Part shown: positions 1-57,923 of the stretch, one piece after another
Numbering within the stretch: the stretch's first letter is position 1
Layout of the letters: every line of letters begins with the position of its first letter
Source: Clostridiales bacterium
GTDB lineage: Bacteria; Bacillota; Clostridia; Lachnospirales; Lachnospiraceae
Assembly: GCA_021199255.1 (NCBI GenBank)
Contig: JAJQIK010000086.1
Span: forward strand, 1-57,923
Length of the DNA: 57,923 bases
Reading direction: 5' to 3'
Position numbers and translations under genes: made by a program
The notes under the pieces: model-generated
Seen by the model: the letters and a program-made list of their open reading frames with translations, nothing else
The model's database searches: none
Told to the model about the DNA's origin: nothing

Positions 1-30
1 GGGCATTTTTGCTTGTACTGCTGCCTGCAT
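1..30 (-). CDS. possible 5' end of a gene running off the left edge
   Basis: On the minus strand an AAAGGAG ribosome binding site (38-44) sits 7 nt before an ATG at 30-28. The frame stays open to the edge and reads M-Q-A-A-V-Q-A-K-M-P. Ten codons are too few to assign a family. The call rests only on the quality of the ribosome binding site and its spacing. Confidence 0.25.
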   Translation of the reverse strand, partial: MQAAVQAKMP

Positions 31-242
31 CGGCTCACTCCTTTCTGCCGTTTCCGGCTGGTGATGTCTGCTCCCAACTTTTTAACTTCCCCCGCAAATT
101 CGAGAGGAGAGGAATAATTAAAAAGTGCGATGAAAAATTAAAAGGTTCTACTCGCTGAGTGTTTTTATCATTCTGTTCAGCACGGCATTAAGCATTAAGC
201 TGAACCAGAAAAGATTACATATTCCAGCTCCCATAATTACAT
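31..242. other. intergenic stretch with a weak hairpin
   Basis: AT-rich spacer downstream of the restriction operon. It holds a 7-bp inverted repeat, GTTCAGC (175-181) and GCTGAAC (199-205), with a 17-nt loop containing a doubled GCATTAA. No T-run follows it on the minus strand, so it is a poor intrinsic terminator. No gene or clear attachment site was seen. Confidence 0.3.
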
Positions 243-1130
243 TCAAATTTTTTGAAAGAACTCTTTGTCGACTTCATATATAGTTTTTTCTCTTACACCA
301 AGATGGTATTCCAATAGCTTGTTTATGAATTCTTCGCCATCCATAAGGTCAATCTGTTGTTTTCCGGCATTCGATGCCTCTTCTTTGGCTGCTCTTGTAA
401 ATGTCCCAGTAGTGATAAAAACGCCTTTCTCAATATCTGTAGTCAACGAGCCGCGAAAGTCACGAATGTCTCCCGCAGAAACACTTCCAGAATAGCGCTT
501 ACATTGGAAAGCTACATTAAAACTGAAAATTCCGTTAATACGCAGTTTGCCCGTTCCATCAATACCCCCGTCGCCAGTTTTCTTAGTGACAATAACCTGT
601 GAAAAGCCGCATTCTCGAAGCAGTAATTGAGCCAGCCGTTCAAATGCAAACGGATTCATTGTATGAAGTGTCTCTGCAAGTTCTGTTCTCCACGGTTCGA
701 GTTCTTCCGGAACTTCCATACCATCGTTTTCAGGATTATCGTCCTCAAGCTCTGGTGGAAGTGAGCCTTCCTTATTGTTGTCATTTTTGCGCCTATCAGT
801 CCAAAACTTAATAACAGCCTTAGCGTCAATTTCTTTTTTATCAGCAAATTCCGGGGTAATCATCCATACGCCACGTGAGCTGTTTGAAATAGCTCCGTAT
901 TTTTTTAAATATGTACGAGCCCATGCCAGCTGGTATTCTAATTCAGTGCGTTGTGACGCCGCTCCTTTATGAGGCTCATCTACAACATTATCTGGAAGTT
1001 GCAGCATTCGGATTATTGTCTCACAAATTTCATCATTTGAACCTGAACCATCAAGTTCAACTAAAGCCTTAAATACTGGCTCTATAAGTTCATAATATGT
1101 TGGGCTTAAAATTTTCTTCTTCCGCGCCAT
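243..1130 (-). CDS. mrr: Mrr-family restriction endonuclease
   Basis: 295-aa protein with the usual two-part Mrr layout. The N-terminal third (YYELIEPVFKALVELDG...) looks like the Mrr winged-helix DNA-binding domain. The C-terminal half is the Mrr catalytic PD-(D/E)xK fold, with GDGGIDG and then QCKRY, the D and QxK residues expected of the active site. Mrr enzymes cut DNA carrying modified bases. The ATG at 1130 was chosen because AGGAGG lies about 10 nt upstream and overlaps the vsr stop codon; an upstream in-frame ATG would lie inside vsr. It is the last gene of the restriction operon. Whether it is type IV or accessory to the methyltransferases cannot be read from sequence. Confidence 0.87.
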   Translation of the reverse strand: MARKKKILSPTYYELIEPVFKALVELDGSGSNDEICETIIRMLQLPDNVVDEPHKGAASQRTELEYQLAWARTYLKKYGAISNSSRGVWMITPEFADKKEIDAKAVIKFWTDRRKNDNNKEGSLPPELEDDNPENDGMEVPEELEPWRTELAETLHTMNPFAFERLAQLLLRECGFSQVIVTKKTGDGGIDGTGKLRINGIFSFNVAFQCKRYSGSVSAGDIRDFRGSLTTDIEKGVFITTGTFTRAAKEEASNAGKQQIDLMDGEEFINKLLEYHLGVREKTIYEVDKEFFQKI

Positions 1131-1144
1131 TAATAAACACCTCC

Positions 1145-1561
1145 TCATGACTCGCACATCAATGCCTGCAACTTTTCATCTAATTTCTCGATATTCTTCT
1201 TTTTCAACTCACATTCCCATATACGAATGACTGTCCAACCTCTTGCTTCAAATAGAGCCGTTATTTCTTTATCATGTTCAATATTTCTATTTCGTTTAGC
1301 AGCCCAGTATTCGGCATTTTCTGCAGGGCGAGTGTTCCTGCAATCGTGTCCATGCCAGAAACATCCATCAACAAAAATTGCAATATGCTTATCAAGAAAA
1401 ACAAAATCAGGATGCCCTTTCACATTATAGTGACGTCTCCAACCGGTAATATGATGGCCGTTAAAATACTCAATTAACTTCAATTCAGTACTTTTATTTC
1501 CTGAAGACCTGACAGATTTCATTATCTGTGAACGTTTCGATTTTGAAAAAACGTCAGCCAT
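1145..1561 (-). CDS. vsr: very short patch repair endonuclease (Vsr)
   Basis: 138-aa Vsr protein. The family hallmarks are plain: the N-terminal RSQIMKSVRSSGNKSTE segment, KGHPDFVF and the zinc/active-site segment VDGCFWHGHDCR. Vsr nicks next to T:G mismatches formed when 5-methylcytosine deaminates, so it normally accompanies a C5 methyltransferase. Two such enzymes lie upstream in this operon. Two ATGs are adjacent (1564 and 1561); the second has the better spacing from GAGAGG. Its TGA stop is embedded in the ribosome binding site of mrr. Confidence 0.93.
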   Translation of the reverse strand: MADVFSKSKRSQIMKSVRSSGNKSTELKLIEYFNGHHITGWRRHYNVKGHPDFVFLDKHIAIFVDGCFWHGHDCRNTRPAENAEYWAAKRNRNIEHDKEITALFEARGWTVIRIWECELKKKNIEKLDEKLQALMCES

Positions 1562-1585
1562 CATATTACCTCTCTCGTTGTAAAA

Positions 1586-4500
1586 TCAGTGTTCTTCATT
1601 GAATATCAGTAAAGGAATTTCTTCGCTAACTATTCCGTGCATGATTTCATCAATTTCAGATACGTATTGCATTTGAGTCGCAATTTTGTTAAAAAGATCG
1701 AGCAGCTCTCTGAAGTCATCTCGTGTAAATTCACAATGTGTAAATCTATACGAATGAAATTTAAGCCAGCAATCCTTAACCACGTTATAGCCTGCAACTG
1801 TAAATTTTTGAATAGCAACAGGACAATAAACACGTATTTCCGTACCAGTATCTTCATCCCTGACAATAAACTCTTCATGTTCTTCATCATAAGGATTTCG
1901 AGCCGCTGCACGGCTATGCTCTAAGCGGAAACCTGCAGGAAGTTGAGCAATAATACCGTCATAATCAAGATTTAAGATATTATCGACTCTCGCATCATTT
2001 TTTTCAAGATTTGCCAGATGTTCCCCCAATTCAGATAGGCGCCGAAAAATACCAGCATCAGAAACAATAGGAACTCTTGCGCGGCTTTCAGATTGATTGA
2101 CCACGAACAAAGCACCATAAAACTCATCTAAGTATACTTGGGAGCAAAACAAAGCATAGGCATAAAAAACAACTTCCCGTGCGCATTCTGCTTCACTAAT
2201 ACCGCATAACTCTGTAAAATAAGCGAGTATCGTTTCGTCAATATTATTTACAACCTGATTTGTTCTCGTGTCAGGAATATATTGATTTAAATAGACGTGT
2301 CCATTGCCTCTCCTGCTGAGATCATTGTCAGGGAAATACCAACAAAATGATGCAAACTGACCCAGAGACTCATCTAAATCTTTTGGTGCATGAGCCAAAG
2401 CAAAACCTATAGTATTATCATAGTCATAAACAGCTTTAATTTCAGGGCGTATTCTTGCACCACCTCCCCCAATTCCTGATTGATATTCAAATATTGTGTC
2501 CCATAAAAGCGCATTTGAATTTACAAACGGTCTAAAAGAACATGGACGAATATTTTCAGTTAAAACGCTATCTAACTCTTGCCGGTTTGCACAAGTATTA
2601 AGTGCCTTCTGGAAAGCTTCGATTTTAGAATCTACAACAGCTTTATCCTGTCGACCAATCCATTCCCTCGCCTTAGGTACTCCTTCGCTCGCTATTTCAC
2701 GGCTACGTCTTTTTAACATTGGTTGCTTTACGTGCGTTAAAAGCGCCGTTGGAGCCATCTTCGCTCCAGAACACTGATTTAAGAAAATTGCTTTACCCCG
2801 CTCATTACTAACAGGCCAAAATTTGGAATATAATTCCTCGTTAAAAGGCTTGGAAGGCATGAAAGAAAACATGGCATCTGTAATTTCAAAAGTCTCGAAG
2901 GACGCCATAATTGTAGCGATATTGCCCTCCAACATCGCTGTTTTTTCGTTCAATCTTTCTCTGGACAAATCAACATAATTAACTTCTGTAGCAGTTTCAT
3001 CATCTCCATATTTGCGTGTTAATAGAATAACCGCTCTTCCTTGCATGGTATGAAACAAACTGTCCCCACGAATTCCTGTTCGTGCATCCGTATCAACCGC
3101 CACAGCCCAAATATGTGAAAAATGCTCCACTAAATATTTTCGAGCATATTTGTAGGATTCTGCCTCCAAAAAAGACAGCGGTACGATAAATGCAAGCACA
3201 AAATGATTTTCCGAACTAATCAGCTTTTCGCAACTCCAACGCAAGAATTGCATGAAGGGGTTGTTAATCTGTTTTTGAACATTTTGCCTACCTCTCCTGT
3301 TTTCGACGGGAGGTCTAAAATCATCCATTAGAGCGATGATTTGAGAGAAGTCATCAGAAACATTGCTACGAATAGAATCTGAGCATGGGGGATTTCCTAT
3401 AATAAGTTTTAAAGGTCTTGAAGATAACTCTTTCGCACGGGCAAGTTCTCTGCCTTCAATAGAGTTAGAGTTAGCTTCCTCTCCGAATAGGCAATTGCTT
3501 AGCGTGTTTGCCAGAATAATATTGGTGTTCAAATTTTGCCTATTATATTGTTTTCCGACTATTGCCATACGATAATTTGCCAACATATAAGGAGCTGGAA
3601 GGATTTCGAATCCACAAAGGTTGTATGCACCATCCCCACTATCATGCGCTATAATTTGCTCCAAAAATGAACCTGTTCCACAGCAGGGATCAACGATGGT
3701 ATTTCCATCATCATATATCGATGCTCCATCGAAATATTCAGAAACCACTTCGTTGGTAAACCTTACAATAAAATTCGCAAGAACCTTAGGAGTATAAAAC
3801 GCACCATAGTCAAATCTGGATTTCTCATCAAATTTCACGAGGAATAATTCAAATAGGCGATGATAATCGGGATTCATGAGTTGCTGTTCTGTCATTTGAA
3901 CGAAAGACAAAAAGGAGATACATTCGTCTACCCATTGCCCGATAAATGTATCGGCTCCTGCATGGTCTCTAAGATAAACCATTAAATTGCGAAATGGCAA
4001 CAACGCTTCATCTTCGGCAATATCATTAAAAGCATAGTTCCTAATCTTTTCTGCTTTTTCAGTAGGTGTGTCATCGCTCGTACATAGAACCCGATGCGCA
4101 TACAGCAAACAAAACATAATAACTTGAGCAGTAAAATCAGCAAATACAGCCCCCGTTCTTAATGCAGGATCATTATGATTATATACCAGTTCTTTTAACC
4201 CCGTAAGCAAATTGATAACTTGACGTTCATCATCATCCAAAGCCTCCTCTTCGGTCAACTCTGCTTTTTCAAGAATATCGTTTGCAAGGTTTCTGGTTCG
4301 TATAGCTACCAGTTCAACCAGTTTTTCTTCATCCACACGTTGAGGAGCTGGATTTGAATAGAACTGCTCCATATAAAACCTGAACTGCGGATTTATCTGC
4401 AGTCTTGACCAATCGGGAGAATCCAGTCTTGCCTTATCGATTATTGATACAACAACAGGCGTATCAGTGAAACTGAATACGAAATCAATCCCATCTGTAA

Positions 4501-4846
4501 TAATCAATTTATGCCCTAATGTCAGATAGCGGTTTATCTGATTCTGATAAGGCGTGGTGTCGAATGCCTCTGCTGAAGGTCCTTTTCCTTCAATATACCC
4601 AAACACACCGAGCGAAATGCTGTCTTGAATTCTCCAATCTGGTCGACCGACTTTACCCTGATTCTTTGGTTCCAATATCACATCAAAGTTTCCATTTGGA
4701 TTAAGATCACGAGCAATGTTAGTAAATAATCTGTGCATTGGGACACGGAACGACAACTCTGCTGTATGTTGGCCTCCGCGTATGGCAGCAGTATACTCAC
4801 TCTGATACTCTCTTAAATATCTTTTTACATTTGAATCAAATGACAT
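1586..4846 (-). CDS. type IIG/ISP-like restriction enzyme: nuclease-N6A methyltransferase-specificity fusion
   Basis: 1086-aa protein. The N-terminal region carries GRPDW and, 14 residues after the Asp, IEGKG, a PD-(D/E)xK nuclease signature. The middle has methyltransferase motif I (DPCCGTGSF) and motif IV as GNPPCSDS. The C-terminal part (IRPCSFRPF and onward) resembles the target-recognition region of type ISP and Eco57I-like enzymes. No SF2 helicase domain is seen, so it is not a complete type ISP enzyme. Motif IV is unusual: N6-adenine methyltransferases normally have NPP(Y/F/W), here NPPC. The start at 4846 overlaps the upstream methyltransferase gene by 11 nt. It probably cuts DNA; its own methylation activity is doubtful, and the two C5 methyltransferases upstream may supply protection. 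Confidence 0.8.
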   Translation of the reverse strand: MSFDSNVKRYLREYQSEYTAAIRGGQHTAELSFRVPMHRLFTNIARDLNPNGNFDVILEPKNQGKVGRPDWRIQDSISLGVFGYIEGKGPSAEAFDTTPYQNQINRYLTLGHKLIITDGIDFVFSFTDTPVVVSIIDKARLDSPDWSRLQINPQFRFYMEQFYSNPAPQRVDEEKLVELVAIRTRNLANDILEKAELTEEEALDDDERQVINLLTGLKELVYNHNDPALRTGAVFADFTAQVIMFCLLYAHRVLCTSDDTPTEKAEKIRNYAFNDIAEDEALLPFRNLMVYLRDHAGADTFIGQWVDECISFLSFVQMTEQQLMNPDYHRLFELFLVKFDEKSRFDYGAFYTPKVLANFIVRFTNEVVSEYFDGASIYDDGNTIVDPCCGTGSFLEQIIAHDSGDGAYNLCGFEILPAPYMLANYRMAIVGKQYNRQNLNTNIILANTLSNCLFGEEANSNSIEGRELARAKELSSRPLKLIIGNPPCSDSIRSNVSDDFSQIIALMDDFRPPVENRRGRQNVQKQINNPFMQFLRWSCEKLISSENHFVLAFIVPLSFLEAESYKYARKYLVEHFSHIWAVAVDTDARTGIRGDSLFHTMQGRAVILLTRKYGDDETATEVNYVDLSRERLNEKTAMLEGNIATIMASFETFEITDAMFSFMPSKPFNEELYSKFWPVSNERGKAIFLNQCSGAKMAPTALLTHVKQPMLKRRSREIASEGVPKAREWIGRQDKAVVDSKIEAFQKALNTCANRQELDSVLTENIRPCSFRPFVNSNALLWDTIFEYQSGIGGGGARIRPEIKAVYDYDNTIGFALAHAPKDLDESLGQFASFCWYFPDNDLSRRGNGHVYLNQYIPDTRTNQVVNNIDETILAYFTELCGISEAECAREVVFYAYALFCSQVYLDEFYGALFVVNQSESRARVPIVSDAGIFRRLSELGEHLANLEKNDARVDNILNLDYDGIIAQLPAGFRLEHSRAAARNPYDEEHEEFIVRDEDTGTEIRVYCPVAIQKFTVAGYNVVKDCWLKFHSYRFTHCEFTRDDFRELLDLFNKIATQMQYVSEIDEIMHGIVSEEIPLLIFNEEH

Positions 4847-5897
4847 TTTCAGCACCCACTTTCTCATAAGCATCGATAATGCTTTTTCCTATGCACTCTG
4901 CCATCATTGGTGGAACGGCATTTCCAATCTGCCTGGCAATATCGACTTTATTTCCGACAAACTCAAAATCTTGCGGAAAGGTTTGCAATAAAGCACCTTC
5001 ACGAAGCGAAATGCTTCTGTCTTGAACTGGGTGCCCGAACTTTCCTCTTGTAAAACTATCAAATCGCGCAGTTATAGTCGGCGCAACATCATCCCAAGCC
5101 ATCCTTCCATACACACTTCGAAATCCAATTACAGAACTATCAACTTTGTGGCAATCGGCCAATAAATTATCCGGAAGCTCATCCCTTCCTTGTCCCTCTT
5201 TTATGGCACGGATGCGCTGCAAATTCAATTCAGACAGTCTATCTCTTCTGTGTAATGAAATTTCAGGATGATCCGATCCATCCTCCGGCGGTTCAGGAAG
5301 CCACCCAATAACATCGCGTACTGTTCTGTGTATTCCGGTTGGAGAAGGATATTCGTAATGCTTTCCCATATCCTTTCTTTCACCGACTATTATATATCTT
5401 TTGCGACGCTGCGGAACTCCATAATCCTGTGCATCTAATAGCTTCACATATACGTAATAGCCTATTTCTTCTACATTCTCAATAAGTTGCTGCAAAATTG
5501 TCTTTCCACGTTTTCCGGCTAGTCCCGTAACATTTTCCATCACAAAGAAGTATGGGAACAACTCGTCAATAAGCTTCCCATATTTCAGAACTAAATCATT
5601 ACGGGAATCTGTATCACTACCTCTTCGTTGTACAGAAAACCCTTGACATGGAGGGCCACCTGCTAAAAGAAACAATTCTCCCCTTTTCAATTCACACTTT
5701 TCCAAAATAACCCCATTAAGCATATCTGAAATATCTGCGGTTTTGGCTGGATGTCCAAAATATTTTGAATTTCTTTTAATCGTTTCGATGCATAGTCGAT
5801 CAATGTCAAAACTCAATAAAATATCAAAACCTGCTCGTTTTAGTCCGAGTCCCAGTCCACCCGCACCGCAGAAACTGTCAATGCACGCATAGTCCAT
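4836..5897 (-). CDS. DNA (cytosine-5-)-methyltransferase, second of a tandem pair
   Basis: 353-aa C5 methyltransferase. Motif I is DSFCGAGGLGLGL, motif IV is GGPPCQGFS with the catalytic cysteine, motif VI is MENV, motif VIII is QRRKR and motif X is QIGNAVPP. The target-recognition stretch lies between VIII and IX. Its ATG shares one base with the TAA of the preceding methyltransferase (TAATG), so translation is probably coupled. It differs strongly from its neighbour, so this is not a recent duplication. Two C5 methyltransferases in tandem usually mean an asymmetric recognition site with each enzyme covering one strand. Confidence 0.95.
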   Translation of the reverse strand: MDYACIDSFCGAGGLGLGLKRAGFDILLSFDIDRLCIETIKRNSKYFGHPAKTADISDMLNGVILEKCELKRGELFLLAGGPPCQGFSVQRRGSDTDSRNDLVLKYGKLIDELFPYFFVMENVTGLAGKRGKTILQQLIENVEEIGYYVYVKLLDAQDYGVPQRRKRYIIVGERKDMGKHYEYPSPTGIHRTVRDVIGWLPEPPEDGSDHPEISLHRRDRLSELNLQRIRAIKEGQGRDELPDNLLADCHKVDSSVIGFRSVYGRMAWDDVAPTITARFDSFTRGKFGHPVQDRSISLREGALLQTFPQDFEFVGNKVDIARQIGNAVPPMMAECIGKSIIDAYEKVGAENVI

Positions 5898-7204
5898 TAT
5901 TCTATTGTCCTTCCTTTTGTTTTTATGCCCGCAATTACACTTGAATAAGAACTACTTACCGGCTCGGTAACTGCTTTGGGACCAGCCTCTAATTCTTCCT
6001 TTGACGGAATAACAGACAACATCTCAATCAATACGGTTGCTGCAATAGCAGATGACAGCATTGGAGGGACTGCCTCGCCAATTTGCCTATATATATCATC
6101 TGATTTTCCACTGAAGATAAAACCGTTTGGAAAGCTTTGAAGAAGCGCCGCTTCTCTCGCTGTAAGCCCTCGGTCTTGTTCTGGGTGAGTGTATCTACCA
6201 CTGGCAGGATTCCGTGCATAATGCGTTATTGTAATTGACGGTTTATCCCAGAACAAGCGACCATATACATCCGAAAACCCTGTAGTTTTATCAAGGCATT
6301 TTGGTCCAACACCGACTGGTCTATTTCCTCCATCATGAGGGACCTGTTTAATCACATCTATCGTAGTTTTTTTATGGGCAGCGCTTTTATGCATCGGGTC
6401 ATCAGGAGATGCAACACCTGCGGGAACCGCCGGTAAACAGGAAATTGCCTCACGGACAGTTTTATAATTCGCGGGCAGAAGGTATCCTTTGGGCAATACA
6501 AATTCTTTTTTCATTCCAATCACTATAGAACGAAATCTTTCTTGCGGGACGCCAAATGATGCAGCATTGCAAATGGTTGCTTTTACTATATAACCGTTAT
6601 TTTCAAATATTTTCTTCGCAGAGGAAAAATACTTCCAATAGCGAACAGATAGAAATTCAGGAACATTCTCCATTATAATAACGTCTGGTTGAACCCTTTT
6701 TACAATTTCTGCGAACGCCATAACAAGACTGTTTCTAACGTCGTCTTCTTCATCCCAGTGCCTTTTTCTGTGCGATGAAAAGCCTTGACATGGCGCACAT
6801 CCAATCATTACGACTGGCTTTGTCTTATCGTATCCTATTTCACAAAGAAACTCGTCCAAAGCTCCATCGTCAAATGCAAGATGGGTAATATCCTTTTGTA
6901 ACATAGGCGTATCAAAATTACGGCTATATGTAGTCGCAGAAATCTCATTTATATCACAACCACCAAGCATCTTAAACGCAGGTAGCACGCTGTTTAACGC
7001 AGCAAAGCCAAGAGCTGTTCCCCCTGCACCACTAAAAAAATCCACTAATTGAATGGGGTTATCTCTATAGGAAGAATTGTTCAGCGGCACAAAATCTTCA
7101 AGTGAGTTTTGAACGCTCTTAATAAAATCCTCTTTATACGGTCTAAAGTCCTGGCTATTTTCGTTTCCACATTTTATAGCCTTGCAAAGATCGTCAATCC
7201 ACAT
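5897..7204 (-). CDS. DNA (cytosine-5-)-methyltransferase, first of a tandem pair
   Basis: 435-aa C5 methyltransferase. An N-terminal extension of about 50 residues precedes motif I (DFFSGAGGTALGF). Motif IV is APCQGFSSH with the catalytic Cys, followed by ENVPEF, QERFR and a C-terminal QIGEAVPP motif X. The ribosome binding site GAGGAGG lies 8 nt before the ATG and overlaps the stop of the XRE regulator, so the regulator and methyltransferases form one transcription unit. The product should modify host DNA against the nuclease encoded two genes downstream; this pairing is inferred from position. Confidence 0.95.
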   Translation of the reverse strand: MWIDDLCKAIKCGNENSQDFRPYKEDFIKSVQNSLEDFVPLNNSSYRDNPIQLVDFFSGAGGTALGFAALNSVLPAFKMLGGCDINEISATTYSRNFDTPMLQKDITHLAFDDGALDEFLCEIGYDKTKPVVMIGCAPCQGFSSHRKRHWDEEDDVRNSLVMAFAEIVKRVQPDVIIMENVPEFLSVRYWKYFSSAKKIFENNGYIVKATICNAASFGVPQERFRSIVIGMKKEFVLPKGYLLPANYKTVREAISCLPAVPAGVASPDDPMHKSAAHKKTTIDVIKQVPHDGGNRPVGVGPKCLDKTTGFSDVYGRLFWDKPSITITHYARNPASGRYTHPEQDRGLTAREAALLQSFPNGFIFSGKSDDIYRQIGEAVPPMLSSAIAATVLIEMLSVIPSKEELEAGPKAVTEPVSSSYSSVIAGIKTKGRTIE

Positions 7205-7217
7205 TAACTGTTCCTCC

Positions 7218-7481
7218 TCATCTAACAGACGGCACTTCGTCTGTTATTATACTCTCAACTGTGTCCGATATAACGGACTCATCTCTAACAAACTCCATTA
7301 TATCCGCAGTATCACAATCCAACGCATTACAAATTTTCAGCAGGACTTCTGTATTAACATTTGAGCCGTGACGCAACTTCGCCAAAGATGTTGCGCTGAC
7401 TCCACTCATTTCACATAAAGTCTTTTTATTAATTCCCCTATCAATTAACAGTTTCCATAACCTATTGTAGCAGAAACGCAT
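7218..7481 (-). CDS. XRE-family helix-turn-helix regulator, candidate controller of the restriction operon
   Basis: 87-aa protein that is almost entirely one Cro/CI-type HTH (KKTLCEMSGVSATSLAKLRHG, with recognition-helix region SATSLAKL). The ATG at 7481 follows GGAGG; an upstream ATG at 7496 would include that site. Size and position immediately before methyltransferase genes fit a controller protein or repressor that delays nuclease expression. A weak promoter (ATGACG, 17 bp, TATAAC) overlaps the end of the upstream ATPase relic, so the set may be expressed without the ABC-3C promoter. Confidence 0.8.
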   Translation of the reverse strand: MRFCYNRLWKLLIDRGINKKTLCEMSGVSATSLAKLRHGSNVNTEVLLKICNALDCDTADIMEFVRDESVISDTVESIITDEVPSVR

Positions 7482-7524
7482 TTGTTTTACCTCCATCAGA
7501 GTCTCCTTTGTTATACTGTAGTTG

Positions 7525-8550
7525 CTATTTCACGTCATTCAGAAATCCGTAGCGTTTCCCCGGCTCTTCGGACTTCCAGAAGTTTTCAACCATAACGCCA
7601 TGCTTTTCATAATCCAGATGAGGAATGTGATCCAGATTTTCTATTATAATAAGCTGCCCTTCATCCTGATGATTTATAAAATATCTGTACAGTCCAGATC
7701 TCATACTATCAGGCAACTGGTCATCAATACCTTCATCAAAGCCATGTAATGGTGTGTCTATAATAAATACGTGTGGATCGAATTTTGCCGACTTCGCCAA
7801 ATATTTACGCAACATCATAATCACAACGGTATTTAGGTAAGCTCTATACCCCTTACCGTGGCTCGTTCCCTTATCTTCTCCATTGACTTCAATATCGAAA
7901 GTTGAAAAGTTAAACCAAGCTTTCAGCAACCCTGAGTATTTGCACTCCTTCAAAATACTATCTGCATATTCCGACATGGTTGTAGCGAAATCATCTCCAA
8001 AGTAATCCTTCGGGTGGTATTCGATTTTCGTATCATTTTCTTTTTCCAAAGCTGTGAGGTCATCACTAAAATCTTGCACATAAGTTTCAATCAAAGCTAT
8101 CTCGCTGGATATACGAAGATATGCCTTATACGCATTTACTATTTCCTCTTGACTGATTTCTTGTGGACGAAGTTCTGTTTTAATTTTGGATTCCAGCGCA
8201 TCTCTCTGGCGCTTTAACATTTCCAGCTCCTTCTTTATCTCTGCCTTTCTTTCCTCCACATCCTTTTCCGTTTCGCCAAGCCCTAAAAGCTGAGCCATCA
8301 TTCTTTCCAGCTCAACTTTTGATGAAGTCAAGTAAGATACACGCTTTTGGGGAGTTATCTTTCCCTCTCAATAAGGACAAAAGGTAGCTTCTGGAATTTG
8401 CTTGTACGATTCTTCGCCTTCGACAATAAGTGACAGCCTTTGTATATCTGCTTTGTACTGTTCGCCCAGTCTGTGATAGCGGTTTAACAACACATCACAT
8501 TCGGCAACGCGTTCCTCTGCATCAAGTATAGAGGATAGAAGTTCTTGACT
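7525..8550 (-). pseudogene. ABC-3C system ATPase, N-terminal half deleted and interrupted by TGA
   Basis: One reading frame runs from about 8550 to 7525, broken by a single TGA at 8370-8368. The upstream part is a coiled coil ending EATFCPY. The downstream part continues E-G-K-I-T-P, a second coiled coil, then the C-terminal ABC ATPase half with FIIDTPLHGFDE (Walker B) and LIIIENLDH. Repairing the TGA to Cys restores a CPYC zinc-hook-like turn at the coiled-coil tip, as in Rad50/SMC-type ATPases. The N-terminal lobe with Walker A is missing, lost in the deletion joining this gene to the middle component. A TTG at 8331 could start the downstream part but would give only half an ATPase. A functional product is very unlikely. 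Confidence 0.75.
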
Positions 8551-8620
8551 TTGCAATATCAAGAAGCAATACCACATGAAGCGATAATTCAAAAGACGTG
8601 TTGAACAACTTATTACTCAT
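8522..8620 (-). pseudogene. ABC-3C middle component, 32-codon remnant
   Basis: The ATG at 8620-8618 overlaps the end of the effector gene by 8 nt. It opens M-S-N-K-L-F-N-T-S-F-E-L-S-L-H-V-V-L-L-L-D-I-A, the typical start of an ABC-3C middle component, then runs out of frame into ATPase coiled-coil sequence and stops at TGA 8524-8522. The switch from middle-component to ATPase sequence falls within about 8541-8560. The normal middle component is well over 100 residues, so most of it is gone. Confidence 0.65.
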
Positions 8621-9587
8621 CAACATTCACCCACGACTCAATGACGCCATCGTTCACCAAAATATGGCAAATGCCTTTCTTCTCAAGATTGCCTATCAGA
8701 TGCTGCATTTGACTGAGTACAGAACTATCGAGTGTTGTATTGGTTATTTTCTCAAGCACAGCATTCAAACGAGCATATCCATCCTCATAGTCTTTCCAAT
8801 ATGTGGTGTTAATTCCGTGCCAAGCATCATCTTTAAGCTGACTAAACTCGTTCTCTCCATCTTCAAAAATGTCCCTAACAGAGCGCTCAACACTCACTGC
8901 ACTATAATATGCCATTCTCTGTTCCTTATAATTTTCAGCATACCGTTTTGGTAGAGATGGCACATCATCATCCGTAAAAGTTTCTTTGTGAAGTTTTTCC
9001 GCATATGTCGCATATAAAGCACGGATATAATCCAGCTCCTGCTTGTTCACATTTTCAGGGACAAGCAGTTGATGAATGGTGATAACCTCACCGCCTATAT
9101 GTAATTTATCGCCTCTGCGCTCTATAGTCGCAGGGGCTATATTTTTTAACAATCTGCCGCTTTCATGCCTTTCATAATTCAAAGACACAACATCATTGGA
9201 AAGTCCTTCTGCACGGTGCCTAATTATTTGCGCCAGTATATTCGCAAGAGCGCGACCAACTTCCAAAGAATTAACGTCGAAACCGAACTATGCCAGCTTA
9301 TCCCTCATGTTGTCAAGAGCGTCCAGCGAATAAGTATCAACAAATTCCGAGAATTTATGCTCATCTATTCTCGGTGCGATGGCTCGCGCCCTTTTTGGTG
9401 AAATCAGTAGTCGGCCACTATAATAAGCTTCTTTTGTTGACTTTCCGAGAGCATAAAGCGGATTGGCCTCTTTATCTAATGCCTCATCATCCAGAATAGC
9501 GTCTATCAGCACAGGCACAAATTCACCAGCGTTTATTTCTATCTCATAATTTTCATGCATGAGTCTCACCAGGTTGCAAAATCGCAC
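8613..9587 (-). pseudogene. ABC-3C system effector/C-terminal-domain protein with in-frame TAG
   Basis: The frame opens at a GTG (9587) preceded by AAGGAGG at 9-nt spacing and runs 324 codons to TAA at 8615-8613. It is broken once by TAG at 9290-9288. The first segment (about 99 codons) has a conserved-looking helical region, KSTKEAYYSGRLLISPKRAR. The second has the pattern of ABC-3C C-terminal domains, including YYSAVSVERSVRDIF, KDYEDGYARL and a C-terminal ILVNDGVIESWV. Both parts are in the same frame, so one substitution (for example CAG or TAT to TAG) explains the break. Effectors of these systems are thought to be released or activated by their ATPase; here both are damaged. Confidence 0.7.
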
Positions 9588-9607
9588 AGCTGATATCCTC
9601 CTTCCCA

Positions 9608-9638
9608 ATGTAGGCAAGCATATAGGCAGATGTAGGCA
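9608..9638 (-). repeat. three spaced 9-bp direct repeats in the leader of the ABC-3C locus
   Basis: Reading the plus strand, ATGTAGGCA (9608-9616), ATATAGGCA (9620-9628) and ATGTAGGCA (9630-9638) recur at 12- and 10-bp steps, about one helical turn. CCTAC at 9641-9645 forms a small inverted repeat with the last copy. They lie between the promoter at 9739-9767 and the GTG start at 9587. Regularly phased copies suggest a protein-binding operator; the binding protein is unknown. Confidence 0.5.
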
Positions 9639-9738
9639 AACCTACGCGTTTTCAAAGACACGTATTCTATAATTGATACATAGAGTTCACCCGCGCTCTG
9701 CAATTGCTCCAGCGCGCACTCAAACGAACTCAATTAAT

Positions 9739-9767
9739 ATTATACTACGTAATTTCGTAAAAGTCAA
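9739..9767 (-). promoter_or_regulatory. near-consensus sigma-A promoter of the ABC-3C/restriction strand
   Basis: On the minus strand TTGACT (9767-9762) and TATAAT (9744-9739) are separated by exactly 17 bp. The spacer holds short inverted arms TACG/CGTA that could be an operator. The promoter lies about 150 nt upstream of the effector GTG and may still drive transcription through the damaged system into the restriction genes. Confidence 0.75.
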
Positions 9768-9953
9768 TATAATTCAGTGAACGCGAAAATTTATTCTCCG
9801 AAACGGCTGAATTTAGGCGATTGCAATGCAGTATAAACCCATCTTATTACTGCACTGTCTGATCAACAATGGCTCAACGGTATGAGATGGCACAATTAAA
9901 CACACAGCTGCCTATTGAATGGGGAGCTGCACACCCGGAATGGAGAGATTCCA

Positions 9954-10181
9954 TCAGGAATCAATATTTGTTTTTGCTTCTTGGCAAAATTTTATTACAA
10001 CACACTTAATCGGTATAAACAACAGCACCAATACCATCATTTTGAAATCTACAATAAATAACCCGATTACGCTACCTGCCATACTGAACGCCTGCTTAAC
10101 CACAAAGAAAACACCACTGTAAACCCCCGTTAGAAGTAGGCCAGGAAGCATTGGTATCTGATGTACCGACAGAATACCCAA
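9954..10181 (-). pseudogene. possible ABC exporter transmembrane-domain fragment
   Basis: A 75-codon open stretch encodes two hydrophobic helices ending FKMMVLVLLFIPIK, followed by a basic segment. This resembles one hairpin of an ABC_membrane exporter domain, where a phrase like NWKLALLVLLFIPL is common. There is no ATPase domain, no clear ribosome binding site and no partner gene nearby, so it is best read as a leftover of a decayed peptide/lantibiotic-type exporter. It could also be a chance hydrophobic frame. Confidence 0.3.
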
Positions 10182-10226
10182 TTCCTGAGAATAAACAAAT
10201 ATAAAAAGAAATGGTATACACAGAAA

Positions 10227-10257
10227 ATGCCTGCACTCTAAAGGGAAATGCAGGCAT
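10227..10257 (-). terminator. intrinsic terminator after the aegerolysin gene
   Basis: A perfect 9-bp stem, ATGCCTGCA (10227-10235) with TGCAGGCAT (10249-10257), has a 13-nt loop. On the minus strand the stem is followed by TTTTC. It lies about 110 nt past the aegerolysin stop and closes that single-gene unit. Confidence 0.65.
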
Positions 10258-10364
10258 CATCCACACTCAATTTTAGATATTTCACCTGCCTACTTGACAA
10301 GGGGCATATCTAAAGTTAGTGTAACGATTTTTCGTATAGAACGACTGGTTGCTGTCTTCCAGAC

Positions 10365-10799
10365 TCATTCATCAAATTCTCTGATTGTTATTGTAATACT
10401 GCCCAAAGCACCAGAATCTAAATTTGCGTTGGAATGGCTCACCATATAATTTTGATTTACACAGCTTGCATCAAACGAATTATGCTTATTCCCCCAAGGA
10501 CAATCCCAAGTGACTACTGCCAGCTTGACAGTTGCTTCTTGTGTACTGGGATCATAGCGGTAAATTTCGAACTTCCCCTGTGTGCCGCTTGCCGCATCAG
10601 AGCGTCCACACACGCAGATGATCCTGTCCTCGTCTGCAGAACCATACTCAATCACTCTCTTGTTCATATCATCCACACTAATTTCCTGATCCTTGTGATC
10701 CAACACATAGAACTTGCCCCATGCCAAACTGGCATTTTGAATAATTACTGAAAATCCCTTTACATTGATATCAAATGTTGCCCATTGTGCATATGCCAT
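10365..10799 (-). CDS. aegerolysin-family protein
   Basis: 144-aa protein that fits the aegerolysin family over its full length (usual size 130-145 aa). It has the N-terminal MAYAQWATFDI strand, NASLAWGKFY, ICVCGRSDAASGTQG, the diagnostic WDCPWGNKHNSF and the C-terminal HSNANLDSGALGSITI. No signal peptide is present, as is normal for the family. Known aegerolysins bind specific membrane lipids such as ceramide phosphoethanolamine, often with a separate MACPF pore-forming partner; a few bacterial members come from insecticidal or sporulating species. No MACPF-like partner is encoded here. A strong AAGGAGG precedes the ATG. The gene has its own promoter and terminator and sits at the inner edge of the AT-rich island, consistent with horizontal acquisition. 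Confidence 0.88.
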   Translation of the reverse strand: MAYAQWATFDINVKGFSVIIQNASLAWGKFYVLDHKDQEISVDDMNKRVIEYGSADEDRIICVCGRSDAASGTQGKFEIYRYDPSTQEATVKLAVVTWDCPWGNKHNSFDASCVNQNYMVSHSNANLDSGALGSITITIREFDE

Positions 10800-10833
10800 A
10801 ATAGAATTTCCTCCTTTTTTTGTAGTTTGATTT

Positions 10834-10863
10834 ATTATATCACATTATATTGACACAAATCAA
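10834..10863 (-). promoter_or_regulatory. sigma-A-type promoter of the aegerolysin gene
   Basis: On the minus strand TTGATT (10863-10858) and TATAAT (10839-10834) are 18 bp apart, with the AAGGAGG ribosome binding site and ATG following within about 40 nt. A second TATAAT-like stretch lies inside the spacer. Confidence 0.55.
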
Positions 10864-10979
10864 CATTTTTTACACGTTCGGGAGCTTCCTAAAACATGCA
10901 TAACAATACTTGCACTTATGGGGATAACCAACGTATGGGCAGAGCAGCCTTCCAGTTCATAACACTCCACACAGGTCAT
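10860..10979 (-). CDS. possible 39-aa cysteine-rich small protein
   Basis: An ATG at 10979 opens 39 codons with a CxxC near the start (MTCVECYELEGC) and a second CxxC at the end (RTCKKC), which could bind zinc. AAGGAGAG is present but 17 nt from the ATG, so translation is uncertain. The stop codon overlaps the -35 box of the aegerolysin promoter. No family was recognised; it may be chance. Confidence 0.2.
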   Translation of the reverse strand: MTCVECYELEGCSAHTLVIPISASIVMHVLGSSRTCKKC

Positions 10980-11008
10980 TGCAAAACCTATTCTTAGCTC
11001 TCCTTTAT

Positions 11009-11380
11009 CTACCAGCTCAGCCAGCTTCCATCGGCATACGCCACGTCCGCTGCCGCCATGACCATGGCAAACAGCAACAGGCTTCCTAACATCAATACGG
11101 CGGGAAAATCATAGCGGAAGCTTTGCCCGCTGTTTCGGCTCTTACGGTCTTCCGCCAAAACTTCTACCCCCAGCAGGATAAAGCAGACAGGCCAGCAGCG
11201 AAATATGACGTGGTAGGGAAGCTTTGGCACAAAAATATGAATCAAAAACAGGACGCCGTAACAGATCAGTGCTATTCCAAATGTCACGGAACCTACTCTC
11301 CGGCTGCGCACAAAAACGGCTGGCTTTTCCTCATCCTTCCCCACAATTTCCTTTTCCTTCCTCTCTATTGATTGCTCCAT
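11009..11380 (-). CDS. LiaF/DUF5668-like membrane protein
   Basis: About 123 aa with a charged cytoplasmic start and three hydrophobic segments. The pattern VTFGIALICYGVLFL ... WPVCFILLGVEVL matches the LiaI/LiaF-like transmembrane region, followed by a third helix (FPAVLMLGSLLLFAMVMA). The start at 11380 is set by GGAGGATTAAT, which also contains the last codons and stop of the gene upstream. Last gene of the ECF sigma operon; a role in envelope-stress sensing is inferred from family and context. Confidence 0.65.
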   Translation of the reverse strand: MEQSIERKEKEIVGKDEEKPAVFVRSRRVGSVTFGIALICYGVLFLIHIFVPKLPYHVIFRCWPVCFILLGVEVLAEDRKSRNSGQSFRYDFPAVLMLGSLLLFAMVMAAADVAYADGSWLSW

Positions 11381-11381
11381 A

Positions 11382-11966
11382 TTAATCCTCCATTCCAGAC
11401 ACATTTTCTTTCGGGAAACCGCTCTCTTCTTCCTTTATCTCAAGGCTCTCCTGCGCCTTCTTCCCGCGCAACAGGACGATTCCGCCCCAGATAATGGCAA
11501 TACCAAACAGGATTCTGGGTACTTCATTCCTCACAAAGTAGAAAAGATTACACAGGTACTCGTTATCCCAGCCGAAAAGATCGCCCAGCAGGTCAAAGCA
11601 TACGTTTACCAGCGTAACGATTCCTATCAGAATCAGCGCCGCGGCGGCAACAGAGCGATACCGTCCGCAGGGTTTTAACTTAAGCTGTTCCAGACTGTCA
11701 AAACCAAAGAGGTATGTATCCTCCAGCGCCTGAAAATCCGCTTCCTCCATATCGCCAATGTTATGGGCATGAAAAAAACTATAAATATAGATAGTCACGG
11801 CTATCATTGCCAACTCGCCGATATTGGTAAAGGGGACTACCATGATACTGAGTGAAAAGCCCAGCAGCAGGCTAAGCCCCATCTTCATCAGTCCCATATA
11901 CATTTCTCCTGCCCCCGGCACAAAAGAGAACAGGAACAACCAGAATTTACTCTTTCTTTTCTTCAT
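11382..11966 (-). CDS. multi-pass membrane protein of the ECF operon
   Basis: About 194 aa. The N-terminus KFWLFLFSFVPGAGEMYMG resembles a TM2-like helix-turn motif; four to five hydrophobic segments follow, and the C-terminal pair (RILFGIAIIWGGIVLL) is LiaF-like. The start at 11966 follows GGAGG placed inside the end of the upstream gene. The C-terminus reads M-E-D-stop, as does the upstream protein, so both junctions use the same ATGGAGGATTAA arrangement to couple translation. Confidence 0.6.
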   Translation of the reverse strand: MKKRKSKFWLFLFSFVPGAGEMYMGLMKMGLSLLLGFSLSIMVVPFTNIGELAMIAVTIYIYSFFHAHNIGDMEEADFQALEDTYLFGFDSLEQLKLKPCGRYRSVAAAALILIGIVTLVNVCFDLLGDLFGWDNEYLCNLFYFVRNEVPRILFGIAIIWGGIVLLRGKKAQESLEIKEEESGFPKENVSGMED

Positions 11967-11970
11967 TATC

Positions 11971-12471
11971 TTAATCCTCCATTTCATTTTCCGCTTTTTT
12001 ATTCAGAGACGTCAGGCTATCGGTGAGCCTCGCCCAGAATTTTTGACTTTCATACGCCCATTCCCGCTGTGCCTGATATTGCGCCCGCCAGTCCTCGATC
12101 TCCCGCTCCTTTTTCTGCGCCCTTTCCTCTAAGGGGCTCTGCTGCACCGTTTCCTGTCCTGTGAACCAATTCAGAGAGATTTTCTTCCAATCAGAGATTT
12201 CAGCGGGTACCAGAATCAACACGGTCAGGGCCGCTGCCATAGCGGTCAGCACCTGCATCCGGTAGCCCCATACGCGTTTCTTCCTTCTCTTCTGCTTCTG
12301 TACGCGAATATGCGTCATTATCTGCTCTTTCAGGCAGGCAGGCGCGGAAAGCAGTTCTTCCGCCTCCACCTGACTGATCAGCCGGCGCAGTGCTTCCTCG
12401 CCCAGTTGGAAAACAGGCGCATCCTGATTGCCCTGGGGTCTGTCTTTTTCTTTCTCAAAATTATGTATCAT
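11971..12471 (-). CDS. putative anti-sigma factor with one membrane helix
   Basis: 166-aa protein with an acidic N-terminal region of about 65 residues, a very basic stretch (QKQKRRKKR), one transmembrane helix (VLTAMAAALTVLILVP) and a coiled-coil extracellular tail. The ATGA overlap with the sigma gene (12468-12471) and the single-helix topology are typical of ECF anti-sigma factors. No zinc-binding HxxxCxxC motif of the ZAS type is seen, so the assignment rests on context and topology. Confidence 0.6.
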   Translation of the reverse strand: MIHNFEKEKDRPQGNQDAPVFQLGEEALRRLISQVEAEELLSAPACLKEQIMTHIRVQKQKRRKKRVWGYRMQVLTAMAAALTVLILVPAEISDWKKISLNWFTGQETVQQSPLEERAQKKEREIEDWRAQYQAQREWAYESQKFWARLTDSLTSLNKKAENEMED

Positions 12472-12998
12472 GCGCCGTTCTCCTCCTTTTCATAGAGTTT
12501 GCGCAGCAGCTTCCTTGCGCGGTATATCTGGGTCTGCACCGTCTTCAGCTTCATGCCTCTTTGCGCCGCAATCTCGGCGGCGTCCATTTCGTCGTAATAA
12601 TAGGCCTTGGCGATCTCATTATAAGGGGGCTTGAGCGCCCGGCACCTGGCTAACAGTATCGCCTTCACTTCCGCTTCCAGACAAATATGTTCCGGCGTTC
12701 CCCGCACATCTGGCGGCAGGCAGTCCTCCACGCCCACATCCTCCATCGGCGCCACGCGGCGGCCCGCGCTGCGCAGATAGTCCAGGCATTTATTAGCGGC
12801 GATCCTACAGACCCAGGCCTTCTCATGCTGCCCGTCAAATTCGGACAGATGTCTGTATACCGAGAGAAAGGTCTCCTGGGTCAGATCCTCGGAGGCAAAA
12901 TAGTCCGACGTCATTTTATAACATAAGGAAAAAACAAGATTTCCATAAGAATCAATCAGCGCTGATAATTGTTCTTCCCGGGATTGATTCCGTTCCAT
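12468..12998 (-). CDS. ECF-type RNA polymerase sigma factor
   Basis: 176 aa with region 2 (YGNLVFSLCYKMTSDYFASEDLTQETFL) and region 4 (DAAEIAAQRGMKLKTVQTQIYRARKLL), the usual two-domain ECF size. It leads a four-gene operon with a likely membrane anti-sigma and two LiaF-like membrane proteins. TATAAT at about 13035-13040 upstream lacks a well-placed -35, and a nearby GGAATT could be an ECF-type -35, so autoregulation is possible but unproven. Confidence 0.88.
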   Translation of the reverse strand: MERNQSREEQLSALIDSYGNLVFSLCYKMTSDYFASEDLTQETFLSVYRHLSEFDGQHEKAWVCRIAANKCLDYLRSAGRRVAPMEDVGVEDCLPPDVRGTPEHICLEAEVKAILLARCRALKPPYNEIAKAYYYDEMDAAEIAAQRGMKLKTVQTQIYRARKLLRKLYEKEENGA

Positions 12999-13083
12999 AC
13001 CGTTCTATCCGCCTCCTCTCCATATCGCTCTGTTTATTATAACGAGACAATTCCTTCTGCGTCTTCAACTTTTAAATCTTTTT

Positions 13084-13440
13084 TTATTTTTTCGGCTTGG
13101 GTTTAAAAACCAGGCTGGCCAGATACCCGAACACCAGCGCGGCACAGCAGCCTACCGCGCCCGTTTTAAATCCTCCCTGGAACAGCCCGATAAAGCCGTT
13201 CTGCGCTACGGCCTCCTTCACCCCTTTCATCAGAATATTGCCATAGCCGAGCAAAGGGACGCTTGCCCCCGCCCCCGCGAACTGCGCAAAGGGTTCATAC
13301 CAGCCAAAAAAGCTGATAACCGCTCCCGTACATACCAGAAGCACCATAATCCTTCCCGGCATAAGCTTGGTCTTTTCCATCAAAATCTGGACAAGGGCGC
13401 AGATAACTCCCCCCACCCAAAAAGCGTTAAAATAATCCAT
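13084..13440 (-). CDS. spoVAE: stage V sporulation protein AE (SpoVAE)
   Basis: 118-aa membrane protein. Conserved SpoVAE features include the N-terminal FWVGGVICALVQILM helix and the central FAGAGASVPLLGYGN loop, which also occurs in the related SpoVAC. SpoVA proteins form the spore inner-membrane channel for Ca-dipicolinic acid. Start at 13440, with GGTAAGAC-type spacing; an upstream ATG at 13470 is less likely. It stands alone here, away from spoVAA-AB-AC at 42.5-44.2 kb and spoVAD at 17.3 kb. Confidence 0.88.
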   Translation of the reverse strand: MDYFNAFWVGGVICALVQILMEKTKLMPGRIMVLLVCTGAVISFFGWYEPFAQFAGAGASVPLLGYGNILMKGVKEAVAQNGFIGLFQGGFKTGAVGCCAALVFGYLASLVFKPKPKK

Positions 13441-13543
13441 CGTCTTACCTCCATTCCGCAACAAGCGCATAATTGAAAACAGGAAGAAGCATTTCCCATC
13501 AAATGTTTCTCCCTGTTATTCTTTGTGTTTTAGCCAATATTAT

Positions 13544-14086
13544 TCAAATTTCTGAGGATTCGCGCCCCATTCCGACCATCTGGGCGACCGCCGTCACAAT
13601 CTCGCGGATTGACAACCCTTCGCAGTCCATCGTAAGATCAGCGTAGCGCTCATACATAGGAATCCGCTCCGCATACAGCCCGGCCAGATCCTGTCCGTGC
13701 CGAAGGGTGACGCCCCGTTCCTCCAGGTCTCCCAGCCGTCCGGCAGTCTCCTGCAGAGAAAGCTTCAGGTACACAATCGTACCAATCCGCCGATAATGCT
13801 CCATTGCCCTGACGCCGTATATGACGCTGCCGCCGGTAGCAATGACTGTACGTCTGGCTTCCACAGCGGCATTGACCTCTTCCTCTATCCGCCAGAATCC
13901 TTCCACGCCTTTGTCGGCGATGATCTCATGCAGAAGCTTTCCTTCCCTGTCCTGAATCAGCAGATCAGCGTCCAGAAAGGCATAACCAAGCCGCTTGGCA
14001 AGCACTACTCCCACCGTACTTTTACCTGCGCCGGGCATACCGATCAGAATCACATTCCGCCCTTCACTTTTTCCCTGGTTGCTCAT
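13544..14086 (-). CDS. aroK: shikimate kinase
   Basis: 180 aa, normal for AroK. Walker A is GMPGAGKSTVG, the shikimate-binding DAD motif follows (FLDADLLI) with FWRIEEE, and the GGSVIYG motif matches the GG(G/S) loop. It phosphorylates shikimate at the 3-position for chorismate and aromatic amino acid synthesis. No other aro gene is adjacent; ridA follows upstream on the same strand with a 24-bp gap. Confidence 0.93.
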   Translation of the reverse strand: MSNQGKSEGRNVILIGMPGAGKSTVGVVLAKRLGYAFLDADLLIQDREGKLLHEIIADKGVEGFWRIEEEVNAAVEARRTVIATGGSVIYGVRAMEHYRRIGTIVYLKLSLQETAGRLGDLEERGVTLRHGQDLAGLYAERIPMYERYADLTMDCEGLSIREIVTAVAQMVGMGRESSEI

Positions 14087-14110
14087 GGAACTAACTATGC
14101 CTTTCCACCG

Positions 14111-14488
14111 CTATTTCAGATAAGCGGTTACTTCTACCTCGCACAAAACCTCCTTCGGAAGCTGCTTGACCGCCACGCAGCTTCTGGCGGGTTTCTCGGT
14201 GAAGTATTGCTCGTATACCGCGTTAAAAGCGGCGAAGTCTTCCATGTTTGCCAGAAAGCAGGTGGTTTTAACTACTTTTGTATAATCCGTGCCCGCCTGC
14301 GCAAGAATCGCTCCCACATTTTTCATTACCTGCTCGGCCTGCTCCGTGATATCATTGCCCCGAATACCGCCCGTGGCCGGATCGATAGGGATCTGTCCCG
14401 ACGCAAAGAGAAAATCTCCCGCGATAATTCCCTGAGAATAGGGGCCGATTGCTGCCGGTGCTTTGTCTGTAGATACTTTCGTTAACAT
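14111..14488 (-). CDS. ridA: RidA-family enamine/imine deaminase
   Basis: About 125 aa with the RidA pattern: APAAIGPYSQ, LFASGQIPIDP, the catalytic-site region with Arg in PARSCVAV, and PKEVLCEVEVTAYL at the end. RidA hydrolyses reactive 2-aminoacrylate and related imines. The start at 14488 (second of two adjacent ATGs) has AGGGA 8 nt upstream; longer in-frame starts overlap the neighbour and lack the family start. Confidence 0.92.
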   Translation of the reverse strand: MLTKVSTDKAPAAIGPYSQGIIAGDFLFASGQIPIDPATGGIRGNDITEQAEQVMKNVGAILAQAGTDYTKVVKTTCFLANMEDFAAFNAVYEQYFTEKPARSCVAVKQLPKEVLCEVEVTAYLK

Positions 14489-14525
14489 CATATTTTCCCT
14501 CATTTCTACTCTGTAATTCCTCCTG

Positions 14526-14753
14526 TTATTCAAATCTTGCCTTGACATAATATCCTCTGGCGTTCTCAATCACTTCCGTCACAACGCCCTCCCTCTCCAA
14601 CATTCTTTCCCGAAAGGGAAAATTGCCGGACATCGCCAGCGCCGGGTCGATGGTGTAATAATAGTTGCTGGGAAGGACGCCCTCCGTCACTGTAATCCGG
14701 TCGCCCTCCTTTAATAAGCCGGGACGTTCCATCTTAAATTCCATTTCCCTCAT
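14526..14753 (-). CDS. small conserved-looking hypothetical protein
   Basis: 75 aa, soluble, predicted mostly beta (GDRITVTEGVLPSNYYYTIDP ... GVVTEVIENARGYYVKARFE), in the manner of a small barrel. No family was recognised. A GGCGG-type ribosome binding site precedes the ATG. It sits between the hybrid kinase and ridA on the same strand; no functional link can be shown. Confidence 0.6.
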   Translation of the reverse strand: MREMEFKMERPGLLKEGDRITVTEGVLPSNYYYTIDPALAMSGNFPFRERMLEREGVVTEVIENARGYYVKARFE

Positions 14754-14818
14754 TCCGCCGCCTTCTTTCTGATAAATCCCTGCTGCGGGAGCCTGCTCTC
14801 CGCCGCGCAGACGCCTTC

Positions 14819-17185
14819 CTATGTATCCTGCTCATGAATCAGCTCTTGGGGAAGATATTTCCGTATGATCTCCGTGTATTTAATCACATCGATGGGCTTG
14901 GACAGATAATCGTTAAATCCCGCCGCCATATACATTTCTCTGGAACCGGAAATCGCGTTGGCAGTCAGCGCAATCACCGCCGCGTCCCTGCTCATGTTTT
15001 CTTCCTGCTCCCGCATCAGCTTAATGGTTTCCAGGCCGTTCATTTCCGGCATCATGTGATCCAGCAAAATAATGTGATAGCGGTTGGTTCTGACCTTCTC
15101 CAACGCCTCCATACCGCTCTCCGCCGTATCCATCTGAATCATGGTATTTTTCACCAGTCCTTTGGCCACCGCAAGATTTACCCTGTTATCGTCTACAATC
15201 AACATTCTGGCCTCCGGCGCCGTGAAATGCTCCGTCTCCGCCACCCGGTTTTTATGCATTTTCTGGTAGGCGTTTTCAAAATCCCCCATCGGCCTGTCGT
15301 TCATGACTACCTGAGGAAGCGTCACCGTAAAGACAGAACCCTGATGATAGACGCTCTCCACCGTTATCGTACCGTCCATCTGTTCCACCAGACGCTTGGT
15401 AATGGCAAGCCCCAGCCCGGTGCCCTCCACATTGCGGTTGGCTGCCAGGTCTACCCGCTGAAAGCCCTTAAACAGCTTCCGCAGATCCTCTTCCTTAATG
15501 CCGATTCCGGTGTCTTCCACGGAAAGCTTCAGGAGCATTTTCACCTCATCAATCCACTCCCAGTCCATTCGCAGCGTTACGCTGCCCTTCTGGGTATACT
15601 TTACCGCGTTATTGACAATATTCAGCATGATCTGCCGGATACGCACCTCGTCCCCAAATAACTGATAGGGAATATCCGACGCCACGTCCGTTATAAAGCT
15701 CAAGCCCTTATCGTGAACCTTCTGGGTTACCATATTGACCACATCGTTTAACACGGAGCTTAACTCATAAGTAACCGGTACAATTTCCATCTTGCCGGAC
15801 TCTATCTTGGAGAAGTCCAGAATGTCATTGATAATGGCCAGCAGGGTCTGCCCCGCGTTGTAAATATTCTGGGCGTACTTCTGCGCCTGGGGCGAAATTT
15901 CTTCTCTCATCACCATCTCGTTCATACCGATAATGGCGTTGAGCGGCGTTCTGATCTCATGGCTCATATTGGCGAGGAACTCACTCTTGGCCTCGTTGGC
16001 GCGCACCGCCGCCAGACGGTTTTCCTCCGCCAGATGGGACTGCTCCTCCGCCAGCGCGGTCTGTTCTTCGGCCAGCGCCGTCTGCTGCTGGGCAAAGGCT
16101 GTCTGCTGTTCCAGATCCTTCAGCAGCGCTTCCTCCTCCGTCACATCGTTGATGATATTGATCACATGTCTCACATCGCCGAACTTATCATACAGCAGCG
16201 TAAACTTAATATCCAGTATCCTGCTTCCATCCAGAGTGGTCGCCTTAAAGGAGCCCTGGGTAATATTATTGTCCTTGACATATCCGATCGCCTCTTCCAG
16301 GCTGCGCTCCGTTACCAGATTGGGATAAAAATTCTTCGTTCCCATTAGCTTCCCGGACAGGCCGAAAAACTCCCTGTAACATTTATTATAATAGGTGATT
16401 TCACCCTCCTGATCTACAAATACCACAGGTGTGGTAAAATGAGACGTCATATATTCCCGCAGCCTTGCGTCGGAAATATTCAGCAGTTCGGTATATTCCG
16501 ACGTGTAGTAAAGCCCCGCCGTCACCAGACAGCCCAACAGCCCCTCCAGCGGGGAAACGGCAATCCCCTCCTTCATCCAGTAGAGTTCTATGCCGATAGT
16601 TCCCGTTCCCAGGATAAAGAACATCACCAGCCAGGAGCCCAGACATATCCTCTGGCGCCGCAGCGGGGCGTACAGGGCATACAGAAACAAAATGACAAAG
16701 GTGGCGAATGCCAGCACGCATAAAAAAGCATAATACAGATAGTTCGCCGCGCAGTCCCTTCCTCTGTAAAATACTCCCCAGGAGGTTTCCGCCAAAGCAG
16801 CGCCCTCTCCCACTTCACGGATTCCCCATGACACCAGCCCCAGCACCGGCAGAACCATGCAGGCGCCCCGATAAAAAGGGGTTTCCCCCGAAAATCCCAG
16901 TATAAACAGGAAAATAAACGCGCCGAACATGGTAGCGCCAAAAGCGCTTCCCGACACAAAGACCGAACGGTGCGCCGGAGGGCACACCATCAGAAGCGCC
17001 TGGGAACCCGCCCATATAAAGGTTGCCGCCGACACACACAGAAACGGAAAATTCTGCATACTTGCGTAATTGTTTTTCCATACTTTAATTCCCAGCCCCA
17101 GAATATAAACCGCCACGCAAAACAATAGCAGGGATCCATAAATATACATAAGCGCCACCATATCTTCCGTATCATAATCATGCAC
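14819..17185 (-). CDS. hybrid sensor histidine kinase with 7TM input, PAS and receiver domains
   Basis: 788 aa. Residues about 1-225 form seven hydrophobic segments of the HisKA_7TM type. A PAS domain follows (about 235-350, VVFVDQEGEITYYNKCYREFFG). A signalling coiled coil then contains consecutive seven-residue units (TAFAQQQ, TALAEEQ, TALAEEQ, SHLAEEN). The HisKA box is SHEIRTPLNAIIG, the HATPase has DTGIGI and GTGLGL, and a C-terminal receiver has phospho-acceptor Asp in LLDHMMPEMNG. No HPt domain is fused and no response regulator is adjacent, so the phosphorelay partner must be elsewhere. A palindrome/direct-repeat element precedes the gene. Confidence 0.92.
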   Translation of the reverse strand: MHDYDTEDMVALMYIYGSLLLFCVAVYILGLGIKVWKNNYASMQNFPFLCVSAATFIWAGSQALLMVCPPAHRSVFVSGSAFGATMFGAFIFLFILGFSGETPFYRGACMVLPVLGLVSWGIREVGEGAALAETSWGVFYRGRDCAANYLYYAFLCVLAFATFVILFLYALYAPLRRQRICLGSWLVMFFILGTGTIGIELYWMKEGIAVSPLEGLLGCLVTAGLYYTSEYTELLNISDARLREYMTSHFTTPVVFVDQEGEITYYNKCYREFFGLSGKLMGTKNFYPNLVTERSLEEAIGYVKDNNITQGSFKATTLDGSRILDIKFTLLYDKFGDVRHVINIINDVTEEEALLKDLEQQTAFAQQQTALAEEQTALAEEQSHLAEENRLAAVRANEAKSEFLANMSHEIRTPLNAIIGMNEMVMREEISPQAQKYAQNIYNAGQTLLAIINDILDFSKIESGKMEIVPVTYELSSVLNDVVNMVTQKVHDKGLSFITDVASDIPYQLFGDEVRIRQIMLNIVNNAVKYTQKGSVTLRMDWEWIDEVKMLLKLSVEDTGIGIKEEDLRKLFKGFQRVDLAANRNVEGTGLGLAITKRLVEQMDGTITVESVYHQGSVFTVTLPQVVMNDRPMGDFENAYQKMHKNRVAETEHFTAPEARMLIVDDNRVNLAVAKGLVKNTMIQMDTAESGMEALEKVRTNRYHIILLDHMMPEMNGLETIKLMREQEENMSRDAAVIALTANAISGSREMYMAAGFNDYLSKPIDVIKYTEIIRKYLPQELIHEQDT

Positions 17186-17218
17186 CGCCGGAACGGAAAA
17201 ACTGCCTCTTCCAAACGA

Positions 17219-17246
17219 TATACCATACTAATTAGTATACCATACT
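17219..17246. promoter_or_regulatory. palindrome within an 11-bp direct repeat upstream of the hybrid kinase
   Basis: TATACCATACT occurs twice (17219-17229 and 17236-17246), 17 bp apart. Between and overlapping them is a perfect 14-bp palindrome, ATACTAATTAGTAT (17225-17238). It lies 34 nt upstream of the kinase ATG and downstream of spoVAD's neighbour region, so it is a likely operator or promoter element. The regulator is unknown. Confidence 0.55.
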
Positions 17247-17280
17247 ATCGCCGCCGATTTCAACCGGTGTAGGTTGATCT

Positions 17281-18294
17281 TTACGCATAATGCTCCAGTA
17301 TCACTCCGTGGGCTATCCCCGGTATGGTCTGCCCCTCATTGTAGCTGGTTTTGCTTAAAAGCGCTCCCGTGGGAAGAAAGAGAACCCTGTGCCAGATGCC
17401 CTCCTCCAGCTTCTTGAGAATATAGGCGGACAGCATGACCGCGCTGCAGCCGCAGCCGGAGCCTCCCGCATTGGTATCCTGCTTCTTACTGTCAAAAATC
17501 TCTATCCCGCAGTCCATATGCTGTTTCCTGATGTCGATCCCCATTTCCTCCAGAAGATCGAACAAAAGCTTCTGCCCCACCGTCCCCAAATCGCCGGTTA
17601 TGATTTTATCATAATCTTTGGGGCCTCTGCCAAAGTCCTCCAGACTCTGTCTGATGGTGTCCGCCGCAGCCGGCGCCATACAGGCTCCCATATTCATGGA
17701 ATCCTTAATGCCGTAATCCACGATCCTGCCTATGGTAACGCCCTCCATCACAGCCCTTACCTGCCTGCCCGGCTGGGCGGAGAGAATAAAAGCGCCGCTG
17801 CCGGTTACCGTCCAGGTAGCCGACATCGGCCTCTGGTTCCCATAGGCTAAAGGAAACCGAAATTCCTTTTCGGCACTGGCAAAGTGACTGGAGGTAATGC
17901 ATGCCACCTTCTCCGCGAAAGCGCCCGCAACCGCCATACCGCCCATGGCCAGAGACAGGCCGCAGGTAGAGCAGGCTCCGTATAAGCCCACATGGGGCGA
18001 CTGATATCCCGCCAGCCCGAAGCTGCTGGCGATGGATTGCCCCAGCAAATCTCCCGCAAACACCATTTGCAGCTCCTGCTTCTGCAGGCCGCCCTTGCTC
18101 AAGGCAATTTCCAGCGCCTCTTTCTGCAGGCGGCTTTCCGCCTCCTCCCAGTTCTGCGCCCCGAACATATCGTCATACCCCGCCTTGTCAAAAAGCTGCC
18201 CCATGGGTCCTTCCGCTTCCTTATGCCCCACGATGGAACCGCTGCTGATCAGATATGGTTTGTTTAAGAATTGTATACTCTGCTTTCCTAACAT
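17281..18294 (-). CDS. spoVAD: stage V sporulation protein AD (SpoVAD)
   Basis: 337 aa with the thiolase-like SpoVAD fold. Conserved stretches include SSGSIVGHKEAEGP, YGACSTCGLSLAMGG, SSHFASAEKEFRFPLAYGNQR and the C-terminal NAGGSGCGCSAVMLS. SpoVAD binds dipicolinic acid during spore filling. The ATG follows AAAGGAGG at 4-nt spacing. In most Bacilli and Clostridia it is in an operon with spoVAC and spoVAE; here spoVAC is 24 kb away and spoVAE 4 kb away, all on the same strand. Confidence 0.93.
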   Translation of the reverse strand: MLGKQSIQFLNKPYLISSGSIVGHKEAEGPMGQLFDKAGYDDMFGAQNWEEAESRLQKEALEIALSKGGLQKQELQMVFAGDLLGQSIASSFGLAGYQSPHVGLYGACSTCGLSLAMGGMAVAGAFAEKVACITSSHFASAEKEFRFPLAYGNQRPMSATWTVTGSGAFILSAQPGRQVRAVMEGVTIGRIVDYGIKDSMNMGACMAPAAADTIRQSLEDFGRGPKDYDKIITGDLGTVGQKLLFDLLEEMGIDIRKQHMDCGIEIFDSKKQDTNAGGSGCGCSAVMLSAYILKKLEEGIWHRVLFLPTGALLSKTSYNEGQTIPGIAHGVILEHYA

Positions 18295-18377
18295 ACTGCC
18301 TCCTTTACGCCGTAATAGCGTTCCTTGGGAGTTAGTATGTATGTTTCTCCTGAAATTTATGCGAGCCCGCCCGTAAC

Positions 18378-19049
18378 TTATATCTGCGCCAGCATCATAC
18401 TGTAGGCGATTTCTTTACTTTCCTGACAGCAGACGGAGACGCCATATCCCTCAATATCCCGGTATTCCTTCATGTGGTAATACTTGGCGTCCACCCTGTG
18501 CCTGACGTGTATCTTCTGCTTTTCCTCATCCATGCAGACGGCAAAATCCCGCAGGGACAGGGACATTCCCCGTCCGGTTACCTTCAGGAAGCTTTCCTTC
18601 ATCGTCCAGATGCGGAACATGCGCTCTGTGATTTCTTCCTCATTCTTCCCCTGATACATCCATTCCCGTTCTTCCCCGGTAAAAAAGCGATCCGCCACCT
18701 TCAGATGTCCCTGTCTGATTCCTTCAATATCATTTCCCACCGGCTTATCCCCGATACTGCATATGGCGTAGTCTCCCGAATGGGACAGGGAAAAATGAAT
18801 CTCCGGATAATATTTAAAGGCGGGTTTGCCCCATTCCCCAAATTCGTACTCCATTTGTCGTTCTTTCAACCCATAGGGGGACAGCGCATGATCCAACAGG
18901 ATTCCCGCGCCCAGACTTCTATTCTTATCCTTTTCATGCTTTAACAGCGCCAGCTTCTGCTGTCTGTAGGGCGACAGCCGTTCTCTTTTTTCCTGAAAAA
19001 GCTTCTCATCCTGAAACTGCCTTACATCCAGATAATACGTATAAATCAT
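18378..19049 (-). CDS. 4'-phosphopantetheinyl transferase (Sfp type)
   Basis: 223 aa, typical of Sfp-type enzymes. Mg-binding residues are in VGNDIEGIR (the family GxDIE motif), and WTMKESFLKVTGRG supplies the KE-xxK motif. IHFSLSHSGDYAIC is the upstream conserved strand. It transfers phosphopantetheine from CoA to carrier-protein serines. The ATG at 19049 overlaps the stop of the SUV3-like helicase by 4 nt (ATGA), so the two are translationally coupled. No NRPS, PKS or acpP gene is nearby, so its carrier protein is unknown. Confidence 0.9.
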   Translation of the reverse strand: MIYTYYLDVRQFQDEKLFQEKRERLSPYRQQKLALLKHEKDKNRSLGAGILLDHALSPYGLKERQMEYEFGEWGKPAFKYYPEIHFSLSHSGDYAICSIGDKPVGNDIEGIRQGHLKVADRFFTGEEREWMYQGKNEEEITERMFRIWTMKESFLKVTGRGMSLSLRDFAVCMDEEKQKIHVRHRVDAKYYHMKEYRDIEGYGVSVCCQESKEIAYSMMLAQI

Positions 19050-21043
19050 CTCTTTACCAGCTTTCTTCCCCTGCCGCTTTGAAAGCAGCTCTCGCAAATG
19101 GGATAGGCATAATCCCAGGGCAGGGCTTTGCCGCAGCCCCGGCACTTTTTCTCAAACTGCCCCTTGTCATCTTTCAGCAGCTCTCCGATTTCATGCTGCG
19201 CCCACTCCCGGTTGGACGCCACCTCCTCCCGGTCTATCACCCAGTTCATTCTGCCGGAAAACTGGATATACAAATCCAACTGCTTGTAGTAAGACTCCAG
19301 TCCCTCCAGTGAAAAGTCATAGGGCAGCATCGGGCAGTCCCGCTGCCGCTCCGGGTTCTCGCAGTACCTGAGCCAAAGCTTCAGCACCTCTTTGTCCTTT
19401 ACGTCAAAGGGACAGGTGATCAGGGACAGCACGAATTTTCTGTCCTCCAGATACGGAAGCTTCCTGTGGTAATTTCTGAGATATCGGTACTTATTGATGC
19501 TCTCCGCCATGGATATCTTATCGTACATCGGCAGATTTCTGGTTTTCTCCCATGCTTCTATGATCTCGTCCAGCTCCATATCAATATCCAGAAGCACCTC
19601 CGGAAAACCGATCCGGGCCTTTTTCAGCGGATAAAAGGGCTCCTCCAGCTTTTTCCCCACATATTCCATATCCATCGCCGACTGTACATATCCGGTATCA
19701 TAGAAGCCGTATCTTCCGGCGCGTCCCGCAATCTGCCGTATTTCCTCGGCACGCAGCCTGCGCTTATCGGTGCCGTCGAATTTAACCGTATTCATAAACA
19801 CAATCCGGCGTATGGGAAGATTAATCCCCATGCCGATGGCGTCCGTGGCCACCACCACCTGATTGATTCCCTCTGTAAACAGGCGCACCTGCTCCTGCCT
19901 GGTCTGGGGCGGCAGATTCCCGTAAATAACGCTGGCTCTGATATTCTGTCCTTCCAGGGCCGCCGCAATGGCAAGCACATTCTTCTTGGAAAAGGCGATC
20001 AGCGCATCGCCCTGCCGGACGTCCGTATTGATATCATAGCGTTCCGGAATAAATTCCAGCTTCGTGTTTCGCTCGTGCCGCACGATTTCACAGGTATCCC
20101 CGCATCTTGCTATCATCTTCTCCAGCAGCCCCTCCGCGGTGCCGGAACAGCAGACGTGAATTTCCTCCGCGCGAATTCCTAGAATCGCCCTTGTCCAGAA
20201 GCTTCCCCTGTTTTCGTCCGCCATCATCTGCGCCTCATCGATCACCGCAATATCATAGACGTCCCTGATATCCAGAATTTCTATGGTAGACGCCTGTACG
20301 AAGCTGCCCGGCGTCCGAATGGCTTCCTCCCCCGTAATCATGCTGCAGGGAATCCCCGCCTCCGTCATTCGGTCGTAAACCTCCAGCGCCAGCAGACGCA
20401 GCGGCCCTAAATAAATGCCCCGATAGGCATATTTCAACCGCTCCAACGCCTGATAGGTCTTCCCGCTGTTGGTGGGGCCGATATGGAGAATAAAATGCCT
20501 TTTCATGCCCCGCGCTTCCGGGTACTGCCTCTCCGGTTCCGCGCCCATCAGCTCTTCGATACGCTGCCCCACCAGATACTGCATATACTCCTCTTTATAG
20601 ATTTCGTAGAGAGACTTCGTCCGCAGCAGCTCCGGAGTCTTCTTCATCGCAACAATGTCCTCCGCCACAGCGCCGGGAGCCATCTTCTTTAAAAAGGTAA
20701 GATCCAGCCGGACAAGCATGGTAAGGGCATGGCGGAACTTTTTCAACAGTCTGGTATCATAAACCGCCACGGTATAGCCGATGGCCACCGCACGTTTGTG
20801 CAGATCTTTCATATCGGCCAATATCTGAGACTGTTCCTGCTGCTTCTTCCGGGCGATACGGCGTTCCAACTGAGTGATCTGCCGCTCGCAGCTTTTGATC
20901 CGCTTACGCTTGTCCGTGGGCGTAAAGGTGAGAAATGCCTGCTTATAGGCTTCCCTTACCGCCTCGGAAATATCTCTGTTCTCTGAAATTCTGTTTTCTC
21001 CGATTGTTCCTTCCGTCATTGTCTTTTCCATGTTTCCCTTCAT
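19046..21043 (-). CDS. SUV3-like DExH RNA helicase
   Basis: 665 aa. Motif I is HIGPTNSGKTYQAL, motif Ia YLGPLRLLALEV, motif II is DEAQM, motif III is CCSGTAE, motif V VVATDAIGMGINLPI, and motif VI is QIAGRAGRYG. These phrases match the mitochondrial/bacterial SUV3 subfamily, which unwinds RNA with exoribonuclease partners. An N-terminal coiled coil (about 45-75) and a C-terminal zinc ribbon (CRGCGKALPWDYAYPICESC) flank the core. It starts next to the cbiC stop and overlaps the PPTase gene, so it is transcribed with the cobalamin train. A second ATG at 21031 has a better AAGGG site. Confidence 0.88.
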   Translation of the reverse strand: MKGNMEKTMTEGTIGENRISENRDISEAVREAYKQAFLTFTPTDKRKRIKSCERQITQLERRIARKKQQEQSQILADMKDLHKRAVAIGYTVAVYDTRLLKKFRHALTMLVRLDLTFLKKMAPGAVAEDIVAMKKTPELLRTKSLYEIYKEEYMQYLVGQRIEELMGAEPERQYPEARGMKRHFILHIGPTNSGKTYQALERLKYAYRGIYLGPLRLLALEVYDRMTEAGIPCSMITGEEAIRTPGSFVQASTIEILDIRDVYDIAVIDEAQMMADENRGSFWTRAILGIRAEEIHVCCSGTAEGLLEKMIARCGDTCEIVRHERNTKLEFIPERYDINTDVRQGDALIAFSKKNVLAIAAALEGQNIRASVIYGNLPPQTRQEQVRLFTEGINQVVVATDAIGMGINLPIRRIVFMNTVKFDGTDKRRLRAEEIRQIAGRAGRYGFYDTGYVQSAMDMEYVGKKLEEPFYPLKKARIGFPEVLLDIDMELDEIIEAWEKTRNLPMYDKISMAESINKYRYLRNYHRKLPYLEDRKFVLSLITCPFDVKDKEVLKLWLRYCENPERQRDCPMLPYDFSLEGLESYYKQLDLYIQFSGRMNWVIDREEVASNREWAQHEIGELLKDDKGQFEKKCRGCGKALPWDYAYPICESCFQSGRGRKLVKR

Positions 21044-21712
21044 TCAGCCTTCCATTCCATACAGAAGGGCGTTGCAGATGGCTGCCGCCACATTACTGCC
21101 GCCCTTGCGCCCTCTTGCCACGATATAGGGAACGGAGGTCTCCATAATCAGTTCCTTGGCCTCCGCCACGTGCACAAAGCCTACCGGAACCCCGATAATG
21201 AAACGGGGTTTCACCCTGCCCTCCTGAATCAGCTCGTACAGCCGAAGCAGCGCCGTAGGTGCGTTCCCTATAGCATAAATATAATTCTCTCCCATCATGG
21301 CAGACTTTTCCATGCTCACCGCCGCTCTGGTGATGTCCCGTCTTTTGGCCTCCGCGGCCACATCTGCGTCCGCCATAAAACAGTGCACCTCACCGCCGTA
21401 TACCGCCAGCCTGCCCTTATTGATTCCCGCCTTCGCCATATTCGTGTCGGTGACAATATCCGCTCCCTGCCGAATCGCCTCTCTGGCTCTCTCCACCGCA
21501 TATGCGGAAAAGCACAGGCTTTCCGCATAGGAAAAATCCGCCGTGGTATGGATTACCCGTTTAATCACCGGCGCCTGCACCGGGTCTAAGGGACTGGATA
21601 ATTCCCGTTCAATTATCTCAAAGCTTCGCCGTTCGATCTCCGCCGGGGAAATGACGGGCAAAGGGCTCGCCCCCGTTTTAGCCTCTTCGCCGCTAAATTC
21701 CAATGATTTCAT
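21044..21712 (-). CDS. cbiC: cobalt-precorrin-8 methylmutase
   Basis: 222 aa. CbiC/CobH features: PAEIERRSFEIIERE, VIHTTADFSYAESL with the catalytic His, TDTNMAKAGI and GVPVGFVHVAEAKE. It moves the C11 methyl group to C12, giving cobyrinate. GGAGA precedes the ATG; the gene overlaps the end of cobQ by 20 nt. Confidence 0.96.
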   Translation of the reverse strand: MKSLEFSGEEAKTGASPLPVISPAEIERRSFEIIERELSSPLDPVQAPVIKRVIHTTADFSYAESLCFSAYAVERAREAIRQGADIVTDTNMAKAGINKGRLAVYGGEVHCFMADADVAAEAKRRDITRAAVSMEKSAMMGENYIYAIGNAPTALLRLYELIQEGRVKPRFIIGVPVGFVHVAEAKELIMETSVPYIVARGRKGGSNVAAAICNALLYGMEG

Positions 21713-23240
21713 ATATTTTCTCCATGTCTAAATGTCCGCGCACCGCGTCCGCAAGAAGGTCGTACTGGGTTTCCTTAAACGCCTGATAGGACATCTGGTT
21801 ACAGACAGGCAGGCTTCGCTCCTCTCCGCCCTTTTCCTGCCATAGCAATTCCATCATTTTCCGCAAAAACTCCGGAGTTTCAAAAATGCCGTGCAGATAA
21901 GTACCCAATACCCTGCCCTGGATACAGCCGTCCTCTCTTCCGTCCTCCAGCCTGCTAAAAGGGCGTCCGCCCTGCCCCTCCGGCTCGCAGAAGGATTCTC
22001 CCATGTGTATTTCATAGCCGGACACCTGAATATCCCGCAAGGGCTGCCAGGCCGCAGCCTCCTGTCCAAACGCGCAGACCCGGCCTCTAATCTGGCTTCT
22101 CTGCTTTCTCTCCCGCAATACGGTGGTGACAGGCAAAAGCCCCATGCCGCGGATTTCCCCGCCGCCCTCCGCGCCGGAAGCATCGATAATCTTCTGCCCT
22201 AACATCTGGTAACCGCCGCAGATTCCCATGACTCTGCCGCCCCTTGCCATGTGCCTGCAAATCGCCCCTTCCATACCGCTTTCCCGAAGCCATTTCATAT
22301 CCTGTATGGTGTTCTTGCTGCCGGGCAATATGAGCAGATCCGCCCGCGCCGTGTTGGGAACGGCGCTTTCCAATTGCGCCGCCCTGTCCACATACTGTAA
22401 GGATACGAAGGGCAGGCAGCTTATGGGATTAAAATCGGTAAAATTCGAAAGATGGGGCAGTCTGACCACCATGATACGAAGGGCGGGATCGAAATCATCC
22501 GCTTCCTCCTGACCTCGCATCTGCTGCGCCAGACTGTCCTCCTCGTCGATTCGCACGGCAAGATAGGGGATCACTCCCAGCGTCCTGATGCCGCACCGTT
22601 CATACAGCATACGCGGCCCCGGCTCCAGAAGCTTCTCGTCTCCCCGGAATTTATTAATAATAAACCCTTTGATCCGCGCCTTTTCTTCTTCCTCTAACAA
22701 CTGCACGGTTCCAAGCAGTTGGGCGAACACGCCGCCCCTGTCGATGTCTCCCACCAAAAGAACCGGCGCGTCCACCAGCTTTGCCATTCCCATATTAACA
22801 ATATCATCTGCCTTGAGGTTGATTTCCGCCGGGCTTCCGGCGCCTTCGATCACGATGATATCCGCCTGCTCCTCCAGCTTATGATAGGCGTCCAGAATGT
22901 AGGGAATCAGCGATTTCTTATACTGGAAATAGTCCGCCGCGCTGTAGTTGCCCGCCACTTCCCCATTTACGATCACCTGAGAGCCCACGTCGCTGGTAGG
23001 CTTTAACAAAACAGGATTCATGCACACCGAGGGCTCGATGCCTGCCGCTTCCGCCTGCATAACCTGAGCCCGCCCCATTTCCAGACCTTCCTTTGTAATA
23101 TAAGAATTGAGCGCCATATTCTGGGATTTAAAGGGAGCCGCCCGAAAGCCCTCCTGCCTTAACACTCTCAGAAGCCCCGCCGTCAGAAGACTTTTGCCCA
23201 CATTCGACATGGTGCCCTGAATCATTAGATTTTTTGCCAT
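21693..23240 (-). CDS. cobQ: cobyric acid synthase
   Basis: 515 aa. The N-terminal ATP-binding part begins MIQGTMSNVGKSLL, followed by FKSQNMALNS. The C-terminal class I amidotransferase-like part has the nucleophile in GICGGYQM and the His in YLHGIFE. It amidates four side chains of adenosylcobyrinate a,c-diamide. The ATG at 23240 has AAGGA 7 nt upstream; longer frames to 23339 lack a site and overlap cbiB. Confidence 0.96.
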   Translation of the reverse strand: MAKNLMIQGTMSNVGKSLLTAGLLRVLRQEGFRAAPFKSQNMALNSYITKEGLEMGRAQVMQAEAAGIEPSVCMNPVLLKPTSDVGSQVIVNGEVAGNYSAADYFQYKKSLIPYILDAYHKLEEQADIIVIEGAGSPAEINLKADDIVNMGMAKLVDAPVLLVGDIDRGGVFAQLLGTVQLLEEEEKARIKGFIINKFRGDEKLLEPGPRMLYERCGIRTLGVIPYLAVRIDEEDSLAQQMRGQEEADDFDPALRIMVVRLPHLSNFTDFNPISCLPFVSLQYVDRAAQLESAVPNTARADLLILPGSKNTIQDMKWLRESGMEGAICRHMARGGRVMGICGGYQMLGQKIIDASGAEGGGEIRGMGLLPVTTVLRERKQRSQIRGRVCAFGQEAAAWQPLRDIQVSGYEIHMGESFCEPEGQGGRPFSRLEDGREDGCIQGRVLGTYLHGIFETPEFLRKMMELLWQEKGGEERSLPVCNQMSYQAFKETQYDLLADAVRGHLDMEKIYEIIGI

Positions 23241-23304
23241 TATTATCCTTCTCTTTCCTGTTCCCGTATGCGGAACCTGGACGGACGGCTCGCGCCATGA
23301 TTCA

Positions 23305-24330
23305 TTATGCCAAAGGACACCAAAGAAGCCCCAGGGCAAACGCCCCCATACATGCCGCCCACATCAGGAAGGAGGAGGCGTACAACAGGCAGTCTGCCCG
23401 GCGGATATCCTCGGCCTCAATGGGGCGACGCGCGTCGCCGATATAAGGCTTGGCAACTCTGACGCCGCCATACCATGCGTCTCCCGCCAGCCGCACCCCC
23501 AACGCACCGGCGCAGGCGCTTTCCGTCTGGGCGGAATTAGGGCTCGCGTGCTTATAACGGTCGCGCCGATAGACGCGCCAGGCTCCAGCGGGATCATAGG
23601 GGATATTGGCCTTCCGGGGATTCCCCGCGCGCCACCCCAGCCTGCACAGTCCCGCTCCGGCGATCATCAATAGCGCAGCCAGCCTGCTTGGGACATAATT
23701 CATAAAATCGTCCAGCTTCGCGGCGCATCTGCCGAAATCCAGATACTTATCATTGCGATAACCGATCATGGAATCCATCGTATTGACCGCCTTATACAAC
23801 AGGCCGAGCACACCGCCGCCCAAGGCAAAATAAAACATGGGCGCAATCACGCCGTCCGAGGTATTCTCCGCCACAGTCTCCACCGCCGCCCTGATAATGC
23901 CTGTTTCATCCAGTCTCGCGGTATCCCTTCCCACAATCATGGACACCGCGCTGCGAGCCTGCTCCACATCGCCCTCCCGCAGGGCGCAGTACACCTTCCT
24001 GCTCTCTGTTTTCAGGCATTTCATGGACAACATCTGATAGCAGAGAATACTTTCCGCCAGAACGCCCGCGCCCCTGTGGACATGATACAGGACGCCAAGC
24101 GCCATAGCGGTTACGCCGCCGCAGACCAGAAGGACAAGGACCGCCAGCAGGCAGCCCCCGCGCCTTTTTCTGCCGGGACTGTCTGTTTCTTTCCGCAGTA
24201 TTCCTTCCAGAAAGGCAATCAGGCGGCCAATCCAGCGGACAGGATGGGGGAGGCTGTAAGGATCTCCCAGAATCATATCCAGCAGGAATCCCGCCGCAAG
24301 ACATATACTTCTGTTTACTAACACGGTCAT
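23305..24330 (-). CDS. cbiB: adenosylcobinamide-phosphate synthase
   Basis: 341 aa, membrane protein. CbiB signatures: GDPYSLPHPVRWIG near the N-terminus, GRDTARLDETGIIRAAVETVAENTSDG in the middle, and the ASPNSAQTESACAGALGVRL segment. It attaches aminopropanol phosphate to cobyric acid. cobD, which makes that substrate in many organisms, is not in the window. Confidence 0.95.
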   Translation of the reverse strand: MTVLVNRSICLAAGFLLDMILGDPYSLPHPVRWIGRLIAFLEGILRKETDSPGRKRRGGCLLAVLVLLVCGGVTAMALGVLYHVHRGAGVLAESILCYQMLSMKCLKTESRKVYCALREGDVEQARSAVSMIVGRDTARLDETGIIRAAVETVAENTSDGVIAPMFYFALGGGVLGLLYKAVNTMDSMIGYRNDKYLDFGRCAAKLDDFMNYVPSRLAALLMIAGAGLCRLGWRAGNPRKANIPYDPAGAWRVYRRDRYKHASPNSAQTESACAGALGVRLAGDAWYGGVRVAKPYIGDARRPIEAEDIRRADCLLYASSFLMWAACMGAFALGLLWCPLA

Positions 24331-24372
24331 GCTTCCGCCCTGCCTTTCTCTGCTCCAGCGCGCTTCCGCAGC

Positions 24373-24978
24373 CTATTCTATGGGTTTAAAGTCCGAAGCC
24401 GGGTGTTTGCACCAGGGGCATATAAAATCCTCCGGCAGCGTGTCGCCCTCGTAAATATAGCCGCAGACAGTACAGATAAACCCTTTCTTCTTCTCCGTCC
24501 GGGCAGGCGCGGGTTTAATATGCTTCTGATAATAGCTGTAGGTTACGGAAGGCTGTTCCGACAATACCGCTCCCTCTGTTACCTCCGCCAAAAACAGAGT
24601 GTGCGTACCCAGATCCGTCATGGATACTACCCGGGCGGACAGATAAGCGTTGGTTTCCTCCGTCAGATAGATAATACCGTTTTCGGCTCTCGCAAAGGTA
24701 ATTCCCTCTGTCTTATCCGTGGTGGCTCCGCTCTGAAAGCCCCAGTGCTGATAGGTTGCGAAGCGGGAATCCTCCGTTAAAACCGACACATTGAACTGCC
24801 CCGTCCTGACAATCATGTTATGGGTATAATTTCCCTTGTTCACCGCCACCAAGATACGGTTGGGGCTGGTCGTTACCTGTGACACCGTGTTTACAATACA
24901 GCCGTTGTCCTTCCCCGCCTCCTCCGCGGTCAGGATAAACAAACCGTAAGTTAAGTGGTACATTGCCTTTTGATCCAT
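24373..24978 (-). CDS. flavin reductase domain fused to rubredoxin (Hrb-like)
   Basis: 201 aa. Residues 1-150 form an FMN-binding flavin reductase-like split barrel (NGCIVNTVSQVTTSPNRI, YTHNMIVRTGQFNVSVL). Residues 160-201 are a rubredoxin with CTVCGY and CPWCKHP. Such high-molecular-weight rubredoxins pass electrons from NAD(P)H to flavodiiron proteins in clostridia. Here the gene lies between cbiB and the CobU-like/cobC gene with its own AAGGGAG site. A role in reducing Co(II) corrinoid before adenosylation, as flavin reductases do in other B12 makers, is a reasonable guess only. Confidence 0.85.
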   Translation of the reverse strand: MDQKAMYHLTYGLFILTAEEAGKDNGCIVNTVSQVTTSPNRILVAVNKGNYTHNMIVRTGQFNVSVLTEDSRFATYQHWGFQSGATTDKTEGITFARAENGIIYLTEETNAYLSARVVSMTDLGTHTLFLAEVTEGAVLSEQPSVTYSYYQKHIKPAPARTEKKKGFICTVCGYIYEGDTLPEDFICPWCKHPASDFKPIE

Positions 24979-25047
24979 TCTGTTTTTCTCCCTTCTTTCT
25001 CTCTTTGTCGGTAAGCGTTTGCGAAACCCATTCTTAATGCTTATCCA

Positions 25048-26043
25048 TTAACCGATTGTTCCCACTGTCTTCATCTGATGCAGCCGTCCATCCCCGGTCA
25101 GCTCCACCCGGCACAGATATCCCTCTCCGTTGCCGCACTGATAGTCATAAAACTCCCTGCGGGGCGACGCATAGCGGTGCAGAATACTCATAATCGTACC
25201 TCCATGGGCTATGAGAACCGCGTCGGAGGCCAGCGTCGGCAGAAGCCTTTCAAAGCCCACGCCGCATCGGTTCTTCATCTGCTCCATGGATTCCCCCTGG
25301 GGAAAGGGCAGCGTGCCGCCGCTCTCCAGCCATTCCTGATAGACCGGGCGCAGGCCTGGCTCCTGCAATAATTCTTCATAAGTTCTGCCCTCAAAAAGTC
25401 CGAAATCTGTCTCCCGAAACTCCGGGTAAATCTCCGGCGTTACCTCAGGATACAGCAGCCCCGCCGTTTCCAGGCACCGCCGCATGGGACTGGCAATCAC
25501 TCTTGCCGCCTGAGGATATGCGCCCGCCTCCCGGCGCTTTTTCAGGTCAGCCTGTCCCCGGCTGCACAGAGGTTCGTCCGTGACGCCGATATACCGTTTC
25601 TGTAAATTACCTTCCGTGCTGCCATGGCGGAGCAGGGTAAGAGAAACCGTCCGCTTAATCACCTGGCCAATCCCACAGTGCACCCGCTCTACCAGATCCG
25701 CTTCCTCCGCCAGCCGGCAGAGCACCCTGCCCACACATTCCCGGTAATCCCGTTCGGCTTTCTCCATGGGAATGATCCCATTTCCGACCTCATCACAGAT
25801 CAAAATAATATCCGGGCTGCGGTCGGCCAGCCGATGGAGATAGGCGGCCACCCTGTCCACATTTTCTTCCGTCTGTTGGCTCTCCAGCATCTCACGGATC
25901 AGCTCATGCAGCCCGTTGACGCACCGCCAGCTTCCCTCCGGAACCGGATAACCGTCCTGCCATATCTGCGCTTCCTCCACCCCGTAGCTTCTTTTAACAT
26001 ATTCCTTTTTGCCCTGATAAGCGCCTCCGATCACCAGCCGCAT
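25048..26043 (-). CDS. cobC: CobU-like domain fused to alpha-ribazole phosphatase (CobC)
   Basis: 331 aa, two domains. Residues 1-140 resemble CobU, ending ICDEVGNGIIPMEKAERDYRE...RVHCGIGQVIK as CobU proteins do. The P-loop, however, is GGAYQGKKEY rather than the GxxGSGKSxxAE of the cobU at 29785-30327, so kinase function is uncertain. Residues 150-331 are a histidine phosphatase with LLRHGSTEGN, SPMRRCLETA, the acidic FRETDFGLFEGRTYEEL and AHGGTIMSI, matching CobC, which dephosphorylates alpha-ribazole-5'-phosphate. It overlaps the upstream gene by 13 nt. Confidence 0.85.
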   Translation of the reverse strand: MRLVIGGAYQGKKEYVKRSYGVEEAQIWQDGYPVPEGSWRCVNGLHELIREMLESQQTEENVDRVAAYLHRLADRSPDIILICDEVGNGIIPMEKAERDYRECVGRVLCRLAEEADLVERVHCGIGQVIKRTVSLTLLRHGSTEGNLQKRYIGVTDEPLCSRGQADLKKRREAGAYPQAARVIASPMRRCLETAGLLYPEVTPEIYPEFRETDFGLFEGRTYEELLQEPGLRPVYQEWLESGGTLPFPQGESMEQMKNRCGVGFERLLPTLASDAVLIAHGGTIMSILHRYASPRREFYDYQCGNGEGYLCRVELTGDGRLHQMKTVGTIG

Positions 26044-28838
26044 GATTCGCCATCCCTCTCATTTACCTCTTCCACTTCCATTTGTTCCAGATATTCCGCC
26101 ACCTCTCCGTCGACGCCCTCCAGCAGATAGTTCTTCCCGCCCGCAGGCTGTTGGGAGGACGCCAGAAAGTTCTGCCGTAGTTCTTCCCCCGCGGCCATCA
26201 CTTCCTGTTGAAATTCCCTGGCGGAAACACGCACAGCGCCTGCTCCCATAATAATCAACTGCTCCAGGCCATCGGAGGTAGCCACCCGGACGCGGTATTT
26301 GCCCCGCATATGATGGGATACCTTCTCAATATACTGATCCGCCGTCTCCGCTTCCCTGGTATACACCACGTCGATGTTATGATAACGTACCGTGCTGCCG
26401 GGATTGCCCCTGACCTTATAAGCGTCAAAAACCAGAATCAGCTCCATTCCCCGGCATGCCTGAAAGTTGCTCATCATTTCCATCAGCTTTCCCCGCGCGC
26501 CGTCCAGGCTGACCCTGGCAAGCTCCCGCAGCTCGTCCCAGGCAAAAATAATATTATAACCGTCTACCAGAAGGTATTCCTTCTGAAGCTGCGGCGTCCC
26601 GCGATAAACAGAACCAGAAGCGGAGGGCGCATGTATGGTTCTTGCCCAGCCCTGCTTCTTAACCGGTTTCCTGCCATAAGTACGACTAAAAATCTCGTCA
26701 ATCTCCTCCTGTGCGATAAAATCCTCGGAAACGCCGCCGTGCAGAGGCCGCCTCCTTGCATAGCGGGACGCCTGCTCTTCATACTCCGTCCCGCCGCATT
26801 TTCCTCCTTCCGAAGCGTCGCCCAGCCCATAGAGGGAACCGTCCTGCAGCTTCCAGCCCCTGACCAGGGCAGGCTCCAAATGCATATAATCCTCCACCTG
26901 ATCCCATTCTACCACAAATCCGGCGCCATGGGCGCAAAACACGGAACCGCAGGGATTGTCCGGATCGCGCTCCGCCTCATAGCCGACGGCTTCTATCACC
27001 TCTTCCGCATTATGGCAGGGCTCGTAACCCTTTAAAAAGGTAAACAACCTACCCTTACCGCCGGAATAAGACAGCAGCTCCGTCTGATATCCATGCATCT
27101 GTGACGCCGGAACTGTGCCGGTCAGAATCGCAGTCCCATTCTCCGACTGGGGCGCGCCGAAGCGGCCTCCCTTCGCCTGTATATCCGTCATGGCGCGTCC
27201 AATCAGCCCCTCCGGCAGCTCCAGCCTGAACTCATAGACGGGCTCCAGCAGCACGCTCCGCGCCCTGCAAAGCCCCTGCCGGACGGCCCGGTAGGTGGCC
27301 TGCCTGAAATCGCCGCCCTCGGTATGCTTCTGATGGGCACGCCCTGACGCCAGCGTAATCTGCATATCCGTAATAGGAGAGCCGGTCAGCACGCCCAAAT
27401 GCTCCTTTTCCTCCAGATGGGCCAAAATAAGCCGCTGCCAGTTCCTGTCCAGCACATCTTCGGCACAGGCGGTTCGAAACTGTAAACCGCTGCCCCGCTC
27501 CCCCGGCTCCAGAATCAGGTGCACTTCGGCGTAATGCCGCAAAGGCTCAAAATGCCCCACGCCCTCTGCCACGTCGGCTATCGTCTCTTTATAAACGATC
27601 CTTCCCTCGTCAAAGCCCACCTCCACGCCAAAACGCTCTAAGATCAGGCTGGTCAGTATTTCAATCTGCACCTCTCCCATAAGCTGAACGCAGATTTCCC
27701 CGGTTTGCTCCCTCCAGACCATATGAAGCTGCGGCTCTTCCTCCTCCAACTGGCACAGCCTCCGGTAGGTCTGATGGACGTCGCAGCCCTCCGGCAGCAC
27801 AAGCCGATAAGTCATAACCGGCTCCAGAACAGGCATCGTGATCTTCTTTTCCGCTCCCAGCCCTTCTCCGCAGAAGGTTCTCGCCGGCCCCGCCAGCGCA
27901 CAGACACAGCCCGCCTCCGCCTCCTGCTTCAGGGTATATTTGCTGCCGGAATACACCCGGATCTGATCCACCTTTTCTTCCAATGAAGTCGCTCCGCCGT
28001 CCGCGTCCCGCACCGGTATCGTCTGCTTGACCTTCAGGCTTCCCCCGGTGATTTTCACATAAGTCAGACGGACGCCCTGAGGATCCCTGGCAATCTTAAA
28101 TACCCGCGCGCCGAAGGAAACGCCATAATCCGGCATGCGGGTGTACGCCCAAACGCCGTTTAACAAATCTTCCACTCCCTCTGCTTTCAACGCGGAACCG
28201 AAGTAGCAGGGAAAAAGCTTCCGTTCCCGGATCAGCTCCGCGATCGTGTCCTCGTCAATCAGCCCGCCGCCATCTGCCCCTTCCTTTTCCAGATATCTCT
28301 CCAGCAGAAGTTCATCGGTAACCGCGATATTCTCATAAAATGCTTCCCGCGCCCGTTCTTCATACTGAAACGCCACGCACCCTTCATCCAGTCCGGTTTT
28401 CAGCTCCGCCAGCAGCTTCCGGGGATCTGTGCCGGGCTGATCCATTTTATTCACAAAAAGAAACACAGGAACATGATAACGTTCCAAAAGCTTCCAGAGC
28501 GTAAGCGTATGTCCCTGCACACCGTCCGCGCCGCTGATAATCAGCACCGCATAATCCAGAACCTGCAAAGTCCGCTCCATTTCGGCGGAAAAATCCACAT
28601 GCCCCGGCGTATCCAGCAGGGTAACCTCCATATCCTTCCAGCAAAAACACGCCTGCTTGGCAAAAATAGTAATGCCCCGGTCGCGCTCCCGGACGTCCGT
28701 ATCCAGGAAAGCGTCCTTATGGTCTACGCGCCCCGGCCTGCGAATCTCACCGCCGGCATACAGCATACTTTCCGCCAGAGTGGTTTTACCCGCGTCCACA
28801 TGGGCAAGGACGCCAAGAACTATCTTTTTCTGACCCAT
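26031..28838 (-). CDS. TetM/EF-G-like translational GTPase fused to a YacP/Rae1-type NYN nuclease domain
   Basis: 935 aa. The first 650 residues follow the ribosomal-protection/EF-G layout: G1 AHVDAGKTT, G2 RDRGITI, G3 DTPGHVDF, G4 NKMD, then domains II-V. A linker of about 100 residues leads to a C-terminal NYN domain from about 755: LLVDGYNIIFAWDEL, LILVFDAYKV, TADQYIEKV and VATSDGLEQ. This aligns well with YacP/Rae1, a B. subtilis endonuclease that cleaves mRNA in the ribosomal A site. Both halves would therefore act at the same place on the ribosome. It is placed between cobS and cobC with overlaps but has no B12 motif. The ATG at 28838 follows GGGAG. Calling it a tetracycline-resistance gene would be unsafe. 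Confidence 0.87.
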   Translation of the reverse strand: MGQKKIVLGVLAHVDAGKTTLAESMLYAGGEIRRPGRVDHKDAFLDTDVRERDRGITIFAKQACFCWKDMEVTLLDTPGHVDFSAEMERTLQVLDYAVLIISGADGVQGHTLTLWKLLERYHVPVFLFVNKMDQPGTDPRKLLAELKTGLDEGCVAFQYEERAREAFYENIAVTDELLLERYLEKEGADGGGLIDEDTIAELIRERKLFPCYFGSALKAEGVEDLLNGVWAYTRMPDYGVSFGARVFKIARDPQGVRLTYVKITGGSLKVKQTIPVRDADGGATSLEEKVDQIRVYSGSKYTLKQEAEAGCVCALAGPARTFCGEGLGAEKKITMPVLEPVMTYRLVLPEGCDVHQTYRRLCQLEEEEPQLHMVWREQTGEICVQLMGEVQIEILTSLILERFGVEVGFDEGRIVYKETIADVAEGVGHFEPLRHYAEVHLILEPGERGSGLQFRTACAEDVLDRNWQRLILAHLEEKEHLGVLTGSPITDMQITLASGRAHQKHTEGGDFRQATYRAVRQGLCRARSVLLEPVYEFRLELPEGLIGRAMTDIQAKGGRFGAPQSENGTAILTGTVPASQMHGYQTELLSYSGGKGRLFTFLKGYEPCHNAEEVIEAVGYEAERDPDNPCGSVFCAHGAGFVVEWDQVEDYMHLEPALVRGWKLQDGSLYGLGDASEGGKCGGTEYEEQASRYARRRPLHGGVSEDFIAQEEIDEIFSRTYGRKPVKKQGWARTIHAPSASGSVYRGTPQLQKEYLLVDGYNIIFAWDELRELARVSLDGARGKLMEMMSNFQACRGMELILVFDAYKVRGNPGSTVRYHNIDVVYTREAETADQYIEKVSHHMRGKYRVRVATSDGLEQLIIMGAGAVRVSAREFQQEVMAAGEELRQNFLASSQQPAGGKNYLLEGVDGEVAEYLEQMEVEEVNERDGESCGW

Positions 28839-28880
28839 AAACAATCTCCCTAAATGATATCTGCCCATCCTGCGGGCTCC

Positions 28881-29648
28881 TTATAGGACTCTTCCCAGCA
28901 GTCCTGCTATCAGCACGCTGGACAATTCGCACAGGCACAAGAAATATCCCGCCAAATCCCCTGTGATACCGCCAAACTGATTTCTGGACATATAATAATA
29001 ATACGTCCAGACCCACATGGCGGCCAACGCCATCACTGAGCCGATGATCGGCTGTATCAGCACTACGCTGATAAAACAAATGGCCAGCGCCACCGTCAGC
29101 GCCACCCGCACCGTCTGCTTATGAGCCGTAGAGGAAAAACGATACAACAGCCCCTCCTTCTTAGCGCCGGGGAACCATACCAGAGACATACCGCTCAAGG
29201 TTCTGGAAATCACAAAGCCAAAGGCCAGCAGCAGCAGACTCTCCTTCTGCCAGATCTGCGTCAGCCCCGCCGCGTACAACAGGAAATAACTGATTACCGC
29301 AATCACCGAAAACGCGCCGTTATGGGGATCTTTCAAGATTTCCAGCTTCTTTTCCCTGGAACCGTAGGAATGAAGCGCGTCAGCGGTATCCATCAAACCG
29401 TCCAGATGAATCCCGCCTGTTACCGCCGCCGGAATTACCGCCCCGACCAGGGCGAAACAGGTCTGACCGAACCCACAGGCGATACAGGTTCTGCCCCATG
29501 CGTACATCAGGGCGCCGATGATCACGCCCACGAAAGGGAAAAAACAAATAGAATATTTCATATTGTCCTGATTCCATTCCGTCTTGGGCATGGGAATCCT
29601 GGAATACATGGCTATGGCTATGATAAAGCTGTTGATTACTGAGCGCAT
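28881..29648 (-). CDS. cobS: adenosylcobinamide-GDP ribazoletransferase
   Basis: 255-aa polytopic membrane protein. CobS signatures: SRIPMPKTEWN at the start, FFPFVGVIIGAL, and the metal/substrate motif GGIHLDGLMDTADALHSYGSRE. It joins alpha-ribazole to adenosylcobinamide-GDP, the last assembly step. GGAGG lies 10 nt before the ATG. A 136-bp gap separates it from cobU. Confidence 0.95.
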   Translation of the reverse strand: MRSVINSFIIAIAMYSRIPMPKTEWNQDNMKYSICFFPFVGVIIGALMYAWGRTCIACGFGQTCFALVGAVIPAAVTGGIHLDGLMDTADALHSYGSREKKLEILKDPHNGAFSVIAVISYFLLYAAGLTQIWQKESLLLLAFGFVISRTLSGMSLVWFPGAKKEGLLYRFSSTAHKQTVRVALTVALAICFISVVLIQPIIGSVMALAAMWVWTYYYYMSRNQFGGITGDLAGYFLCLCELSSVLIAGLLGRVL

Positions 29649-29784
29649 CTCTTTTGAACCTCCAGATTGGCAAGCGTAACTTTCCCACTTATTGTAACAT
29701 GAACAGGCATGGCTGTCATGAATAGCTCCTGTTATTACAAATCATTGTACAGCAATTTCATCTATCTGTCTTTCTGTTTTTCAT

Positions 29785-30327
29785 TCACTCCTGCCGCCCG
29801 ATTCTCACCGGTATCCCGTACGCCACTTCCACCGCCTCGTCCGCCATACCCGCCAACCGTCGGTTCAGCAGGCCAAGCTGCTTCCTGTATTCCTCTGTCT
29901 CCGGGGCATAGCGGATTCCGTCTGCAAAAATTTCGTTGGTCACAACGATCAGGTGTCTGCATTGTCGGGAAAGAAAAGACGTCCCGGACAGCACCTTATC
30001 CGCCGGAGCGTCTTTCTGCGTCCGCGCCCCGAACATTTCATTGGCCAGCAGATTGGACAGACATTCCACCAGAAGGACAGACTCTCCGCACCGGCATTGA
30101 CCAATTTGGTCTACGACCCGCGTAATCTCCCGGTAACATTCTATGGTTTCAAAGCCCTTGCCTGCCCGCAGCCTGTGATGTCTTCTGATCCGCGCCTGTC
30201 CCTCCGCGCCGTAAGGCTCCATGGTGGCCACATAGTAAAGGGGCGCGCCCGCCGCCAGCCTGACCGCCAGGTTTTCCGCATATTCTGATTTACCGCTGCC
30301 GCTTACGCCTGTCACAACATAGAGCAT
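29785..30327 (-). CDS. cobU: adenosylcobinamide kinase/guanylyltransferase
   Basis: 180 aa. Intact P-loop GVSGSGKSEYAE, then YVATMEPYG, the guanylylation-site region RIRRHHRLR, VLLVECLSNLLAN and VVTNEIFADGI. It phosphorylates and then GMP-loads adenosylcobinamide. Compare the degenerate CobU-like domain at 25048-26043: only this copy has a standard nucleotide-binding loop. Confidence 0.95.
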   Translation of the reverse strand: MLYVVTGVSGSGKSEYAENLAVRLAAGAPLYYVATMEPYGAEGQARIRRHHRLRAGKGFETIECYREITRVVDQIGQCRCGESVLLVECLSNLLANEMFGARTQKDAPADKVLSGTSFLSRQCRHLIVVTNEIFADGIRYAPETEEYRKQLGLLNRRLAGMADEAVEVAYGIPVRIGRQE

Positions 30328-30358
30328 TTCTCCGTCTCCTGTTTTTTGACCGTATTAG

Positions 30359-31423
30359 TCAATTATTATCATATCTTTCATAGGCGTCTATTTTCATCTC
30401 CGCAAAGGAATCGTTATCCCGATACACCGTCAGCGCCATGTCCAGCAGGGGGAAGAACATCGCCGCCCCGGTTCCTTCCCCTAAAGCAAGCTGCGCCGAA
30501 ATCACAGGATGCAACCGAAGCTCCTCCATAATGCGTCCGGTCACGGGCTCTTTGCTTAAATGAGAGGCGATCATATAGGAACGAACCCCCGGCGCCAGCC
30601 GCTCCGCTGTCAGCGCCGCCACTGAGGTAATCATGCCGTCCAGCACAATGGGAACGCGGTACAATGCCCCGCCGATAAAGATTCCCACCAGTCCGGCAAT
30701 ATCCAGTCCCCCCACTGTCCGCAGCACCGTAAGGGCGTCCTGCCGATACAGGTCATATTGCCGAATGGCCTGGGCAATCACCGACTTCTTGCGGGCAAGT
30801 CCCGCGTCATCGAGCCCCGCCCCCCGACCGGTCGCCTCCTCCGGGTTCAGCCCCAGAAGGGCGCAGCCTACCGCGGCGGAGGTAGTCGTGTTACCGATTC
30901 CCATTTCTCCTGTCCCTAAGATCTGGTATCCCTTTTGCCGACATTCTTTGACCCACAGGATTCCCTCTTCGATTGCCCGCAGGGCTTCCCGTTCCTGCAT
31001 GGCCGGTTCCTTCAGGAAATCGGCGGTGCCGTTTCGTACCCGTCGGTTCCTGAGCCTGCCGCAGTCCACCGGAGCCCGAATACCGATATCCGTGGCAAAC
31101 ACCTCCGTTCCAGCTACCGCGGCCATGCGGTTGACGCTGGAGCGCCCCGTGGCCATATTGACCGCCACAATGCCCGTAACCTCATCGGAGGTCTGGGTCA
31201 CGCCCTCCGCCACGATGCCGTTATCCGCGCACATGGCAAGAATCGCCCGTTTTTCAATCTGCACCTCATCAGTTCCCTGGATACCCGCTATCTGGACGAT
31301 CAGCTTTTCGAACTGTCCCAGTCCGTCCAATGGTTTGGCAATCGCGTCCAGCCGCCTCCGGGCTTTTCTCCGAGCCGCCTCCTGAAGGGGTTCTATTTTA
31401 AGTTGTTCTAACGTTTCTTTCAT
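30359..31423 (-). CDS. cobT: nicotinate-nucleotide:dimethylbenzimidazole phosphoribosyltransferase
   Basis: About 354 aa, normal for CobT. Conserved segments: KPLDGLGQFEKL, CADNGIVAEGVTQ, GEMGIGNTTTSAAV, DGMITSVAALTAERLAP and LALGEGTGAAM with the catalytic Glu. It activates the lower-ligand base. The ATG at 31423 has AAGGT at 7-nt spacing; a second ATG is 3 nt upstream. It overlaps nothing: the CbiE-T-A stop is 6 nt before. Confidence 0.96.
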   Translation of the reverse strand: MKETLEQLKIEPLQEAARRKARRRLDAIAKPLDGLGQFEKLIVQIAGIQGTDEVQIEKRAILAMCADNGIVAEGVTQTSDEVTGIVAVNMATGRSSVNRMAAVAGTEVFATDIGIRAPVDCGRLRNRRVRNGTADFLKEPAMQEREALRAIEEGILWVKECRQKGYQILGTGEMGIGNTTTSAAVGCALLGLNPEEATGRGAGLDDAGLARKKSVIAQAIRQYDLYRQDALTVLRTVGGLDIAGLVGIFIGGALYRVPIVLDGMITSVAALTAERLAPGVRSYMIASHLSKEPVTGRIMEELRLHPVISAQLALGEGTGAAMFFPLLDMALTVYRDNDSFAEMKIDAYERYDNN

Positions 31424-31428
31424 CATGG

Positions 31429-34110
31429 TTACCTTCTTTGCGCGCGGTATTTTGCAGCCGCCGTCAGGAAATTCTCTCCTACGCCGGGACTTCCATAGAA
31501 ATACAGATGGGGAAAGCCTGCGTATAACGTATCTGTGCAGAATCCTTCCTCCCACGCGCTGCCATTGCCCGGCTTGCGCACAGCCAAATCCGCCTGCTCC
31601 ATATCGGTCTCCCAATAATGGAACTCATGAGCCCGGAAGATTTCCCCTTCTTTTCCCAGCAGGCAGTCGTGCTTCAGGGTTACTTCGATATAGCCAAAGC
31701 GTCCTTTACGTCTCTTGTTCACGGCCTGCGCTAAGAGGACTCCCGTCATTTCCCGGAAGGCTCCCTTTTCAGCCTTTCCGTTTTCCCCGGCGGCCTCCAG
31801 CCGTTGGTGCAGATACAAGAATCCGCCGCACTCCGCGATGCAGGGCGTTCCCGACAGTATTTTTTTCCGGATATCCTTTTTCATGGAAATATTTTCCTCC
31901 AGTTGTTTGGCGTACAACTCCGGATAACCGCCGCTTAAATAGACGGCGTCGCAGTCCGGGGGCATCTTTTGGTCGTGCAGCGGACTAAAGAACAGGATCT
32001 CGGCGTCCCTTTCCCGCAGGAAATTCAGATTGTCCTCATAGAGGAAACAAAAGGCTTCGTCCCTCGCCACGGCAATGCGCAGCCGCTCCTCCGGCCTGTG
32101 CCTTTCTTTGCCAGTCTGTTCCAGAAGGGGCTTGTCCCTCTGTCCCGCAAGCCTCAGAAGTCCCTCCACATCTACGGTTTCTGACAGCAGCGCGGCGATA
32201 TCGTCGACCTTCTCCGCAAAATTCTCTATCTCCTCCGCCGTCACCAACCCCAGATGCCTGCTTTCCAGACGCAGCTTAGGGTGCTCCGGCAGATATCCAA
32301 GCGGAAGGAGGCCAAGCTCCCTTACCGCCTGCGCCGCCTCAGGATAAAGGGAGGGCGGCATACGGTTAAAAACCACCCCCGCAATCCCGCTTGGCTGCCT
32401 GTGCTTCACAAAGCCCTCTACCGCCGCCAGCACGGAATGTCCCATGCCCTTGCAGTCCACCAGCAGAAGCACCGGCACGCCCAGCGCTTTGGCCACTGAA
32501 TAGGTGCTCGCCTCGTCGGCAAACCCCAGCCCGTCATAATAGCCCATCACGCCCTCGACCACGCTGATATCATGCGTTTTTCCATGCTCCTCATATAATT
32601 GGCGCAGTACGTCTTCCCCGGTAAAAAAAGGATCCAGATTATAGCCCGGCGTTCCCGTGACCCGTCTGTGAAAGGAAGGGTCGATATAGTCCGGGCCGCA
32701 TTTAAACGCGGCGGGGCGAAGCCCCCTTTCCATCAACAGGCGCAGAAGGCCGCAGGTAAACAGCGTCTTGCCGCCGCCGCTGCCCGTAGACGCAACCAAC
32801 AGCCCGCCTTTTCCCCAGGCGCGCCGCTCGGGCTGCCCCAGCCCTTTGGCGGAGAAAACCGTAATCGGATTTTGAGCCTTCAGCAAATGGCCTGCGCCTG
32901 CCTTTTCGATTCTGGCAGCCTGTATCTGTACCGCTTCCAGCTCCGTAAAGCGCCCCGACTCCAACAGCTCCAGCGCCTTCGCGGTATTTTCCACGGTAAC
33001 GGTATTAATGACTAAGCGAAGATGGGGATTCTTGCAATAAACCGCCTCCAGAATCTCTTCCAGCCGCCCCTTGCTGCCGCCGATAAACACTACGTCCGGC
33101 GCGGGAAGCTCCTGTAAGGCGTCCGGCGCCAGCCCCTCCACGATTTCCAGATTGGACAGGCAAAACCGTTCTTTATTAAGCTTACATAACTCTACCGCCT
33201 GTGGATTCGTCTCCACCGCATATACGCAGCCCCGGTATGCCGTCAATGCCGCCTCCACAGAGACCGAGCCGGTGCCCGCGCCAATATCGTAGACCACGTC
33301 CCGCTCCCTAATGCGCAGCCTGCTCATGACTACTGCCCGAACCTCCGCCTTGGTCATGGGAACCTTGCCCCGCACAAAGCTTTGATCCGGCAGTCCCCAT
33401 AAAGGAGCCGCCGCCGGCTCCGGGTTTTCCAGATAGAGGACGGTCAGCGGCGCATAGTCCCTGTGTGCCAGAGAACCAACCGTGCCTTCTGTGATCCGCT
33501 CATACAGCGCCCCCTCGTCACAGGACGCTTCCTCCGGCTCTTTAGGATAGGACAGGTTCTCCCCCACATAACAGCGCACATCGCCCAACCCCTGCCCGGC
33601 CAGCCGCGCAAGCTGTTCCCCCGCGTCTCCCCCGGTGACGGCGAATACCTTTTCATGCGTCAGCACCGCCTGCCAGAGATTTTCACAGGCTCCGTGCAGA
33701 TTCACGAGCTTGACGTTTTCCCATGATTTTCCGATTTTCGCGCAGAAGTAGGAGAGGGAGGAAATTCCCGGAAGAACGGTCACCCGGCGTTTTGTCCGCT
33801 CTTTACCCCAATGGTTATAAAACGCGGCGAGCAGCGCTCTTGCGCCGCTGTAAAAGCCGCTGTCGCCGGACATTAAAACGGCAATGCTTTTCTGCCGCCC
33901 CCGGTTCTCTTCTATGATGCCCACAATCTCTTCCGGCTGATAGGAAACCGCGCATTTTTTCTCCTGCCGATAGGGCGCAAGCATCCGTCCGGCTCCAATC
34001 AGCAGTCCCGCCTCTTGAATCGCCGCCTGCGCCTCCACGGTAAGCCCCTGCGGATTCCCCATACCCACGCCGATAATAGAAACAGCGTCCTCTTTTTCCC
34101 ACTCTGCCAT
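31429..34110 (-). CDS. CbiE-CbiT-CbiA triple fusion
   Basis: 893 aa carrying three cobalamin enzymes. Residues about 8-210: CbiE methyltransferase (SIIGVGMGNPQGLT, LMSGDSGFYSGA, LPGISSLSYFCAK). Residues about 235-420: CbiT with the SAM motif YDIGAGTGSVSVE and a preceding GKVPMTKAEVR. Residues about 430-893: cobyrinate a,c-diamide synthase CbiA with ASTGSGGGKTLF, FKCGPDYIDPSFH, VEGVMGYYDG and the glutaminase site AECGGFLYL plus HEFHYWE. CbiE/CbiT fusions are common (CobL); the addition of CbiA is much less so and would link ring methylation/decarboxylation to amidation. AAGGGG precedes the ATG. Confidence 0.93.
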   Translation of the reverse strand: MAEWEKEDAVSIIGVGMGNPQGLTVEAQAAIQEAGLLIGAGRMLAPYRQEKKCAVSYQPEEIVGIIEENRGRQKSIAVLMSGDSGFYSGARALLAAFYNHWGKERTKRRVTVLPGISSLSYFCAKIGKSWENVKLVNLHGACENLWQAVLTHEKVFAVTGGDAGEQLARLAGQGLGDVRCYVGENLSYPKEPEEASCDEGALYERITEGTVGSLAHRDYAPLTVLYLENPEPAAAPLWGLPDQSFVRGKVPMTKAEVRAVVMSRLRIRERDVVYDIGAGTGSVSVEAALTAYRGCVYAVETNPQAVELCKLNKERFCLSNLEIVEGLAPDALQELPAPDVVFIGGSKGRLEEILEAVYCKNPHLRLVINTVTVENTAKALELLESGRFTELEAVQIQAARIEKAGAGHLLKAQNPITVFSAKGLGQPERRAWGKGGLLVASTGSGGGKTLFTCGLLRLLMERGLRPAAFKCGPDYIDPSFHRRVTGTPGYNLDPFFTGEDVLRQLYEEHGKTHDISVVEGVMGYYDGLGFADEASTYSVAKALGVPVLLLVDCKGMGHSVLAAVEGFVKHRQPSGIAGVVFNRMPPSLYPEAAQAVRELGLLPLGYLPEHPKLRLESRHLGLVTAEEIENFAEKVDDIAALLSETVDVEGLLRLAGQRDKPLLEQTGKERHRPEERLRIAVARDEAFCFLYEDNLNFLRERDAEILFFSPLHDQKMPPDCDAVYLSGGYPELYAKQLEENISMKKDIRKKILSGTPCIAECGGFLYLHQRLEAAGENGKAEKGAFREMTGVLLAQAVNKRRKGRFGYIEVTLKHDCLLGKEGEIFRAHEFHYWETDMEQADLAVRKPGNGSAWEEGFCTDTLYAGFPHLYFYGSPGVGENFLTAAAKYRAQRR

Positions 34111-34113
34111 GTA

Positions 34114-35538
34114 TCAGTTCCCCTTCCCCGTCCGCTCATATGCCTGCACATAGACAAACTTTTCATTGTCCCGTTCCATCCGGTAGCCTCTGTGCAGGAC
34201 GGCGTCCACGAAATCCTGTCCCGAAGACTCCACAACCGCCACACGCAGTCCCAACGCCTCCTCCACCTGCGGGATCGTCACATCATCCAGGAACATCTGC
34301 TCCCCGCTGCGAAGCATCGCCGCGGAAATTAACAGCGTCTCTCCCAGGGCGATTCCCTGCGCCTGCTGCTGCCGAAGCTGCGCAATCAAATCCTGTCCCG
34401 TAATCAGGCCGGTTACCGTAATCGTTTCTCCGAAAAAATCGTTGCGTATGGCAAATACCCGAATCCTGAGTCCCGGATAGGCCTCCATCAGCCGCCTGGC
34501 AAAGCCGCGCACCGTAGAATAGGCAAGCTGCCCCGTGGCCACCGTCACCGTTCTCTTCAGCCTGTGCTTCTGCACATGATATTTCATTCCCCGGACAGCC
34601 TGCGCAACAGCCTCCTCAAATTCCGCCTGAAACAGCCGCATCATGCCCACGCCGTTTTCCAACTGGATATAGCCGTCATAACGTTCCTCTTCCGGAAATT
34701 CCCGGCCAGCCGTAAGATAAAACTCATCGCTGGCATGGATAAAATGCAGTCCCCAGCGCTGAAAGCAGACCTCCTGATAGCCCTCGATCATATCGATGAT
34801 TTCTCCCGCTTCTTCCCTGTCGAAAAGAGGAATGGGATACAAGCCCTCCCGGTATCTGGTGATTCCTGCGGGCACTACCGACACGCTGCGCATAAAGGGC
34901 AGATACTTCATCAAATCCGTAATGCTGCGGCGAAGCTCCTCGCCGTCGTTGACTCCCTTGCAGCACACAATCTGCCCGTTCATCTCCACATGTCCTTCAT
35001 ACAGCCTGTCCAGGAATTTCAGCTTTTCTCCGGCAAAACGGTTGTTCAGCATCTTGCAGCGCAGCTCAGGGTTGGTCGTCTGCACGGAAATATTAATAGG
35101 GGCAAGCTGCAGCCTGACGATGCGTTCCACGTCCTCCCGGGACATATTCGTCAGGGTGATATAATTCCCCTGCAAAAAGGAAAGTCTGGAATCATCGTCT
35201 TTAAAATACAGATTGTCGCGCAGCCCCGGCGGCATCTGGTCGATAAAACAGAAAATACATTTGTTGCTGCAGGAACGGTAATCGCTCATCAGCTCCTTTT
35301 CAAACTCTATCCCCAGATCATCATCATAATCCTTATCGATTTCCAGCAGCCATTCCTCACCGCTTTGCCTGCGAACCAGCACCTCCACATACTCGTCCTT
35401 TATCAGATACCGATAGTCGAAAATATCGCCGACCTCCCTGTCATTGATCCTAAGAAGGACGTCTCCCGGCTCAAGCCCCATCTCCTCGGCGATGGAGTCC
35501 GGATAAACCGTTTTAATCACATGTTCTTTCTTATTCAA
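34114..35538 (-). CDS. DUF512 family protein, PDZ-like plus radical-SAM-like
   Basis: 474 aa. An N-terminal PDZ-like segment (IAEEMGLEPGDVLLRIND) precedes a cysteine cluster CSNKCIFC (CxxxCxxC spacing), then the DUF512 domain. The family is widespread in Clostridia, is usually found near der/engA, and has no settled function. Here it sits inside the cobalamin train, 3 nt from the CbiE-T-A start and 14 nt after cbiHJ. Translation begins at a TTG (35538) with GGGAG 9 nt upstream. Confidence 0.85.
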   Translation of the reverse strand: MNKKEHVIKTVYPDSIAEEMGLEPGDVLLRINDREVGDIFDYRYLIKDEYVEVLVRRQSGEEWLLEIDKDYDDDLGIEFEKELMSDYRSCSNKCIFCFIDQMPPGLRDNLYFKDDDSRLSFLQGNYITLTNMSREDVERIVRLQLAPINISVQTTNPELRCKMLNNRFAGEKLKFLDRLYEGHVEMNGQIVCCKGVNDGEELRRSITDLMKYLPFMRSVSVVPAGITRYREGLYPIPLFDREEAGEIIDMIEGYQEVCFQRWGLHFIHASDEFYLTAGREFPEEERYDGYIQLENGVGMMRLFQAEFEEAVAQAVRGMKYHVQKHRLKRTVTVATGQLAYSTVRGFARRLMEAYPGLRIRVFAIRNDFFGETITVTGLITGQDLIAQLRQQQAQGIALGETLLISAAMLRSGEQMFLDDVTIPQVEEALGLRVAVVESSGQDFVDAVLHRGYRMERDNEKFVYVQAYERTGKGN

Positions 35539-35552
35539 ATCCCTGCTCCCAC

Positions 35553-37127
35553 CTAACCATTCTGATCACCCTTCGAACTCTCCAGCAGCATTTCGCACAC
35601 CTGCGTCAGGCTTACGCCCTCCGTTTCCTGCGGAGGAGTCAGTACCACCAGTTCTGCCCCGCATATCTTGGCCGCCTCCGCCTTGGCCGGATAACCTCCC
35701 GCCCGGCCGGACTGCTTCGTCAGCAGATATCGGATATGATAGGCACGCAGCGTCCGTTCATTGCTTTCTCTGGAAAACGGCCCCCGCATACAAAGAATGT
35801 GATCCGGCGCAAAGCCCAGCTTCAGGCACTGTTCCCGCATCTCTGCATTGGGAAGAATCCGCAGGTACACTCTGTCCGCAAAATCTTTAAGTTGACATAA
35901 TTCCGCCGCCTGTTTGCTGCCCGTGGCGGCCAAGATATTGCCTTTTGTAGACTGTAAATAGGAAACTGCCTGCGCCATCGTATCATGATAGGTGATCTTC
36001 CCCTGCTCTTCCTGCGCGGAAGCCCGCTCCGGCTGTGCCTCCTCTGTCAGCCTGCGCAGCACGCGGTAATACACGTTCTGCACAAGTCCTCTCTCCCGCC
36101 GGTAGGCCTCGGCGGCATCCCTGATATTTCCAGTAACCTCCACTGCGTAGGGATGGGTGGCGTCAATAATCCTGACCGGTCTTTCCTTCCGGAAAAGGTC
36201 TGCCATTTCCTCCCTGTCCATTCTACCCGTATGAATCTGTACCTGCCGGGAAGCGCCCTGAGATGCAAAGACCTCCTCTGACTGCCCCAGCAGTTCTTTT
36301 CCATACTCCGTAGCCACACAGAAAATCGCCGGAATTTCATGCTCTGTGCACAATTCATACAGCTTTCTTCCTTCACTGGTGCCCGCAAATATAATCGACA
36401 GGGGTCTGCCGCCGGAATATCCTCTGGGCGTGACCAGCCGCCCGCCGTATTCCCGCGTCATCGCGTTGCCGATATACACCGTGGTAAACATATCCGCCGG
36501 ATAATCCCGCAGATCGGCTAACGGCAAAATCCGGCTGTCCTGCCCTTCTCTGCCGATATTGTGTACGACGCCGCAGACCCTGTCCTCCTCAATCCCTTCC
36601 TCCAGCAGAATATCACAGGCTCGCCGCAGGTAATCAGGACGCCCCTTGCTGGCCGGATTATAAAGGCAGATCACAAAATCGCCCAGGGCGGCGGCGCGCA
36701 GCCTGCGCTCGATCACGCCCCAGGGCGTCAGCCTGTCGCTTAAGCTGACGATTGCAAAATCATGGGTCAGGGGCGCGCCCAATACCGCCGCGCCGCTGCA
36801 AGCCGCAGTTACTCCCGGCAAAATCTCCAGTTCCACCCCTTCGCCCGCCAGCTCGCATACCAGCCCCGCCAGCCCGTACACTCCGCTGTCGCCGCTGCAC
36901 ACCAGAGCAATCTTCCTTCCGGCCTCCGCCTGCGAAATAGCCCATCGGCACCGTTCTGTCTCCTGCGTCATGGGCGTGGTGTAATACTGCTTGTCCGGGA
37001 AAAAATTCCGCACCAGCTCCACATATACCGTATAACCTACGATGCAGTCGCTGTTCTCCAATGCCCGATAGGCTTCTATCGTCATTCCTTCTCTTTTTCC
37101 CGGCCCGATTCCGATTATTGTTAACAT
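35553..37127 (-). CDS. CbiH-CbiJ fusion (precorrin-3B C17-methyltransferase and precorrin-6A reductase)
   Basis: 524 aa. Residues 1-240 are CbiH: IIGIGPGKREGMT, VCSGDSGVYGLAG, LPGVTAACSGAAVLGAPLTHD and CLYNPASKGRPDYL. Residues about 250-515 are CbiJ: SIIFAGTSEGRKL, IDATHPYAVEVTGNI, ATGSKQAAELC and CMRGPFSRESN. The pair acts at ring contraction and at the later reduction. AGGGAG precedes the ATG. Confidence 0.94.
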   Translation of the reverse strand: MLTIIGIGPGKREGMTIEAYRALENSDCIVGYTVYVELVRNFFPDKQYYTTPMTQETERCRWAISQAEAGRKIALVCSGDSGVYGLAGLVCELAGEGVELEILPGVTAACSGAAVLGAPLTHDFAIVSLSDRLTPWGVIERRLRAAALGDFVICLYNPASKGRPDYLRRACDILLEEGIEEDRVCGVVHNIGREGQDSRILPLADLRDYPADMFTTVYIGNAMTREYGGRLVTPRGYSGGRPLSIIFAGTSEGRKLYELCTEHEIPAIFCVATEYGKELLGQSEEVFASQGASRQVQIHTGRMDREEMADLFRKERPVRIIDATHPYAVEVTGNIRDAAEAYRRERGLVQNVYYRVLRRLTEEAQPERASAQEEQGKITYHDTMAQAVSYLQSTKGNILAATGSKQAAELCQLKDFADRVYLRILPNAEMREQCLKLGFAPDHILCMRGPFSRESNERTLRAYHIRYLLTKQSGRAGGYPAKAEAAKICGAELVVLTPPQETEGVSLTQVCEMLLESSKGDQNG

Positions 37128-37173
37128 AACTCTCCCTTAAAAGCCTTTTTCTCCGGCGCAAGCCATGCCTTCC

Positions 37174-38319
37174 CTACCACGCAATCCATGGCTCTGTCTG
37201 CACAATCGCCATGGTCATGCCGTCTAGCGCCTGTTTTGCCACCACCAGCCGATCATCGCGGTTCTCTTCCCCGTCCGGCTGAAAATCCCGTCCGCTCTCC
37301 CACCGTTGGGCAAGGCAGTATGCGCTCCGCTCGCAGACGTTGTCCACGCCTACGGTTTTTTTCACAAAATCCGAAGACGCCGTCTTCTCCCGCACCCGCT
37401 CCAGCTCCTCGGCGCTAAAGACCGTAAAGGGCGCCCGCAGCCTGCGGGACAATTCCCAGATGCCGGGTTCCTCCCTTTTCACATCAATCGAGGCAATAGC
37501 GCCAATCTCATGGATTGACATTCCCTTTTCCTCACAGAGCCGCCGCAAAAAGGCTTCCAGCTCTTTTGCCGTTTTGCCCTTTTTACAGCCGATTCCCAAA
37601 ATATATGGCCGGAGGGTCAGCACACATACCCGTGACGGGTCATAGCGTCTGGCAATGCGCTCCTGATCCCCGGGTTCCAGGCCTATGGCAATGGCTGTCT
37701 GAGCCTCCTGCTGCCGGGGCTCCTGTGTCCAGGCGGCCTGCAGGCTCTCTTCCCGCGGGGAAAAGACCTCCAGTCCACGGGGCGTTTCCCCCCGGATAGG
37801 CAGATCTGTCCACACTGCTACCCTTTCTCCCCGCAAAAGCGCCCCGGATACTGCTTTCACGCTGTCCGGATTTGCGACCCACAAATGATTCTTTCCGGCA
37901 AACACATCTACCGCAAACCGTTCCTCCACGTCCGTAGCAGTGGTGATCACAGCCTGTCCGCCCACCGCCTGCGCCAGTTCCCGCGCCAGCGCGACGCCGC
38001 CGCCGATATGCCCGGAGAGCACGGGAACCACAAACCGTCCCTTTTCATCTAAAACCAGCACCGCAGGATCATGCAGCTTACTTTCCAGAAAGGGAGCCGC
38101 GCAGCGCACGGCAATTCCCAGCGCCCCTATCCAGACAATAGCGTCCACCCTGTCCCACTCCTGCCGCAGCAGTTCTTTGGTTGACATGATATCGCCTGCC
38201 TGACTCCCGCCACAATGTCCGGAAACCGCCACATCGCCATTTTCCTCGAAATATTCTGTCAGTCTGTTATTGAATTGTCTTCCCGCCTCCGTGTAGGAGA
38301 TGATCATCACCCTGCGCAT
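37174..38319 (-). CDS. cbiG: cobalt-precorrin-5A hydrolase
   Basis: About 381 aa. IISYTEAGRQFNNRL at the start, IVWIGALGIAVRCAAPFL, VVPVLSGHIGGGVALARELA, and the C-terminal LGIGCKKGKTAKELEAFL and IASIDVKREEPG stretch. It opens the delta-lactone and releases acetaldehyde. The ATG at 38319 gives the standard CbiG start and has AAAGG 6 nt upstream; an ATG at 38370 overlapping the cbiF stop would add 17 non-conserved residues. Confidence 0.93.
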   Translation of the reverse strand: MRRVMIISYTEAGRQFNNRLTEYFEENGDVAVSGHCGGSQAGDIMSTKELLRQEWDRVDAIVWIGALGIAVRCAAPFLESKLHDPAVLVLDEKGRFVVPVLSGHIGGGVALARELAQAVGGQAVITTATDVEERFAVDVFAGKNHLWVANPDSVKAVSGALLRGERVAVWTDLPIRGETPRGLEVFSPREESLQAAWTQEPRQQEAQTAIAIGLEPGDQERIARRYDPSRVCVLTLRPYILGIGCKKGKTAKELEAFLRRLCEEKGMSIHEIGAIASIDVKREEPGIWELSRRLRAPFTVFSAEELERVREKTASSDFVKKTVGVDNVCERSAYCLAQRWESGRDFQPDGEENRDDRLVVAKQALDGMTMAIVQTEPWIAW

Positions 38320-38366
38320 ACTGTGCCTTTCCCGTTCCCCGACGCTTCCGCAAGACGCCCGGCTTA

Positions 38367-39125
38367 TCATGAATCCGCCGCCTTGCGGAAGCCGGTGGTA
38401 AAATGCCTGTCGTAAAGCTTCGACAATTCATAATCTTCCCCCAGCACATCTCCCACCACGATCAGGGCTGTTCTGGTAATCTGGTTTTCCTTCGCAAGTT
38501 TACATAACTCTCCAACAGTCCCCCGAATCACCTTTTCCTCCTGCCATGTGGCCTTGTACACAATGGCGCAGGGCGTATCCGTCGAATAGCCTCCTTGCAG
38601 CAGTTCCTCCTGTACCCGCTCCGTCATGCCGCTGCTTAAAAAAAGCACCATGGTAGCGCCATGCCGCGCAAGCAAATGCAGTTTTTCCCCCTCCGGCACC
38701 GGCGTTTGCCCCTCCAACCGCGTAATGATCACGCTCTGGCTCACCGCCGGAAGCGTATACTCAATTTCCAGAGCCGCCGCCGCGCCGCAGAAGCTGCTCA
38801 CGCCGGGACAAATCCGATAGGAAATCCCCCGCGCCCTCAACGCGTCGATCTGCTCCCGTATCGCTCCGTACAGGGACGGATCTCCGGTATGCAGCCTGAC
38901 CGTATGCCTGCCTAAGCTCTCCATGCGCTCCATGATTTCCAGCACTTCCTCCAGATGCAGGAGGGCGCTGTTATAAATCTCGCAGTTATCCCGCGCATAA
39001 GACAACAGCTTCGGATTCACCAGCGAACCCGCATAAATAATGCAGTCCGCCTCCTGCAGCAGACACATTCCCCGGACTGTGATCAAATCCTCCGCGCCCG
39101 GCCCCGCTCCCACAAAATCTACCAT
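38367..39125 (-). CDS. cbiF: cobalt-precorrin-4 C11-methyltransferase
   Basis: 252 aa. FVGAGPGAEDLITVRG at the N-terminus, IYAGSLVNPKLL, RLHTGDPSLYGAIREQID and CPGVSSFCGAAAALEIEYTLP identify CbiF/CobM. It methylates C11 of the corrin precursor. It is placed 42 nt after cbiD. Confidence 0.96.
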   Translation of the reverse strand: MVDFVGAGPGAEDLITVRGMCLLQEADCIIYAGSLVNPKLLSYARDNCEIYNSALLHLEEVLEIMERMESLGRHTVRLHTGDPSLYGAIREQIDALRARGISYRICPGVSSFCGAAAALEIEYTLPAVSQSVIITRLEGQTPVPEGEKLHLLARHGATMVLFLSSGMTERVQEELLQGGYSTDTPCAIVYKATWQEEKVIRGTVGELCKLAKENQITRTALIVVGDVLGEDYELSKLYDRHFTTGFRKAADS

Positions 39126-39167
39126 AATAATCCTCCATGCCAGAGCCTCAATAGAACCTATGCCCTC

Positions 39168-40292
39168 TTATCCTCTATGCCGCAGCATCAGCCGTTCCGC
39201 GCCGCTGGTTTTCCCCAGCACGCCGAACCGGTTGGAAAAAACCACCGCCTCAATTTCCAGCCCCTCATAAGCCCGCTGCCGTAATACCGCCTGAATCTTT
39301 CTCATGAGCTGCTCCATCACAGGCTGTAGAAAAGCCGCCGTCCACAGCGTCTCCACCGCCTCGTCCGTAGTATTGCAGTCCAGGATTCTGCGGGCAAGCC
39401 CGCCGCTTCCTCCCGCCAGCAGCACACAGCTTGACAGGGTTTCCATCCTGCCGTCCGCGACTCTGGAATGGGTGTTCATAATGCCGCTTCCCAGCTTTAC
39501 CAGCTTCCCCAGATGCCCGATCAACAGCAGGCTGGAAAGCTGAAATTCATACGCCATATCTATCGTCTCTCCGATAAAATTACTGCATTTAACCGTATGA
39601 CTCAAATCCAGCCCCAGTTGTTCGCTAAGAAAGGTCTCTCCGTAATTGCCCGGCGTAATAATAAGATCCTTCTGTCCCTGCGCGCAATACATCTTAAGCT
39701 CCGCCCGAATCGTATCGGTCAGCGCGGCGTCGCTCATAGGCTCCACAATCCCGGAGGTGCCCAAAATAGAAATACCGCCCTGAATCCCCAGCTTTTCATT
39801 TAACGTCCTTTTGGCAAGATCGGCGCCCTCCGGCACGGAAATCACCGTGCGCAGACCGCCCTCATACCCATAATCCTCCGCCGCCTGGGCCATGGCAGCC
39901 GCCATCATCTGTCTGGGTACGGTGTTAATGGCGGCATTGCCTACAGCCTGATCTAATCCCGGCTTTGTCACTCTCCCGACGCCCTCTCCGCCGTCGATCT
40001 CATAGCCCCGGGCGGTCTTTTCCACCGCAGCATAGACGTAAGCGCCGCCCGTTACGTCATAATCGTCTCCGGCATCCTTGCGGACAGCGCAGGATACCCG
40101 GTTTTCTTCCATGGAAATCCGCTCCACCTTCAATTGCAGGGGGAGCCCCCTGGGCGTAAACAGTTCCACCGATTCCACCCTTTCGCCGCCCAGCAGCATC
40201 TGTGCCGCCGCTTTCGTGGCCGCCGCCGCGCAGGTTCCCGTGGTGTAGCCCAATCTTAATTTTTTCTGATCCTTATAAATAAAATGTTCCAT
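39168..40292 (-). CDS. cbiD: cobalt-precorrin-5B C1-methyltransferase
   Basis: 374 aa. LRLGYTTGTCAAAATKAAAQ, DAGDDYDVTGG, GEGVGRVTKPGLD, GTSGIVEPMSDAAL and ITPGNYGETF are standard CbiD phrases. It is the first gene of the cobalamin train. The ATG at 40292 is preferred over a TTG at 40361, although that TTG has GAGGAAAG upstream, because the extra residues are not typical and a promoter-like element (TTGTAT, TAAAAT) overlaps them. Confidence 0.94.
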   Translation of the reverse strand: MEHFIYKDQKKLRLGYTTGTCAAAATKAAAQMLLGGERVESVELFTPRGLPLQLKVERISMEENRVSCAVRKDAGDDYDVTGGAYVYAAVEKTARGYEIDGGEGVGRVTKPGLDQAVGNAAINTVPRQMMAAAMAQAAEDYGYEGGLRTVISVPEGADLAKRTLNEKLGIQGGISILGTSGIVEPMSDAALTDTIRAELKMYCAQGQKDLIITPGNYGETFLSEQLGLDLSHTVKCSNFIGETIDMAYEFQLSSLLLIGHLGKLVKLGSGIMNTHSRVADGRMETLSSCVLLAGGSGGLARRILDCNTTDEAVETLWTAAFLQPVMEQLMRKIQAVLRQRAYEGLEIEAVVFSNRFGVLGKTSGAERLMLRHRG

Positions 40293-40332
40293 ATCTGTCT
40301 TTATTTCCGTGCAGCTTGTTGGCAACAGTTCT

Positions 40333-40361
40333 ATTTTACCTTGTTTCTTTGCAAGATACAA
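40333..40361 (-). promoter_or_regulatory. candidate promoter of the cobalamin gene train
   Basis: On the minus strand TTGTAT (40361-40356) and TAAAAT (40338-40333) are 17 bp apart, 40 nt upstream of the cbiD ATG. The leader would be short and leaves no room for a cobalamin riboswitch downstream of this promoter. Confidence 0.45.
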
Positions 40362-40441
40362 TTACTTTCCTCAATCCCGTCCCAATCGAACCCCATCTGC
40401 CCGCATAACGGTTCCACCCGCGCCCCTCGCAAAAGCGCAGC

Positions 40442-40480
40442 AAAAAAGGATGCACATTTTATCACAATGTACACCCTTTT
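40442..40480 (-). terminator. intrinsic terminator after the chemoreceptor gene
   Basis: On the minus strand AAAAGG-TG-ACATT pairs with AATGT-CA-CCTTTT, with two mismatches and a 7-nt loop, and the stem runs into T6. It separates the chemoreceptor transcript from the cobalamin genes. Confidence 0.75.
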
Positions 40481-40500
40481 GCTCCTTATCTTCTATTCCC

Positions 40501-40539
40501 GGCCGTAAACGCTTCGGCCTGTCTCCGACGGATGCCGTC
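40501..40539 (-). other. two adjacent GC-rich hairpins in the chemoreceptor 3' region
   Basis: GACGG-CAT-CCGTC (40527-40539) and GGCCG-N9-CGGCC (40501-40519) lie between the chemoreceptor stop and its terminator. The joining sequence CGGAGACAGGCCG loosely recalls a B12 box, but the rest of a cobalamin riboswitch is missing and the element is upstream of the terminator. The role is unknown. Confidence 0.3.
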
Positions 40540-40566
40540 GCCATAATCCGCTATGTATCGCCGTTC

Positions 40567-42444
40567 CTATACGGAAAATCTGTCCACATCCGCCTGCAGC
40601 TTTTCGATATCCGTCTTCAGGCTGGCCACCGTATTTCTGGATCTGTTGACCGTCTGCGCCAATTCCTCCGTCATAGCGGAAGTCTCCTCTGAGGAAGCCG
40701 CATTATCCTGTGCCAAGGCGTTCAAGGTATCCAGCACATTGGTGATGCCCTGACGCTGGCGCTCTATTTCATCTGTCATCGTACCGATTGTGCCAATCGA
40801 CTCCATACAACGGTTTAAGTCTCCGTACAAATCATCGAAAATCGTCTGGGTATCGTTCAATACGCTGACCTGATGTTCCACGGTTTCATTCACCTTATCC
40901 ATCACCTGTAAGGACTTGTTGGAATTGTCCATCAGGTTATCTATGATCTTGGAAATCTCGTCTACCGCCTGCGTAGACTGGTTGGCGAGCCCGCCGATTT
41001 CCGTCGCGACTACCGCAAAGCCTCTGCCGCTTTCACCGGCACGGGCCGCTTCAATGGAAGCGTTCAGCGCCAGCAGATTCGTCTGCTCGGCAATAGCCTC
41101 GATTAAGCCTGCCGCCCTACGGATATTCTCTGCGGCAATATTGGTTGCTTCCGCCTGCTCATGCATATTGACAACGTCTTCCTTCGTTCTGACATTGACC
41201 TCTACGAGCTCCTTGATCTTGTCGGAACATTCCCTGCTCAGCTTGCGCATGGTATCGGAATTTTCGCTCAGATCCGCGATTTCCTTAGAGGTATTGTCTA
41301 TGCCGCCGGCAATCACGTTGACCTCGTTGGAGGCGTCCATCGTAGAGCCCGCCTGCTTCGTAATATTCTGGGCGATTCCCTCCACCGCGGTATCTACCTC
41401 CGCGATAGAATTTTCCATCTTCACAAAGGCTTCCTCAAATTCCCTGATTACATTGCCGATGTCCCCGCTCACCTGGGCGATGGCCTTAACCAGTTCATTG
41501 ATGCGGCTGCGGGCGACATTCAGATTCTCCGCCGTCACGCCAAGCTCATTGTTCTGCTTCACAATAATATCCTCTGTGAGATCCCCGTCGGAAAGACTGG
41601 TTGCAAAATGCTGCACCTTTCTCAGCGGCGCTACCACCATCTCTCCGGTAAACAGCGATACCAGAGCCGTAACAGCCAGCAGCACAACGCAGCATATCAC
41701 CATAATCAGGCAGGACTGGTGGAACTCCTCGGTGATGGATTCCTGAACCTCCGCCATTTCTATTTCCATATCGTCCACATAGTTGCCGGTAGACACCGCC
41801 CAGCCCCAGGGCTCAAAATAGCCGGAATAAGCGATCTTGGGCGCCACCGTAACGCCGTCCGCCTTGGTAAAATAGAACTCATTATATCCGCCGCCGTCGG
41901 AGGACTGGCAAACCTTCATAATCTCCTGAATAATCATGACGCCGTTCTGGTCTTCCAGCTCATACCGGTTGTTTCCTTCCTGTTCCGGCAGGATCGGGTG
42001 CATCACTAAGGTATAATCTGCGTCGTCAATCCAGAAATACCCGCTTTCATCATCCCGGTAACGCATGGCGCGGACGATTTCCGCCGCCTCCGCCTTGGCT
42101 TCCTCTTCAGACATCTCCCCGGCGGCCGCCTTGTCATACTCCGCCTGCAGGACAGCCAGCACGCTCTGTACCTGAGATTTGATTTCCGTCCGATACCCGT
42201 CGTTCATGGCAGCCTCGTACTGCTCATACGCGCCATTGGAAATAGATTTCACTGTCACAATACCAATCAGGCCGATCACGACGCAAATCACAGCGCCCAG
42301 GAAAACGCATATGGTTACCAGCGTCGTTTTCAGGCTTTTAGGCTTTGTTTTAGCGCCGGCCTTCTTTCCGGTTTCCGGCGCTGTTTTTGTCTCTGTTTCT
42401 TCTTTCACTCCTGTGTCCTCCGTTCTTTTACTTACACTCTTCAT
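40567..42444 (-). CDS. methyl-accepting chemotaxis protein with Cache-type sensor
   Basis: About 625 aa. A cytoplasmic stub rich in Lys/Thr is followed by TM1 ([20 protein letters not shown]), an extracellular single-Cache region with [14 protein letters not shown] and [15 protein letters not shown], and TM2 ([21 protein letters not shown]). A HAMP domain and a long signalling coil come next, with the hairpin tip [23 protein letters not shown] split over the family-typical positions. No pentapeptide tether is seen. The start is uncertain: an in-frame ATG at 42519 would add 25 basic residues, and neither has a strong ribosome binding site. Confidence 0.9.
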
Positions 42445-42561
42445 TAAGTATATACCCGTTTTATACACTTTTCCAGTATTTATTGATTTTTTATTAATTT
42501 TTTTGTGGTTTTTGTGCATAAATAACGGTGTCCTATGATACGGAGGTCTATCGCACAGGCT

Positions 42562-43050
42562 TTATGACACGATTCCTGCAAGCCCCAGAAGCCAGTAAAG
42601 CACTCCCAGCCCCCAACTGGTCAGGATTCCATAGAGAATCACCGGCCCCGCGATGGTAAAAATCTTGCAGCCGATCCCGAATACCTGTCCTTCCTTTTGA
42701 TATTCGATTGCGGCGGAGGCGATGGAATTGGCAAAGCCTGTGATGGGTACCAGAGCGCCCGCGCCGCCCCATTCCACCAGCTTAGGATACAGATTCAGCC
42801 CTGTCAGTATCACACTGGCCAGCACCAGCAGCATGGAGCACCAGGAGCCCGCCGTCTCCTGATCCAGTCCCGCCCTGTTAGCAGCGTAATTCAGGATCAT
42901 CTGCCCGATCAGGCACAGGACGCCGCCTGTGACAAAGGCCTTACACATCCGCCAGGGCAGGCTGTACCTGGGCGTCGCCTGCTCTACATGCTTCTGATAT
43001 GCCTGCTCCTTCTTTTCCTGCGTTGTCTGTGATTTCTGCGTTTGCGTCAT
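42562..43050 (-). CDS. spoVAC: stage V sporulation protein AC (SpoVAC)
   Basis: 162 aa. SpoVAC features: a soluble N-terminus, YSLPWRMCKAFVTGGVLCLIGQ, GLNLYPKLVEWGGAGALVPITGFANSIASAAIEYQKEG and FGIGCKIFTIAGPVILYG. It is part of the dipicolinate channel and acts as a mechanosensitive channel in B. subtilis. The second ATG (43050) has GGAGG at 6-nt spacing, so it was preferred to 43062. Confidence 0.94.
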   Translation of the reverse strand: MTQTQKSQTTQEKKEQAYQKHVEQATPRYSLPWRMCKAFVTGGVLCLIGQMILNYAANRAGLDQETAGSWCSMLLVLASVILTGLNLYPKLVEWGGAGALVPITGFANSIASAAIEYQKEGQVFGIGCKIFTIAGPVILYGILTSWGLGVLYWLLGLAGIVS

Positions 43051-43118
43051 TTTTTCCTCCATTCTACTACAATATTACAATATATTTATGATTCATATCC
43101 CTTACGGCCGGTAAAGAA

Positions 43119-43616
43119 TTATCCCCCATACAAATACACCCGCTGGGTAAAGTAAATCAGGCTTCCGGCTAATTTCCCCAGAGCTACCGCCAGGATAGCG
43201 ACGCCTAATCCATGCCTGAAGCCGATCCGCCTTGCGAAAATCGGAATGGTATTGAGCATTTCCGCAATAGCCAGCGCCAGACAACCCACGAAAATACCGG
43301 CAAACAGGCCGAACAGAACCAGAAAAGCCGCAGCCAGCAGATTCCAGACGCCCTCCGTGCTGTCCGCGCCGAAAAGCTGCCGTTCCCTCACATAGCCGCC
43401 TATCCTGGCCCAGTCGCCGAAAATGCTGACGAACCCGCCCGCCAGCGTCCCGAAGACCACCATTTCTTCCAGCGTAAAGATTTTCCTCGCCACATGCATT
43501 TTACCCGCGAATCTGGGAATCAAGCCCACGGATATCAGCACCGTAAACACGCCCCCCGACACAATCATTCCCGCGCTGACGCCAATCAGGGCCAGCAAAA
43601 GCTGTTTAAAGAACAT
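43119..43616 (-). CDS. spoVAB: stage V sporulation protein AB (SpoVAB)
   Basis: 165 aa with five hydrophobic segments. GVSAGMIVSGGVFTVLISVGLIPR, the central DWARIGGYVRERQLFG loop and FVGCLALAIAEMLNTIPIFARR match SpoVAB. The start overlaps the end of spoVAA by 11 nt. Confidence 0.92.
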   Translation of the reverse strand: MFFKQLLLALIGVSAGMIVSGGVFTVLISVGLIPRFAGKMHVARKIFTLEEMVVFGTLAGGFVSIFGDWARIGGYVRERQLFGADSTEGVWNLLAAAFLVLFGLFAGIFVGCLALAIAEMLNTIPIFARRIGFRHGLGVAILAVALGKLAGSLIYFTQRVYLYGG

Positions 43617-44238
43617 CCTTGGTTTTCCCTTCCCTTTCTGCGGTTTCGATTAACGCCGTATTCACATCCCGCTCATAAATACGCATTTCCACCTCGATTG
43701 GCGTCGGATCCTTGGTGATCCGCCTGCCGCCGATATGATTAAAAAATACGATAATGCCCACCGCCAGTCCTACAGAATAAGACAGCTCCAGAATACCATA
43801 GCCGTCCCCCTGCCTGCCCGTAACCATTTCATATATCCTGGTAAACACCTCGTTAATCCCGATATCATTGTGGAATGCCATAATAGTAAACGCCGTGCCA
43901 AAGAAGCTGATTAACGCCACAAAGAAAAGCTTGAACCACTGCAGCAGGCCCTTATGCTTATTGACGTCCACATATTCCACCAGCACGTCGGTTTCACCGA
44001 GATTCTCGACGCTGATATTGGAACCAAGCTTTTCAAGCTCCTCTATCACCTTCAAAATGCTGATCACCTGCCTTGTCCTTTCTCCTTCCTTGAAATGATA
44101 CAGCTTAATTGATTTGGCTTTTGCCAGGATGTGTTCGTCGGCGCAGCTTAGTTTGCCGATATCCTTGACATACACATCTTTAGATTGCAGTTCCACATTC
44201 TGTTCCGCTTTCAGGTAAACCGTTACACTGGTTGACAT
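43606..44238 (-). CDS. spoVAA: stage V sporulation protein AA (SpoVAA)
   Basis: 210 aa. A soluble N-terminal half (VYVKDIGKLSC, VISILKVIEELEKLGSNISVENLGETDVLVEY) and two C-terminal membrane helices (LFFVALISFFGTAFTIMAFHNDI and a following GIIVFFNHIGGRRITKDPTPIEVEMR region) are characteristic of SpoVAA. The ATG at 44238 follows GGAGAG. First gene of spoVAA-AB-AC. Confidence 0.92.
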   Translation of the reverse strand: MSTSVTVYLKAEQNVELQSKDVYVKDIGKLSCADEHILAKAKSIKLYHFKEGERTRQVISILKVIEELEKLGSNISVENLGETDVLVEYVDVNKHKGLLQWFKLFFVALISFFGTAFTIMAFHNDIGINEVFTRIYEMVTGRQGDGYGILELSYSVGLAVGIIVFFNHIGGRRITKDPTPIEVEMRIYERDVNTALIETAEREGKTKDVL

Positions 44239-44361
44239 AACTCTCTCCATTCCTCTATCATTTCCCGATGGCATTACATATCATGGAAAAACGCCGCGCC
44301 GCGTTCTTCCCGCACCTTTAGTATGACTCAAACCGCCGTTTCTATTCCATACGGGAAACAC

Positions 44362-44391
44362 AAAAAAAGAATGAAGCCTAAAGCTCCATTC
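44362..44391 (-). terminator. intrinsic terminator between the sigF region and spoVA
   Basis: On the minus strand GAATG-g-AGC pairs with GCT-t-CATTC around a short loop and is followed by T7. It lies immediately after the stop of the 57-aa gene, so spoVAA-AB-AC needs its own promoter. Confidence 0.75.
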
Positions 44392-44565
44392 TCACTCCAT
44401 AATCTCATATTGCATCATTTCATATAAAAGACGCGTTCCTTCTTTGATTTCAGGGGGCAGCAACGCCCTCGCCACCAGCTTGGTCTCATCGCTTTCGCTG
44501 TCGATACGCTTTAAGTCCGCGTAATCCCCATTGATCTTCACCACCTCATATTGAAACGTATTCAT
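44392..44565 (-). CDS. 57-aa small acidic protein between sigF and spoVAA
   Basis: ATG at 44565 with GGGAGGA at good spacing, 57 codons, TGA at 44394-44392 directly before the terminator. The product is acidic and soluble (FQYEVVKINGDYADLKRID, LPPEIKEGTRLLYEMMQYEIME). No family was recognised. Ribosome binding site, stop-terminator spacing and location in a sporulation cluster make it a credible gene. Confidence 0.65.
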   Translation of the reverse strand: MNTFQYEVVKINGDYADLKRIDSESDETKLVARALLPPEIKEGTRLLYEMMQYEIME

Positions 44566-44592
44566 TCCTTATCCTCCCGGTAACACGCCGCG

Positions 44593-44706
44593 TCAGCTTT
44601 CCACATCCTGATCAGCGGCAACGGCAGCCGCCACTGAAGATATCACCGCTATAATTACCGCTATCATAATAATCAAAAGCCCGCCCGCCAATAATAAAAA
44701 TCCCAT
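44593..44706 (-). CDS. 37-aa single-membrane-helix peptide
   Basis: ATG at 44706 preceded by GGGAGGT at 7-nt spacing. The product is one long hydrophobic helix (LLLAGGLLIIMIAVIIAVI followed by Ala-rich residues) with a short acidic tail ending DQDVES. An upstream ATG at 44808 would add a poorly fitting charged extension. It is between sigF and the 57-aa gene; a membrane role in sporulation is possible but unshown. Confidence 0.6.
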   Translation of the reverse strand: MGFLLLAGGLLIIMIAVIIAVISSVAAAVAADQDVES

Positions 44707-44814
44707 CAAGATACCTCCCTTTCTCCATTCTCTGTCGGATTCCTTCTTATTGTACAGGAAAAAACGCCGGGTTGCAACAGGAGAATCCTCCTCCGGCGGG
44801 TATGCCAACAGGCT

Positions 44815-45600
44815 CTAGCAGGCGCGTACCTCTTTCCTGAGCCGCATCAAAATCCTTTTCTCCATACGGCTGACCTGCACCTGGCTGATGCCCAGGATTT
44901 TCGCCACCTCTACCTGAGTTTTGTCCTGAAAATAACGCATTTGGATCAGCCTTCTCTCTGTCTCTTCCAGTTGTCCCAGCAGTTGATCCAGCAGCATATG
45001 GTTTAATATTTTCTCTTTTTCTACGTCTTCGCAGACGCCGTTTCCATTCAACCCGGCCTGTCCGGCCGCGGAACAGCCTAAGCTTCCATTGCCGCCCACC
45101 ACCTGATCTACCAGATAAATCTCATTTCCATCGGACTGATACACCGATTTATACAGGGACTCCACCTCCACGTTGGCGTCCAGCGCCATCACGATATCCT
45201 CGATACTCAGCGCCGTTTCCGCCGATAATTCCTTTAAGGTAGGATCGCGCCCATATTCCTGGGACAGCCGCTCCGCCGCCTGCTTTACCTTCCACCCGTT
45301 CTCCTTGAGGGTCCTGCTGACCTTGACCATGCCGTCGTCCCGCAGAAATCTCTTGATTTCTCCCTGAATCATGGGGACGGCATAGGTGGAAAACCGAACC
45401 TCAAAGCGCAGGTCAAACTTGTCGATGGCCTTCATCAGGCCAATACACCCTATCTGAAACAAATCCTCCATATCGTAGCCCCGCCCCACGAAGCGTTTCA
45501 CAATATGGCGCACCAGCCCCAGATTTTCCTCTATCAGTGTCTCTCTTGCCGCTTTATCTCCTGCCTGTGATCGTTCGATTAGTACGGCAGTCTCATCCAT
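44815..45600 (-). CDS. sigF: sporulation sigma factor SigF
   Basis: 261 aa. Region 2 (NLGLVRHIVKRFVGRGYDMEDLFQIGCIGLMKAIDKFD), region 3 and region 4 (KTQVEVAKILGISQVQVSRMEKRIL) follow the SigF/SigG group. It directs early forespore transcription. The start is 4 nt from the spoIIAB stop. A slightly long loop (GGNGSLGCSAAGQAGLNGNGVC) between regions 3 and 4 is unusual but in frame. Confidence 0.95.
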   Translation of the reverse strand: MDETAVLIERSQAGDKAARETLIEENLGLVRHIVKRFVGRGYDMEDLFQIGCIGLMKAIDKFDLRFEVRFSTYAVPMIQGEIKRFLRDDGMVKVSRTLKENGWKVKQAAERLSQEYGRDPTLKELSAETALSIEDIVMALDANVEVESLYKSVYQSDGNEIYLVDQVVGGNGSLGCSAAGQAGLNGNGVCEDVEKEKILNHMLLDQLLGQLEETERRLIQMRYFQDKTQVEVAKILGISQVQVSRMEKRILMRLRKEVRAC

Positions 45601-45603
45601 CGG

Positions 45604-46092
45604 CTATTCCTCGCTATCGATCCAGGAGCCAAGCCCTATCTTTTTATACATTTTTACAACCGTTCCTTCCCCCGGCTTGGAATACACCTGTAAGTCATCC
45701 ATAAAGGCTTCCATAAAGGCGAATCCCATGCCTGAGCGATCCAGCTCCGGCCTGGTGGTAAACAGCGGTTCCATGGCCTGCCTGACATTTTCGATGCCCA
45801 CGCCCTGATCGGTGACCGTCACCTCCAGCACATCTTTTCTAACAGCGCAATACATACCTATCTTATCCTCCCTGCGGCAGCGATTCTCATAACCGTGAAT
45901 GACCGCATTGGTCACAGCCTCGGATACCGCCGTTTTCACATCGGCCAGTTCCTCCAGGGTGGGGTTCAAAGGGGCAAGGAAGGCCGCCACCACCATTCTC
46001 GCAAACGCCTCATTGTCCGACACCGCCGCAAATTCCAGCCGCATCTCATTGGTCACGCCCCTGATCTCACTCTTTTCTATGATTTCAATCAT
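45604..46092 (-). CDS. spoIIAB: anti-sigma F factor SpoIIAB
   Basis: 162 aa, GHKL-fold serine kinase. SEAVTNAVIHGYEN is the N-box, VTDQGVGIENV the G1 box, and DRSGMGFAFMEAFMD the G2 region. It binds SigF and phosphorylates SpoIIAA. The ATG at 46092 gives the standard start; longer frames overlap spoIIAA out of frame. Confidence 0.95.
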   Translation of the reverse strand: MIEIIEKSEIRGVTNEMRLEFAAVSDNEAFARMVVAAFLAPLNPTLEELADVKTAVSEAVTNAVIHGYENRCRREDKIGMYCAVRKDVLEVTVTDQGVGIENVRQAMEPLFTTRPELDRSGMGFAFMEAFMDDLQVYSKPGEGTVVKMYKKIGLGSWIDSEE

Positions 46093-46120
46093 CTTTCCAG
46101 CTCTTCTCCTTTCCAGGTTC

Positions 46121-46429
46121 TCATTCCATAATCTCCACAATCTTTTCCAGTCCCGACAACAGCAGAATCCGGCGTATCCTGCTGTCCACATTGACCGCGT
46201 ACACCTTGCCGCCAAAGCAGGATATCTTTCGGTATCTTCCCAGAATGACGCCGATTCCCGAACTGTCCATAAAGGTTGTCCGTTCAAAGTCAAACACCAC
46301 ATTTCCCACCTTTTTCGAAAGGATATACCGATCCGCCTTGGCGCTGATATCTACCGATTTATGATGATCAATTTCATCCGGCAGCCTTATCATTAGATAA
46401 TTGTCAATTACCTTAAACTCTTCATCCAT
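46121..46429 (-). CDS. spoIIAA: anti-sigma F factor antagonist SpoIIAA
   Basis: 102-aa STAS domain. The phosphorylatable serine is in FMDSSGIGVILGRY. It releases SigF by binding SpoIIAB when unphosphorylated. AAAGGAG lies 10 nt before the ATG. First gene of the spoIIA operon; no clear sigma-H promoter was recognised in the short upstream gap. Confidence 0.95.
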   Translation of the reverse strand: MDEEFKVIDNYLMIRLPDEIDHHKSVDISAKADRYILSKKVGNVVFDFERTTFMDSSGIGVILGRYRKISCFGGKVYAVNVDSRIRRILLLSGLEKIVEIME

Positions 46430-46481
46430 ATTATGTAAACTCCTTTCTTATGGCCAGGCCAAACGCCCGCCTTTATCATAT

Positions 46482-46516
46482 AAAAAAAGAGGGCGTAACA
46501 TTTCTACGTCCTCTTT
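46482..46516 (-). terminator. intrinsic terminator after the TPR protein gene
   Basis: AAAGAGG-CGTA pairs with TACG-CCTCTTT (one mismatch, 7-nt loop), and the minus-strand 3' side runs into T7. It ends the transcript of the zinc-ribbon/TPR gene about 20 nt past its stop and precedes spoIIAA. Confidence 0.8.
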
Positions 46517-46537
46517 CGTGTTGTATCCTATCTAAAA

Positions 46538-47956
46538 TTATTCCGCATTTCCCATTTCTTCCAGAAACGCCTCTGATTTGCTGGCCTTTTCGGTTCCCGG
46601 GAACAGCTCGATGATCTGCAGGTAAGCCGCTCTGGCGTTATCTTCATCGCCTATTCTGTAATAAGCGTTCGCCAGATTATATAAGGCTTCACCGTTGGTA
46701 GCGTCATACTGGAAGGCTTTCTCCAGATTCGGAATCGCGTCTTCATAATTCTCCTGCCGATACGCCTCATAACCGTCATCATAATAAGCCTGTGCGATAT
46801 CGGGTCCCACCAGCGCCAGCAGCGTATGATACAGATTATCGAAAGCCTCTGAAGTATCCCTTTCTTCCTCTGTCTCATCCGTCTGGATTTCCTCCAGATA
46901 ATCCGCGATCACGGTGATCTCCTCCGGGTTCGTCAGATAAGCGGCCGCCGCTTTCATCAGACTGTCCACGGACTGCAGCGTCCCGTCCGTTCCCATATAG
47001 GCGGTCAGATCCTGCTGGAGATTACTGTTTTCCGCTGTCAGCTCATCTAACTGCTGCTGCAATTCATCGATGGTAGCCGTCTTGGCGTCCGACTGTTCGC
47101 TCACCTTGCGCAGCTCTTCATCAATATTCGCCTTGGCGCTCTGGATTCTCGCCGGCAGAATCAGGAAAAACGCAATAGCGATACCGATGGCCAGACCGAT
47201 TCCCAGATTCAGCAGGGAAGTGACTCCCTTGTTTTCCTTGACGCTGACAGACTGAATAATCGTCTCATTGCCGCTCTGATACTTGATGATTTCCTCCGCC
47301 TTCTTCTGCTTTCTGGGAGAGTTCTTGACCCCCTCCTCCGGCACAAGCATTTCATCTACTTCCTTCAGATATCTGAGCGTAGCGATATTATTGGTATCTA
47401 TTTCCAGGCACTTGGTCAGCTCCCGCTTGGCCTTCTCCCACTCTTCATTATTGATAAACAAAAGCGCCAGCAACTGATGCGCCCTGATAAACCTCGGATT
47501 CAGGGACAAAACCTTCTTGAGCTGAATGACCGCCAGATCCAGACTGTCCTGATTACAATAGGTAAGCGCCTGATTATATTTTTTAATCGTCTGATTAATG
47601 GTATCCAAACGGTTCTGGTTCGTCTGGATCATATCAATATAATCGTCCGCAATATTTTTCCTGGGACGTAAATTCTTGCTGATAACCCATTCGCTCAGCG
47701 CCGCCACGACCTCGCCGGTCTCGAAATATACCAGGCCAAGCAGATTCCGCGCTTCTACGTTATTCTTATTAAACTTCAAGCTCTGCCGCAAACTTGTGAT
47801 CGCGCCTGTCAGATCCCTGACATTTGCCCTTTCCAAACCTTCATTATAAAACCGGTTGGAGATATATATAATTTTTTTATAAAGGGCTACATCGGCACCG
47901 CAGTTCGTGCAGAAATCATGTTCGGACAGATTACATCCACACCGATAACAAATCAT
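46538..47956 (-). CDS. zinc-ribbon and TPR-repeat membrane protein
   Basis: 472 aa. An N-terminal zinc ribbon (CYRCGCNLSEHDFCTNCG) is followed by TPR units to about residue 205, a linker, one membrane helix (about 250-272), an extracellular coiled coil (ELRKVSEQSDAKTATIDELQ...) and two more TPRs near the end (AIPNLEKAFQYDATNGEALYNLANAYYRIG). It is probably a scaffold spanning the membrane with repeats on both faces. Such genes recur next to folC in Lachnospiraceae; function is unknown. Confidence 0.8.
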   Translation of the reverse strand: MICYRCGCNLSEHDFCTNCGADVALYKKIIYISNRFYNEGLERANVRDLTGAITSLRQSLKFNKNNVEARNLLGLVYFETGEVVAALSEWVISKNLRPRKNIADDYIDMIQTNQNRLDTINQTIKKYNQALTYCNQDSLDLAVIQLKKVLSLNPRFIRAHQLLALLFINNEEWEKAKRELTKCLEIDTNNIATLRYLKEVDEMLVPEEGVKNSPRKQKKAEEIIKYQSGNETIIQSVSVKENKGVTSLLNLGIGLAIGIAIAFFLILPARIQSAKANIDEELRKVSEQSDAKTATIDELQQQLDELTAENSNLQQDLTAYMGTDGTLQSVDSLMKAAAAYLTNPEEITVIADYLEEIQTDETEEERDTSEAFDNLYHTLLALVGPDIAQAYYDDGYEAYRQENYEDAIPNLEKAFQYDATNGEALYNLANAYYRIGDEDNARAAYLQIIELFPGTEKASKSEAFLEEMGNAE

Positions 47957-47969
47957 CTATGCCAATCCC

Positions 47970-48119
47970 CTATTCTTCCTCTGCTTTTTTCGCTTCCTTA
48001 ACTATCTTAACCATCAGATCCGCCATATCCGTCAAATCCTGGTTATAGATCGCTTCTTCCGCGTCCTCTACTTCTAAACTGGGGTGAAACTTCTTCAGTT
48101 CTTCTTCAAAATTAATCAC
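47970..48119 (-). CDS. 49-aa acidic small protein overlapping the folC end
   Basis: GTG start at 48119 with AAGGAGG 7 nt upstream (inside the end of folC), 49 codons, TAG at 47972-47970. It reads V-I-N-F-E-E-E-L-K-K-F-H-P-S-L and ends in a Lys/Glu-rich helix. The strong site and the 8-nt overlap with folC support translation coupled to folC. No family was recognised. Confidence 0.65.
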   Translation of the reverse strand: MINFEEELKKFHPSLEVEDAEEAIYNQDLTDMADLMVKIVKEAKKAEEE

Positions 48120-49434
48120 GCCGAGGCCTCCTTAAAAGGGCTTTTACTTCGCCCACCAAATATAACGAACCGACAATATACACCTGATCCTCGTCACCCT
48201 TATGAAATACCAGTTCCCGCAGCGCCATATCCAGCGCCTCGTAAGTCTTATATGTTAATCCCGTATATTGTCCGAAACAATCTTCTAATACTGTAAGCGG
48301 CAGCGCCCGCGCATCGGAAAGCGCCACCAGCCCGATCTCATCAAATAATCCCGACGATACCAGCGCGTCGATCACCGCCTGATATTGTTTCTCTTTCACA
48401 ACAGAATATATCAGCTTCCGCCTGCCCTGACAGGAGTGTAACCTGACTGTTTCCAGAAAAGCCCGGATACCGTCGATATTATGGGCGCCGTCCAGATAGA
48501 CCGAGGGCATGATTTCCTCCATCCTGCCCTCCCAGCGCGCCCTGCGGATACCCGCCTGCATCACCGGAACCGTAATTCTCTCGTCGTCCAGCAGCTCTAA
48601 CGCCCTGATTGCCAGAGAAGCGTTCTCAATCTGATAGACCGCGGAAGTAGACACAGTAAAACTAATATAATTATCATAGTGTAAATGAAGAGAAAAATCA
48701 ATTGTTTTATGCCGAATCTTCTTTTCTTTTATCGCACGCCTCTCCAGGGGAAAGGGTTCCGCGCCCACCCTTCGGGCACATTCTTCAATCCTGCGGGCCA
48801 CCTCCTCCTGCCGCACCGGATAGACCACCGGCGTTCCCGGCCGGAGAATCCCCGCTTTCTCAGCGGCGATCTGGGGCAGCGTATCCCCCAGATATTCCAT
48901 ATGGTCATAGCCGATGGAGGTGAGAATACACAAGACCTTGGACTCCACCGCGTTGGTGGCGTCCAGCCTGCCGCCCAGACCCGTTTCCAGCACCGCATAC
49001 TCCACGCCGGCTTTTTCAAAGATCACCATCGCCATAAAAAAAAGGAACTCAAAAAAAGCAGGGTGATAAGAAACCCGCGCCAGCTCCTCCGGCAAATCCT
49101 TTAACCGTTCCTTTACCACGCAGAAGGCCTCCAGGAACTCCTCCTCCGATATCATTTCCCCATCGATGACAAACCGCTCGCGCATGGTAACCAGATGGGG
49201 GGAAATAAACATACCGGCGGATATTCCCGCCTCCCGAAACACCGAACACAAATAAGCACAAACGGAACCCTTTCCGTTTGTGCCTGCTATGTGAATCATT
49301 TTGCTGCCGCGCGCCGGATTCCCTAAATGCTCCAGAAACCGTTTGGTATGCTCCATGCTGTTCTTGGCGGTAAATCTGGGAATCATATTAATGTAGCGTT
49401 CCGCCTCCCGGTAAGTATCAATCTGTTTTGCCAT
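48112..49434 (-). CDS. folC: folylpolyglutamate synthase/dihydrofolate synthase
   Basis: 440 aa. FLEHLGNPARGSKMIHIAGTNGKGS has the P-loop, then VLETGLGGRLDATN, LTSIGYDHMEYLG and YLDGAHNIDGIRAFLE. It adds glutamate to folates. The ATG at 49434 gives the typical length; an in-frame start at 49500 overlaps the DUF342 gene. Confidence 0.94.
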   Translation of the reverse strand: MAKQIDTYREAERYINMIPRFTAKNSMEHTKRFLEHLGNPARGSKMIHIAGTNGKGSVCAYLCSVFREAGISAGMFISPHLVTMRERFVIDGEMISEEEFLEAFCVVKERLKDLPEELARVSYHPAFFEFLFFMAMVIFEKAGVEYAVLETGLGGRLDATNAVESKVLCILTSIGYDHMEYLGDTLPQIAAEKAGILRPGTPVVYPVRQEEVARRIEECARRVGAEPFPLERRAIKEKKIRHKTIDFSLHLHYDNYISFTVSTSAVYQIENASLAIRALELLDDERITVPVMQAGIRRARWEGRMEEIMPSVYLDGAHNIDGIRAFLETVRLHSCQGRRKLIYSVVKEKQYQAVIDALVSSGLFDEIGLVALSDARALPLTVLEDCFGQYTGLTYKTYEALDMALRELVFHKGDEDQVYIVGSLYLVGEVKALLRRPRRD

Positions 49435-49496
49435 AATAGCCCCCGTTCCACAGTGTTGCCGGTAAGTTAGAGAGGAAGGAATCATAAACCGTAATT

Positions 49497-51035
49497 TCAA
49501 TTATGGACAATCACCGAGCTCTCAATAATCCCCTGTTCCGCCGTATATTTCATAAAACAGGTATTCCTGTCGATAAACATCTGCTCCGCGTTAATGCAAA
49601 TATACACATTGCGGTAGAGATTGCCGTCGATTTTGATATAGGCGCCCTTACTCTGCTCCATAATCTCTTCCAGTGTTTCCCGGTCGCTGCCGATCTTATC
49701 CAACTGGGCAAAATACGCATCTTTCAGCCGGTTCCATTCTACCAGCTTCGCTTCCGTAGCGCTAGAGGTAGCGGAACCGCGCATACGCTTCTCGCGCAAG
49801 GCCTCTGTCATCGCCTCTACCAGCTCTGACAGCTTCTCCTTCGTCTCGATTTCCTTCTGCTTGACCTCCACCAGCTTATCAAATTGTTCCGCCTCATAGC
49901 CACAGTGCAGAATCGTCTTCAGCTCCACCTCATTGCCCGCGGTGATCACCTCGATGCCCTTAACCGCGTGGGCATAGCCGCCGATGATAGCGCCCTTCTT
50001 TCCGGTGGTAATCACCTTATCCTTGGCGGAAATCCGGGCGTTTAAGATGGTATTGGACTGCACCGTACCGCCCGCTTCCACAGTGGTATTCTCTATAAAA
50101 TCCGCAAATACATTGCCTCTGGCTGAAATCTTACCGCCGCCCTGTATCCCTCTGGATAAAATGACGTCGCCGCCCGCAAATAACTGGGCGCCGCCGGTGG
50201 TGCCATGAATCTCGATATTGCGCCCCGCGCGGATCATCACGCCGCTCTCCACATTGCCGTTGATAATCACATCGCCGAAGAACTCCACCTTACCAATAAT
50301 CATATCCACATCGCCGCTGATCTCATGGACATTCTGAATATCGATCTTACCGTCTTTTACCTCGATCTTACCGTCGCACTGGGCGTAATAAATGTCGTTC
50401 TCCCGGAGAATCCCTTTTCCCCGCATGGGCGGCAGATCTCTGGCCGGTTTCGCTTTCATCTCGCCGCCGGTGACCGTATAGCCGTCCTCACCGTTCACCG
50501 CATAGTGATAAATCGCTACCTTCTCGCCCTTCCGTACATTCTGGAGGGCGCTCATGTGGGAGTAGTCCACGGAGCCGTCCTGCCGAATCTTCGGCACGCC
50601 GTATTCCTCCGGTGTGAAAAGATACTCAAAATATCCGTCCGTGCCCTCCTTCACGTCCGCGCCCCGGGCTACCAGAATCTCTCTGTCATAGACCTTTTTC
50701 TTTACCATAGCCGACAGATTAGAGCTGTGGAAACCTTTGACCACGCCGCTGCGCTCCAAAAAGGTCTCCAGATCGCTTTTGACATAGATCTGCCCTCGGT
50801 CGGGGGGCGCAAGGTAAAGCCACGCCGACATCTGATCCTCCTCTACCCGCAGATAGGTTCCCCTGGCAAGAACCGTGCCCTTCGAATCCCACTGTTCCGC
50901 CGCAGAAGGCTCTGCCGCCGCGCCAGGCTGTCCTCTCTCCGCCCTGGGCGCGCCGGAATCCATCGCCTTAGCCATGGCGTTCTTTAATTTACTCATCTGC
51001 TCTGATGAAAAGCTCACTTCGCCCACGTGACTCAC
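49497..51035 (-). CDS. DUF342/FapA-family protein
   Basis: 512 aa. The central region is a series of short beta-helix-like turns (IIGKVEFFGDVIINGNVESGVMIRAG, ISARGNVFADFIENTTVEAGG), the FapA/DUF342 repeat. The N-terminal part is a FapA_N-like domain and the C-terminal part a coiled coil (VEVKQKEIETKEKLSELVEAMTEAL). Function is unsettled; related proteins appear in cell-surface and signalling contexts. Start GTG at 51035; a Met at residue 14 is an alternative. Confidence 0.85.
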   Translation of the reverse strand: MSHVGEVSFSSEQMSKLKNAMAKAMDSGAPRAERGQPGAAAEPSAAEQWDSKGTVLARGTYLRVEEDQMSAWLYLAPPDRGQIYVKSDLETFLERSGVVKGFHSSNLSAMVKKKVYDREILVARGADVKEGTDGYFEYLFTPEEYGVPKIRQDGSVDYSHMSALQNVRKGEKVAIYHYAVNGEDGYTVTGGEMKAKPARDLPPMRGKGILRENDIYYAQCDGKIEVKDGKIDIQNVHEISGDVDMIIGKVEFFGDVIINGNVESGVMIRAGRNIEIHGTTGGAQLFAGGDVILSRGIQGGGKISARGNVFADFIENTTVEAGGTVQSNTILNARISAKDKVITTGKKGAIIGGYAHAVKGIEVITAGNEVELKTILHCGYEAEQFDKLVEVKQKEIETKEKLSELVEAMTEALREKRMRGSATSSATEAKLVEWNRLKDAYFAQLDKIGSDRETLEEIMEQSKGAYIKIDGNLYRNVYICINAEQMFIDRNTCFMKYTAEQGIIESSVIVHN

Positions 51036-51144
51036 CCCGTTTCCCTTATGACATATGCGCGCCCGCCGGATACCCTTCTCCGCGATCCGGCAGCCGACTG
51101 TTATTACTTATAACTTTACACTAAAAGCTAAGGTTTTTCCAGTC

Positions 51145-53853
51145 CTATTTACAGACGCCGGACAGGGAACGCAGCCGTTCCTCTACCTGCTCCTTCATCT
51201 GCGTATATTTCTCCAGCTTAGCCCGTTCCTCCGCTACCTTCGCTTCCGGCGCCTTAGACATAAAACGCTCGTTGGAAAGCATACCGTTGACGCGGGCGAG
51301 CTCTCCCTCCAGACGCTTCTGTTCCCTGGTCAGACGTTCCATCTCCTGCTGGATATCCACCAGCTCCGCAAAAGGGATATAGAGCGTAGCGTTGGGAATC
51401 ACTACGGATACCGCGTCCTCAGCGACGCCCTCCCTGTCCGCCTGCACCCTGACGGAAGAAGCGCCTGCCAGAGAGGCAAAGAACAGACTGCCGTTGGCGA
51501 AAACCTTCCTGACCTCTTCCTGATCGCTGACAACGAACACCTTCGCCCTTCTGGAAGGAGCCACATTCATCTGGGTGCGGACATTACGGACGCCGCGCAC
51601 CGCCTCCTTGATAAGCCCAATCGCCATCTCCTCCTCCGGGAATGCCCTGTCCTGTGTAAATTCAGGCCATCGGGAGATCATAATAGACTCCTCCTCCGAC
51701 TGAATCGTACAGAAAATTTCTTCCGTAATAAAGGGCATATAGGGATGCAGCAGCCTTAACGCGTCTATCAATACATTTTTCAACGTCCAGAGCGCCGCGT
51801 TCCTGCTTGCCTCATCCGTCTCGTCCTTCTTGTAAAGACGGGGTTTCACCATCTCGATATACCAGTCGCAAAATTCATCCCAGATAAAATCATATACCTT
51901 CGAAACTGCAATACCCAGCTCAAAATGATCCATGTTATCCGTCACTTCCCGCACCAGAGTATTCAGCTTAGAAAGAATCCACCGATCCGCCGGCTCCAGA
52001 TCCGCCTTTATCGTATCATATGCAGTCTCCCAGCCGCGGGAACCTGTCTTTTCCTCCGCCTGCGCCATGTTCATCATAATAAAGCGGGAGGCGTTCCATA
52101 CCTTATTGGCAAAATTACGGCTCGCCTCTACTCTTTCATAGTAAAAACGCATATCGTTGCCCGGCGCGTTTCCAGTGATCAGCGTCAGGCGGAGGGCGTC
52201 CGCGCCGTACTGGTCGATGATTTCAAGCGGATCGATGCCGTTGCCCAGAGACTTACTCATTTTGCGCCCCTGGGAATCTCTTACCAGACCGTGGAACAGC
52301 ACGGTTTTAAAAGGCTTCTCCCCCATCTGCTCATAGCCGGAAAAGATCATGCGGATAACCCAGAAGAAAATAATATCATATCCGGTAACCAGCACGTCGG
52401 TGGGATAAAAATACGCCAGATCCTCCGTCTTGTCCGGCCAGCCCAGAGTGGAAAACGGCCAGAGGGCGGAAGAAAACCAGGTATCCAAGGTATCCGGGTC
52501 CTGGGTAAAATGCGTCCCGCCGCATTTCGGGCAGACTGTCGGCGCTTCCTTCGCAACTACCACCTCTGAGCACCCGTCGCAGTAATACGCGGGAATCCGG
52601 TGTCCCCACCACAATTGGCGGCTGATACACCAGTCGCGGATATTGTCCGTCCAGTTGAAATAGGTCTTCTCCATGCGCTCCGGGATCAGCTTGATCTCTC
52701 CCGTCTTAACCGCTTCTACGGCGGGCTTAATCAGTTCATCCATCTTCACGAACCACTGCTTCTTAATAAGAGGCTCGATGGTGGTTTTACAACGGTCGTG
52801 GGTGCCTACGTTATGGGAATAATCCTCGATTCGCACCAACAGCCCTTCCCGCTCCAGTTGGGCGACAATCTGCTTTCTCGCCTCGTAACGGTCTAAGCCC
52901 TCGTACTTACCGCCGTTTGCATTGATCGTCGCATCGTCGTTCATGATATTGATTTCCGGGAGATTGTGCCGCTTGCCGACTTCAAAGTCATTGGGGTCAT
53001 GCGCCGGCGTAATCTTAACCACGCCCGTACCAAATTCCATATCCACATACTCGTCTTCCACGATCGGAATGGGCTTATTTACAATAGGAAGCCACACCTG
53101 TCTTCCCTTTAAGCCGGTATACCTTTCATCCCTGGGGTTTACCGCCACCGCGGTATCGCCTAACATCGTCTCAGGACGGGTGGTCGCAAACTCCAAAAAC
53201 TCCGTCTTACTGGGCTTTCCCTCCGCATCTACCAGCGGATATTTAATATGCCAGAAATGCCCTGCCTGCTCCTGATATTCTACCTCCGCGTCGGAAATAG
53301 AAGTGTTGCAGACCGGACACCAGTTAATAATCCTGCTGCCCTTGTAGATCCAGCCCTTTTCATGCATCTTACAGAACACCTCTGTAACCGCTTTATTACA
53401 GCCCTCGTCCATGGTAAACCGTTCTCTGTCCCAATCGCAGGAGGAGCCCAGCTTTTTCAGTTGGCTGATAATGCGTCCGCCATATTCCTTCTTCCACTCC
53501 CAGGCGCGCTCCAAAAAGCCTTCCCGTCCCAGCTCTTCCTTGCTGACGCCCTCCTCCTTCAATTTCTCGATAATCTTAACCTCCGTAGCAATGGAGGCAT
53601 GATCCGTGCCCGGCTGCCAGAGGGCATTGTATCCCTGCATCCTTTTATAACGGATCAGAATATCCTGCATGGTATTATCCAGCGCGTGCCCCATATGAAG
53701 CTGCCCTGTAATATTCGGCGGCGGAATCACAATGGTAAAAGGTTTCTTCGTCCGATCCACCTCCGCGTGGAAATATTTCCTGTCCAGCCACTTCTGGTAC
53801 AGTCTGTCCTCTATGCCCTTGGGGTCATAGGTCTTTGCCAATTCTTTGCTCAT
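51145..53853 (-). CDS. valS: valyl-tRNA synthetase
   Basis: 902 aa. HIGH motif as PPPNITGQLHMGHALDN, KMSKS motif intact (GRKMSKSLGNGIDP), GTDHASIATEVKI of ValRS, a CP1 editing domain with TTRPETMLGDTAVAV, zinc-binding CPVCN and CDGCS...CPKCG pairs, and a C-terminal coiled-coil arm. ATG at 53853 with GGAGGAT upstream. Controlled by the T-box leader just upstream. Confidence 0.97.
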   Translation of the reverse strand: MSKELAKTYDPKGIEDRLYQKWLDRKYFHAEVDRTKKPFTIVIPPPNITGQLHMGHALDNTMQDILIRYKRMQGYNALWQPGTDHASIATEVKIIEKLKEEGVSKEELGREGFLERAWEWKKEYGGRIISQLKKLGSSCDWDRERFTMDEGCNKAVTEVFCKMHEKGWIYKGSRIINWCPVCNTSISDAEVEYQEQAGHFWHIKYPLVDAEGKPSKTEFLEFATTRPETMLGDTAVAVNPRDERYTGLKGRQVWLPIVNKPIPIVEDEYVDMEFGTGVVKITPAHDPNDFEVGKRHNLPEINIMNDDATINANGGKYEGLDRYEARKQIVAQLEREGLLVRIEDYSHNVGTHDRCKTTIEPLIKKQWFVKMDELIKPAVEAVKTGEIKLIPERMEKTYFNWTDNIRDWCISRQLWWGHRIPAYYCDGCSEVVVAKEAPTVCPKCGGTHFTQDPDTLDTWFSSALWPFSTLGWPDKTEDLAYFYPTDVLVTGYDIIFFWVIRMIFSGYEQMGEKPFKTVLFHGLVRDSQGRKMSKSLGNGIDPLEIIDQYGADALRLTLITGNAPGNDMRFYYERVEASRNFANKVWNASRFIMMNMAQAEEKTGSRGWETAYDTIKADLEPADRWILSKLNTLVREVTDNMDHFELGIAVSKVYDFIWDEFCDWYIEMVKPRLYKKDETDEASRNAALWTLKNVLIDALRLLHPYMPFITEEIFCTIQSEEESIMISRWPEFTQDRAFPEEEMAIGLIKEAVRGVRNVRTQMNVAPSRRAKVFVVSDQEEVRKVFANGSLFFASLAGASSVRVQADREGVAEDAVSVVIPNATLYIPFAELVDIQQEMERLTREQKRLEGELARVNGMLSNERFMSKAPEAKVAEERAKLEKYTQMKEQVEERLRSLSGVCK

Positions 53854-53914
53854 ATCCATCCTCCATTCTTTCTCTGCCCGCGAAGCGCTTTGCTCCGTCA
53901 GGCAAACGACAAAA

Positions 53915-54305
53915 CGCCCTCTGCCGACACTGTCAGCAAAGGGCGCATCATACGCGGTACCACCTTCATTTATTACTCTCAGATTCCTGCCAGAATCCTA
54001 TCCGCTAACGGGGATAAGGCGTGGCTGCTTACTTCAGATGTGCCCTTCCCTGTCCTTACGTCAGGCAATCCTTCCTTTCGGCATCCCGGTTCCAAAGCTA
54101 CCTTCCATCATTCCTCTCCGAAGCAGCTTTCCAGCTTACGGCTGCTCTCTCTGGCGGCGGTCATCATGTACTCCTCTTTGTCATTACCTTTTGCATGGAG
54201 CCGAATCTCTTCCGCTCCCAATCTCACATGGTTTCATATCGGCAACTGCGAAGCCTGTTCATACGCCTATGGTTGCACGGCCGGGAACTTGTTCGCGATT
54301 ACCTA
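53915..54305 (-). promoter_or_regulatory. T-box leader of valS
   Basis: On the minus strand the antiterminator T-box GGTGGTACCGCG (53964-53953) is followed by an intrinsic terminator of up to 15 bp (53915-53945) and TTTT. Upstream lie a stem I with the GGAGTAC and AGAGAGCAGCCG elements. A GTA (54101-54099) in AAGGTAGC is in the right place to be the valine specifier codon. Uncharged tRNA-Val should bind and allow read-through into valS. Confidence 0.88.
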
Positions 54306-54310
54306 TTAAA

Positions 54311-54339
54311 ACTATAGTGAATTGAGATTTTTTTGTCAA
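54311..54339 (-). promoter_or_regulatory. sigma-A promoter of the valS T-box transcript
   Basis: TTGACA (54339-54334) and TATAGT (54316-54311) on the minus strand, 17-bp spacer, immediately upstream of the T-box stem I. Confidence 0.8.
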
Positions 54340-54396
54340 GGGCAGACTGGAAAATTTTCACCGTTCCCCGGACACGTCAGGATACGCGCAGGAAAT

Positions 54397-56043
54397 TCAC
54401 ACCTCTAAATGCTGCAGATGCCGCGATAATTTTTCATTTTCCGAATAATCCACCGGGCAGTCGATAATACAGGGAACCTTCTGGGAAAAAGCCTCCCGCA
54501 GCGTGGGAACCAGATCGGCGGCTCTTTCGATGCGATACCCCTTCCCGCCAAAGCTCTCGGCGAACTTCACGTAATCGATGGAGCCAAAATCCACGCAGCT
54601 ATATTTGCCGTATTGATCCAACTGCTTCCATTTAATCAATCCATAGCAGGAGTCGTTAAAGATCAGGGTCACAAAGGGCGTACCGATGCGCACCGCCGTC
54701 TCTAACTCCTGACAATTCATCATAAAGCCGCCGTCTCCGCTGACCGCCAGAACCTTTTTGTCCGGGTTCAGCAGTTTCGCCGCGACAGCCCCCGGCACGG
54801 CGATTCCCATGGTGGCAAAGCCGTTGGAAATAATACAGGTATTGGGCCTGTAGCAGTGATACTGTCTGGCAATCCACATCTTATGAGCCCCCACGTCCGA
54901 GATCACAATATCATCCTTCTCCATCACCTTACGGATATCGCTTAAAATCCGCTGGGGCTTCATGGGGAAACTCTCATCTGCATCATGGGCGCTGAACTCT
55001 TCCACCATTTTTTCCTTGATCTTCACGTCATAAGAGGGTCTGACCTTCTGTTTCACGAAAGACTGTATCCACGACACGGAATTGGAAATATCTCCCACCA
55101 CCTCGACCTGAGGCTGATAGAGCTTGTTGATGTTAGCGGCGCTGGTATCAATATGAATAATCTTTCTGTCCGGATCCTGATTCCATTTGCCCGGCGCATA
55201 TTCCACCAGATCATACCCGATGGCAATAATCAGATCCGCCTCGTCCATTAACAGATTCGGATAATCCCTCTGGGGAATCCCGATCGTCCACATACAATAC
55301 GGATTGTCATAGGGCACTACGCCCTTGGACATCATGGTATTTACCGCCGGAATCTTTAATTCCGTTACAAATTTGGTAATCGCCTCGGAAGCATTGGCGC
55401 GCACCGCGGAGCTGCCGATAAAAACCACAGGGGATACCGCCTCTGAAATCAGCCTCGCCGCTTCCTTTACCGAATATAAATCTGCGTACTCTGTGGGCAC
55501 AAGCTTTTTCTGCAAAGGACGCTCCCTTTCTCCTACGGGCATCTTGGAAACATTGACCGGCAAATCGATATGGCAGGCGCCCGGCTTCTCGCTCTCCGCA
55601 TGTTTAAACGCAATCCTCACGATTTCATTCACAGTATCGGGGCTGACGATCTGTTTGCTTTTCTTGGTAATAGGCTCAAACATCTTGACCAGATCCAGAT
55701 ATTGATGGGAAGTCAGATGCATCCGCTCCGTCCCCACCTGCCCGGTAATGGCAATCAGCGGCGCTCCGTCCTGATCCGCGTCCGCGACTCCGGTTACCAG
55801 ATTCGTAGCGCCGGGGTCCAGGGTCGCCAGACAGATGCCCGCCCGTCCTGTTAATCTTCCGTACACATCCGCCATAAAAGCGGCTCCCTGCTCATGGCGT
55901 ACGGTAATAAATTCAATGTCAGAATCCTCCAACGCACTGATAATTTCCAGATTCTCCTCGCCCGGAATACCGAAGATATATTTCACTCCTTCTTCTTCCA
56001 GACATTTCACAAGTAACTGTGCCGTATTCATTTGCTGTTTCAT
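54397..56043 (-). CDS. alsS: acetolactate synthase, catabolic (AlsS) type
   Basis: 548 aa ThDP enzyme. FGIPGEENLEIISALED with the ThDP-activating Glu in the EENLE region, RHEQGAAFMADVYGR, the binding core GDGGFMMNCQELETAVRI...NDSCYGLIKWKQ, and no fused regulatory domain. It condenses two pyruvates; no ilvN subunit or alsD is adjacent. The ATG at 56043 has GGAGG 5 nt upstream. The short leader contains an intrinsic terminator. Confidence 0.9.
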   Translation of the reverse strand: MKQQMNTAQLLVKCLEEEGVKYIFGIPGEENLEIISALEDSDIEFITVRHEQGAAFMADVYGRLTGRAGICLATLDPGATNLVTGVADADQDGAPLIAITGQVGTERMHLTSHQYLDLVKMFEPITKKSKQIVSPDTVNEIVRIAFKHAESEKPGACHIDLPVNVSKMPVGERERPLQKKLVPTEYADLYSVKEAARLISEAVSPVVFIGSSAVRANASEAITKFVTELKIPAVNTMMSKGVVPYDNPYCMWTIGIPQRDYPNLLMDEADLIIAIGYDLVEYAPGKWNQDPDRKIIHIDTSAANINKLYQPQVEVVGDISNSVSWIQSFVKQKVRPSYDVKIKEKMVEEFSAHDADESFPMKPQRILSDIRKVMEKDDIVISDVGAHKMWIARQYHCYRPNTCIISNGFATMGIAVPGAVAAKLLNPDKKVLAVSGDGGFMMNCQELETAVRIGTPFVTLIFNDSCYGLIKWKQLDQYGKYSCVDFGSIDYVKFAESFGGKGYRIERAADLVPTLREAFSQKVPCIIDCPVDYSENEKLSRHLQHLEV

Positions 56044-56117
56044 GATTTCCTCCGAAGTTCCCTTTCCCTGCGCGCCGCCATACCGCTCCGGCGGTACGCA
56101 GGCCGCCCTCAAAATAG

Positions 56118-56151
56118 AAAAAAGCGCCTGCCCAAATGGTCAAGCGCCTTT
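56118..56151 (-). terminator. promoter-proximal terminator/attenuator before alsS
   Basis: On the minus strand AAAGGCGCTTG (56151-56141) pairs with CAGGCGCTTTT (56130-56120) through 11 positions, two of them wobble, around a 10-nt loop. A T6 run ends the element. It begins about 11 nt after the expected start of transcription and ends about 75 nt before the alsS ATG, so transcription of alsS must read through it. Confidence 0.7.
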
Positions 56152-56168
56152 GCTTTCAACAGTTTATG

Positions 56169-56197
56169 ATTATAGGCATATCGGTTTTGTTTGTCAA
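56169..56197 (-). promoter_or_regulatory. consensus sigma-A promoter of alsS
   Basis: TTGACA (56197-56192) and TATAAT (56174-56169) on the minus strand, both exact consensus, with a 17-bp spacer. Confidence 0.85.
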
Positions 56198-56232
56198 GTG
56201 ATATTTGGGCGGTGGCCGGAATTTAATTTCCA

Positions 56233-56246
56233 TTCATAATAATGAA
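56233..56246. promoter_or_regulatory. short palindrome between alsS and the Fur-family gene
   Basis: TTCAT-AATA-ATGAA, an AT-rich inverted repeat of the Fur/PerR box type, about 20 nt upstream of the -35 of the Fur-family gene. Possibly a second operator. Confidence 0.4.
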
Positions 56247-56265
56247 AACAATTCTCATATATCTG

Positions 56266-56302
56266 TTGACAGGTTTTGGAATTAGAATTATAATAATTCT
56301 AA
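56266..56302 (+). promoter_or_regulatory. consensus promoter with overlapping palindromic operator of the Fur-family gene
   Basis: TTGACA (56266-56271), 17 bp, TATAAT (56289-56294). The -10 is covered by a perfect 9-bp inverted repeat, TTAGAATTA (56282-56290) and TAATTCTAA (56294-56302), with a TAA centre. The form is close to PerR/Fur boxes, so autoregulation by the gene product is likely. Confidence 0.8.
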
Positions 56303-56320
56303 ATTAGAGGTGATTACAAA

Positions 56321-56695
56321 ATGTCAGACACAAAAAAACAAATATTACATCTTATTTTACACTCAGACACCCACCCCACAGCGGATGATATTTATGATCA
56401 GCTAAAGGCAATGGGGCAACGAGTTACTTTGGCTACCGTATATAACAATCTTCACGCGCTTTGTGAAGAAAATAAAATTCGGCGGATCGTCTTTGACACC
56501 AGGGCTGACCATTATGACCGACCTCTGCGTCATGACCACCTGATCTGTAGATGCTGCGGACGCATCAGCGATATATCCGTACAGGACATGACTTCCATGC
56601 TGGAAGAACGCTGCGGCATCCAATTGGATTATTATGACCTGAAATTATTCTATCGCTGTGATGACTGCAAACAAAAGGATAAACAGGAACACTGA
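56321..56695 (+). CDS. Fur/PerR-family metal-dependent repressor
   Basis: 124 aa. The N-terminal winged helix contains HPTADDIYDQL and VTLATVYNNLHALCEENKI. The C-terminal half has the metal-site HDHLICRCCGRI and a final CDDC, the CxxC pairs forming the structural zinc site. FDTRADHYDRPLRHDHLIC fits PerR-type proteins (regulatory His/Asp). AGAGGTG precedes the ATG. A peroxide or metal signal cannot be told apart without modelling. Confidence 0.9.
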   Translation: MSDTKKQILHLILHSDTHPTADDIYDQLKAMGQRVTLATVYNNLHALCEENKIRRIVFDTRADHYDRPLRHDHLICRCCGRISDISVQDMTSMLEERCGIQLDYYDLKLFYRCDDCKQKDKQEH

Positions 56696-56727
56696 TTGCC
56701 ATATATCAAGCCTTGGCCCCCGCTATT

Positions 56728-56754
56728 GGTAACCGCCGGACTACCCCGGTTACC
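56728..56754 (+). other. GC-rich hairpin in the leader of the QueD-like gene
   Basis: GGTAACCG pairs with CGGTTACC over 8 bp with an 11-nt loop, followed by repeated TGCA-type words (TGCACAGGTGCA, GGGTGCA) in the 130-nt gap before the QueD-like gene. No T-run follows. It could be an RNA leader; no known riboswitch class was recognised. Confidence 0.4.
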
Positions 56755-56824
56755 GCCATGCACAGGTGCACATACGGGTGCAGTTTAATATCCCGTAAAT
56801 ATAAAAAACGGAGGACACACGACT

Positions 56825-57394
56825 ATGAGAAGTATGACTACCTTTGACCTGCAATACGCGCACAGATTTTATGGCTTTTATGGAGAAGCACAGTATTTGC
56901 ATGGGCACACGGGCGTATTAACCATCGAAGTGGAGGACAGCGTGCTGCTGACCCCCAGCGTTAACATGGTTTTTCCCTGTAATGAAATCCAGAAAACAGC
57001 ATGGAACATTTTACAAAACTTTGACCATGCGCTGATTTTACGCGAGGACGACCCTCTGCTTCCCGCTATTCTGGATGTCTATGAGAAACAGGGGATTCGC
57101 GACGGAGCGCCCTCCAATACCATGAAAGGGCCTGCTTTTAAAACAGAACTAGCCACCGCATACCCTGAGTGCCGTCTGGTTGTTACCAAGGAAACGCTCA
57201 CCGTAGAAGGTATGATCAAAATTGTCTATGATCTGCTCAAGGATAAGCTGAACATTGCCAAGATCACCTTTACCAGCGGCGTCAACGCGGCATCACAGGA
57301 ATATTCCATCAAGCATAATGTCGATCGATGCCCGTTGTGCGGCGTCGCCTTAGACGAAAATGGCACCTGCCCTAAATGCGGCTACCAAAAGTAA
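56825..57394 (+). CDS. QueD/6-pyruvoyl-tetrahydropterin synthase-like protein with C-terminal zinc ribbon
   Basis: 189 aa. LQYAHRFYGF and YLHGHTGVLTIEVED give the zinc-binding His cluster of the QueD/PTPS T-fold, VFPCNEIQKTAWNILQNFDHALIL follows, and a late VTKETLTVEGMIKIV includes a catalytic-site Glu. A zinc ribbon is added at the end (CPLCGVALDENGTCPKCG), not part of standard QueD (about 120-140 aa). No queC, queE or queF is adjacent. It probably shares a transcript with the Fur-family gene. Substrate uncertain. Confidence 0.8.
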   Translation: MRSMTTFDLQYAHRFYGFYGEAQYLHGHTGVLTIEVEDSVLLTPSVNMVFPCNEIQKTAWNILQNFDHALILREDDPLLPAILDVYEKQGIRDGAPSNTMKGPAFKTELATAYPECRLVVTKETLTVEGMIKIVYDLLKDKLNIAKITFTSGVNAASQEYSIKHNVDRCPLCGVALDENGTCPKCGYQK

Positions 57395-57436
57395 CGCATT
57401 CTCAGGACATACACTGCTTAATACACCTGATAAGTC

Positions 57437-57472
57437 AAAAATCCCCCTCACAGTGATGCGAGGGGGATTTTT
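57437..57472. terminator. strong bidirectional intrinsic terminator
   Basis: A perfect 13-bp stem, AAAAATCCCCCTC (57437-57449) with GAGGGGGATTTTT (57460-57472), and a 10-nt loop. It ends the fur-queD unit on the plus strand and can also act on the minus strand. Confidence 0.9.
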
Positions 57473-57479
57473 CAAGCTA

Positions 57480-57516
57480 TAGACAAAATCAGCGATTTCG
57501 TCGCTGGCTTTGTCTA
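57480..57516. repeat. 37-nt palindrome
   Basis: TAGACAAA-at-CAGCGA-tttcg-TCGCTG-gc-TTTGTCTA, nearly perfect, directly downstream of the AlbA-type relic stop. It is the shape of a REP-like or mobile-element end. Copy number elsewhere is unknown. Confidence 0.45.
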
Positions 57517-57524
57517 CAGTCTGA

Positions 57525-57874
57525 TTATTTTCTTACATATCTTTGTTTCTTGCTTTGGGGTTTATCGGATATTGTCATTTCAAGTAAAGGTTTTACTGAC
57601 TTTTCCACGACATAGTACCTTGAAAAGCCCATGAACTCTGGCGCTGGCAGTCCGGCTGCTTTCATCCCGCTTACGATTGTTGGTATTTCGGAATAACGAT
57701 TTTCAGAAACATACAAATTGTAATGGACGCCCCTTCTGTGTGGATGCCGTCTTCATCAATCACTGTTTTTACTCTATCTTCAAATATCTGTACAGAGCAA
57801 AATGCTTGCATTTCCTGATCCTTATTATAAAAATTTGTCGCATTTTTTTGCTTCTGCCCATTGACTTCCCCCAT
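57525..57874 (-). pseudogene. remnant of an AlbA_2/HATPase-type ATP-binding protein
   Basis: Two overlapping minus-strand frames carry related pieces. The upstream one (57874-57671) reads AFCSVQIFEDRVKTVIDEDG, the start of the C-terminal ATPase-like region. The downstream one (57716-57525) reads SENRYSEIPTIVSGMKAAGLPAPEF, the typical end of putative transcriptional regulators with an AlbA_2 (Schlafen-like) domain. The intact protein is usually 400-500 aa, so this is a shortened, frameshifted leftover. Confidence 0.45.
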
Positions 57875-57896
57875 ACGCCTATGCTACACTCTCCTC

Positions 57897-57923
57897 GGTG
57901 GCATCCTGCCCACCGTCTTTTTT
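57897..57923 (+). terminator. possible intrinsic terminator at the window edge
   Basis: GGTGG (57897-57901) pairs with CCACC (57910-57914) around an 8-nt loop and is followed on the plus strand by GTCTTTTTT to the end of the window. No plus-strand gene in front of it was recognised. Confidence 0.3.

Follow-up and report, generated by a model that had tools for sequence, protein, structure and literature searches.

A translational GTPase fused to a Rae1/YacP-type NYN nuclease is widespread in Clostridia and is most probably the Rae1 of the genomes that carry it

In Gram-positive bacteria, the factors that pick out ribosomes for cleavage of the mRNA in the A site have, to our knowledge, yet to be established. 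In eukaryotic no-go decay, stalled ribosomes are handled by a GTPase factor, Dom34/Hbs1, together with an A-site mRNA endonuclease, Cue2 or NONU-1. Here, we analysed a 57,923-nt stretch of DNA from a Clostridiales bacterium (the window), the minus strand of which carries a gene joining a translational GTPase to a nuclease, an arrangement that suggests one protein able to act as both factor and nuclease.

The gene (26031..28838, stop codon included; this and all features below lie on the minus strand) runs from 28838 to 26031 without an internal stop and encodes 935 aa; an alternative ATG at 28868, ten codons upstream, would give a 945-aa product. Residues 1–610 (27009..28838; AlphaFold block means 64–95) comprise domains I–V of a translational GTPase of the EF-G/EF2 family, with Pfam matches to GTP_EFTU (residues 6–232, E 2.2e-49), EFG_III (339–408), EFG_IV (412–526) and EFG_C (529–610), domain II being matched weakly and under the cut-off (EF-G_D2, E 0.0069). 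The G motifs AHVDAGKTT, DTPGH (with the switch II PGH) and NKMD are invariant across 47 aligned fusions, except for the nearly invariant A16, and the 50 Foldseek rows listed are EF-G, EF-2 and close relatives, with no NYN structure among them. Residues 756–920 (26079..26573) constitute a NYN_YacP domain (PF05991, E 1.8e-48, 165 bits against a cut-off of 24.6, profile positions 1–164 of 166), and B. subtilis YacP/Rae1 (PDB 5mq8, 5mq9) matches the tail of the protein with an E of ~4e-27. Thus, the original prediction of a TetM/EF-G-like GTPase fused to a Rae1/YacP nuclease is borne out as far as this architecture is concerned. The two nucleases share the NYN family and four acidic residues, D759 (26562..26564), D805 (26424..26426), D834 (26337..26339) and D856 (26271..26273) aligning with Rae1 D7, D53, D81 and D104, respectively. 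Each is kept in at least 82 of the 83 distinct fused sequences (D759 in 82, the 83rd having an undetermined letter there, and the other three in all 83), and we take them to include the residues proven catalytic in Rae1.

A sequencing or assembly join had been named as one circumstance that would undo this picture. Many separate genomes, some of them from isolates, carry the same fusion, and purifying selection acts to a similar degree on the two halves (dN/dS of ~0.1); a local join is thus excluded. Compared with the locus L015, dN/dS is 0.110 for the GTPase, 0.105 for the NYN and 0.171 for the linker between them; with L014, the values are 0.103, 0.086 and 0.159. None of the PADLOC anti-phage defence families matched the fused protein at 1e-3.

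A search for the domain pair across Clostridia found it widely. In the window's own genome (99% complete), the fusion is the sole PF05991 match found. In a sample of 200 genomes of the window's family, 180 have NYN_YacP, as a single copy in 175 and in more than one copy in 5; among the 150 places listed, 131 have frames of at least 780 aa, 11 have frames of at most 220 aa and 8 are in between, with 15 of the 150 matches running across stop codons. The fusion is a single-copy gene in most genera of this sample. Across the class Clostridia, 250 of 393 sampled genomes have NYN_YacP (249 over the cut-off; single copy in 245, more than one in 5), and the 150 places listed divide into 79 fusion-sized, 65 free-standing and 6 intermediate ones. 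Judged from these sequences, the fusion is widespread in Clostridia, occurs in many families and is neither an artefact nor a rarity.

B. subtilis Rae1 is free-standing and, according to PMC6613710, co-transcribed with yacO/rlmB, whereas the fused NYN lies C-terminal to a GTPase and is encoded elsewhere. We read the region around sigH in 17 chosen fused genomes, and rlmB was visible in 14 of them: yacP is missing from 13 of these 14 operons (the rlmB–sigH gap measuring 0–56 nt in 7 of the 13), and one genome (L231) retains it. Between rlmB and sigH, where the cysS-mrnC-rlmB-yacP-sigH order has yacP, the window's genome has a 453-aa ORF instead. Free-standing yacP genes outside the family have a sigH-type neighbour at 22 of 22 loci and an rlmB-type neighbour at 20 of 22; within the family, the corresponding counts are 4 and 7 of 10. 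Because yacP is absent from 13 of the 14 operons read in fused genomes, the fusion most probably represents their Rae1.

As to its origin, the fused NYNs cluster with Lachnospirales yacP in the NYN tree, apart from two (L068, L143) placed with other free-standing NYNs, and a single origin is not rejected (p-AU 0.51); in the GTPase tree, all 40 fused rows share one side with three unfused rows, at a support of only 80. An origin of the family's free-standing NYNs by secondary fission was dropped for 7 of the 10, which follow rlmB in what was the yacP operon; the other three (L172, L174, L178), lying outside that operon as far as read, may still be fission products.

Both halves of the protein stand as originally described; the two-part scheme, however, missed a conserved element after domain V (residues 611–660, SVFCAHGAGFVVEWDQVEDYMH, 26859..27008; AlphaFold block means 82–91) and a length-variable linker (residues 661–752, 26583..26858). 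The element is common to an unfused sister clade of ~655-aa proteins, annotated as 'translation factor GTPase', from other Clostridia, Paenibacillus and some Lachnospirales. These belong to the same subfamily as the fusion and share with it an H-T-x-GGDF tip of domain IV, C608, C635 and H653, as well as the MH that ends the extra element, but have neither linker nor NYN and are 42–43% identical to the window protein. C635 and H653 are near-invariant within the element, and C608 lies just before it; the three conserved residues were considered as a candidate metal site, with the adjacent H609 varying. The span from H653 to D759 measures 61–210 aa (median 92 in 89 rows including duplicates). AlphaFold (pTM 0.59, without relative placement of the halves) models a low-confidence segment between two confident halves, so that the linker is predicted to be mostly disordered. 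Within it, residues 710–722 (26673..26711) carry the motif ExxxIFxRTYG, modelled as a helix at 710–721 (block mean 63), E712 being conserved in 81 and I716 in 77 of the 83 distinct fused sequences.

PMC6613710 and PMC12320835 describe Rae1 of B. subtilis as an endoribonuclease that acts in the ribosomal A site. On balance, we consider it probable that the fusion is these bacteria's Rae1 in a GTPase-carried form, that is, an A-site mRNA endonuclease for stalled ribosomes, the ribosome binding and cleavage of which we infer. The GTP-bound GTPase half would enter the factor and A sites of ribosomes with an open or blocked A site, in the manner of EF-G and TetM, and the NYN on its flexible tether would cut the A-site mRNA, probably once GTP hydrolysis has withdrawn domain IV. 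The latter and a docked Rae1 would be expected to occupy the same position in the A site, and such competition makes it doubtful that both act on one ribosome at the same time; alternatively, the tethered NYN might cut on a neighbouring ribosome. The truncated complex would then be cleared by trans-translation, for which a tmRNA gene is present. Such a protein would be the bacterial equivalent, in one chain, of no-go decay by a factor and a nuclease; this is an analogy only, as Dom34/Hbs1 and Cue2/NONU-1 are separate proteins of an unrelated GTPase class and nuclease family.

The fusion may instead merely couple expression and ribosome localization, with the NYN doing ordinary Rae1 work, the GTPase having a separate job on the ribosome (EF-G-like or drug-protecting) and no delivery by GTP taking place. 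The tether is long and mostly disordered, as this reading would have it, and the modules occur apart in related genomes: the fused clade includes members without NYN, namely L063, L194 and probably also L058, the contig of which ends 265 bases past the frame. Moreover, an unfused subfamily member is present in 19 and absent from 46 of the 65 genomes with a free-standing NYN; among 9 family genomes in which yacP stands alone, 3 have no subfamily GTPase at 1e-70 (completeness 96%, 67% and 87%); and 6 class genomes have the subfamily GTPase without any NYN_YacP. This loose linkage of the two functions outside the fusion, as it appears from gene content, argues against the GTPase-carried reading. 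In the family sample, the 20 genomes without NYN_YacP also have no subfamily GTPase. An obligate pairing of the unfused GTPase with free Rae1 was considered separately and is unsupported by the 19 of 65, 3 of 9 and six-genome counts. However, fusions of the pair occur in numerous families of Clostridia, their two halves are similarly constrained, and mere co-expression would have no need of the conserved linker helix, so that we regard simple coupling as rather unlikely.

The same architecture was mentioned in one sentence of Atkinson 2015 (PMC4342817), which reports it for ten Clostridiales species, the bacterial group to which the fusion studied here belongs, and counts the proteins among the Tet proteins, suggesting that they may resist by a novel mechanism; besides this, there is no report of a GTPase–NYN fusion among the literature matches listed. 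Following that proposal, the fusion could be a protein conferring resistance to tetracycline (or another A-site drug) by means of its RNase activity. Its fold is TetM-like, and some subfamily members lie on plasmid records. The expectation that automatic annotation would call it tetracycline resistance is correct for one fused protein, labelled 'TetM/TetW/TetO/TetS family' in RefSeq, and fails for another, labelled 'translation factor GTPase family protein'. Yet the Tet-type class assigned in the original prediction is contradicted by the phylogeny, the profile score and the domain IV tip, which together place the fused GTPase outside the tetracycline-resistance clade, in a clade of its own with the unfused sister. 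In a quick GTPase tree (LG+G4, SH-aLRT), the Tet clade has a support of 99 and the fusion's subfamily of 100, with a stem of 0.82. Tet(M), Tet(O), Tet(S), Tet(Q) and TetB(P), the nearest named family by profile, share the EF-G-like domains I–V with the fusion at 27–32% identity and have neither the element after domain V nor the nuclease. The best profile match of the fused protein is indeed NCBI tet_protect, at 407 bits, about half of the cut-off of 775 (374–450 in five relatives), whereas the controls Tet(M) (876) and TetB(P) (939) exceed it. The tip of domain IV (loop III region, residues 499–512, GRAHQKHTEGGDFR, 27303..27344; modelled pLDDT 64) contains KHTEGGDF in place of the SPVSTPADF or SPASTPADF of Tet(M), Tet(S), Tet(Q) and TetB(P). 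Because loop III is of the same length as in TetM, and because TetM with S508A P509A V510A can be active (PMC4750697), the altered tip is compatible with protection. Nevertheless, the gene is present as a single copy across most genera of the family sample and the resistance reading leaves the absence of the operon yacP unexplained, and we consider it improbable. Compared with the ten species filed under Tet in the sentence of Atkinson 2015, the fusion is here assigned to a non-Tet subfamily, found in most genera of the family sample and seen where the operon Rae1 is absent; new are this assignment, the absence of the operon yacP, the similar constraint on both halves around a predicted disordered linker, and the local cobalamin setting.

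Cleavage of rRNA or tRNA on the ribosome (for inactivation or processing) rather than of mRNA is very improbable: the first role proposed for NYN domains was in the maturation of rRNA and tRNA (cited in PMC4342817), and the carrier's A-site location would also expose 16S rRNA and tRNA, but this NYN is a true member of the Rae1/YacP family and occurs where Rae1 itself is missing, and PMC6613710 and PMC12320835 describe B. subtilis Rae1 as an mRNA cutter.

Returning to the GTPase-carried Rae1, a more far-reaching proposal, which we put forward tentatively as a possibility short of probable, is that in much of Clostridia, and most of all in gut Lachnospiraceae, a self-contained no-go-decay factor under GTP control has taken the place of free Rae1. 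In it, a dedicated non-Tet GTPase would recognize stalled ribosomes and use its HxKHTEGGDF tip to test or clear the A site before passing this site to the tethered nuclease, and the unfused sister would be an unnamed ribosome-quality-control GTPase, wider in Bacillota and partly misannotated as tetracycline resistance. A natural fusion of a GTPase and an A-site nuclease, present in many families and found where the free operon gene is absent in the genomes read, offers one candidate selection factor and means that ribosome selection can be tested with one purified protein. Tetracycline-resistance gene lists would also lose a set of widespread genes of gut bacteria, some of which carry that label at present.

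Finally, the gene had been described as carried within cobalamin genes. In the window, no cobalamin riboswitch was found at Rfam gathering scores; cobS (28881..29648, TIGR00317, 112.3 bits against a cut-off of 110) lies 42 nt before the fused gene, and a downstream gene (25048..26043) with an alpha-ribazole-phosphatase-like C-terminal part (under the cut-off) overlaps it by 13 nt. We compared 84 loci (including truncated copies and the two unfused L058 and L063), 65 of them with more than 3 kb on both sides. No neighbour gene is common beyond near relatives, the largest neighbour cluster (23 loci) being mixed in side and strand. A general cobalamin link was rejected: cob genes occur near 12 of the 84 loci, all of them near relatives of the window, and the same applies to the cobS neighbour, so that the cobalamin setting holds for the window and its near relatives.

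A single ORF at 28838 to 26031 on the minus strand (alternative start codon, ATG at 28868) encodes a 935-aa protein which, as the original prediction had claimed, joins a complete TetM/EF-G-like GTPase to a YacP/Rae1-type NYN tail. Pfam recovers GTP_EFTU, EFG_III, EFG_IV and EFG_C, with domain II matched no better than E 0.0069, and NYN_YacP at residues 756–920 (E 1.8e-48), while the B. subtilis YacP/Rae1 chains 5mq8 and 5mq9 match the C-terminal tail at E about 4e-27. When the 5mq8/5mq9 alignment is mapped onto 47 fused homologues, Rae1 D7, D53, D81 and D104 correspond to D759, D805, D834 and D856. Among 83 distinct fused sequences (89 rows less a second, partial copy of the window protein and five exact duplicates), the last three are each kept in 83/83 and D759 in 82/83, the single exception being an undetermined letter. 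The NYN aspartates are thus present and aligned with those of Rae1, and the fusion is no assembly join. It is a real, conserved variant of known parts, and its architecture is already in print: Atkinson 2015 (PMC4342817) describes a YacP-like NYN domain on Tet proteins from ten species of Clostridiales and proposes that it serves a mechanism of resistance. Among the papers listed by our literature search, which did not extend to the main Rae1 papers, there was no further report of the fusion. Within the reach of that search the following is new: the protein stands apart from Tet proteins, it is distributed as a single-copy gene across the family, the operon copy of rae1 is lacking, an element after domain V is conserved, and selection constrains the two halves to a similar degree.

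One scan of a genome collection yielded 61 loci, by their titles mostly from Lachnospiraceae and unnamed Clostridia. Within the window's family, Lachnospiraceae, NYN_YacP occurs in 180/200 sampled genomes and is single-copy in 175 of these 180. Among the 150 places listed (15 of the matches cross stop codons), 131 lie in frames of at least 780 aa, 11 in frames of at most 220 aa and 8 in frames of intermediate length. Of the 11, one copy is frameshifted (G042) and one lies at a contig end (G128), leaving 9 free-standing genes. The GTPase-half profile matches 171/200 family genomes at 1e-150, 169 of them once, and 148 of the 150 listed frames are fusion-sized. Across the class Clostridia, NYN_YacP is present in 250/393 genomes (249 above the cut-off, 245 single-copy), with 79 fusion-sized, 65 free-standing and 6 intermediate frames among the places listed, and the GTPase half is found in 159/393 genomes at 1e-170 (128 of 150 listed places fusion-sized). 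At the phylum level, the GTPase profile matches 21/299 genomes, 18 with fusion-sized frames and 3 with frames of about 650 aa. The window's own genome (99.28% complete) has the fusion as the sole NYN_YacP found. The records MT835563.1 and MT835514.1, filed without annotation as 'Bacteriophage sp.' from human faeces, encode 93–95% of the fused protein at 49–55% identity; they may represent phage cargo or misfiled bacterial contigs.

The coupling of GTPase and nuclease has limits. Six of the 9 family genomes with free-standing yacP carry a separate GTPase and three have none at 1e-70; four of the six GTPases fall in the unfused clade in the tree, and those of G099 (two frames) and G161 were assigned by score only. 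A search of 65 genomes with free-standing NYN, including one from the window's family (G406), found an unfused GTPase member in 19, of which 18 match at 1e-190 or better and one, G344, as a fragment. The remaining 46 gave no match or weaker, Tet-like matches. Six class genomes have the GTPase without any NYN_YacP, in frames of 645–671 aa in G224, G227, G253, G375 and G481, the frame of G267 being absent from the listing. None of the 20 family genomes that lack NYN_YacP has the GTPase at 1e-70; this joint absence is no independent evidence, because loss of one gene gives it.

In a tree of 67 GTPases (quick search, simple model), Tet(M), Tet(S), Tet(Q) and TetB(P) form one clade (support 99) and the subfamily of the fused protein another (100), whose stem measures 0.82. 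The subfamily splits into an unfused clade (99), comprising other Clostridia, Paenibacillus and some Lachnospirales, and a fused clade (80), in which three members lack NYN: L058, whose contig stops 265 bases past the frame, L063, and L194, a plasmid gene of Ligilactobacillus salivarius. The NCBI tet_protect profile scores the window protein at 407 and five relatives at 374–450, against a cut-off of 775 and controls of 876 for Tet(M) and 939 for TetB(P). Identity to Tet proteins is 27–32%, and the domain IV tip reads HQKHTEGGDF in the window but SPVSTPADF or SPASTPADF in four Tet proteins, with H502 aligned to the histidine at the tip of this genome's EF-G. These comparisons place the GTPase half outside the Tet proteins at the sequence level. 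Drug protection by the fused protein is unsupported, yet conceivable, because its domain IV loop is as long as in Tet proteins and TetM with three altered tip residues can reportedly be active (PMC4750697). L194 (UCC118 plasmid pMP118, 3526–5917) lies beside a plasmid-borne rpsN, encoding ribosomal protein S14, and is annotated in the database as TetM/TetW/TetO/TetS family; 33 Ligilactobacillus plasmid records match.

PMC6613710 presents B. subtilis Rae1 as an endoribonuclease of the ribosomal A site that may gain more access when ribosomes stall, and PMC12320835 presents it as attacking A-site mRNA, in the context of freeing the A site for tmRNA. The genome contains a tmRNA gene (80.1 bits, gathering score 47). 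The EF-G/TetM-fold part of the fusion would seat itself in the ribosomal factor site, and the tethered nuclease would then be released into the A site and cleave. Since domain IV and Rae1 are both A-site ligands, they should exclude one another, so that the two more probably occupy the site in turn, or the nuclease acts on a neighbouring ribosome, than that both bind at once; the linker is flexible enough for either course. We infer ribosome binding, cleavage, the order of events and target choice alike.

Upstream of free-standing yacP, which adjoins rlmB and sigH, lie cysS and mrnC. Naming neighbour families via Pfam on representatives, we found a sigH-type neighbour at 22/22 and an rlmB-type at 20/22 free-standing loci outside the family; within it, 7/10 loci have an rlmB-type neighbour, 4/10 a sigH-type and 3/10 neither. 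Of 18 chosen fused genomes, 17 (all except G060) gave a sigH match. rlmB lies in 14 of these 17 regions and was not found in L228, L229 and the short L234; yacP is missing from 13 of the 14, L231 being the sole fused-genome operon to retain it. By approximate tblastn spans, the rlmB–sigH gap in yacP-less operons is 0–56 nt in seven and 156–626 nt in five. In the window's genome, a 453-aa ORF (L219, 1069–2430, minus strand) separates rlmB from sigH, at the position of yacP in other genomes; it has repeated VSGN/VSDN motifs and, by eye, an SGNH-hydrolase-like C-terminal part. Fused and Lachnospirales free-standing NYNs group apart from those of other Clostridia, in 50/52 rows in a first tree (support 97) and in all 52 in a second (about 95), and the nuclease half therefore probably derives from a Lachnospirales-type yacP. 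A single origin of the fusion is not rejected (p-AU 0.51).

The prediction that the gene is carried within cobalamin genes holds for the window, where cobQ, cbiB, cobS, cobT and cobB/cbiE/cbiT types exceed NCBIfam cut-offs and cobU and cobC types fall below them, but not as a general setting: cob neighbours occur at 12/84 loci, all close relatives of the window, and beyond these no common neighbour gene was found among the 84. No cobalamin riboswitch was found within the window. A 331-aa protein at 25048–26043 (minus strand) resembles alpha-ribazole phosphatase only in the part that starts at residue 135 (103.9 bits against a cut-off of 162.9) and looks cobU-like by eye in its N-terminal part. 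Far from the fused gene, a DUF2800 RNA motif, a cis-regulatory family, lies at 9839–9994 on the plus strand (Rfam 79.9 bits, gathering 60.2).

After domain V, a conserved element (residues 611–660, encoded on the minus strand) ends in ...SVFCAHGAGFVVEWDQVEDYMH. C608, C635 and H653 hardly vary among the distinct fused sequences (82/83, 82/83 and 81/83) and are also kept in 27/27 unfused rows (25 distinct sequences), which assigns the element to the GTPase. The stretch C608–H653 spans 26880–27017, and H609 is less conserved; the three residues could form a metal or redox site. From H653 to D759, the linker measures 61–210 residues (median 92; 89 rows, duplicates included) and has one conserved helix (E712, I716). 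AlphaFold, given a 47-row alignment, models both halves confidently (mean pLDDT 80.6, pTM 0.59), with pLDDT below 50 at linker residues 673–709 and 722–749 and 64 at the domain IV tip. In a Foldseek search of the PDB, the best 50 matches consist of EF-G, EF-2 and close relatives. Constraint is roughly alike on the GTPase and NYN halves: a third pair, with L016, is saturated for two parts, and dN/dS, rough because dS lies between 1.15 and 2.2 in the other two pairs, is 0.110 for the GTPase, 0.105 for NYN and 0.171 for the linker against the homologous locus L015, and 0.103, 0.086 and 0.159 against L014.
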